DNA of 40,504 nt. It comes from an uncultured Geobacteraceae bacterium (GTDB lineage Bacteria; Desulfobacterota; Desulfuromonadia; Geobacterales; Pseudopelobacteraceae). Of the stretch, positions 1 to 40,504 are shown piece by piece. Both the position numbers and the translations under genes were made by a program. Under the pieces are notes generated by a model that saw only the letters and a program-made list of their open reading frames with translations, was not told the DNA's origin and did not search any database. Each line of letters starts with the position of its first letter. Position 1 is the stretch's first letter. The DNA lies in assembly GCA_903879825.1 (NCBI GenBank), contig CAIRND010000619.1:1-40504 (forward strand), given 5' to 3'.

Positions 1-282
1 ATTGAAGAGACACGAACGTATCCAACTTTTTCACCTGTCATTTTATCCCCCGCGAACCTACAGTCATCTAAAAGAGCCGCACAGGATACGGTATGCGACA
101 CTAACGCCTAAAAATCATTGAAACCGATCCCAATGTGGCAGTGGAAGTGTATAAAGTCAAGTAATACTTTAAGGTGTACCCTAAAAATGGCACCTTAACC
201 GCTTTCCCCAGGATAAGACCAATTTTCCGATTGACCCACTCTAATTCCGTATATATGGTAAACAAAAAGTAGGAGTCGATCT
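1..282. other. Left-edge non-coding stretch upstream of the ArsR-like gene
   Basis: I see no convincing gene here. A short plus-strand open run ends with a stop near 166 and could be the last codons of a decayed gene, but it matches nothing I can name. A possible promoter for the following regulator lies near 225-262 (TTGACC, then TATGGT at about 17 bases). Just before the start codon there is a GGAG ribosome-binding site at about 272-275. Confidence 0.4.
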
Positions 283-555
283 ATGTTATTTGATAAAGAG
301 AAGAAGTTTAATGTTGAAGCAGATGTTTTGAAAGTACTTGGTCACCCGATCCGCCTGAAGATTGTTGCAGGTCTCTGTACACGCGAGTGCAATGTAAAGC
401 ATATCTGGGAATGCCTCGGACTGCCTCAGGCAACGGTCTCTCAGCATTTGGCACTACTTAAAAACAAGGGAATAATTGAAGGCAAGCGTGATGGGGTGGA
501 AGTTCACTACAGTGTTATCAATGAATTCGCGAAAAGAATTATAAACTCGTTATGA
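283..555 (+). CDS. ArsR-family (winged helix-turn-helix) transcriptional regulator
   Basis: This 90-residue protein has the size and layout of an ArsR/SmtB regulator. Residues 12-30 match the first helices (VLKVLGHPIRLKIV). Residues 44-62 form the recognition helix-turn-helix (LGLPQATVSQHLALLKNKG), followed by a beta-wing ending HYSV. Family members bind operators as dimers and usually release DNA when metal or another ligand binds. Cysteines at 32, 36 and 44 sit around the helix where ArsR-type metal ligands occur, but the classic ELCVCDL motif is absent, so metal sensing is only possible. It is the only clear plus-strand regulator in the window. No target gene is adjacent. The start is supported by a GGAG site about eight bases upstream. 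Confidence 0.88.
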   Translation: MLFDKEKKFNVEADVLKVLGHPIRLKIVAGLCTRECNVKHIWECLGLPQATVSQHLALLKNKGIIEGKRDGVEVHYSVINEFAKRIINSL

Positions 556-1078
556 CCGATGACAGCAGATCGACGAGTCTGGAACTCTTACTTTTTTGCA
601 TGTCAGGCGATAGTCTGCTAAGTGGTTTGGAAAAGTGGACTCATGTTTAAAGTCATTCGAGAAGACACCGACCAGCACGGTGGCGTCTGTACATAGAAGC
701 CGACACCGGTACCCCCCTTGGCCTTCAAGGGATTACGGCGTTTTATCTAATATCAACTTTTAGGCAATAGCTTAGTTTTAAAAAACCTTTGACGTGGGGT
801 ATAAGCCAAGCAAAACATAGCCTTACTGAGTTTTTGTTGGGTCGGCTCGACGACGTTTAAAAAATAACCGCAGTTGCTCTTGCCGTAACGTTTTACATCG
901 TACATCCAAAAGAATCAGACTTTGTCTTACCATCCCCCCCCCAGATCTCCTACAGCAAAACCATCGTCAGGCTGACTATAATTAAAATATATACCTTGAT
1001 ATATTGGCACTGTGCTAATCGCAATCAGAGAGGCAGCATAAGCACTGGGTATTTTGACAAACGATAAGGAGGGACAAG
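556..1078. other. Poorly coding 0.5-kb stretch
   Basis: No intact gene is visible on either strand between the ArsR-like gene and the small ORF at 1079. One plus-strand frame (about 780-950) gives protein-like sequence interrupted by a stop, which suggests decayed coding DNA, but I cannot name it. A run of C residues lies near 933-941. The stretch 975-1010 is AT-rich and could hold the promoter of the small downstream ORF. Confidence 0.4.
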
Positions 1079-1246
1079 ATGATCGACGATAGAATTGCTC
1101 AAACGAAGCATCATCAGCATTGCGAAGTTAGGAAAAAGGTAAATCGTGGTGATATGGCCGGTGCGTACCAAGCTGATGTTGGGTATCTCCGGCTTATTGC
1201 AGACCTGAGACGCAAATTGAATACACCAATACGGGTTGGGTTTTGA
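1079..1246 (+). CDS. Possible small basic protein of unknown function (55 aa)
   Basis: An ATG at 1079 is preceded by a near-perfect Shine-Dalgarno sequence (AAGGAGGG at 1066-1073, about six bases away) and opens a 55-codon frame ending in TGA. The product is hydrophilic and rich in His, Arg and Lys, with one cysteine and no signal peptide or membrane segment. The mid-section (residues 24-47) could form an amphipathic helix. I do not recognise a family. The strong ribosome-binding site is the main support; a larger minus-strand frame overlaps the region but has no such site. It stands alone between a decayed stretch and the eroded tail of the receiver gene on the other strand. Confidence 0.45.
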   Translation: MIDDRIAQTKHHQHCEVRKKVNRGDMAGAYQADVGYLRLIADLRRKLNTPIRVGF

Positions 1247-1318
1247 GGTACAAGCGGGACGGAAACCATACATAGCTTTTCTGGTCTGTCAAAAGTTTAG
1301 ATTGGAGCAGCATGGCTA

Positions 1319-1582
1319 TTATTGCCCAACCGTCCAAAATGTAAAATCTGCCATTTCCTTCTTGCACTCAGATGGCATACACGGAATTTCATCAGCTGAA
1401 ATAGCCCCTATGGAACACTCAGTCAGATAAGCATCATGATCAGATTGAATCAACATATTCTCAATTATTTTATTTTGTTCTTCCGTGCAGGCAGGACACA
1501 TACCATGACTCAACAGAGCCTCAAAATGCTCACTGATAAAGGCATCGAAATGATGCCAGTTATTATGATCAACTCAGTTATT
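1319..1582 (-). pseudogene. Eroded C-terminal zinc-ribbon-like tail of the adjacent receiver gene
   Basis: Reading straight on in the frame of the receiver gene past its stop at 1583-1585, the sequence resumes as recognisable protein after a second stop (TGA at 1574-1576). It gives NNWHHFDAFISEHFEALLSHG, then a CPAC pair, and stays open to 1319. This matches a tail I know from deltaproteobacterial PAS and receiver proteins: a CxxC-K-K-I-R segment, an aromatic helix (YISEH), then SHG-x-CPxC. Here the first pair has become G and S (PIGMYS) and the two lysines have become a stop and N. The receiver therefore appears to have lost about 85 residues by point mutation. The last 60 codons could in principle be translated from a TTG at 1513, but no good ribosome site precedes it. 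Confidence 0.72.
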
Positions 1583-2077
1583 TTAGCTATACATCCCGAT
1601 GGGAATGATCCCCTCCAGTTGTTTTACTCGAGCAAGGGCCGCTTCCAGCATTTCTTTTTGGTGCACCATCTGGTTACGCTGTCTCTTTACAGTAGCATCA
1701 CGTTCTTTAAATTCGAGATGGTTGCGTACACGCTGTTTGAGAAGGGCTAAATCCACCGGCTTTGTTATATAGTCATTTCCGCCAATATTAAGCCCTTGCC
1801 GTGTGCCTTCATAGGTATCCAGAGCACTGATAAAAATAACGGGGATATCATCGAATTGGGCACAACCCCTGATGATCTTACAGACTTCGAAGCCATTGAG
1901 ATCCGGCATCATCACGTCAAGAAGTATCAGGTCGGGTGTATGTTTCTTAAGCATGCTGATGGCCTCGTACCCATCCTGCGCGGTAAGAATGTCATACACG
2001 TCCTTGAGTGCTGATGATAAAAGTTGAATATTGACAGGTTCGTCATCCACAACCAGTATGCTTAAACGTTTGTCCAT
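1583..2077 (-). CDS. Stand-alone response regulator receiver protein (truncated)
   Basis: This protein of about 164 residues is a CheY-like receiver with a coiled-coil tail. The acidic pair is in VVDDE (residues 11-12), the phospho-acceptor is D54 ([10 protein letters not shown]), the conserved switch residue is in FISALD, and K106 is in TKPVD. Residues 115-155 are a charged coiled coil ending VKQLEGIIPIGMYS. No DNA-binding or enzyme domain follows, because the former cysteine-rich tail lies behind a stop codon. The ATG at 2077 is preferred over one four codons upstream, because AAGGAGG abuts that upstream codon. Its receiver closely resembles the N-terminal receiver of the kinase at 2998-5028, suggesting local duplication. 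It probably exchanges phosphate with one of the nearby hybrid kinases; this is inference. Confidence 0.9.
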   Translation of the reverse strand: MDKRLSILVVDDEPVNIQLLSSALKDVYDILTAQDGYEAISMLKKHTPDLILLDVMMPDLNGFEVCKIIRGCAQFDDIPVIFISALDTYEGTRQGLNIGGNDYITKPVDLALLKQRVRNHLEFKERDATVKRQRNQMVHQKEMLEAALARVKQLEGIIPIGMYS

Positions 2078-2242
2078 AAGGCTTTTCATCCTCCTTATTT
2101 AGCGATTGCGCAAACGCCACGGTGACTGCCAGGCTCACTGCACAACGGGTGAACGCCGTGCGAAAAAGCTGTGACAACTCACTCAGCTCGCTAATTCTAC
2201 GTCGGTTTTTTGGGACTCGCTCTTATCGGCCTCTTTTAAACC

Positions 2243-2290
2243 ACAGTAGAGCCAATTTTGGCCGCTGTCTATTAGGGTAAACTCTTAGAA
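2243..2290 (-). promoter_or_regulatory. Promoter copy A with conserved upstream block
   Basis: On the minus strand a -35-like TAGACA (2266-2271) and a -10-like TACTGT (2243-2248) are separated by 17 bases. Directly upstream lies a 19-base block, plus-strand ttagggtaaactcttagaa (2272-2290). The same block occurs at 21704-21722 and 25531-25549 with one base different in each case, always in the same position relative to the -35 box. This copy is the weakest match to a sigma-70 promoter. It would drive the receiver gene starting at 2077 with a leader of about 160 bases. Confidence 0.6.
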
Positions 2291-2374
2291 GTTAATAGTA
2301 TCGATTTTGTCGAGAAGAATTTAGTGAGGGGGGAAGTGTGAATGTGGTCGGAAATATCGATAATCGCACGCGAA

Positions 2375-3013
2375 TCATTCTTCTGAATCATGTTCCATCA
2401 GTTCCGCGACGACCGCCCATCTGGCAAGAATTGCCACGTTTGAGGCACCCAGTTTATTCATTAAATTGTACCGGTGTGCCTCAATGGTCTTCACGGAGAC
2501 CACCATCTGTTCGGCAATTTCTCTGGATGTAGCACCTTTTCCAATCATCAGCAGAACACCCAGTTCTTTCCTGGTAATGTTCCTCGTGCGGAAGATAGCC
2601 TCTTCCTTCTGAAAAGCTGATGTGTCGTGCCGTTGTACAATTAACTCATGGCGTCGAATCCGGCCGATAACAGCAGCAAGCAGTTCATCGGCAGAAAATG
2701 GTTTGGGCAGATAGTCATCGGCTCCTTCTGTCATGCCACGGCGGATTTCGATGCGCTCCCCCAGAGCGGTCACGAAAATAAATGGAATACCAGCAAGTGC
2801 GTTATCACTCTTCAACGATTCCAAAACATAATAGCCATCGGTATCCGGCATCAAAACATCGCACAAAATCAGGTCCGGACGTTGTTTGCGAAGCAGGGCA
2901 AGACCAGATTGCCCATTCGAGGCGGATGAAACCGTAAATCCCTCCATCTGGAGAATTGTTTCCATCATCTCCATGTAAGTGGGATCGTCTTCTATAATCA
3001 ATATGGAGTACAT
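2375..3013 (-). CDS. NarL/FixJ-type response regulator (receiver plus LuxR DNA-binding domain)
   Basis: This 212-residue protein has a receiver at residues 1-120 with the acidic pair in IEDDP, phospho-acceptor D52 (LILCDVLMPD) and a lysine in PKPFS. A LuxR-type helix-turn-helix follows at about 148-205, including GATSREIAEQMVVSVKTIEAH. Such proteins are activated by aspartate phosphorylation and bind promoters as dimers. It is the last gene of a three-gene overlapping operon behind two sensor kinases, so it is the most likely transcriptional output of that system. The start overlaps the upstream gene by 16 bases and has AAGGAG eight bases before it. It is the only DNA-binding response regulator in the window, despite eight kinases. 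Confidence 0.93.
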   Translation of the reverse strand: MYSILIIEDDPTYMEMMETILQMEGFTVSSASNGQSGLALLRKQRPDLILCDVLMPDTDGYYVLESLKSDNALAGIPFIFVTALGERIEIRRGMTEGADDYLPKPFSADELLAAVIGRIRRHELIVQRHDTSAFQKEEAIFRTRNITRKELGVLLMIGKGATSREIAEQMVVSVKTIEAHRYNLMNKLGASNVAILARWAVVAELMEHDSEE

Positions 3014-5028
3014 GAAGTGATCTCCTTATTACCGCTCAGATTGTTATCAATCGGAATTTCAACCCGTATTGTGGTCCCTTCGCCAATTTTGCTGTTCAAC
3101 GATATGGTTCCGCCTATCAGTACCAATGATTCCTGAACAATAGAGAGGCCCAGGCCCAATCCTCGTCGATCTCCAATATTCTGGCAGCGATAGAACGCAT
3201 CAAATAACATCGTCAGGTCCTCTTCCGGAATGCCGATACCCTTGTCGCTGATCTTCAGATGCAACCGGTTATTTTCCCGATGGAGGTACAACGAAACGTA
3301 CCCTCCTGGCGGGGTATAGCGGAAGGAATTGGTCAACAAATTTTCAAGTATCCGCCTGAATAGCGTCTTGTCCAAAAGGATAATTCCGCAGTTTGGATCA
3401 ATCGTAACGTCAAAAACGTGTTTGGCGCCCCAAACCTGTACTATTTCTGCGGCTATAGACTGGCAGAACTCTTCAATGTTTAGAAGGTCAAGAGACTTGG
3501 ACGGTATGCTGGTTCCCGCCTGGATAAACATGATAATCGAGTTGAGCATAGTGCTTAATTGTCGCGCAGCACTCTGGATATGCTCATTCTGCTGGCTCCG
3601 CTTTTCCGGGGTCATACGATCCCAGTAGCGATCAATAATATCGGTGCAGCCGATCAGCAGGCCGAGAGGAGTCCGAAATTCGTGGGCTAACGTGCGCAGT
3701 AAGCGACTCATCGTGCTGTTGGCACTCTTGGTCTCTTCGAGAGCGTTCTGTAATTCATCCAGAATCCTTTTGCGCCAGGTTGTTTCCCGAATCGTGGCGA
3801 TAACCCCGATTATTTTACCATCAGCATCCCGTAAAGGGACACTCAGATCGGAGTTCCATCCCGTTTTTCCCGTTTCTGGAACCGAATAGGGGAAGTCCAT
3901 GGTGGTCGGCAGATCTCCGGCCAGAACCTTTTCCAGACGTTCTATCATGCCAGATGCCTCGACAAACGGGAATAATTCCGACGGATGTTTACCCAAAACT
4001 TTGTCGGCTGCCATTCCGCTCATTTGTTCCATAAAGGGGTTCCAGACCCGATAACGTAAGTTCAGGTCATAGACAATCACACCCTCCTGGGCGCTGTTTA
4101 TGATCTGTTCACTGAATTGGTTTGCTTCTCGCAGTTCCATTTCGGCCTGTTTAAGCTCTGTAATGTCGCGAATGCTTTCAATTACACCTGCAATATTGCC
4201 AGAGTCATCGTGCAGTGGCGAGGCCTTGGCAAAGACCCAGGCTCCCTTGTTTTTGTAGAGTGATTTGCAAAATACTTCTCCCATAAGGGCGTCGCCTGTA
4301 CGAGTAACCTTAGGATAGCAGACCCCTGCCTGCTCACTATTGCCCAAAACCAGATCCATCAAATTTGGCCGCACCTCTCCGTGAAATGGAATGGTGTAGG
4401 CGTTATCCTTTTTACCGAGCATCTCGGCGGCCGGAACACCGGTCATTTTCTCTATGGCGCGGTTCCAGATAATGACACGGCCTTCTTTATTAATAGCCAA
4501 CGTAGCGTCCGGTAAAAAATCAATAACATCTGATAACTGGTTCCGGCTTCTCCGTAATTCGGTCCTTGTCGACCGCAACTGCTCATTTATAAACTCCAGC
4601 TCTTTTTTTTGGAGTACAAGCAGATCTCGCTGTTCCTTTATCAGTGCATTACGCTCTTTCAAGTCAAGATGGTTGCGCACTCGCAGCTTGAGCAGGTCTA
4701 AATCGACTGGTTTTACCAGATAGTCAATACCGCCGGCATTAAGCCCGTGCCGTATAGCGTCATGGGTATCCAACGCACTGAGAAATATAACGGGGATATC
4801 TGAATAGACGGTATTGGCCTTGATTATTTTACAAACCTCGAAGCCATTAATATCCGGCATCATAGCATCAAGGAGAATCAAGTCAGGTGTATGCTCCTTA
4901 AGCTGACTGATGGCATCGTGCCCATTCAGCGCAGTAACTATGTCGTACGAATCTTTAAGCGCAGAGGAAATAAGTCGGATATTGACACGTTCATCATCCA
5001 CAACCAGTATTTTATGTCGTTTATTCAT
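2998..5028 (-). CDS. Receiver-PAS-PAS-histidine kinase (cytoplasmic)
   Basis: This 676-residue soluble protein starts with a receiver (residues 5-120, D54 and K106). A coiled coil (about 120-175) and two PAS domains (about 175-295 and 300-420) follow. The dimerisation/phospho-acceptor helix has H449 in LAHEFRTPLG. A complete HATPase_c domain follows, with the N box near LLTNSF and a G box DKGIGIPEED. There are no membrane segments or signal peptide. The order suggests it receives phosphate from the larger kinase encoded just upstream and modulates its own kinase, feeding the LuxR-type regulator encoded next. It overlaps the upstream gene by eight bases, with GAGGGA before its ATG. The first PAS is strikingly similar to the second PAS of the kinase at 16969-19269. 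The receiver resembles the protein at 1583-2077. Confidence 0.93.
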   Translation of the reverse strand: MNKRHKILVVDDERVNIRLISSALKDSYDIVTALNGHDAISQLKEHTPDLILLDAMMPDINGFEVCKIIKANTVYSDIPVIFLSALDTHDAIRHGLNAGGIDYLVKPVDLDLLKLRVRNHLDLKERNALIKEQRDLLVLQKKELEFINEQLRSTRTELRRSRNQLSDVIDFLPDATLAINKEGRVIIWNRAIEKMTGVPAAEMLGKKDNAYTIPFHGEVRPNLMDLVLGNSEQAGVCYPKVTRTGDALMGEVFCKSLYKNKGAWVFAKASPLHDDSGNIAGVIESIRDITELKQAEMELREANQFSEQIINSAQEGVIVYDLNLRYRVWNPFMEQMSGMAADKVLGKHPSELFPFVEASGMIERLEKVLAGDLPTTMDFPYSVPETGKTGWNSDLSVPLRDADGKIIGVIATIRETTWRKRILDELQNALEETKSANSTMSRLLRTLAHEFRTPLGLLIGCTDIIDRYWDRMTPEKRSQQNEHIQSAARQLSTMLNSIIMFIQAGTSIPSKSLDLLNIEEFCQSIAAEIVQVWGAKHVFDVTIDPNCGIILLDKTLFRRILENLLTNSFRYTPPGGYVSLYLHRENNRLHLKISDKGIGIPEEDLTMLFDAFYRCQNIGDRRGLGLGLSIVQESLVLIGGTISLNSKIGEGTTIRVEIPIDNNLSGNKEITSCTPY

Positions 5029-8000
5029 TAATTCCCTCGTTCACCATTGCCCCTATAACCCGCTTCATCTCACAAATGAGTTCCCTGCTTTCAAGAGGTT
5101 TGGAAAGATACCCGTCAAAGCCATTTTCCAGGAACCGTTCTTGATCTCCTCGTAACGAGTGGGCTGTCAGAACAATAACCGACTGGTGCAGTGAAGTTTT
5201 TATTTCTTTTCTGCGGATTTCCTTCAGGGCTTCTTCGCCGTCCATTACCGGCATCTGGATGTCCATCAACACAAGATCAAATGTGGCCTTCTCCAGAGCA
5301 GCAAGACATTCTCGACCATCGTAGACAGCATGCGCTTCGTGCCCAAGCTTTTTGAGAAGTGATAGACCAAAATTGACGCTGGTCTGATCGTCTTCGACAA
5401 GCAGTATCCGCAACGGAGGTCCATCCCAGAGCGCGGTAATTATCTGGGGGGAGTCAACAATCACATTCAAACTGTTGGATACTGTAAATGTAAGATTTAT
5501 CCTGAAACAGCTTCCAACTCCGACGGTGCTTTCAACGGAGAGGCTGCCGCCCATGAGTTCTGCCAGACGGTGACTGATGGCGAGACCGAGTCCGGTTCCC
5601 CCGTACTTACGACTTATGGAGCCATCTTCCTGGGTGAATGGTGTGAAAATGCGCTCCAAAAAGTCTCGAGAAATACCGATGCCGGTATCACGCACTGCTA
5701 TCTGTACAAACACTGAATTGTCATTTTGTTCAAGGAGTTGTGTCGAGACCGTAATCTCTCCCATGGGCGTGAACTTGATTGCATTACCCAGGATGTTAAG
5801 GAGAATTTGCTTGACCCGCATCTGGTCTCCCACAAGTATGTTGGGGATATCATCGTCAAGCTCAACATTCAGGCGTAGCCCTTTCCCCTGGGCTACCTGT
5901 CTTTGCATAATGGCAATTTCCTTGATGATTTGCTGTAGGCTGAAATCTGCTAATTCCGCTGTTAACTTTTCTGCCTCGATTTTGGAAAGATCAAGAATGT
6001 CGTTGATGAGGGAGAGCAGATTTTTACCGGACGATCTAAGGGAAGCAACATACTCGTGTTGCTCCTCGGTCAGGTCGGTCATTTCCAGAAGTTGAGTCAT
6101 ACCGTACAGGCCGTTCATGGGAGTGCGGATTTCATGGCTCATGTTGGCTAAAAACTCACTCTTTACGCGGCTGGCGGATTCGGCAGCCAGCTTTGCCTGT
6201 CTCAGCTCACCTTCAAGTTGTTTTAACGCACTGATATCCATGTGCTGTATTACGGCGTTCGTTATCTGTCCTTCAGAACCAAAAACCGGTGATATGGTTG
6301 TCTCAAGAATTGTCTGTGATCTGTTTTTTAGATGCATATTTGTGAGCAGAGAGGTGTCATAGGCAAGGGTAAAGCGTTCTGTCGTGCCTTTATCAAAGAC
6401 ATTCCGGACCTGACCCATAAACCCCTGTTTTTCAACCAGAGGGTCTTTGAAAATGTTATATATGCCAACAATTTCTCCGTCTGTAACATTGAGTTGATTT
6501 CTTAATGCTTGATTAGCCTTGAGGAGAGTGCCTTTGTCATCTGAAACCCACATGCTTACAGGGCTTTGTTCGATGATGCTTTCCTGAAATGCACTTGATT
6601 TCTGTAAGGCGTCCTCTATTCTTTTGCGGGTGGTGATGTCCGTAGCAATGCCCCCTATTATGAAGGTTTCACTCCCCTGTTCATGCAGGTTGGTTGAACG
6701 GTCGTTAAGCCATACCCAGCCCCCGTCAGCATGAAGGAAGCGGTATTCAAGATTGAACGGCATACCCGCTTTGAAGTATTCTATGGCCAATTTCACCTGT
6801 GGCAGATGGTCTGGATGTATCGATTCTTGCCAGCACATCGGATGTTCTAAAAGGTACTCTGGCGAATAACCAAGTACTGTTAGCGTTGCCGGTGAGAAGT
6901 AGATTCCACCATGTGCAGGGTCGAATGAATAGACAATGTCGGGCAGGACATTGATAAGATGGCGATACTTTTCTTCGCTTTCACGCAACTTGCGTTCTAT
7001 CCGCTGGCCCTCGGTGATATCCTGAATGAAACCCAATATTTTGACCGGATTTCCCTTCAGATCTCTTATCAGCCTGGCGATCGAATGTATTATCTTTTGA
7101 GGAGAGCCGTCTGCGGGGTTAACTGCAAATTCAAGATCGTATTGGCTCTCCTCACGTATCAGGTCTTCAAGCGCTTGATGAACACGCTCACGTTCTGGTA
7201 TGCAGGATTCGATGTTTGCTATGGGAAAAAAACCGGCAACTGAAGGAAAACCAAACAAGCGGAGTCCCTCGGCTGACCCCCAAATTTGGTCTGTTTCAAG
7301 GTTGTATATCCAGGAGCCGGTTTTGCCAACCTCCTGCGACAGAGACATCTGCTCTTCGCCTTCCCGAAGAGTTTCTTCCAACTGCTTGCGTTCGGTGATG
7401 TCAGTACATGAACCAATGTAGCCACTAAAAAGGCCTTGTTCGTACGTCGGAGTACCATTATCCAGTAACCAACGATATGTGCCGTCAAATCTTCGCAGGC
7501 GATATTCCATCGAGAACGGCTGACGGTTATCAAAGTTGGTTACATAGGTGTCAAGGCAACTATCAAAATCTTCCGGATGAACGCCTGCCGCCCAGCCGTT
7601 GCCGATTTCTTGCTCCAGTGTACGGCCGGTAAAATCAATCCACACCTTATTGAACCAGGTACAGAGTTTGTCCGTTCCTGAAATCCAGATCAGAACCGGG
7701 GCCGAATTGGCCATGCCTCTGAAGCGCTCCTCACTTTCTCTGAGCTTCCCTTCGATCATTTTGCGTTCGGAAATATCGCGGATTATATGCACCGCCCCTT
7801 CAAAAGTCCCGTCTTCTGCAAACAGTGGCGTAACGCTTATATGTAGGAACTTGTCCTGTTGCGGTTCATACATTTCTACAGAACATTCTTTCCGCTCCTT
7901 CAGACATTTGACGAGCATACACCCGTCACTCGGCTCGTTCAAGCCATGCATCAGGGAGAAGCACTTCATTCCGACCAACTCTTCATTGCTCATTCCAACG

Positions 8001-10123
8001 GATACTTCAAAAGCCCTGTTGACTTTCGCTATCGAGTAGTCTGGGGCGATAATCGCTACTTGATCAGACATTACATCAAACGTCCTGCGCCATTCATCTT
8101 CAGCCGTTTTCAGCATTAATTCAGCCAGCCTTAACGCGGTTACGTCCTCAAGCAGCCAGATGATGCCCTTTGACATGTCCGGGGGGGCGACGGCTTTACC
8201 AACATATCTGACTTGAAGATGAGTGCCATCTTTTCGGACCAAATCCTGGACTGTTTCAAATATTTTCCCCTGAGCCAACTGCGGGTATGCCTCAACGCCA
8301 AACTTTTCGAACGCTTCATCGGACGGGTACATTGTTCTGGTGCTTTGAACCTTCAGCTCTTCCTTTGAATACTGGAAAAGTTCAACGGTCTTGCGGTTAA
8401 CCAATACCTGCTTTCTGTCGATAGTTTTTGAAATTCCGATCGGGGCATTTTCCAAAATGATATTCAGCTCATTGGTTCGTTCCTCAACCTGCTGCTCCAG
8501 CGTTTCATTGATCTGCCTGATCTGGATGAACTGCTCTGCCAGCCAAGCCGCCATCTCCCTGAAATTAAAGACCAGATCGTTTGCCTCTTGAATGCTGCTT
8601 TCTGGCCAGGCAATATCTTGGCTGCCAGTTGCAAGCCTGGCAGGTAGAACAGTCGTTAGTGAACGGAGCTGTTCCAAGGTAGTTGAGAGTCTGCGGCTTA
8701 TTAATTCTGCCAAGCCCAGCGCTCCAAGCAAAATCAGGAACAATAAAATCAGTTTACCGGTGTATTCGTCGTAGAGGGCTTTTTGAAAGGGCGCCACTGG
8801 TTGTTCCATAATCAGCCGCCACTCAGCCAGATCACCAATAACCACATCCGTAATATAGAAAGATTTCTTCCACCGCTCCGAGGTTGGGGTATTAGGGGGC
8901 ACCGCCGGCACCCACTGATGCACCCCGTTTTCAAGATAATTAAGAGTTCCCTTGCTGCGCGCAAAGGGTGTCATAACCGTTTGGTCAGTGCGGTTCGTCA
9001 TAATAACGTTACCGTTCTTATCGACCACTGTGTAGAGCGTGGCATACTGGTTGGTACTTTCATCAAGGAGTTCCCGTATCTGATCCAGATTCAGCACGCC
9101 AATGACGTAGCCGCCGTATGTTCCCCCGATGATTACCGGCGCAAGCACGCTGACTCTCGGTTTGGGAATGCCGACTCTGCCCATAACCACTTCCGAGAGC
9201 ATCGGCGTGAGCCGTTGCCTGAGCTGCGCAATAAACGGGCGATCGGCGTAGTTTTTACCAATGCTGTTTTGTCCCAGTTCATCAAGCAACGGAAAGTACG
9301 CGGTAGTCATCGAATCTTTGTCGTGCAGCCCGACCCGCACAAAATTGGCATCCGCCTTCTTTGTCTGTTCAAGGAAGGGCTGCATCTGCTTCGGAGATCG
9401 TGAGGTCGCCATCGCTGCCAGATTGATAATGGCGGTTTTTCTGTTCAAAGCCCAGGTTGCCAGGCTATGGGCAGTATGCCGGCTTTCCTGCAGCAGCATG
9501 GTGCTAATAGTGGTATCGTTTTTTTTGAAATCAGTTCTACTGCCAACCGCCAGCAAGATCAGCGACGGGCACAACACGAAAAAGGTCAGCAGGTTATAGA
9601 TAATCTCGCGGTAAGATACCTGCAATGAGCGGTTTCTACTGGCGTATCCAGAAAAGATCAGGCGGGCGATAAGTACATTTGAAATGCCATTCACCGCTTG
9701 TTTGACCATGACGATGAGGGTATTACTGGGAGGAACATGCATGATGATGTTGTAGAAAAAATAAACCAGCGGCATACCGATAACAAGCCAAAAGAGCACA
9801 TCAGCAAGAACCATACTATTCTTGCGCCGACTTGTCAGCACACCAACAACGGCAACTTCCGCCGTCTGGATAATTATGCCATAGGGGTGATTCCAGAGAA
9901 AGAAAGTGTAACTGGCGATGAAGGCCGCCGCCAGAACCCCTCTGCCAAGACCAAAGAACTGAAGTGCCAACATGGCGAAGATACTGCCAAAGAGGAAATT
10001 AATATTGAGGAAGATCTCGAAGTTGAAATAATTAGCAACCAGACCGGAGGCGATGAGCCCCAGTAAGAGAAGGGTTCGGTATTTGTCATTATTGCAAGAA
10101 TTAGCCGGTGGCACGGGGGTCAT
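5021..10123 (-). CDS. Giant membrane hybrid sensor kinase (multi-TM, dCache, six PAS, HisKA, HATPase, receiver)
   Basis: At 1700 residues this is the largest protein here. Residues 15-195 contain about five or six hydrophobic segments forming a membrane module. Residues 205-450 look like a periplasmic dCache sensor, followed by a membrane segment at 457-475. Six PAS domains lie at about 550-670, 680-790, 797-912, 925-1040, 1050-1168 and 1177-1300. The second contains an unusual cysteine cluster (C721, C735, C740, C747). The HisKA phospho-acceptor is H1330 (NMSHEIRTPMNG), followed by HATPase_c (about 1435-1545) and a receiver with D1621 (LVLMDIQMPVMDG). It is the first gene of the operon leading to the receiver-kinase and the LuxR-type regulator. 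The start has CAGGAG at a suitable distance. The ligand cannot be read from sequence. Confidence 0.93.
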   Translation of the reverse strand: MTPVPPANSCNNDKYRTLLLLGLIASGLVANYFNFEIFLNINFLFGSIFAMLALQFFGLGRGVLAAAFIASYTFFLWNHPYGIIIQTAEVAVVGVLTSRRKNSMVLADVLFWLVIGMPLVYFFYNIIMHVPPSNTLIVMVKQAVNGISNVLIARLIFSGYASRNRSLQVSYREIIYNLLTFFVLCPSLILLAVGSRTDFKKNDTTISTMLLQESRHTAHSLATWALNRKTAIINLAAMATSRSPKQMQPFLEQTKKADANFVRVGLHDKDSMTTAYFPLLDELGQNSIGKNYADRPFIAQLRQRLTPMLSEVVMGRVGIPKPRVSVLAPVIIGGTYGGYVIGVLNLDQIRELLDESTNQYATLYTVVDKNGNVIMTNRTDQTVMTPFARSKGTLNYLENGVHQWVPAVPPNTPTSERWKKSFYITDVVIGDLAEWRLIMEQPVAPFQKALYDEYTGKLILLFLILLGALGLAELISRRLSTTLEQLRSLTTVLPARLATGSQDIAWPESSIQEANDLVFNFREMAAWLAEQFIQIRQINETLEQQVEERTNELNIILENAPIGISKTIDRKQVLVNRKTVELFQYSKEELKVQSTRTMYPSDEAFEKFGVEAYPQLAQGKIFETVQDLVRKDGTHLQVRYVGKAVAPPDMSKGIIWLLEDVTALRLAELMLKTAEDEWRRTFDVMSDQVAIIAPDYSIAKVNRAFEVSVGMSNEELVGMKCFSLMHGLNEPSDGCMLVKCLKERKECSVEMYEPQQDKFLHISVTPLFAEDGTFEGAVHIIRDISERKMIEGKLRESEERFRGMANSAPVLIWISGTDKLCTWFNKVWIDFTGRTLEQEIGNGWAAGVHPEDFDSCLDTYVTNFDNRQPFSMEYRLRRFDGTYRWLLDNGTPTYEQGLFSGYIGSCTDITERKQLEETLREGEEQMSLSQEVGKTGSWIYNLETDQIWGSAEGLRLFGFPSVAGFFPIANIESCIPERERVHQALEDLIREESQYDLEFAVNPADGSPQKIIHSIARLIRDLKGNPVKILGFIQDITEGQRIERKLRESEEKYRHLINVLPDIVYSFDPAHGGIYFSPATLTVLGYSPEYLLEHPMCWQESIHPDHLPQVKLAIEYFKAGMPFNLEYRFLHADGGWVWLNDRSTNLHEQGSETFIIGGIATDITTRKRIEDALQKSSAFQESIIEQSPVSMWVSDDKGTLLKANQALRNQLNVTDGEIVGIYNIFKDPLVEKQGFMGQVRNVFDKGTTERFTLAYDTSLLTNMHLKNRSQTILETTISPVFGSEGQITNAVIQHMDISALKQLEGELRQAKLAAESASRVKSEFLANMSHEIRTPMNGLYGMTQLLEMTDLTEEQHEYVASLRSSGKNLLSLINDILDLSKIEAEKLTAELADFSLQQIIKEIAIMQRQVAQGKGLRLNVELDDDIPNILVGDQMRVKQILLNILGNAIKFTPMGEITVSTQLLEQNDNSVFVQIAVRDTGIGISRDFLERIFTPFTQEDGSISRKYGGTGLGLAISHRLAELMGGSLSVESTVGVGSCFRINLTFTVSNSLNVIVDSPQIITALWDGPPLRILLVEDDQTSVNFGLSLLKKLGHEAHAVYDGRECLAALEKATFDLVLMDIQMPVMDGEEALKEIRRKEIKTSLHQSVIVLTAHSLRGDQERFLENGFDGYLSKPLESRELICEMKRVIGAMVNEGINE

Positions 10124-10448
10124 ATATCTCCTGAGGTGGCTATGTTTATTGTTTGTATTATTTTAATGTTGCTAAGGGAGAAAATTGTATTTAGGGCGTA
10201 CTTTTAATTGTGTCCGAGAGAAGGCGAAATACTTGAGTCTCTTCGCCCGGGCAGAATTCTAACATATTCGTAACTTCTATTGGTATTTCTGTTCTTCCAT
10301 GTGTACACCCATAAAAAAAACAGGAGGATTTACCATGGTGAATATTCAGATACAAAAATGACCTGGTTTCAGCACGTTTCTGGGTACCCGCAGATCCGGG
10401 AAACAATGGGAACTACCGCTAAAAAAACAAATCCCGGTTGCCCCGAGG
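10124..10448. other. 325-base gap between kinase operons
   Basis: No supported gene lies here. The right part should hold the end of the Cache-kinase transcript, and the left part the promoter of the 1700-residue kinase. An 8-codon plus-strand frame at 10334 follows a good AGGAGG sequence, but it is too short to call. A weak GGCGAA/TTCGCC inverted repeat lies around 10220-10250. Neither is strong enough to name as a terminator or leader gene. Confidence 0.4.
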
Positions 10449-13184
10449 TCAACTTTCAGGCCCTCTCATAGCATCTGCCACTACACGGCTCAATTCACCC
10501 CGGTTATATGGTTTTTGAATAAACCTGCACTCTTCCAACCCTGCCAATTCATCTCCGGTGCCTTCTTGACTGAATCCGGAGCAGAACAATACCGCCACCT
10601 CGGGGTCTTGTTCCCTCAGCAGCAAGAAAGTCTCAACTCCCCCTTTCTTCGGCATGATCATGTCCAGAATAATCAGCACAATATCGCTTCGGTGAGCATC
10701 AAAAACCTCCAGAGCGTGGTCGCCGTTTTCAGCAAGGTATACCGTATAGCCAAGACCTTCCAGTAAATCGCAGCCGACGGTGCGCAATATTTCTTCATCG
10801 TCGACCAGCAAAATAGCACCGCTGCCAAAAACGACATCTTCACTGTGCGCCTGTGTACTTGTTTCATCAGCAACCAGCGGGAGATATATTTTAAAAACTG
10901 AACCAAGGCCGGGACGGCTCAAAACGGTGATCTCTCCCCCATGATTTTTTACCGTCCCATACACAGCAGACAACCCGAGGCCGGTGCCTTTGCCGACCCC
11001 CTTTGTCGTGAAAAACGGTTCAAATATGTGTTCAATGACCTCTGCACTCATCCCCTCGCCGGTGTCTGATACCGCGATTTCAAGATAATGTCCCGGTTCG
11101 AGAGAGATGTTCAGTGACCGGCAGGAGGCATCATCCAGCCTTTTTTCAGCAGTTTCATAGGTTAGCGTGCCACCCTGCGGCATTGCATCACGGGCATTAA
11201 CCCCCAAATTAAGAAGCATATTCTGCAGTTGGGCCTGATCACCCATTACAATTGAATCGTCACTTCCTATGCAAGCGATGCGCTGTATCTGCTTGTCAAT
11301 TGTATGCTCCAGCAGGTTCATAACGGAGGCAATGGTGTCACTAATACGAACCGGGCTTAAAGCCGATGTTTCTTTGCGAGAAAAAGTCAGCAGTTCACGG
11401 GCCAGATCTGCTGAGCGGGTCGTTGCTTCGATGATGATATTAATCATTTTATGGTTGGTTTTATCGCTCGGTAGCCGTATTTTTAGCAATTCTGCAGCGG
11501 CAAGGATTCCGGTCAGCATATTGTTGAAATCATGGGCGATGCCGCCAGCCAACTGGCCGACGACATCCATCTTCTGCGATTGCTGCAACTGGCTTTGGAG
11601 CCGTTTTTGCTCCGTTATCTCCATGACGGTACTCAAAACACACTGCCTGCCGGCGATGTTAAGCAGCGCGCCAGAGAAAAGTACCGCTATTTCTTCACCG
11701 TCTTTACGCCGCATTCTTGCCTCAAAGCTGTGGACATAACCGTTTTTACGCAACAATTGCAAATATCTGACCCGTTCCTCCTCCTTCACCCAGAGAACAA
11801 GATCAAAAGATGTTTTCCCGATTACCTCCTCCAGGCTATAGCCGAACATATCTACGAAGGCCTGATTAACCTCGCTGAATTTGCTTTCGGGAATGGTCGT
11901 AAGTGCCACGGTGATGGGGGAATGGTCAAAAACCGCCTTAAATTTAATGGACGTCTCTTCGGTTTCTTCCAGCTGAACTCGTAACTGCTCCTCACTTGCA
12001 AGTAGTTGGTCGTGGGTAATCATATGCTCATCAACCTGATCCCGCAGCATCTCCTCAGTTACCTGCAACTCTTCCTGAGACTCCTGATACTGTTCGATTC
12101 GAAATTGAAGTTCACTGGTGAATCTGTTTTTCATCCGCAGCATGGTTCTAAAAAGCAGTACGAGGACAAGGGTGACCAACGCAGTCGCCCCAACCATTGC
12201 GTTTCGAAGCGTTATCGCTTCCCGGTTCAATTCATCTAACCACGACCCGGCGCAAACAACCCAATTCCACTCCTTCAGAGTGCGGTAGGCGACCAGCTTC
12301 TCCCTCTCTCCCGTTTCACCAAGCTCACTGTTGAACCAGGGATAGCGGATGGTCCCGTTTTTTTTATCCAGGATCTCCCGGATGAAGGCACGACCGCCAG
12401 AGTCTGATGAATTAATAATGTTGGTACCTTCTTTGGCAGGGTGAATCTGAAGTTTTCCATAGTCGCGCCCCTCCTTGGCATCAAGGACGTAGATATACCC
12501 GCTCCGTCCGATTTTGGTGCTGCGGATTTTCTCCTTGAGCCCTTCAAGGTTGTCGGTAAAATCCAGACCGATAAAAAGCACGGCAATAACGTTACCGGCG
12601 CCATCCTTGACCGGCTGATATGAGCCCATGTAATCTTTGCCGAACAGCTCGACCTTGCCCACATATCCGACTCCACTCAATAGGTTTTGATATGCGGGAT
12701 GACGTACATCAAGGGATGAACCGACGGCTCGACTACCATCCTCCTTTTTTAAAGAGGTCGCTACCCGGATAAAATCGTTTCCGGAATGAACAAACACAGA
12801 GCACACCGCCTTGGTTTCGGTGGTGAAACGATCAACTACCGAATTATTCAGGTTAATGACGAACGGTCCGTTTTTAAGGAGTGGGGTCTTTATATTACCA
12901 ATAGTAACGCTTCTGGTGAGGTCACGTGAGAATGCTCCGGAGAAATTGGCTTTGAAGACGTTACCGAGAGTTACGGCATTTTCCGATAATGTTGAATGGT
13001 AGGACGACATGGTGCTGACAAGGAGATCCACCTGTTGCGATAATTCTTCTTCGGTACGTTTTTCAAGGCTTCGCGACGTATATGTCGTCAGCGCCACAGC
13101 AAACACGACCAGGACGGCGATGATCAGCAGGGTGAAAACCAGCGCTGTATGGGATCTTATTGGACGTTCGGATGAGGAATTCAT
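10449..13184 (-). CDS. Cache-domain hybrid histidine kinase with C-terminal receiver
   Basis: Counted from the ATG at 13184, the protein has 911 residues. A membrane helix at about 13-33 is followed by a periplasmic double-Cache region (about 40-320), with a typical Cache ending (KEWNWVVCAGSWLDELNR) and a second helix at about 328-348. A coiled coil leads to one PAS (about 412-528). The phospho-acceptor is H551 in AHDFNNMLTG, followed by HATPase_c with a GTGLGLS box. The receiver has D841 in ILDMIMPKKGG. The 13184 start forms an exact ATGA overlap with the stop of the upstream kinase gene and has AAAGGA before it. The frame is open nine codons further up, but those lie inside the other gene. 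The two kinases are therefore translationally coupled and probably work together. Confidence 0.92.
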   Translation of the reverse strand: MNSSSERPIRSHTALVFTLLIIAVLVVFAVALTTYTSRSLEKRTEEELSQQVDLLVSTMSSYHSTLSENAVTLGNVFKANFSGAFSRDLTRSVTIGNIKTPLLKNGPFVINLNNSVVDRFTTETKAVCSVFVHSGNDFIRVATSLKKEDGSRAVGSSLDVRHPAYQNLLSGVGYVGKVELFGKDYMGSYQPVKDGAGNVIAVLFIGLDFTDNLEGLKEKIRSTKIGRSGYIYVLDAKEGRDYGKLQIHPAKEGTNIINSSDSGGRAFIREILDKKNGTIRYPWFNSELGETGEREKLVAYRTLKEWNWVVCAGSWLDELNREAITLRNAMVGATALVTLVLVLLFRTMLRMKNRFTSELQFRIEQYQESQEELQVTEEMLRDQVDEHMITHDQLLASEEQLRVQLEETEETSIKFKAVFDHSPITVALTTIPESKFSEVNQAFVDMFGYSLEEVIGKTSFDLVLWVKEEERVRYLQLLRKNGYVHSFEARMRRKDGEEIAVLFSGALLNIAGRQCVLSTVMEITEQKRLQSQLQQSQKMDVVGQLAGGIAHDFNNMLTGILAAAELLKIRLPSDKTNHKMINIIIEATTRSADLARELLTFSRKETSALSPVRISDTIASVMNLLEHTIDKQIQRIACIGSDDSIVMGDQAQLQNMLLNLGVNARDAMPQGGTLTYETAEKRLDDASCRSLNISLEPGHYLEIAVSDTGEGMSAEVIEHIFEPFFTTKGVGKGTGLGLSAVYGTVKNHGGEITVLSRPGLGSVFKIYLPLVADETSTQAHSEDVVFGSGAILLVDDEEILRTVGCDLLEGLGYTVYLAENGDHALEVFDAHRSDIVLIILDMIMPKKGGVETFLLLREQDPEVAVLFCSGFSQEGTGDELAGLEECRFIQKPYNRGELSRVVADAMRGPES

Positions 13185-16100
13185 TTTCGTAGATCCTTTC
13201 TTGACGAACACCGTTCAAATATTCCACGAGGCCACTGCTCACCGCTGAGCCACATATCCAATTTAACCAGCAAGTCGGCCAAAATCAGCGGTTTAGATAG
13301 ATGATCATCCATTCCGGCGGCGATGCATCTGTCACGGTCCTGCTTAGAGGCGTTTCCGGTGAGCGCTATGACCGGAATATCGTGACGAAGTACTGGTGAA
13401 GCGGGGTCACGGATAGCAGCGGTTACGTCGTAGCCATTCATTTCCGGCATCATGCAATCCATCAGCACAAGTGCATATTCATGCATCTTAAGTGCCTGCA
13501 ACGCCTCTGTGCCATCACCCGCCACATCGACCAGGTAGCCGTAACTCTTCAGTAATCTTGGTATTATTTTCTGTGCCACCGGGTCGTCCTCTGTCAGCAG
13601 GATGCGGATGGGGATTGAGCTTTTATTCCATTTCAGTTCACACTGGAGGTCACGGCGGACGGGGAGGATCTCAATGCCCCTACTCTGTTTCGTCATTACA
13701 ACGGTAAACCAGAAGGTGGAACCTATGCCTTCGCTACTTTCGGCACCGATACGTCCCCCCATTAATTCCGCCAACTGTTTGCATATTGTCAGCCCCAGTC
13801 CAGTGCCGCCATATCTGCGTGTGGTAGAGCTGTCTGCCTGGGTGAATGGCTTGAAAATCTGCTCCAGTTGGTCAGCCGCGATACCGATGCCGCTGTCCTG
13901 CACGAGAAAACGGAGAGTCACGGCATTTTCATCTTCGCTATCTTTTCGTATCAGAAGCTTTACCGAGCCTTGGGGGGTGAACTTGAGGGAGTTGCAGACA
14001 AGGTTGTTCACGATTTGGCGCAGCCGTCCCGCATCACCATGTAAAGCGGTTGGAACTTCGGCATCTATCTCCCAGGTTAGACTCAGTACCCTTTTGCGGG
14101 CGGAAAGTGAGAGGAGCTTGATGACCTCCGAAATTTCCGTCCGTAAGTCAAAACTGGTTGTTTCCAGTTCTATTTTGTCGGACTCAATTTTTGAGAGGTC
14201 GAGAATGTCGTTAAGCAGACGGACCAAATCGAAACCTGAATTTATGGCGCTTTCTGCACATTCGTTCTGTTCCGGCGTCAGCTCGGTATGCAGCAGCAGT
14301 TGGATCATGCCAATGACACCGTTCATCGGGGTGCGGATCTCATGACTCATAACGGCCAGAAAGTCACTCTTAGCCCTATTGGCGCTTTCGGCTGCTGTTG
14401 TGGCCAGATGCAGCTCTTGCACGGTTTTACAGCGCTGTGTGATGTCGTTCGCTGTACCGGTCGCTCCAATGATGGCACCATTATCATCCATTTTATAAAT
14501 GGCTTTTATTACCAGGATTATTTCGTTAGTAGACTTTCCAATAAAGGTACTTTCAAATTCACCAATACATTCGCCACGCATCAGTCGGAGCAACTCTTTC
14601 ATGCATTGAGCCGCATTATCAATAGACTGAAACTCGGTGAATTTCTTTCCGAGCATCTCACCCAATTCGTAACCAAAAACCTGCTCTACAGCCTGATTCA
14701 GGTAGGTGAATCTTCCCTCAGTGTCACATTTCCAGATTACATCCTGCGATGTTTCGACCAGTGACTGGTAGTGCCTCTCTGACTTTCTGAGCTGTTGTTC
14801 CACCCGTTTACGATCTGAAATATCGCGATGAACCGCTAAAATCAATTGCTCGCCTCGTGACGTGAGCAGGTTCGCCGATACTTCAAGTGATAAAGTATGG
14901 CCATCCCTGTGATACTGTTCCACTTCAAATGTGAGGGGTTCACCGGAGAGAACCTTTTGCATCCTCTCCGGAGTCAAACAGGTGGTTTCAGGCGTATCAA
15001 GTTCTTGTATCTTCATCCGATACATTTCCTGAGTGCTGTATCCGTGTGTCTGTGCAAAGGCTGGGTTGACCGACTCTATGGTGCCTTGGCACGTCATCAA
15101 AAATATGCCGTCTTTTGCACATTCAAATAACGCCCTAAACTTTTCTTCGCTATCGAATAACGCCTCTTCCGACCTCTTACGGTCGGTTATGTTCTGAATC
15201 ATCCAGATGGAACCCGCCTCCGGTATTTCACTGTCGATTGCCTGCCCGAATATACTGCAGTATACCGGAGAGCCGTCCTTCTTTTTCATCATCAATTCAA
15301 TGGGATGGGTTTTACCCTCGGCAATCACCCGATACGCTTCTTCTCCTGTGGACTCAAACGTTTTGCTGTCCGGGTAAAAAACAGAGGTATTCATGCCTAT
15401 TGTTGTTCCAATTTCGTACCCTAAAATTACGTCCAGTGCAGGGTTGGCAAAATGTATTTTTCTATCCTTTAGAACGCATGCGCCTATCGGAAGCGTATGT
15501 AAAATTATTCGCAGCTCGTGTGCCAACGCGGAAACCTCTACCGTCCGCTCCTCCACCTGCCGTTCAAGTTCAGCGTGTGCCAGCAGCAACTCCTGCTCCA
15601 TCCGCGTGCGGTTGGTAATGTCGCGTGAAACACCAAGCACTGAAATCACCATGCCATTCTCGGCACATTCCGGAGTTAATCGCCAATCAAGCACAACAAT
15701 CCCGGCGCTGCGTTCCCACTCAAACTCAAACTGGTGTGGTTCTGCTGTATCAAACACGTTCCGTATCTTTTTTTCCCAAGAGAGACTTAGCTCTTCCGGA
15801 TACCCGCTTTCCCGGTGTGTTTTGCCGAACACGTTTGACTCTGTCATTCCAGAGGCTTTTAAACCTGCTGAGTTCATATAGGTATGCCGGCACTCTCGGT
15901 CATAGCGCATAATGTAATCTTGGCTGCTCTCGGCAAGGGAGCGGAACTTTGCCTCACTCTCCCGCAGCTCCTTCTCCGACGTGCTCCGTTCAATCATTCT
16001 CTTGCGAAAAAAATAGCCACCACATATCAGAAATAAAGTGGTAACGGGGACAATGTATTTAAGCACGTCGCGTAATGTGGTCTTTTTTACTTCATAGACG

Positions 16101-16837
16101 CCGAACCATTTATTGTATATGGCATCATAAGCACCACTCGCCTTGACCAAGGCGAGTCCTTCATTAACCCTGGCAAGCAGTTCCGAATCCCCTGTATGTA
16201 CTCCAATAGAGAACTTCTGTGCATACCCCGCTTTTCCATCAAGAACCTTGATGTTTTTAATGTTTAATTCTCTAAGAATCTGTATCCCCGCAAGCCTGCT
16301 TAGAAGCATAGCGTCGTGCTTTCCAGATGCAAGTAGTTTAAGACCCTCTTTTGCTGTGTCAACGATGACAAGCTGCTTGTGCCATCCTTTTGAAACAGCA
16401 TATTCATGTGCCAGATCTGATTTGAATACGATGATGGTTTTACCGACAAAATCGGCTTCTGAACTGATAACTGACTCATTCACGCGCGTAAAGATTGCTC
16501 CATGTGCTGTAACGAGAGGGACGCTGAAATCCGTGTATTCGTGTCGTTCATCCGATTGGGCTATATTTATCAGAATATCGACTGTACCATCTTTGAACTC
16601 CTGCAGGATCTGCCCCCATGGTCTTACACGGATCACATATTTCAGCCCCGCTTCTTTGGCTACCTCTTTCCAAAGATCAACGGTAAAACCGTCAGCGGTT
16701 TCATCAGTCCGGCCAATGGCAAACGGATGGAAATCCTCCTCGCTGCCAACAATTAATGTTTTGGCGGTGGAGTCAGCGGCCCCGGCTATTAAAGCATTAG
16801 TCAGAAAGCACACCATAAGAAGCAGCCGAATAATCAT
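13181..16837 (-). CDS. Hybrid sensor kinase with fused periplasmic solute-binding domain (SBP_bac_3-PAS4-HisKA-HATPase-receiver)
   Basis: This 1218-residue protein begins with a signal peptide (cleavage near residue 20). A bacterial extracellular solute-binding domain, family 3 type, spans about 27-247, and a single membrane helix lies at about 259-277. Four PAS domains lie at about 293-410, 440-555, 563-680 and 690-802. The phospho-acceptor is H832 (VMSHEIRTPMNG), followed by HATPase_c (GGTGLGL at 1010-1016) and a receiver with D1127 ([13 protein letters not shown]). This is the EvgS/BvgS-like architecture with one binding domain. Family-3 domains usually bind amino acids or other small polar molecules, so such a ligand is a reasonable guess. 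GAGGTG precedes the ATG. A truncated second copy of its 3' end lies at 22090-22700. Confidence 0.93.
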   Translation of the reverse strand: MIIRLLLMVCFLTNALIAGAADSTAKTLIVGSEEDFHPFAIGRTDETADGFTVDLWKEVAKEAGLKYVIRVRPWGQILQEFKDGTVDILINIAQSDERHEYTDFSVPLVTAHGAIFTRVNESVISSEADFVGKTIIVFKSDLAHEYAVSKGWHKQLVIVDTAKEGLKLLASGKHDAMLLSRLAGIQILRELNIKNIKVLDGKAGYAQKFSIGVHTGDSELLARVNEGLALVKASGAYDAIYNKWFGVYEVKKTTLRDVLKYIVPVTTLFLICGGYFFRKRMIERSTSEKELRESEAKFRSLAESSQDYIMRYDRECRHTYMNSAGLKASGMTESNVFGKTHRESGYPEELSLSWEKKIRNVFDTAEPHQFEFEWERSAGIVVLDWRLTPECAENGMVISVLGVSRDITNRTRMEQELLLAHAELERQVEERTVEVSALAHELRIILHTLPIGACVLKDRKIHFANPALDVILGYEIGTTIGMNTSVFYPDSKTFESTGEEAYRVIAEGKTHPIELMMKKKDGSPVYCSIFGQAIDSEIPEAGSIWMIQNITDRKRSEEALFDSEEKFRALFECAKDGIFLMTCQGTIESVNPAFAQTHGYSTQEMYRMKIQELDTPETTCLTPERMQKVLSGEPLTFEVEQYHRDGHTLSLEVSANLLTSRGEQLILAVHRDISDRKRVEQQLRKSERHYQSLVETSQDVIWKCDTEGRFTYLNQAVEQVFGYELGEMLGKKFTEFQSIDNAAQCMKELLRLMRGECIGEFESTFIGKSTNEIILVIKAIYKMDDNGAIIGATGTANDITQRCKTVQELHLATTAAESANRAKSDFLAVMSHEIRTPMNGVIGMIQLLLHTELTPEQNECAESAINSGFDLVRLLNDILDLSKIESDKIELETTSFDLRTEISEVIKLLSLSARKRVLSLTWEIDAEVPTALHGDAGRLRQIVNNLVCNSLKFTPQGSVKLLIRKDSEDENAVTLRFLVQDSGIGIAADQLEQIFKPFTQADSSTTRRYGGTGLGLTICKQLAELMGGRIGAESSEGIGSTFWFTVVMTKQSRGIEILPVRRDLQCELKWNKSSIPIRILLTEDDPVAQKIIPRLLKSYGYLVDVAGDGTEALQALKMHEYALVLMDCMMPEMNGYDVTAAIRDPASPVLRHDIPVIALTGNASKQDRDRCIAAGMDDHLSKPLILADLLVKLDMWLSGEQWPRGIFERCSSRKDLRK

Positions 16838-16968
16838 TGCATCACCTCAATCAAAAAAATGTGCACGGAAAGATACATAACGCCGGGTTAAACGGGTACT
16901 TTTGCCATTGTAACTACAGGGCAAAACTGAGTAGTATCGCTTGGTTCAAATTATCTGAGGATGCTAAT

Positions 16969-19269
16969 TTAGCTGCATTGTAAAATATTCCTTAGCATCT
17001 CCCGCATTTGGTCAAATTTGTATGGTTTGCTGACTAATCCGGCAATATCATTGCGCGCTATCCGTGAGGTCACAACCGTTTCAGCAAAACCACTGGAGAT
17101 AATGATTGGTAGTTTCTGGTTGATTCTTTTCAGCTCACTGAATAACTCATAGCCGTCCATGACCGGCATACCAATGTCTGTCACTACAATAGAAATCCCA
17201 GCGGAATTATCCCTGTACAGCGCCAATGCTTCCTTACCATTAGCCGCCTCAATAACGGTGAACCCCAGTTTAGTTAACATCTTTTGCGTGATCATTCTGA
17301 CATCTTCCTCGTCATCAACCAGCAGGATGGTGCCGTTTCCCTGCCATTTAACCGGTGAAGTTATGTGCCGTTGCGAAACAGCTCCAGCCGAATTACCCAA
17401 TTGAAACGGCAAATAAATAGTGAAGGTTGAACCGGCACCCAATTGGCTTGAGAGCTGCAACGCACCATTGTGAGCAGTGATGATCCCAAGGACAGCAGAC
17501 ATCCCCAGACCTCTCCCGGTAAATTTAGTGGTATAAAATGGTTCAAAAATCCGCTGTTTTGTCTCATCATCCATGCCGCAACCGTTATCAGTGACATTCA
17601 GGCACACATACGTGCCCGCAGGAATGGCTGCACCGAGATGGTCCTTTTCTGTTTGCCCCGTCAGTATTGTTTTATTTGTAAGTGACAAAGCAACTTCACC
17701 CTGTGTGCTGCCTATTGCCTCTGCGGCATTGATGACCAAATTCATGACGATCTGCCGGAGTTGGCTCGCGTCGCCTTCAATGAACACTATATAAGGTGAT
17801 GGATCAAGCGTAACAACCGCATTCTGTTTGATGGTCGCCCGCAGCATTTTTACCATTTCATCCACCAGCAACCACATGTTGACCTGGGTTGGAGCATAGT
17901 GTGCTCTCCCCGCATATGTCAGCATTTGTCTGCAAAGATCCGCCGCACGTTCAGCAGCTTTTTCTATCACGGGGATATAGGCCACTGCGTCATTATAATT
18001 CGTCTTTATCAGAGCGCAGTAACCCACAATTATTGCCAAAATGTTGTTGAAATCATGTGCAATGCCACCGGATAAAACGCCAAGACTCTCCAGCTTTTGA
18101 GAATGTTGAAACTGTTGTTCCAGTTGACGCCGCTCTTCTTCTTTCCGTTTTTGTTCATTAATATCGCGGATGCACTCGATCGCCCCAATAATGTTTCCGG
18201 ATTGATCATGGAGGGGGGAGGCTTTGGCAAATACCCATGCTCCCATGTTGTCATAGAGTGATTTACAATATGCTTCTCCGACGATGGTATCACCTTCTCG
18301 GGTGATATTAGGGTAAAGTGCCGCTATTTCCTTTTGATCGGTAAAAACCAGATCCATCAATAGCGGACGGGCCTCTCCATAAAATGGAATGGTGTAGGCA
18401 TAATCGCTTTTACCGAGCATATCGACAGCGGAAATACCGGTCATTTCCTCGATGGCCCGATTCCAGATAATGACGCGTTTTTCCTTGTCAATGGCGAGAG
18501 TCGCGTCCGGCAAAAACTCTATGATATCAGTCAGTTGGTCCCGGCTCTCCGCCAAAGCTTTTTCGGCCAGCTTACGTTCGGTTATATCAAAAACAATCAC
18601 ATGCACTATCTGTTGCTTGCCAAACTGGATTCTGCTGGAGGATTCATTCACATCTCGAATTGATCCGTCAGCCAAGCGGTGTTGAAATTCAAATTGCGCA
18701 CCCTGTTTTTGGGCGTCTGAATCTGTGGATCGAGTCATGTCGGGGAAGGCAAGGGCATGCAGCTCACTACTGTGCATCCTCAGCAGTTGTTCGCGGGGAT
18801 AACCATAGAATCTGAGAGCGGCAGAATTGGCATCAATAACACGCTCATCAGAGGGGTCAATAAGTAACATTATGGCAGTATTATCAGCAAACTGGCGTCG
18901 ATAGGATTCTTCGCTCTCGTGGAGCGCATTACGCTCATTCTGTAACTGTAATACGGTATTTACGATCTTTCGACTTTCAATCAGGATAAATCCCATTCCG
19001 AGAATCCAGAGCAGGGAATGAATGAATGCGCCCTGGTATAATTGGCTGTTCATGGTTTTTGTGATCGGGGCGAAAATCGTTTCACGCCCAGCAGAAACCT
19101 GCGACATACTGCGATGTATTTCCTGGTTCGCCTGGCGGTTCACAACTAAATAAGAGGTAAACAAGCCCGCAAGCATTGCGGTCCACAACAGAGCACAGAT
19201 GATAGAGTGACGATGAATATTTCTTATTTCATCTGGCTTTTTCTGTGGAGTTTTATTGTGTAACTGCAT
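16969..19269 (-). CDS. Membrane hybrid histidine kinase (two TM, two PAS, HisKA, HATPase, receiver)
   Basis: This 766-residue protein has membrane helices at about 22-43 and 80-98 with a short periplasmic loop of about 35 residues. That loop is too small for a Cache domain, so sensing is probably by the PAS domains (about 120-232 and 245-375). The phospho-acceptor is H405 ([11 protein letters not shown]), followed by HATPase_c with RGLGMSAV. The C-terminal receiver (about 645-765) contains TDIGMPVMDG. The second PAS is closely similar to the first PAS of the kinase at 2998-5028, including a shared WNRAIE..TG segment and GAWVFAKASPLHD. The gene is 131 bases from the next kinase on the same strand and could be co-transcribed. 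AAGGA lies upstream of the ATG. Confidence 0.92.
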   Translation of the reverse strand: MQLHNKTPQKKPDEIRNIHRHSIICALLWTAMLAGLFTSYLVVNRQANQEIHRSMSQVSAGRETIFAPITKTMNSQLYQGAFIHSLLWILGMGFILIESRKIVNTVLQLQNERNALHESEESYRRQFADNTAIMLLIDPSDERVIDANSAALRFYGYPREQLLRMHSSELHALAFPDMTRSTDSDAQKQGAQFEFQHRLADGSIRDVNESSSRIQFGKQQIVHVIVFDITERKLAEKALAESRDQLTDIIEFLPDATLAIDKEKRVIIWNRAIEEMTGISAVDMLGKSDYAYTIPFYGEARPLLMDLVFTDQKEIAALYPNITREGDTIVGEAYCKSLYDNMGAWVFAKASPLHDQSGNIIGAIECIRDINEQKRKEEERRQLEQQFQHSQKLESLGVLSGGIAHDFNNILAIIVGYCALIKTNYNDAVAYIPVIEKAAERAADLCRQMLTYAGRAHYAPTQVNMWLLVDEMVKMLRATIKQNAVVTLDPSPYIVFIEGDASQLRQIVMNLVINAAEAIGSTQGEVALSLTNKTILTGQTEKDHLGAAIPAGTYVCLNVTDNGCGMDDETKQRIFEPFYTTKFTGRGLGMSAVLGIITAHNGALQLSSQLGAGSTFTIYLPFQLGNSAGAVSQRHITSPVKWQGNGTILLVDDEEDVRMITQKMLTKLGFTVIEAANGKEALALYRDNSAGISIVVTDIGMPVMDGYELFSELKRINQKLPIIISSGFAETVVTSRIARNDIAGLVSKPYKFDQMREMLRNILQCS

Positions 19270-19446
19270 AGCATTCCTTACTTATTTCTGTATTTGATTC
19301 ATGTGAATCTGCCAGACCGGCTACGATTAGGCGAATAAGAGTGGCGTTTCGTATTAGTTTTGATAGACGCCGCTGGTAGATGGCGGGATTGTCAAGGTTT
19401 CTCCTGCGCGGAAAAAAACATACACAGAGTACGGGAATAACTGCAT

Positions 19447-19477
19447 GTAGGGGCGGTATCTGTGACACCGTCCCTAC
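19447..19477. repeat. Long imperfect hairpin (REP-like) downstream of the chemoreceptor gene
   Basis: The arms GTAGGGGCGGT and ACCGTCCCTAC pair over 11 positions with one weak pair around a 9-base loop. There is no T-run on either side, so it is not a classic terminator. It may still stabilise the 3' end of the chemoreceptor transcript, whose stop is about 30 bases away. GTAGGGGCG...CGCCCCTAC-type palindromes are, as I recall, common dispersed intergenic repeats in many bacteria. It is the only copy I noticed in this window. Confidence 0.6.
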
Positions 19478-19509
19478 CGTTAAAAATGAAAAATTCCGTT
19501 AATTTTAAA

Positions 19510-21135
19510 TTACAATTTGAACTGGCGCACGATCAACCTCAAGTTGTCCGCCATTCCGGAAAGCTGTTCAGCAGCGACGGCAGATTGTTGGGCGCCGCTG
19601 GCTGTCTGGGCGACTGCGTCGGTAATCTGCTGCATATTGCTGCTGATCTCCGAGGTGGTCGCTGTCTGCTCTTCTGCGGCGGTGGCTACCTGGGCAATCT
19701 GGGAAGTTACGGCATTGATTTGCTCAAGGATCTGTTCAAGCGCCCGCCCGGAGTTGGCAGCGGTATCACTCCCCTTGGCAACTTCATTAACCCCTTCCTC
19801 CATAGCGACCACTGCGCTCTTGGTCTCAAGCTGGATTGTCTTGATCATCTCGCCGATTTCACGGGTTGCCCGGGTTGTTCGCTCGGCCAGCGCCCGTACC
19901 TCGTCGGCAACAACGGCGAAGCCGCGACCCTGGTCGCCGGCTCGGGCCGCCTCTATGGCAGCATTTAATGCCAATAGGTTGGTCTGGTCGGCGATATCCT
20001 CAATGGTGCCGACAATCGTACCGATCTGTTCGGAACGGAGGCCGAGATTTTCAACCGCTTTGGCGGAACTTCTGACCAGTCCGGCAATTTTGTTCATAAC
20101 AATAATTGTCTCATCCACGACCTTGGCACCGGAGACCGCTGCGGCACTGGCCTGCTGTGAACCTTCGGCGGCATACTGACAGTTCTGGGCAATATCGCCG
20201 GAGGTGGCCGACATCTCTTCCCCTGCGGTGGCAACGGTCCCCGCCTGGGCAGAGACCTCTTCCGATCCGGTCGCCATCATCTGCGCAGATGCATTAAGCT
20301 GGCACGAGGCAGAAGCGACCTGATGAGTGGTGTCGGAAATTTTGTTCATAATGCCGTGGAGTTTATCGACGAAGACGTTGAACCAGCGGCTAACCTCACC
20401 AAGCTCATCTTTGGAGTCACCGTCAAGACGTTTGGTCAGATCGCCTTCCCCTTGGGCGATATCCTTTACCATGTCACGCATTTTGCCAAGTGGGGCCGTT
20501 ATACTTCTGGTGATTAACAGAGCGGCGGCACTGGCAAGCAATATGGCGATGAGAGTCGTAACAAGCAGTCCGGTCATCGCTGCTTGGAAGACGGCGGCAG
20601 CTTCTGTCCCGGCTTTTTCTATCTGTTCATTCTGATAGGCGATTAACTCGCCAAATGAGTTTTCAAGCGATGTAAGAGCCGGTGTCCATTCACTTCTGAG
20701 AATTGTATCGGCTTCGGCCTGATTTCCGGCAAGAGCGAGTGTTATGATTTTATTGCTTATGGGTGACAATTGCGCCGTGGCCTGTTTTATCCTCTCGATC
20801 AGCGCCTTACCTTTGTCACTTTTTTCCAGCTCGCCAAGCTTTTTGAATGCCTCACCGTAATGGGTTCGATTCTCCCCAATATGTTTTTGTTCCACGGCCC
20901 TGAAGGCCGGATCTTCGACGGCTATTATCAGCACAACCGACTTGGCAACTTTCTGAATACTTTCCAGTGAGCCTGTTGCTGCAATAACCTTAGGCATCTC
21001 AATTCTTGCAATCTCGCTCACTTTAGCCTGCATTTTGTGCAACTGCACATAGGCGAACAGAGCCATAGTGGCAATCAAAACGACCATACCTCCGAAACCG
21101 AGGCTTAAGCGTGTACCAATTTTTAGATTCTTCAT
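19510..21135 (-). CDS. Methyl-accepting chemotaxis protein (4-helix-bundle sensor, HAMP)
   Basis: This 541-residue transmembrane receptor has helices at about 10-32 and 187-209, with a periplasmic helical bundle of roughly 155 residues between them. HAMP follows at about 208-262 and the cytoplasmic signalling hairpin tip at about 380-420 ([20 protein letters not shown] and [10 protein letters not shown]). The tip is the part that contacts CheA and CheW. No CheR/CheB-binding pentapeptide is visible at the C-terminus. It lies 52 bases downstream of the pseudo-receiver gene and probably shares promoter copy B. AAAGGAG precedes the ATG at a slightly long distance. The ligand is unknown. Confidence 0.94.
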
Positions 21136-21187
21136 AGACTGGTATTCTCCTTTTTATCTGTGCCGAATGCAGTGCCGGATTCCCGTT

Positions 21188-21598
21188 TTAGCACGCAGCT
21201 TCGCCGCCCCTCACTGGGGAAAGGTCATTGTTTAGTTGCTCCCTCATACTGCTCATGCAAAAAGGTTTGGGGACAAAGCGGCTGATATGCCCTTGTCTGA
21301 TCGCCTGGCCCACATCAGCAGGACACGCACCTGAGGTCAAGATTCGTACCGTCTGTGGATACAGTTCACTGACGCGGCGCAGAAATTCAAGCCCGTCCAT
21401 CCATAACAAACTGAAGCTGGATATGACGATATGGAAGGGCGTTTCTGATTCCAATAATTGCAGTCCAGCCTCTGCGGAGTTGGTAGTGACAACCTGAAAC
21501 CGGTCTTTCAACACGATTTTCATCACCTCCCGCATCTGCATGTCTTTATCAACGAAGAGGATTCTACCGTGTGCAGATGGCTGTAGAGAATTGTTCAT
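21188..21598 (-). CDS. Pseudo-receiver protein lacking the phospho-acceptor aspartate
   Basis: Taken from the ATG at 21598 the product has 136 residues with a receiver fold: an acidic pair as FVDKD, the beta-5 lysine in VPKPF, and a switch position in ILTSGA. The position of the phosphorylated aspartate reads IVISSFSLLWMDG, with serine where D is expected, so ordinary phosphorylation should be impossible. It may act as a constitutive or protein-binding adaptor. The frame is open further up to a TTG at 21703, but that TTG is the -35 box of promoter B and cannot be the start. The ATG itself lacks a good ribosome site; a strong one (21635-21642) serves a 12-codon upstream frame whose TGA overlaps this ATG. 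A decayed paralogue lies at 25060-25425. Confidence 0.8.
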   Translation of the reverse strand: MNNSLQPSAHGRILFVDKDMQMREVMKIVLKDRFQVVTTNSAEAGLQLLESETPFHIVISSFSLLWMDGLEFLRRVSELYPQTVRILTSGACPADVGQAIRQGHISRFVPKPFCMSSMREQLNNDLSPVRGGEAAC

Positions 21599-21630
21599 AC
21601 AGAGGTCAATCTTGTTGTGTGAAATGGCAA
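21595..21630 (-). other. Possible 11-residue leader peptide coupled to the pseudo-receiver gene
   Basis: On the minus strand GAGGAGGT (21635-21642) stands four bases before a TTG at 21630. The frame runs 11 codons to a TGA that overlaps the ATG of the pseudo-receiver gene as ATGA. This would give the receiver gene the ribosomes its own ATG seems to lack. The alternative is a rare ATT start about nine bases after the same ribosome site, in the receiver frame. Sequence alone cannot decide. Confidence 0.35.
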
Positions 21631-21674
21631 TCAGACCTCCTCGATCAAAAGTAGTTTTTATGCTCACGGCTTTT

Positions 21675-21722
21675 TTTATACGGGTGATATTTTTCTCTGT
21701 CAATTAGGGTAAACACTTAGAA
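21675..21722 (-). promoter_or_regulatory. Promoter copy B: sigma-70 consensus with conserved upstream block
   Basis: The minus strand has TTGACA (21698-21703), a 17-base spacer and TATAAA (21675-21680). The 19-base block ttagggtaaacacttagaa (plus strand, 21704-21722) directly abuts the -35 box. On the promoter strand the block contains two CTAA elements 13 bases apart, one touching the -35 box, as expected for a regulator binding as a direct repeat. It should drive the pseudo-receiver gene and the chemoreceptor at 19510-21135. Confidence 0.82.
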
Positions 21723-21853
21723 AAACGGTTTGAATAGATGAGGGTGAGTGTCGCAGGAGAGCTGCTGTGGAGGCTTTGTACGTCGAGACTTTTGAATCCG
21801 AACAAACGGTAAAAAGTTTAAATTCATAGAAGTCGACAAAGATCTTGTAGACG

Positions 21854-22054
21854 TCAAAAAGGTTTTTGACTCAATCTGTTTATTGTCATCGTGGGGTTAT
21901 AAACCCTAACCGGAGAAATCTCATACTGTTTGCAATTCACAGTCAATATCTGACTGACGTGGTCAGTACCCCAAAGGACCAAGGGCGCGATGATCAGTAT
22001 GGTGGAAACAAGCGCTGTATGGACTCTTATTGGACGTTCGGATGCAGAACCCAT
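21854..22054 (-). pseudogene. Broken 5' end of a Cache-kinase gene copy
   Basis: The first 25 or so codons (SERPIRVHTALVSTILIIA) match the N-terminus of the Cache kinase encoded at 10449-13184 (SERPIRSHTALVFTLLIIA), including its membrane helix. After about 21979 the similarity stops, and the frame runs through unrelated sequence to a stop. No sensor or kinase domain follows. Its position just downstream of the copied 3' end of the solute-binding kinase repeats the order at 13184, so this is the left edge of one duplicated segment, not an independent gene. Confidence 0.8.
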
Positions 22055-22089
22055 TTTCTTAACGAACGCTGTTCAATTATTCAAAGAGG

Positions 22090-22700
22090 TCATTTCTCAT
22101 TGATGAGCCACATACCCAACTTCACCAGCAAGTCAGCTAAAATGAGCGGTTTAGATAGATGGTCGTCCATTCCGGCGGCGATGCATCTGTCACGATCCTG
22201 CTTCGAAGCGTTTCCGGTGAGCGCAATTACCGGAATGTCGTGCCGACGCACGGCAGAAGCCTGATCGCGAATGGCGGCGGTGACTTCGTAACCATTCATT
22301 TCCGGCATCATGCAGTCCATCAATACCAGCGCATAGTCGTTATTCTCAAGCGCCTCCACCGCTTCTTTGCCATCACCGGCAACATCTACCTGATAGCCAT
22401 AGTTTTTTAGCAGCTTGGGTATTATTTTCTGTGCCCTTGGATCGTCCTCAGTCAGCAGGATGCGGATTCCGGTGGCGTTTTCCTTCTTTGGAAGCGGCGA
22501 AACCGTAAGCTCTTCGGAAGCAGGGCAGATACGTTGGTCTGTTCCGACCTCCTCTTGCTTCTCCATTACCACGGTGAACCAGAAGGTGGAGCCCACACCC
22601 TCGGTACTTTCCACGCCGGTACTTCCCCCCATCAAGTCTGCCAACCGTTTGCAAATTGCCAGTCCAAGTCCAGTGCCACCATATAAACGTGTAAGACCCT
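22090..22700 (-). pseudogene. 3' fragment of a solute-binding hybrid kinase gene copy (end of HATPase plus intact receiver)
   Basis: The frame begins around the ATP-binding G2 box ([20 protein letters not shown]) and runs through a complete receiver ([30 protein letters not shown]). It is closely similar to residues 1009-1199 of the kinase at 13181-16837. At DNA level 22166-22194 is identical over 29 bases to 13308-13336. All sensor, PAS and dimerisation domains are missing. The homology starts between about 22685 and 22710, just beyond the stop of the chemoreceptor gene. No ATG with a ribosome site is visible; a TTG at 22644 could start a 184-residue product. The receiver residues are intact, so expression as a free receiver is possible but unproven. 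Confidence 0.82.
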
Positions 22701-22733
22701 CGGCGATTAAATGTTATCTGGTATGGATGAAGC

Positions 22734-24422
22734 TTAGATTGAATATTTCATAAATTCATCGTCCAGATGGTCGGAACCAGCAGAACCCATATTGAGGGCA
22801 ATTCCTCTGCTTTTCGTTGCAACAGGTTTATGGACAATATGCCCTGAGTGAGCAAGTTGCACACGTTTTTGGATTGGACGGCGTGTGCCGGCATTGGATA
22901 TTTTTCTTACCGAACTGCTGTCGATACGGAAGAAGGATATTGCATCCTTGAGCTGTTCCGCTTGGCTGGAAAGTTCTTCCGAGGTGGAGGCCATCTCTTC
23001 CGAAGCGCTGGCATTCTGCTGAATGACCGTATCAAGCTGCTGGATCGCTTTGCTGATCTGATCTGCGCCGGTGTCCTGTTCTCTGCTCGATGCTGAGATC
23101 TCCTGGACCAGTTCGGCGGTCTTCTGGATGTCAGGCACCATCTTGTTCAGCATCTCGCCAGCTGTCTCGGCTACCTGTACACTGCGTGTGGAAAGAGTAC
23201 TAATCTCTCCGGCTGCGGTTTGACTTCGTTCAGCCAGTTTCCGGACTTCAGAAGCGACAACGGCAAAACCCTTGCCGTGTTCACCGGCCCGAGCGGCCTC
23301 AATAGCAGCGTTTAGCGCCAAGAGGTTGGTCTGGCGGGCGATTTCTTCAATGATACTGATCTTGGTGGCGATCTGTTTCATGGCGTTTACTGTTTCAGTT
23401 ACCGCTTTGCCACCTTCGCTGGCATCGGCCGCACTCTTGACGGCGATCTTCTCGGTCTGGGAGGAGTTGTCGGAGTTCTGCTTGATACTGGAACTCATCT
23501 CTTCCATTGAAGAGGATATCTCTTCAGCTGATGCCGCCTGCTCAGTTGCGCCCTGGGACATCTGCTGGGCTGTGGCTGAGAGTTGCTGGCTGCCGGCGGC
23601 GACGTTGTCAGAGGCGCTCATGACATCACCGACAACTTGCTTGAGTTTTTCGACCATATTTTTGATGGACTCGAGCAATTGGCCGGTTTCGTCCTTGCTC
23701 TTTACCTCGACATTCACGGTCAGGTCGCCGGCAGCCAGTGAATTGGCAATGGCAACAGCCTCAGACAAAGGGCGCACAATGCCACGGGTAAGGAAAAAAC
23801 CGGTAAGAACCGCTATCAGAAATGCAGCAGCACCTAAACCGAACATCAAGTTACGTGAAGTGACGTAGTCTGCAATCGCCTCTTCGTAGCGCATAACATT
23901 CCGTTCGGCGTTATGCTCAATCAGTCTTTCTATATGTCCGCTAACCAAACGCTCTGCAGGACCAGCCTCCTTGCTCAATAGCTGTCCAGCCTCCTTGTCA
24001 TTGTTAGCTATGGCTAACTCCATGACTCTGGCATTCAAGTTTCGGTAGTTCGTTAGACTTTCTTTGATATTGTTGATAATTTCCCATGATTTTGAGTCAC
24101 TCTTGGTGGTCATCTCTTCCACTTTTTTGAAGTTCTTTCCATATTCCTCGCGGAATTTGGAGATACGCTCACTGTATTCCTTCTTTTTTTCAGAGCTGTC
24201 GCTTACAATCATGTTCCGGACGTTGATACCGATGTTAGCAATGTCTTTGTCCATATCTGCAATCAGGGCAATCCTTACCGCGTTAACTTTCACAATCCTT
24301 TCCAGGTCTTTATTAATCGACGACATCCCCCTGACCCCAATCCAAATCATTACAGCCATTAGCACGAGTACCAGGCCAAACCCCAGTGTCATTCTCTTAC
24401 CGATCTTCATATCCGCGAACAT
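22734..24422 (-). CDS. Methyl-accepting chemotaxis protein (4-helix-bundle sensor, HAMP)
   Basis: From the ATG at 24422 the product has 562 residues. The frame continues seven codons further up, but AAAAGGAG sits correctly for this ATG. A membrane helix near the N-terminus (about 10-32), a helical periplasmic domain and a second helix (about 192-212) are followed by HAMP. The signalling hairpin contains [20 protein letters not shown] and [12 protein letters not shown]-terminal extension of about 60 residues ends [10 protein letters not shown]; it could be a tether for adaptation enzymes, though it is not the NWETF-type pentapeptide. CheW is encoded 50 bases upstream, so the two should be co-expressed. 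The receptor differs in the hairpin helices from the one at 19510, so the two are not recent copies. Confidence 0.93.
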
Positions 24423-24472
24423 AGAAACTCCTTTTGGACTCATTTCAATTAATTGTATTCACAATTTTTAGC

Positions 24473-24964
24473 TTATTTCGATGGTTCTTTTCCTGTAACA
24501 GGCACCAGCTCTTCACTGGAAAACAACTTGTCGATATCAAGAATCATGATGAACCGATGATCGTGCTTTCCCATCCCCTTGATGAAATTGGAATTCAGCC
24601 GGGTGCCAATATGCGGAGCCGCCTCAATCTGTGACGCTTCCATCTCGATCACCTCCTGCACACTGTCAGCCAAGGCACCCAGCACGATCAACTCGTTTTC
24701 CAGTTGTACCTCGACCACGATAATGCACGTATTGACCGTCCGCTCTGTTCTGCTCATGCCGAACTTCAGGCGCATATCTATTACCGGGACTACGCTCCCT
24801 CGCAGGTTAATGACCCCCCTCATAAAATCAGGAGTCTGCGGCACCTTGGTGATGCTGCTCTCCTCCAGGATCTCGCGTACCTTGGCCACATCCAGGGCAA
24901 AGGTCTCGTCACCCAGCTTGAAAGTCAGGTACTGCACCGATTCTGTAATATAGGTACCGCTCAT
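24473..24964 (-). CDS. cheW: CheW chemotaxis coupling protein
   Basis: This 163-residue protein is a single CheW domain with the typical elements YLTFKLGDETFALDVAKVREI near the N-terminus and MRGVINLRGSVVPVIDMRLKFG at about 44-65. CheW links chemoreceptors to the kinase CheA in the membrane array. It is encoded directly upstream of the receptor gene at 22734 and directly downstream of a decayed pseudo-receiver gene. The start has CAGGAG at good spacing. The closest candidate promoter is copy C, about 540 bases upstream, across the decayed gene. Confidence 0.95.
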   Translation of the reverse strand: MSGTYITESVQYLTFKLGDETFALDVAKVREILEESSITKVPQTPDFMRGVINLRGSVVPVIDMRLKFGMSRTERTVNTCIIVVEVQLENELIVLGALADSVQEVIEMEASQIEAAPHIGTRLNSNFIKGMGKHDHRFIMILDIDKLFSSEELVPVTGKEPSK

Positions 24965-25059
24965 ATGCTCTCCTGATTATAGGTTTTATTGATGCTCTGC
25001 AGGCTTAGACCGGAGGCATATTAATTTTGAATTCGTCGTCTCGGGATGAGGATTCGTCG

Positions 25060-25425
25060 ATCATTTGTTGCTTCCGCATGTGCTGCTAATGCAAAAGGCT
25101 TTTGAAATAAAGCGGCTGGTATGCCAATTGCTTGTTGCCTGTTCTAAATCAATTGGTCAAACGCCTGAGGTAAAAAGCTCGTACCGTCTGTGGATATTGT
25201 CTGCCCTCACGGCGCAGGCACGTAAACCAGTTCATTCATAAAAACAGTAACCGGAAATAATGTAAATATGGAGTGGGATTTCTGATTCCAGGCATTGCAG
25301 TGCAGCCTCTGTGGATATCGTGGAGACAATCTTAAGCCAGCCTTTCAATAGGATTTTCAACATCGGCAGAATCTGGATGCCTTTATTGACGTAAAAGTAT
25401 CGATGGTGGTGGGAAAGTGATCAGA
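25060..25425 (-). pseudogene. Decayed copy of the pseudo-receiver gene
   Basis: The DNA aligns along its length with the intact gene at 21188-21598. Shared stretches include plus-strand gcctctgtggatat/gcctctgcggagtt, cgtaccgtctgtggata (both copies) and gcaaaaggcttttg/gcaaaaaggtttgg near the end. The reading frame is broken by many substitutions and small indels, the start codon is lost, and the ribosome site seen in the intact copy is absent. The promoter in front of it (copy C) is nevertheless almost identical to copy B. The decay pattern suggests an old duplication of promoter plus receiver in which only the promoter has been kept. Confidence 0.82.
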
Positions 25426-25501
25426 CATCGATCAATTTTGCAGTTAGAAATGGTAATCGTGGCCTTCACGATCCCGGAGCTATTTTTATGACTGCGGACT
25501 T

Positions 25502-25549
25502 TTTATAAGGGTGATATCTTTCTCTGTCAATTAGGGTAAACCCTTAGAA
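25502..25549 (-). promoter_or_regulatory. Promoter copy C: sigma-70 consensus with conserved upstream block
   Basis: The minus strand has TTGACA (25525-25530), a 17-base spacer and TATAAA (25502-25507). The plus-strand block ttagggtaaacccttagaa (25531-25549) abuts the -35 box as in copy B. The spacer differs from copy B at only two positions. The gene immediately downstream is dead, so conservation of both boxes suggests the promoter now serves cheW and the receptor at 22734 through a long leader. Confidence 0.8.
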
Positions 25550-25842
25550 AACGAATATCTAATATGGGTGGGAATGATGTTCCTGCAAAATGCCTGTAGT
25601 CACACCAATTCGTCCAGATCGCACCTTTTTAAAGACTGATAATGTCATGTACAAACTTTTTGAAAATTTCACTTGGCACTATTTCGATTTCCATTGTTAC
25701 AATCCCCTCTTTGCTGTGTGAATAGAGTGGGGCTGCCCTGCGGCTTTATGACCCAAAATGGCATTATATGTCGCCGTCTATAAAATTCCGCTGGCATTGG
25801 ATGCCGTCCAAGGGGGCGCCGCGTGTTGACATGACTCAATAT
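25550..25842. other. 293-base gap without a recognisable gene
   Basis: This lies between promoter copy C and the stop codon of the small kinase gene. I see no coding frame with a ribosome site and no strong terminator hairpin. The first 40 bases vaguely resemble the sequence upstream of promoter copy B, so the duplicated segment may extend slightly into it. Confidence 0.4.
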
Positions 25843-26970
25843 CTATTTTGATATTGCATGGTTAAATCGAAATGTGGTTCCATCTTCCAGCGAAGAACTG
25901 AAGCTGACTTCTCCGAGTAAATATTTTTCTCCAAGCAATTTCATGGAATGAGTTCCCAACCCCCTGCCCATTGACCCCTTAGTGCTAAAATTTTTCTGAA
26001 AAATTCTGCGTTGAACTTCGGGCAAAATATAAGCATTATTCCACACTTCCCATGTGATATCACAATCACTTACAGTGGTAGAGAGGCGAACTGTTCCGCC
26101 ATCACACGTGGATTCCAACGCATTTAGCAGCATATTCACCAGAATACGTGAGACCAGATGAATATCGGAATTTATCGTTACATCTCCAACCGGCCATTTC
26201 TGTTCGAGCGTTCTATTCCGAGATGATGGGTGGTCATGTATCATTTGATCAATTTCTTCTCGGATATCACTGACTAAAACTACTTTCATCGAAATCAGGC
26301 TTGTTTCATCCTTCTGATTACTCAAGAATCTCTGTAAAGTGACCTCAGAACAGAGACGTTTTGATGCGTTAAGAATCCGCCCGGCTAAATTATTATCAGG
26401 GATCTGTTTGGCAAGCAATTCGCTACTGGCGGCAAGAACCATAAGAATGTTGCTAAAATCGTGGAAGAAAATATTTTCCAGCGTGGTCAAAGATTGTTGA
26501 TGTGTTATGTCCTGGGCAAAGATAAGAATCCATCTCATCCCATCGACTTCAAAAGGTCGTGCCTGAACTGTTAAATATTTATCGTGTATTTCACCGTTCT
26601 TTTCGACAGTAAGAGCACATGTCTTTTCTGATGGCTTGTCTTCACATATTGCAGACATCATGGCGATGGCTGCACCACATGTTACGCAATGCGGAGTTGT
26701 CCCACAGCCATGTGGCAATTCAGCGGCATGAATGCAGTCAAGGGTTTCGCCCAACCGAAATCCAAATATTCCTGTTGGGTCGGTAATGCCAAGGGAATCG
26801 AGAAAAGTTTCATTGAGTCCCACAATCTGGCGGTCCTGGTTGAGTACAATCAGTAAACCGCTTGTAGCTTCCAATAACTTGTTCATTATCGGACTATTGC
26901 TGACACTCTCAATTTGACTTGCAAAAGTATCTGAGTTTGTTCTTTCAGCAGGTGCAAAGTGAGTTTCCAT
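25843..26970 (-). CDS. Small soluble PAS histidine kinase with cysteine-rich PAS loop
   Basis: This 375-residue protein has no membrane segment. A PAS domain spans about 28-157 and carries an inserted cysteine/histidine cluster (C79, H81, H87, C89, H94, C95, C98) of the form C-x-H...GCG...C-x-x-C. It could bind a metal, an iron-sulfur cluster or respond to redox state; this is inference. The phospho-acceptor is H170 in FFHDFSNIL, and the ATPase part contains an N box (LVNMLLNALES) and a glycine-rich lid near SMGRGLGTHS. There is no receiver domain, so it must use a separate partner. GAGGT precedes the ATG. It lies 119 bases downstream of the TonB-linked operon on the same strand and may be its last member. 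Confidence 0.88.
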   Translation of the reverse strand: METHFAPAERTNSDTFASQIESVSNSPIMNKLLEATSGLLIVLNQDRQIVGLNETFLDSLGITDPTGIFGFRLGETLDCIHAAELPHGCGTTPHCVTCGAAIAMMSAICEDKPSEKTCALTVEKNGEIHDKYLTVQARPFEVDGMRWILIFAQDITHQQSLTTLENIFFHDFSNILMVLAASSELLAKQIPDNNLAGRILNASKRLCSEVTLQRFLSNQKDETSLISMKVVLVSDIREEIDQMIHDHPSSRNRTLEQKWPVGDVTINSDIHLVSRILVNMLLNALESTCDGGTVRLSTTVSDCDITWEVWNNAYILPEVQRRIFQKNFSTKGSMGRGLGTHSMKLLGEKYLLGEVSFSSSLEDGTTFRFNHAISK

Positions 26971-27089
26971 ATGACCTCATCATTGAATAATGTGGAGTTA
27001 GCTCTACGTCAACAAAGTGTACCTGATAGAGTTTTGCTGTGATATTAAGTGCTACTACGGCCTGGCATACAGGCAAATTTAACAGGAAT

Positions 27090-29249
27090 CTACGTTAAAA
27101 CATCAACTCCAGTCATCGGCACCACACCCACCAACGCCCTGCGGATTGATATATCAAGATCCGTTACTGAATACGGTTTTAGGACAAAATCACTGATTCC
27201 GGTCTCCCTGGCCTGCTTTTTATTGATCGATTCGCTGAATCCGGTACAGAGGATAATCGGAAAATCCGGTCTGACATCTATCAACTCCAAGGCCAGTTCC
27301 TTACCGGAGAGCCCCGGCATAGTCATATCTGTAATAACCAGATCGAAAGCATACGGATCAGAGCGGAAAAGATTCAGAGCTTCAACGCTGCTTGACGTTG
27401 CCGTTACAAAGTAACCAAGAGATTCGAGCAGTTCCTGCCCTAATTCTACCAGCACTGTTTCATCGTCAACAAAAAGAATACGTTCAGCGCCGCCCCTGAG
27501 TGGAACATCAGCTTTGTTGATATGCGTGATCTCATCCGCAATCTTCGGGAAATAAATCTTAAATGTTGTTCCCTTCCCCGGCACGCTATAAGCGCTGATT
27601 GCCCCGCCATGGCTCTTAACAATTCCCTGCACCACTGCCAGCCCCATACCGGTTCCTTCGCCTATTTTTTTGGTGGTGAAATAGGGATCAAATATTCGTT
27701 CCTTGACAGCTCTATGCATACCATGTCCAGTGTCACTGACCTCCAACAGCACATATGCCCCGGGAGTGAGATCGGAGTGAAGCGCAATAAGTGCTGCATC
27801 AGCAGTAATATCCGACACAGATACATTCAGAATACCTCCCTTAGTACGCATTGCATGAGCCGCGTTGGTTCCCATATTCATCAACACCTGGTGGAGTTGG
27901 GTTTCATCGGCCAGAACCGTGCATCCGTCAGGCAATGTGGTATTCTGCTGGTGAATCTCGACTGTAGTCGGCAGTGTAGAACGGAGTAATTTCAAGACCT
28001 CTTCGATTACTGGGCCCACCTGCACTGGCTTCCGTTCCAGTTCGCTCTGGCGGCTGAAAACCAGAATACCGTTCACCAAGTCCCTGGCACGTTCGCTCGC
28101 AACCAGTACTCTTTCCAGATCGCGTTGCGCGGCATCATTGGTCAGCTTGCACTTCGCCAGACCAGTATAACCAATTATTGCGGTCAGGATATTGTTGAAA
28201 TCGTGGGCGATACCTCCGGCAAGTGTCCCAATCGCCTCCATCTTCTGTGACTGACGTAACTCGCGCTCCAGTTTTTTGCTTGTTGTTATGTCGCGGCCTT
28301 CCGGAATAAGAATCAAAACATTGCCGTCTTTATCCAGTATCGGTTTCAGCGAAAAATCGATTGCAGAGTGTTTCCCATTGAGGCCCTGATGTTCTGTTTC
28401 GAAACGTACGAAGTTACCCGACGCCGCCTCTTTGACGGCATTCCGGATTTTATCCTGCAATGCTTTCGAATGAGACCACCACGGGGTTTCCCAGAAGTGA
28501 CGTCCCAGTACTGCTGACTCATTTATGCCGCAAAAATCCAAAGCGGTTTTATTTACCTCCAACAGGACACCTTCAGGGGTCAACAATCCGATCATCTGAA
28601 AGGTCTGGTTAAAAATAGCACGAAATTTCAGCTCACTTTGGCGCAATGCCTCCTGAACAATCTCACGGTCTTCGATCTCCTCTTCAAGACGTGCCGCCTG
28701 TTCCTGAAGCGACTCCTGCGTAGCCTGCCGTTCGGCAATTTCATCCTCCAATTGCCGGTTGGCAATCGAAAGGTCTGTTGTCCGTTCTTCTACTCGCCTT
28801 TCCAGATTATTATTTGCTTCTTGAAGTTTTCTGGTTAGTTCACGGTTGTGCAAGTGGACTCCAATACGAGCCAGCAACTCCTCCCGCTGAAAAGGCTTGG
28901 TGATATAATCAACAGCCCCGACGGTAAGGCCCTTTACTTTATGTCCGGTTTCGGCAAGAGCCGTCATAAATATTACGGGGATATCTTTTGTCCCTTCAAG
29001 GAGCTTTAACCTGCGGCAGGTCTCATAGCCGTCGATCCCCGGCATCATAACGTCGAGCAGAATGAGATCCGGCCGGGCATAATCAGCTCTCTGGATGGCA
29101 CTCTCACCATCTTCGGCTACGAGAATAGTGTAATTGCACTCCACCAGACAATCGCGCACGACGGAGAGATTGTTGACATCGTCATCGACCGTCAGAATGA
29201 CCGGTTTATGCCCGCCGTATGTGGTTGAAATTTGTGCATGTGCATTCAT
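27090..29249 (-). CDS. Receiver-PAS-histidine kinase-receiver protein
   Basis: This 719-residue soluble hybrid kinase begins with a receiver (about 16-135, D66 in [13 protein letters not shown], lysine in TKPFQ). A long coiled coil (135-205) and one PAS (about 205-325) follow. The phospho-acceptor is H349 in [11 protein letters not shown], followed by HATPase_c ([10 protein letters not shown]) and a second receiver (about 595-710, [11 protein letters not shown]). Receivers at both ends suit a phosphorelay intermediate. It overlaps the stop of the membrane kinase gene by four bases (ATGA), so the two are translationally coupled and it very likely receives its signal from that kinase. Confidence 0.93.
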
Positions 29250-31684
29250 GGTCGGTTTCTCCTGTGCTGTACTGCCAAAGCAACAATGGCCTTGGTCTTA
29301 AATCCTCTCGCCAACTCACGCAGTGTGTCGGCAAAACGTGTGTAAATATTATCTTTTGCTGCCAATTCATCTGCCCAGGACTCAATTTTTAACATATCAC
29401 CCATCATGGCCAACTCGTACAATTGTTCGATCTCTGTGTCGCCAGGAGTTTCCAGCTGCACCATATTCGTATTTACATTCCGGTTATCCGGCACTATTAT
29501 ATTTTCTACTGGTGAAGTAATCCACTCGATTTCAAGCAGTCTCCCGATTTGCGCCAGTAGCAGATCTATCCGGATCGGTTTGGTCACGAAATCGTCGCAC
29601 ACGGCTATAAATGCCTCTTTATGGGCACTATCGGTGGCCGTAGCCGAGGCCCCGATAATTTTTGTTGCCATCAAGTCCCGGTTTTCACGCATTGCTGTTG
29701 CAGCCTCTACCCCATCCATCTCCGGCATTACCAGATCAAGCAGAACCATGTCGGGGCGATGCTCTTCCGCCCGCAGCAGCGCCTCCCGGCCGTCCAATGC
29801 CGTATTAAGCACAAAGCCCAGCGGCTCCAGCAACGAAACAAGCATCGAGGTATTGCCGATATTGTCGTCGACCACCAGAATCCTCTTACGTGCCCCCACA
29901 TACCCGATAACGAAGCTATCCGACTTCTCCAGAGCTACCTCATCATCCATCAGCATCGGCAGCGCCAGCTCAAACCAGAATGTACTTCCTGTGCCTGGTG
30001 CGCTTTCCACACCCATCCGGCCCTGCATAAGCGCCAGCAGGTGTTTCGTTATATTCAGCCCCAGCCCGGTACCTACTCGGATCTGTCGATCAGACACCAG
30101 TTGAGTAAATGGTTCAAAGATCGTCTCCAGCTTATCAGACGGAATGCCGACCCCGCTATCCACCACTTCAAAACGAAACAGATCAGTACCTGTATGATCA
30201 TAGCTCACCCGCATGACAACGCCGCCCCGGCGGGTATTTTTGACCGCATTGCTGAGCAGATTTAGCAGTATCTGGCGAACTTTGCGTTCATCACCCCGGA
30301 CATACGACGGCAGCGGGGTAACTTCTTCATTGGCAAATCCCAACTCTTTTTCTTTGGCCTGTAACCGGGTGAGATTAAATACCTGCTTCAAAAGAGCAGG
30401 TAGGTCAAAGACCACGTGTTCCACATCCATCTTGCAAGCTTCAATTTTGCCCACATCCAAAATGTCTGTGATCAAAGTAAGTAGATGCTCGCCGCTACCA
30501 CGCATGATGTCCAACTGCTGTCGCTGGGTTCCCGTCAAATTTTCCTGATGCTTCAGAATCTGGGCATAGCCGAGAATCGCGTTCAGCGGTGTGCGCAACT
30601 CATGGCTCATGCTGGCAAGAAAATCGCTCTTGGCCCGATTTGCCGCTTCAGCCTGCTCCTTGGCAACAGTTAGCTCTGTCGTGCGTTCATCGACCAGTTC
30701 TTCAAGATGGTCGCGATGCCTTATCAGTTCTGCTTCAACAGCCTCGCGTGCCTCCACCTGTATTTCCAGCTCCTGAACATTAACCTGCAGTTCATTCTGG
30801 ATCTGCTCTAACTCCATCACGTTTTCCTCAAGCGCTTCCTCCCGATCCCGAATGGCACCAGACATTCGGTTGAATTCAGCGGAAAGACGACCTATTTCGC
30901 TATTGGGAGAGATAACGTTAACCGTATTGTATTCTCCATTGCCAAGCTCTTTTGCCGCATTGATGAGTGCGTATAAGGGGCGGGTCAGAAAGGTAATGAA
31001 CATATAGAGCAGACCAATCCCAACGGTGGAAAACAGAACTGCCAATATTCCGCTTCGTACGATAATTTGCTGTTCGGACCTACTCATTACCTCCTTCGAG
31101 ATACCGATCCGCACCCAGCCAACCTGTTCACTGACCGGTGGCGCAGAGCCTCCGCCCCCGTCCAGGAGATACAGCCCTTCAGCTGCTTTGACAGTGACCA
31201 CTGGGACAATAAATTCAAAAACATTGTCATGCTCGAAAAAGCTGGTTGCTCTATCAGGATCTATGGCCAATAATTCTTTCAGGGGGAACTTTATGCCTTC
31301 GTGAAGCAAGACATTTGAATCTTTATTGAGGAAAGAAACAAAGGCGACGTCTTTAATCGCCATCAATGGTCGGGCAGAGATTTTCAACTGTTCAAGGTTT
31401 TCAGACAACAACGACAGCTCCGCATTTCTGGCGACGATGACGGCTATTGTCTCCCCTTTTTTGATAATTTCATTCTTGAGTATTTTTCTTTCGGTGGAGA
31501 TTGATTCGATTGTGTACCCGGCCGAAATGATGATTATCAACGGGAACAGGAACAGGACCGCCTGCCATCTGAAGGTTAGCGGAACCGCCGCCTTTAATCG
31601 GTCAATTAACCCGGATTTCCATAGTCTGAGCACCGGATTACCACCCGTCATGAGTTTATCTGCCGCTGGAGGTTTCACTATCAC
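29246..31684 (-). CDS. Membrane hybrid histidine kinase (periplasmic sensor, HAMP, HisKA, HATPase, receiver)
   Basis: This 812-residue protein has a cytoplasmic N-terminus of about 38 residues, membrane helices at about 40-57 and 211-233, and a periplasmic domain of some 150 residues with a glycine-rich loop (about 176-180). HAMP (about 234-285) and a long coiled coil lead to phospho-acceptor H361 ([12 protein letters not shown]), HATPase_c and a receiver ([11 protein letters not shown]). A helical tail of about 60 residues ([18 protein letters not shown]) is of the kind often found at the end of hybrid kinases. It starts with GTG, overlapping the TAG of the binding-protein gene by one base. 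The coupled order with a binding protein and outer-membrane receptor suggests it senses the same molecule. Confidence 0.92.
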
Positions 31685-32598
31685 TAATAGACCTTTTTTG
31701 CTTTCCTGAACATTTCATCGGGTATCTCAATCCCCATTTTCTGCGCGGTATTGCCGTTTACATATAAATTGTATTTTTTGGGTGGTGACGCGGGAAGATC
31801 TCCCGCTTCACCGCCATTCAATATGGCCTGCACTTTTTCACCGATCTGTCGGCTGATCGCCTTATTATCAAAGACGAGCGCAAACAGGGAGCCCTGTTTG
31901 ACATGCGCTTCCGAGATGCCAAGCAGTGGGATATTTTTTTTGAAGGAGAACAGAAACACATTAGACATGATCGGAGCGGTCAGCAGATTGGCGTCCGGGA
32001 GTAGCAACAGCGCTCCGGTATCGGAGAGCCGGTTTACGGTATTAACCAGTTCGGATGAGCTGCCAACATTATAGATGGTCACCTGCGCAGAGTTCCCGCC
32101 GGACAGGCTCTTTACCATATTCTGGCTTCCTACGACAGAAATTTTGGAGAGTGCCGGTAAATAGCGCCGAAGGGTTGAGACATATTCACTCACTGGAGGA
32201 GCCATATACACTCCGGTGATGTTTTCCCTGTTGTTCCTGGGGGGGGCGACGACCAGGCCATAGACAACGGATATCTCAGGCGGCAGGCGCAGGGCTTCAG
32301 CGACCGCATCCACCCCCAGCGCCACGACGATCTGTGCATCCTCGCGTTCCACCACCGCATTGAGTCGGCCTTTAACATCGGATGTTGCATACTCCTTGCT
32401 CTGCATTCTCAGAGTACTCTGAATGTCAGATACAATATCTGCAACCATCGCATACTGGGTATCGCCGACTATAAGAATTTTTGCGGCACAGGCGGGGGAG
32501 GTGAACAGCAGTAAGACACAGATAAAAAACGCCGATGAGAGGAGATCTCGGCGCGCTGATACGGACAGGTAAATGTGAGGAGTAAAAACTTTCAGCAT
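31684..32598 (-). CDS. Periplasmic substrate-binding protein (ABC_sub_bind type) without permease
   Basis: Starting at the ATG at 32598 the protein has 304 residues and a clear signal peptide ending near PACAA (about 36-41). The frame stays open 54 codons further upstream, but that part lies inside the TonB receptor gene, and AGGAA sits properly before 32598. The mature part has two alternating alpha/beta lobes with [14 protein letters not shown], a [18 protein letters not shown] segment and [17 protein letters not shown]. These are features of the uncharacterised ABC substrate-binding (TrpX/YtrP-like) family. No ABC permease or ATPase gene is nearby. Because it is translationally coupled to the membrane kinase, it probably presents ligand to that kinase's periplasmic domain. 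Confidence 0.82.
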
Positions 32599-32629
32599 GT
32601 AAGCAGGTTCCTGTGTATCTATCAAGAAA

Positions 32630-34738
32630 TCAAAACCGGTACGACGCGGTGACAAATCCGGAAATCCCTTCACGCGGGAAATCACCAGGAACTTTGGGCC
32701 CTGTCGCGGTAAGGTTAGACAAACCACCTGAGGTATCCGGATCCTTATAGCGCTGATCAAAGAGATTACGAACAGTAGCCTGAATTTCCAAAGTCTCGAA
32801 GAAGTTTTTCAGCGTTAACGCCACATCTACGGTAGTATTAGCGGCCACATCTGGGCGGCTGTCTCCCAATGCGCGTGGACGAGGGCCGGTCCAGAGCACG
32901 TCGCTATGCAGGGTGGTATATTTATTAAGACTATAGTTGAGACTGCCGCCGGCGCGTTGCGACGGCACAGAGGGGAGTCGCCGACCGGAGCTGTCACGCG
33001 GGTCCTGCCAAGCATAGTTCGTCTTCCAGGAGAGATCAGAGCCAACAGCGCCGTTCAGCCCCAGTTCGACACCCTGGGTTGTAGAATTACCGATATTGGC
33101 AAAGCGGGGGACGGGGGCGACGGTTGTATCCCAGACGATCAGATCGCTGATAGAACTATAGAAGTAGTTAAGCCCAGTGCCAAGAAAACGGTTAAAACGG
33201 TAGGCAAGAGCAGCCTCGTAGGTCTTGATTCTTTCCGGTTTAAGGTTGACATTGCCGAGCACGACCGGATTGTTGGCATCGTAAAGTTCGACAAAGCTGG
33301 GAGCCCGGAAAGCCTGTCCATAGAGCAGTTTCAGATCGGCGTTGTCCAGAAAGCTCCACACCAGACCGACGCGTGGGTTAACGGTATCGCCAAAATCACT
33401 GTAATGATCATAGCGCACCCCGGCGGTGAGATTAACCTGCGCCGGCAATTGCCACTCGTCTTGCATGTAGGTCGCTAAAATATGGCGCGTTGCATTTTTG
33501 TTCCAATTGGCAACGTCTTGTACCGGGCCGATAGAGGAGAAGTTATTCGGATCAAAGTTGGCCCGCTGACTGACATCGTACTGTTCCATGAGTTCGAATG
33601 ATACACCAGCGACAAGATGATTGTTCTTGAACGGATCCCAATCAAACTGCTGTTCATAGCCTATGGTTCTGGTCTTCACCAGCGGTTCACCGATCATGCC
33701 GTTTGGAAAACTGCCGCCGAAACCGTTCGGAAGAATTTTGTCCTGACCGTTTTGATCCCAGTAATCAAAATGAACTTTCATATTTGTTGAAAGCCCGTCT
33801 CTAATGCGCAAGTCATAGGCCAGTTCTGTCCAGTAGTTGACATTTACCGGGCGGTCGCCATCGGTGAGAGCAGATGCAAGCCCAATGTACAACCCCTCTT
33901 TTTTTTCGAAGTAATGCCCACGGAATGAAAGATCACCGTAGCCGACTTTTATAAATGCATCGGTTCTCCTGACACCCTGATCGGGAGTCCCTGGGGCCTG
34001 AGAAAATGGTGTTCCAGACAGTGTATCAGCTCCTACTGTCAGCTTGTCGCCGTTGCTCTTGTATTGATCAAGACTGCCGGAAATCGTCAGCTTGTCGCCG
34101 AAACTTCTGCCCCCCACCAGACTTGCCTTATAGGTTTCGAAGCTCCCACCTCCCGCCTTCAACTCCAGGCCGTTGATCTCTTGGGCAGTACGGGTAATGA
34201 TGTTAATGGTGGCGACAAATGCGCTGTTGCCATAGAGGGCCGAGCCGGGTCCTCGCACCACCTCAACCTGTCGGATGTTTTCCACAGGAAGTGTGCCGGC
34301 CAGATTGTAAAGGATGGAGCTCCCGTTCATATTTCTATTCAGGGAGTGGCCGTCGATCATGACCAGAATTTTTTCGCTGAGCGAGGTTCTAATTCCGCGA
34401 ACCTCAATCATCATGGTGCCATATTCGTTGATTGATATCCCGAAGCCAGGCACCATTTTTAGCACATCCACGAGGGTACGTGCCCCCATGTCCTTGATCT
34501 GATCAGCGGTGATTATTGTAGCAATGGCGGGGGCTTTGCGCAGTGAGGTGGGTCGTTTGGTGGCAGTCACAAGGTCATATTCTTCGACAAACATCAGCAG
34601 GTCTTTATTGTCGGTCAGGCTATGGTGCGCCGCAGCCTGTTCCTTTTGTGAGACAGACTCATCAGCCCCCTGAACCGAGCCATAGATGCCCAGGCCAACT
34701 ACCAGTGACAGACAGGCGACAAAAGCTACCTTATTCAT
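32630..34738 (-). CDS. TonB-dependent outer-membrane receptor
   Basis: This 702-residue protein has a signal peptide (about 1-24) and a TonB-box-like segment near residues 55-62 (DLVTATKR). A plug domain spans about 63-185 (IRQVEVVRGPGSALYG, FVATINIITR), and a 22-strand-type barrel ends in the aromatic GFVTASYRF. Such receptors import scarce large ligands (siderophores, cobalamin, haem, sugars or metal chelates) using proton-motive force through TonB. The substrate cannot be told from sequence. It is first in an operon with a periplasmic binding protein (32-base gap) and two kinases. GAGGAGGG precedes the ATG. The 106 bases upstream are AT-rich and probably hold the promoter. Confidence 0.94.
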   Translation of the reverse strand: MNKVAFVACLSLVVGLGIYGSVQGADESVSQKEQAAAHHSLTDNKDLLMFVEEYDLVTATKRPTSLRKAPAIATIITADQIKDMGARTLVDVLKMVPGFGISINEYGTMMIEVRGIRTSLSEKILVMIDGHSLNRNMNGSSILYNLAGTLPVENIRQVEVVRGPGSALYGNSAFVATINIITRTAQEINGLELKAGGGSFETYKASLVGGRSFGDKLTISGSLDQYKSNGDKLTVGADTLSGTPFSQAPGTPDQGVRRTDAFIKVGYGDLSFRGHYFEKKEGLYIGLASALTDGDRPVNVNYWTELAYDLRIRDGLSTNMKVHFDYWDQNGQDKILPNGFGGSFPNGMIGEPLVKTRTIGYEQQFDWDPFKNNHLVAGVSFELMEQYDVSQRANFDPNNFSSIGPVQDVANWNKNATRHILATYMQDEWQLPAQVNLTAGVRYDHYSDFGDTVNPRVGLVWSFLDNADLKLLYGQAFRAPSFVELYDANNPVVLGNVNLKPERIKTYEAALAYRFNRFLGTGLNYFYSSISDLIVWDTTVAPVPRFANIGNSTTQGVELGLNGAVGSDLSWKTNYAWQDPRDSSGRRLPSVPSQRAGGSLNYSLNKYTTLHSDVLWTGPRPRALGDSRPDVAANTTVDVALTLKNFFETLEIQATVRNLFDQRYKDPDTSGGLSNLTATGPKVPGDFPREGISGFVTASYRF

Positions 34739-34844
34739 GCGATGTCCCTCCTCGGTGGTAGCGGATACTCATCGCACCGTATATTCTTTTATTAATATTT
34801 CTGTAACTTGGTTTGACCCTTCATGTTTGATACGTTATCTTTTA

Positions 34845-36176
34845 TTAGAGAGTGACTGGTGCCTGCTGCTTGCGTAGGATCTTGTCAGCATACATTAGTT
34901 CGTCAGCTTTTTTGAGAGTCTCTGGTATTTTTTCACCAGTAGCAGCTGTAGCTCCACCCAACGATATTCTTACTGAAGGCTCACCATTATTAGCATTGTA
35001 AATTTCAACACAAGACCTAATTCGCTCAATTGCTATTACTGCTTCCTCATAGTCCATTTCTCGAAGAAGTACCACAAATTCGTCGCCACCCGTGCGAGCT
35101 ACGATATCATTCCCACGAAATACCATTTGTAAAATAGTGGCAGCACCTTTAATTACCTGGTCGCCAGCACCGTGCCCCAGCGTATCATTGACCTGTTTTA
35201 GTCCATCAAGATCGGCGACTATAATGCTAACGGGAAACTGCCTGCCACGAGCAGCAAGTTCAAGCTCAGCATCGAAAAAAGCCCTGTTGTAGAGTCCTGT
35301 TAATGAATCATGGGTGCTTTGGAATTTCAAGAGGCCTTCTGTTTTCTTACGGACTGTTATGTCACGAGATACTCCAACAAATTCCTTAATTTTTCCATCC
35401 GAATCAGTGATTGCAGAAATTACCACCTCAACATTGATGACCCTTCCATCCTGACAAACCTGCTCGATCTCGATAACTTCGGGTTGAGAATCTGCGACAT
35501 GGTGATTTTGAGCATTCACTATTTCATTAGATAAAGCTTTGCGCAATGTGGCAAGAGATTCTGGAGTCATAGCTTGTTCAATTGGTTCTTGTAGTGCTTC
35601 AGCGACACTCAGGCCGCGAAGCCCGGCAATTGAAGGGCTAATATAAGTAAAATGTTCCATAGAGCGGTCAAGAGTCCAAATAACATCACTTACATTCTCA
35701 GCAATGTGCCGTAAACGTTCTTCGCTCTCTCGTATTGCATCTGCCTGCTGCTGAAGCTTTATATTGTTTTCTAAAAGCTGCCGATTCATACCTTCAAGTT
35801 CGTTACGAGATTTTTCAAGCTGCTTAACCATCATGTTAAAGGATTCGGAAAAATCACCCATAAAATCTACTCGCTGGGTGAAATCTCCCGATGAAACCAT
35901 TTTGGTCTGCCAGGTCAGGTGGTTTAACGATGCTTGTAATGCCTTAATAGCTCCGGGCATATATCCTTTTGCAGTGACTTTATAATTCAAGTTACCAGAT
36001 GCAAAAGCCATGATAGCCGTTCTAACTTCCAATAAAGATGCGTATAGCTCTGAATAACCTCCTACTCCTATTAACTCAGGTGGTTCCGCAGAGACCCCCT
36101 GTGCTGTAAGGAGGTCATGCAGGTTCTTAACTGCTACATCAAAAAGATCTACGTTGTTTTCTGCTGCCTTAGTCAT
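34845..36176 (-). CDS. Diguanylate cyclase (HAMP-like, PAS, GGDEF)
   Basis: This 443-residue soluble protein has a tandem HAMP-like helical region (about 45-125), a coiled coil, a PAS domain (about 153-275) and a GGDEF domain (280-440). The active site is intact (GGDEF at 363-367). The product-inhibition I-site RxxD (R354-D357) sits exactly five residues before it. It should make cyclic di-GMP from two GTP molecules. There is no membrane segment; input presumably comes through the HAMP-like helices, perhaps from the V4R protein whose gene ends three bases upstream. A PilZ effector is encoded in the same cluster. The start has GAGG-like purines just before the ATG within the gap. Confidence 0.94.
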   Translation of the reverse strand: MTKAAENNVDLFDVAVKNLHDLLTAQGVSAEPPELIGVGGYSELYASLLEVRTAIMAFASGNLNYKVTAKGYMPGAIKALQASLNHLTWQTKMVSSGDFTQRVDFMGDFSESFNMMVKQLEKSRNELEGMNRQLLENNIKLQQQADAIRESEERLRHIAENVSDVIWTLDRSMEHFTYISPSIAGLRGLSVAEALQEPIEQAMTPESLATLRKALSNEIVNAQNHHVADSQPEVIEIEQVCQDGRVINVEVVISAITDSDGKIKEFVGVSRDITVRKKTEGLLKFQSTHDSLTGLYNRAFFDAELELAARGRQFPVSIIVADLDGLKQVNDTLGHGAGDQVIKGAATILQMVFRGNDIVARTGGDEFVVLLREMDYEEAVIAIERIRSCVEIYNANNGEPSVRISLGGATAATGEKIPETLKKADELMYADKILRKQQAPVTL

Positions 36177-36179
36177 TTG

Positions 36180-36701
36180 CTATACTACCGCCTTTGCTTC
36201 AAATCGGCAGGTGCGGTCACCAGTACACCAACAATCAACTTCTTTTACAATAAACTTCATCCCTGAAAAACATTCCAATAAAGAGGATATAAAACCTTCA
36301 TCATAACTGCAGATTTCGTAGTCAAGTTCCGGCAGTCCGGAGCAGTCCAGATCTTCTGAGACTGTCACGGTTATTTCGCCCTTTTCTAAATCCGCTTTTT
36401 CAACGCGTAAAATTCCAATGCCAAGCTCTTTAAGAACTTCCTGCAACTCACGAACAAATTCGTTCAGATCCGTTGTCGGTGTAAGCATATGCTCATAAAA
36501 CTCTTTCCCGGCCAGAGCGCCAGATTCATAGAATATCTTGTCAGTTTCTTCCGTTCCAACATGCTGTTCAATCACATCTCGAAAAGCAAACTGCAGCAAA
36601 CGATAGACTTCAAGGCGTGTAGTATTACCCAGGTTAGGTCGTCCCGCTTCAATGTCTCCAAGAAGACTCCACGAAAATTTATATTTACGATCACTGTTCA
36701 T
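36180..36701 (-). CDS. V4R-domain (4-vinyl reductase type) small-molecule-binding protein
   Basis: This 173-residue protein has the V4R layout: an N-terminal helical part (LEVYRLLQFAFRDVIEQ, residues 30-46), a strand-rich centre, and the cysteine-containing end CWCTGDRTCRFEA (C157, C159, C165) where V4R domains bind metal. Further cysteines are at 120, 131 and 144. V4R domains bind hydrophobic or tetrapyrrole-like molecules, often next to regulators. Its gene is three bases from the diguanylate cyclase gene, so the two are almost certainly one signalling unit in which V4R acts as the sensor. GAGAAGGTGG lies four to five bases before the ATG. Confidence 0.85.
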   Translation of the reverse strand: MNSDRKYKFSWSLLGDIEAGRPNLGNTTRLEVYRLLQFAFRDVIEQHVGTEETDKIFYESGALAGKEFYEHMLTPTTDLNEFVRELQEVLKELGIGILRVEKADLEKGEITVTVSEDLDCSGLPELDYEICSYDEGFISSLLECFSGMKFIVKEVDCWCTGDRTCRFEAKAVV

Positions 36702-36742
36702 AAATCCACCTTCTCAATTTAATGGGCCATGTTAGTTAACGA

Positions 36743-37327
36743 TCAATCGTTTACATTCAATCGCTCTATTGCATGGCGGATTTTAGCCCTGGTTTCCCCG
36801 GAATCGCTCTGAATATGAAACGCTTCGATCTCCTCACGATGCAAATGTACGTTAATAGAATGTCCACCTGAAGCTAATCGCATAGTATGAATTTCTCTCT
36901 CTGGGTTCAGTTCACCATTGTCAAAGCAGAGAACCGACAAACCAACGCTATGTTGGTCCGCTACTTCTCTTCCCAGTCTGATTAGGTCTTTTACGCCGTT
37001 TAAAAAGTGCAGTTCTTTCTGCACGAGGTGATCAAGAAAATCACAGGGTTTTCTTTCGTCTTCCGTAAATTCGAGTGCCATCAGATCTGATTCAAAGCGT
37101 ACAATCTGTGCATCTACCTTTTGGTATGAGTGGGTATTATCGGCTTGATGTAACATTAGGCTGCATTTGTCGCCTGGTTCAGTCGTTTCATGGGGTGTTC
37201 TTTTTAAGCTCAATAGCACTCCATTTTTAGAGATATTCTGAATCCGGCAATTGATTTTAGAGTCATTGAGTTGCAACCACCCATTACTGAACAAATCAAC
37301 TCGTTGTGACTGTCTTTTTTCGCTCAT
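36743..37327 (-). CDS. PilZ-domain cyclic-di-GMP-binding protein
   Basis: This 194-residue protein carries both PilZ signature elements, RxxxR (R5-R9 in KRQSQR) and NxSxxG (NISKNG, residues 31-36), in an N-terminal barrel of about 100 residues. The C-terminal half is a less typical alpha/beta extension with ELHFLNGVKDLIRL. It should bind cyclic di-GMP and act on motility or another target. Its place between a chemoreceptor and a diguanylate cyclase links it to both. A GGAG lies somewhat far from the ATG. The gap of 41 bases to the V4R gene fits one operon. Confidence 0.9.
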   Translation of the reverse strand: MSEKRQSQRVDLFSNGWLQLNDSKINCRIQNISKNGVLLSLKRTPHETTEPGDKCSLMLHQADNTHSYQKVDAQIVRFESDLMALEFTEDERKPCDFLDHLVQKELHFLNGVKDLIRLGREVADQHSVGLSVLCFDNGELNPEREIHTMRLASGGHSINVHLHREEIEAFHIQSDSGETRAKIRHAIERLNVND

Positions 37328-37457
37328 AAACTAATTGTCTCCATAGTTCTTGTCTGCTCTTCCTTGTGGGAAGGGAAGGTAATCATCACGAAATTTCCTG
37401 CCGTATTCAGATGGATACTCTTTGGTCTACAGACTCAATACTTGATACAAAGTGCAA

Positions 37458-39446
37458 TTACATGCTCCGCGTATACTCTGATTCCAACTGTTCAAGAAGT
37501 ACAACAATCTCCTCAGAATAGCCTTCCATCTCGATATACAGCGTATGTACCAGTTCTATCTTTCCACTTTTACACGCTTCCTGAGCCTTCATTGCTAATG
37601 AATGTACTTTTTCGTGTGGTGGCACTATGGCGTTAAAGCTCGGCAACGAACGCAAAGCCTGCCCTGCGGGAGAATCATACCATTTGCCAAAACGGCAGGT
37701 ATGATGATCAGGAAGTTTCATAGCATGAAGATCTTTTTGCCCGCCATGAATACACGTTGCAATCTTCTGTACAAAAAGCCGGTGATCCGATTTAGCGAGC
37801 TCTATCATGGTAAGCGCTTCCATCGGTACGGTCACTTTTGCGACTGCCTCACGGATACCTTCGTCTGCCTTCCCCAATCTGAAAACAGAGCTGGTAAGTT
37901 CAACGGCAAGGGCGGAAATGCCTTCCGATGCTTCACGGCCCCTATCAACATTTTTGGATATTTCAAGAGAGTTTGCTGATTGTTCTTCCGTTGCGATTGC
38001 AATTTCTACGATACTTTTGCTTACCTGATTATTGATGTTCGATATTTCGTTGAGACTGTTGGTTGATGCCTGAATAAGACCATACACATCTTCAATCTGT
38101 TTTTTTACTTCCTGCGCCGTTACTGATGTTTCGTTTGTTTCTTTCTGAACGGACTTAATCATTGAAGCAATTTCTTTTGTTGCCCGTGTTGTGCGCTCAG
38201 CCAAATTCCTGACCTCATCAGCGACAACGGCAAAGCCACGTCCCTGTTCACCTGCCCTGGCGGCCTCTATAGCAGCATTTAAAGCAAGCAGATTAGTCTG
38301 GTCGGCAATCTCAGCGATTGTGTCGGATATCGCACCAATTGACTCGGTCGTAGTATTGAGAATCAACAATTTGCTCTGTAACCCTTCCATCACATCTTTG
38401 GCCGCAACCATAGCTTCAATACTGCGGTTACTCTTTTCTGAACCACTCATTGCTTCTCGGGATGCTTGTTCTGACAGCTCCGCGGCGTGAGAAGCGGTTC
38501 GTGCCAGTGCACCGATTGTCTCACTCATATGTGCAACGGCAGAGGCATTTTCACAGGTTGCACCCGAAAGAGTTGTCGAGCTGTCGAGGATATGCGAGGC
38601 GTTTTTCTTAACTTCAAATGCCGAGCAAATAACCACTGATATTGAACGAATGATATCGTTGAGAATGTCTGACAATGATCCTTTCATCGAATTCAACTGG
38701 TTGCAAATGTCACTAATTTCATCTTTACCCGGAATGATACATTCAACGGTCATATCACCTGCGGCTACTATTTTTACCTGTTCCTGTATCAAAATGACTC
38801 TGTTGACTATTCCCTTTTTAATAAACCAACTGAGCACCAAAATTATAACGAACATTACCCCCGCAATAGTGAGGTGTTTGAGTGCACTTGATAAAAATAT
38901 CCGATTCACATCGTCTATATATATCCCACTTCCAACAATCCACCCCCAAGGTTCAAAGCCTTTTACAAACGACACTTTCTTAACTGGTTCCGTCGCACCT
39001 GGCTTTGGCCACATATAGTACACAAAACCGGATCCAGTCTTTTTTACCGTTTCAGCAAATTCTACAAAAAGTTTTTTCCCGTTTGGGTCTTTGGAGTCAG
39101 AAAGATCCTTACCGTTTAATTCCGGCTTGATTGGATGCATGACCATTGTGGGATGCATGTCATTGATCCAGAAGTATTCTTTGCCTTCATATCGCATTGA
39201 TCCGACTGTAGACATTGCAAGCGACTTTGCTTCCTGCTCGGTCATTTTGCCGTCTTTTGCGAGTTTATAGCAGCTTTCAATTACAGAATGGGCCGACTCA
39301 ACAAGATGCCTTGTTTTAAGCTCCTTTTCTGCCAACAGGTCATACTTGCTCGAAAAAAGTGAATAACATGAGATTCCAACCATACCGAGAAGAGAAATAA
39401 TGGTTATAAGCAACAGCTTCTTACTGAAATTCAGGTTTTGCAGCAT
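37458..39446 (-). CDS. Methyl-accepting chemotaxis protein with Cache sensor and C-terminal CZB zinc domain
   Basis: This 662-residue receptor has membrane helices at about 10-30 and 190-210. A single Cache (sCache_2-like) periplasmic domain lies between them ([16 protein letters not shown] at 90-105 and a [14 protein letters not shown] ending). Such domains often bind short organic acids. After a HAMP-like linker comes the signalling hairpin ([30 protein letters not shown]). The C-terminal 110 residues are a chemoreceptor zinc-binding (CZB) domain with the HxCxFGKW motif. The expected zinc ligands H555, C584, H611 and H615 are all present. CZB domains have been linked to sensing zinc or oxidants such as hypochlorous acid. 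CheW and a small zinc-ribbon protein are encoded just upstream. Confidence 0.94.
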
Positions 39447-39481
39447 TCATTACTCCCTACGTCCATAAAGCTTATTTCAAT

Positions 39482-39706
39482 TTATTTTCCAAACAACACG
39501 CGAGTTATTACAGACGGATTGATAGCTCCTTTTCTACGTCCAAACATACATGCATTGCAACAATAGTGTAGGGCGTCCTGTAGTATGCCCCTTGAAATTT
39601 TGACCGAATACCCCTGGCTATCTGTTTTGATGGAATATACATTATAAATGTCTGCATTCAATATTTCTTTCCCGCAATGATCACAAAAAACCTGTTCCAA
39701 GAGCAC
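39482..39706 (-). CDS. Small zinc-ribbon-like protein of unknown function
   Basis: This 74-residue protein contains CDHCGK near the N-terminus and HYCCNACMFG at about residues 48-57, a two-knuckle cysteine arrangement likely to bind one zinc ion. No catalytic or membrane feature is visible. It may start at the GTG at 39706 or two codons later at a TTG, which has GAGG at better spacing. It lies between cheW and the CZB chemoreceptor gene, with gaps of 57 and 35 bases, so it probably belongs to the same transcript. Whether it interacts with the receptor is unknown. Confidence 0.72.
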   Translation of the reverse strand: MLLEQVFCDHCGKEILNADIYNVYSIKTDSQGYSVKISRGILQDALHYCCNACMFGRRKGAINPSVITRVLFGK

Positions 39707-39763
39707 CTCGATTTGATTTGGAATAGCATAAGTATGGCATACCGAATAAAGGGTTAAATGAAA

Positions 39764-40261
39764 TCAAATTTCACCAAAACTTTCCCGCTCGTCATCAGAG
39801 AACATAAGATCGATATCCATAATTATCAGTAATCTTTCGGCGTGATTAAAGACACCAGTGATGAATTCCTGACCAATGCCACCCGACAGTACCATCGCTG
39901 GCGGTGGCTGGATTTCACTGCTTTGGATGCGAATAACTTCTGAAACAGAATCCACGATAAACCCGGTCAGGCTACCGCAGACATCCATGATAATAATCCG
40001 GGTTTGGTTACTGTTTTCGCTTTCCATCAAATTAAAACGCCTGCGCATGGATATAATCGGGATTACCTTGCCACGAAGATTGATGATGCCCTCGACGTGC
40101 TGCGGAACATTGGGCATTTTGGTGATGGTTGGCATGCGGATGATCTCTCGTACCTTGAGAACTTCAACACCATATTCTTCATCTGCCAGCATAAAACTTA
40201 CCAACTGCACCAGTTCATCGTTCTTTGAGTCATTTATTTTTACAAGTGCATGTGTGGACAT
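39764..40261 (-). CDS. cheW: CheW chemotaxis coupling protein
   Basis: Taken from the ATG at 40261, which has AAAAAGGAG before it, the product has 165 residues. The frame is open ten codons further up without a ribosome site. It is one CheW domain with VSFMLADEEYGVEVLKVREI and VEGIINLRGKVIPIISMRRRFN. It resembles the CheW at 24473 in layout but differs throughout, so it is a distinct paralogue. It begins the cluster that contains the CZB chemoreceptor and should couple that receptor to a CheA encoded outside the window. Confidence 0.94.
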   Translation of the reverse strand: MSTHALVKINDSKNDELVQLVSFMLADEEYGVEVLKVREIIRMPTITKMPNVPQHVEGIINLRGKVIPIISMRRRFNLMESENSNQTRIIIMDVCGSLTGFIVDSVSEVIRIQSSEIQPPPAMVLSGGIGQEFITGVFNHAERLLIIMDIDLMFSDDERESFGEI

Positions 40262-40385
40262 TTTGGGCTCCTTTTTCGGGCTATGTATCAAATCACCATA
40301 AATACGTGAATTGAAATAATCGCTTATTGTAAATAAAAGTCAGGCAATTGGTTTGCTGCGCTCTATCCTGTAACAACTATTTCCC

Positions 40386-40504
40386 TTACTTGATACCATT
40401 CTTGGTTAAGTGAGGGCCATAGCGTTTATCAACTCCTTTAATATGGTTTATGAGCCAATCCTGCAAAAAGTTAATTACGTCCTGGGTAATAAGCGGTTCG
40501 CCAG
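40386..40504 (-). CDS. Bacteriohemerythrin, C-terminal part (cut by the window edge)
   Basis: The last 38 codons are visible and end in TAA at 40386-40388. The sequence FLQDWLINHIKGVDKRYGP matches the final helix of bacterial hemerythrins. The H and D of the HxxxxD motif (NHIKGVD) are two of the ligands of the di-iron centre that binds oxygen. Such proteins store or sense oxygen and are common in relatives of Geobacter. The gene reads toward cheW with a gap of about 125 bases, which could place it upstream of the chemosensory genes or leave room for a separate promoter. Confidence 0.85.
   Translation of the reverse strand, partial: GEPLITQDVINFLQDWLINHIKGVDKRYGPHLTKNGIK

Follow-up and report, generated by a model that had tools for sequence, protein, structure and literature searches.

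The window analysed here is the whole 40.5-kb contig C619 of an uncultured Geobacteraceae bacterium (genome G000; 4 Mb in 705 contigs, about 89% complete). The contig is rich in genes for sensor kinases, receivers, chemoreceptors and CheW proteins, nearly all of them on the minus strand, and cheA was not found among the proteins scanned. Two homologous copies of a receiver segment, one decayed and one intact, lie 3.8 kb apart, each with genes of chemosensory signalling behind it:

25502 to 25530, minus strand: core promoter of the dead copy, with TTGACA (25530-25525), a 17-bp spacer and TATAAA (25507-25502); 11/12 consensus positions
25060 to 25425, minus strand: dead receiver gene, read as an untranslated leader (29% divergence, frame-breaking indels, codon-position pattern)
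24473 to 24964, minus strand: cheW, the first intact gene behind the preserved promoter (Pfam CheW, E = 4.6e-40)
22734 to 24443, minus strand: methyl-accepting chemotaxis protein (4HB-HAMP-MCPsignal by Pfam), the second gene behind the preserved promoter
21188 to 21631, minus strand: intact pseudo-receiver gene, start uncertain (Response_reg, E = 4.2e-11; the open reading frame of the prediction tool is 21188-21703)
19510 to 21135, minus strand: chemoreceptor downstream of the intact pseudo-receiver (Pfam)

Between the two receiver units, at 22090-22700, there is also a 5'-truncated hybrid-kinase remnant consisting of the end of an ATPase domain and a receiver. The closest named relatives carrying this receiver are uncultured Geobacteraceae MAGs.

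The decayed receiver and its conserved promoter

Positions 25060-25549 (minus strand) align to 21232-21722 (minus strand) with 70% identity (E = 1.5e-52), and a genome search yielded no third full-length copy of the receiver segment. The body of the remnant differs from the intact copy at 112 of 387 aligned positions (29%) and by six indel events of 1, 11, 3, 1, 1 and 2 bases, five of which break the frame; stops occur in all three frames, and the ribosome site reads GTGAAGG, compared with GAGGAGG in the intact copy, so that the loss of both frame and ribosome site in the original prediction is borne out. With receiver relatives from two other genomes (G023 and G031) as outgroups, the dead branch has 19, 15 and 5 changes in codon positions 1, 2 and 3 (5/39 in position 3), and the intact branch has 3, 0 and 10 (10/13 in position 3). 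The agreement required between the outgroups biases the counts against position 3, but equally on both branches, and the contrast therefore stands. With its frame broken and codon constraint lost, 25060-25425 is a pseudogene, a decayed copy of the receiver gene 21188-21703, which itself is under coding constraint.

The loss of a start codon from the remnant has to be qualified: the dead copy has ATT exactly where the intact copy has ATT. The intact copy contains no ATG, GTG or TTG in frame at normal spacing from its ribosome site; the in-frame candidates are ATT at 21631 or CTG, and the first in-frame ATG lies at 21598, which makes ATT (21631) the likeliest putative start. The product is not a canonical phospho-receiver: in the alignment, the acceptor Asp is replaced by Ser, and by Gly in the G023 and G031 relatives. 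Known pseudo-receivers likewise lack Asp at the acceptor position, and the Lys of the KPF motif is kept here; unlike other pseudo-receivers, these form a small stand-alone family which opens sensory operons in three species. In G023, a related chemoreceptor, 47% identical to that at 19510-21135, is likewise located behind the pseudo-receiver.

In contrast to the body, the promoter block (TTTTCTAAG...TATAAA) is identical between the dead and intact copies at 46 of 49 positions. The three differences, a T/G change in the upstream part and the changes A/G and G/T within the 17-bp spacer, are placed exactly as stated in the original prediction; a one-base indel in an A-run follows the -10 hexamer. 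The comparison of substitution densities that had been proposed as a check shows the promoter to be far better kept than the body (3/49 versus 112/387 changed; Fisher P-value = 2.4e-4), the best 49-base stretch of which reaches 40/49 matches. The homology between the copies starts abruptly at TTTTCTAAG, the DNA upstream being unrelated and at background identity, and on the other side of the block 10 of 23 leader positions are changed.

Both receiver copies have a near-consensus TTGACA-N17-TATAAA core, that is, -35 and -10 hexamers within the 16-18 bp spacing of predicted sigma-70-type promoters. The preserved core is the best such candidate on its strand between 24965 and 25560 (11/12; next best 9/12), and was missed by a standard promoter scan that demands T at position 6 of the -10 hexamer. 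A better separate promoter before cheW was thus sought in the sequence and not found, nor was a terminator-like site in the leader between the promoter block and cheW. Transcription is predicted to start near 25495, in agreement with the earlier estimate, which would give cheW a leader of about 530 nt. The positions of promoter and genes thus predict a long transcribed leader, as would be expected if the remnant RNA had a function of its own, either as a small RNA or, as suggested earlier, as a structured leader. We consider this highly improbable: the leader folds no better than its shuffles (z = -0.29; 38 of 100 at least as stable), no Rfam family matches it, and the remnant has diverged by 29% with indels.

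Three operator copies linked to a regulator gene

The operator part of the block recurs at a third place in the window, close to a two-component system:

25524 to 25549, minus strand: operator before the dead receiver, TTCTAAGGGTTTACCCTAATTGACAG (genome match; top matrix score in the window, 22.7 bits)
21697 to 21722, minus strand: operator before the intact receiver, TTCTAAGTGTTTACCCTAATTGACAG, with the core TTGACA-N17-TATAAA extending to 21675 (21.8 bits)
2265 to 2290, minus strand: third operator, downstream of the regulator gene, TTCTAAGAGTTTACCCTAATAGACAG, with a weak core TAGACA-N17-TACTGT extending to 2243 (21.4 bits)
2375 to 3013, minus strand: FixJ/NarL-type response regulator (receiver and GerE/LuxR helix-turn-helix by Pfam), the proposed binder of the three operators
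2998 to 5028, minus strand: histidine kinase overlapping the regulator gene, its likely partner (Response_reg-PAS-HisKA-HATPase)
1583 to 2089, minus strand: receiver-only protein behind the third operator (Response_reg, E = 5.8e-28), starting about 200 nt from it

The conserved block TTCTAAGNGTTTACCCTAATNGACAG has exactly three matches in the genome when up to 3 mismatches are allowed, all of them in this contig and oriented like the genes, compared with 0 matches for control patterns; the next-best match to the operator in the window (15/24) is at shuffle level. The third copy, 84 bp downstream of the regulator gene, corresponds to the 26-bp operator part and is devoid of receiver homology. 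Because of this lack of receiver homology and its poor core promoter, the unit shared by the three places is the operator rather than the promoter alone. The same genome search gave no operator match at a paralogous cheW-chemoreceptor pair on another contig (C629; L064:1215-3448), the products of which are 74% and 65% identical to those in the window. A search for the 47-bp block in other species of the genus gave no match, since they share no more than the operator core, in diverged form. The open-access literature yielded no description of this operator.

The third copy also bears on whether the likeness of the two promoters reflects recent gene conversion, or a late local exchange, instead of selection. 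Homologous copies 3.8 kb apart could exchange sequence, but identity drops on both sides of the block, a tract of about 50 bp matching just the operator and promoter would be an unlikely product, and the third site retains the operator without any flanking homology, all of which leaves conversion with a slim chance.

The product of 2375-3013 contains a receiver (PF00072, E = 3.8e-29) and a GerE helix-turn-helix domain (PF00196, E = 1.9e-14), as expected of the FixJ/NarL class, matches the FixJ structure 5xso over its full length and, read by eye in the translation, has the acceptor Asp (PDLILCDVLMPD). Its orthologues across the genus are 49-64% identical. In 15 other genomes of the genus, the orthologue has a related site just 3' of the gene, about 35-230 bp behind the stop codon, with the consensus TAGGTnTTTCCnnCAATAGACAG. 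A matrix was built from 14 of these foreign sites, with nothing taken from the window (the fifteenth, that of L077, has the same sequence as one of the 14). It ranks the three sites of the window first to third, at 22.7, 21.8 and 21.4 bits, with that of the dead gene highest, whereas the maximum in 400 random sequences of the same dinucleotide make-up was 20.7 bits and their third-best match never exceeded 13.3 bits.

The site recurs at the orthologous position: on leaving one out, it was the top match of its locus in 14/14 training loci, and in other genera and families the best match lay 24-183 bp after the regulator stop codon in 8 of the 9 loci outside the training set, three of these eight scoring modestly (5.6-15.0 bits) and the ninth locus ending at a contig edge. 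Three loci of the same genus (L081, L082 and L084), with regulators 54-55% identical and complete flanks, have no site. A generic pattern, GNATTTCCCACAATAGACAG, was also tried with 3 mismatches and matched about as often as its reversed control, and the analysis was hence restricted to the matrix and to matches linked to the regulator.

The motif is similar to FixJ sites in the literature, namely the fixK-type site TAAGTAATTTCCCTTA and the SELEX-derived GTAGTTTCCC (PMC4999443). As in FixJ/NarL systems, a receiver is combined with a GerE helix-turn-helix, the kinase gene is adjacent, and a TAAG-N-TTT-CCC-type operator is located just upstream of the -35 hexamer. Unlike in FixJ, the operator in the window is placed 3' of the regulator gene and recurs within one sensory cluster; FixJ sits with an oxygen sensor and fixK, and no such link was seen at this regulator.

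These comparisons weigh against two simpler readings of the block. One is an ordinary sigma-70 promoter, constitutive and without a regulator of its own, in which only the -35 and -10 hexamers are selected for the sake of cheW and the chemoreceptor; this would fit the near-consensus TTGACA-N17-TATAAA in both receiver copies. However, most of the conserved 26 bp precede the -35 hexamer, they are present again downstream of the regulator gene, where the -35 and -10 hexamers are poor, and their upstream part is common to the foreign regulator-linked sites, so that we regard this reading as unlikely. Three copies in one contig might alternatively point to a small repeat element of the REP or MITE kind with no regulatory site; with just three copies in the genome, in one orientation and each ahead of a transcription unit, and with related sites similarly placed behind orthologous regulator genes in other genera, this is barely credible.

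Copied promoters and gene remnants in relatives

The window is not alone in having copied promoters accompanied by gene remnants. Contig C2 of G024 contains four strong sites within 23 kb, and contig C90 of G031 contains two within 6 kb, each set on a single strand. One of the G024 sites (L125:3334) precedes a STAS-domain gene without its first half, the intact version of which is found behind another site (L125:10041). Around this half-lost gene (L125:2700-3370), a second operator-promoter occurs 365 bp further. The second C90 site of G031 (L128:2600-3080) carries along the leader and initial codons of the gene that follows the first site, fused in front of a receiver gene, and on another contig of this genome (C78), which involves a non-orthologous regulator, a copied promoter is still attached to the tail end of the regulator gene.

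A second system was noted in the relatives, in which GGGGTAGGACAAAACCTACCCC and TTCTAAnTTAnCCGACT come after a kinase and a LuxR-type regulator; one of the copies retains a remnant of the regulator tail. The sites of this system are:

L038:3300-3380 and 8730-8805
L037:7290-7365
L062 near 6230-6300

The TTCTAAnTTAnCCGACT and GGGGTAGGACAAAACCTACCCC promoters near regulators of G023, G031 and G013 were considered as instances of the same operator and rejected, the regulator being only 24% identical to that of the window; they are treated as a putative parallel system.

In promoter capture, a gene and its promoter are copied together, and once the gene has decayed the promoter comes to serve the next gene. 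The locus described here is similar in having a copied promoter, a decayed passenger and a next gene that would be served. It departs from the general case in that the copied promoter is assigned to a cluster-specific two-component regulator, with comparable remnants in G024 and G031. We tentatively suggest, at somewhat less than even chances, that FixJ-type operator-promoters of the Geobacteraceae spread within sensory clusters by small segmental duplications, after which passenger genes decay and promoters stay. The dead receiver might then be one of several such remnants, alongside those in G024 (C2 near 159.3 kb) and G031 (C90 near 67 kb), and, with the same reserve, the G031 case on C78 near 8.7 kb might be counted as a remnant belonging to another regulator. 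Such spreading would then be a general way for a local two-component regulon to expand.

Proposed control of cheW and the chemoreceptor

We consider it likely that the element kept in front of the dead receiver is the operator-promoter of the regulator encoded at 2375-3013. Selection is proposed to have maintained it for its role in driving cheW (24473-24964) and the chemoreceptor gene (22734-24443). The original prediction was thus right in outline in attributing the preserved promoter to selection for these two genes, but missed the operator of the regulator, which explains the conservation better. In the proposed mechanism, the regulator, on a signal from its partner kinase (probably that encoded at 2998-5028), would occupy TTCTAAGNGTTTACCCTAAT, immediately 5' of the -35 hexamer, and switch on sigma-70-type promoters in three positions of the cluster: downstream of the regulator gene itself (2290), in front of the pseudo-receiver and chemoreceptor unit (21722) and in front of the dead copy (25549). 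Operator, promoter and receiver would have been duplicated together, as a segment of about 490 bp, and the receiver of one copy would have decayed into an untranslated leader, through which transcription would have to read to reach cheW. The regulator is presumed to activate these promoters and not to repress them.

Several considerations speak against this explanation. Rho could cut the 530-nt untranslated leader, although the first genes behind other sites of this class are up to about 475 nt away. The -10 hexamer of the third site is weak, and L081, L082 and L084 are loci without the site. Moreover, the homology starts exactly at the operator, and the duplication may have ended at this left edge.

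Chemotaxis genes of Geobacter, in which cheW and mcp genes likewise occur in multiple clusters, are under sigma-28 and sigma-54 regulation (PMC2577667). In contrast to such control, the present proposal combines a FixJ-type operator with a core of the sigma-70 type, and no sigma-28 or sigma-54 consensus was recognised by eye at the block. If the proposal is true, a dedicated two-component system, rather than sigma-28 or sigma-54, switches the cheW and chemoreceptor genes. The mechanism itself appears to be ordinary two-component activation, and the unusual part appears to be how the regulon grew, indicating that local regulons can expand when a promoter is copied and the passenger gene is left to decay. 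The 26-bp operator and its regulator provide a testable target for the FixJ-type two-component systems of the Geobacteraceae, a large set that appears to be uncharacterised.
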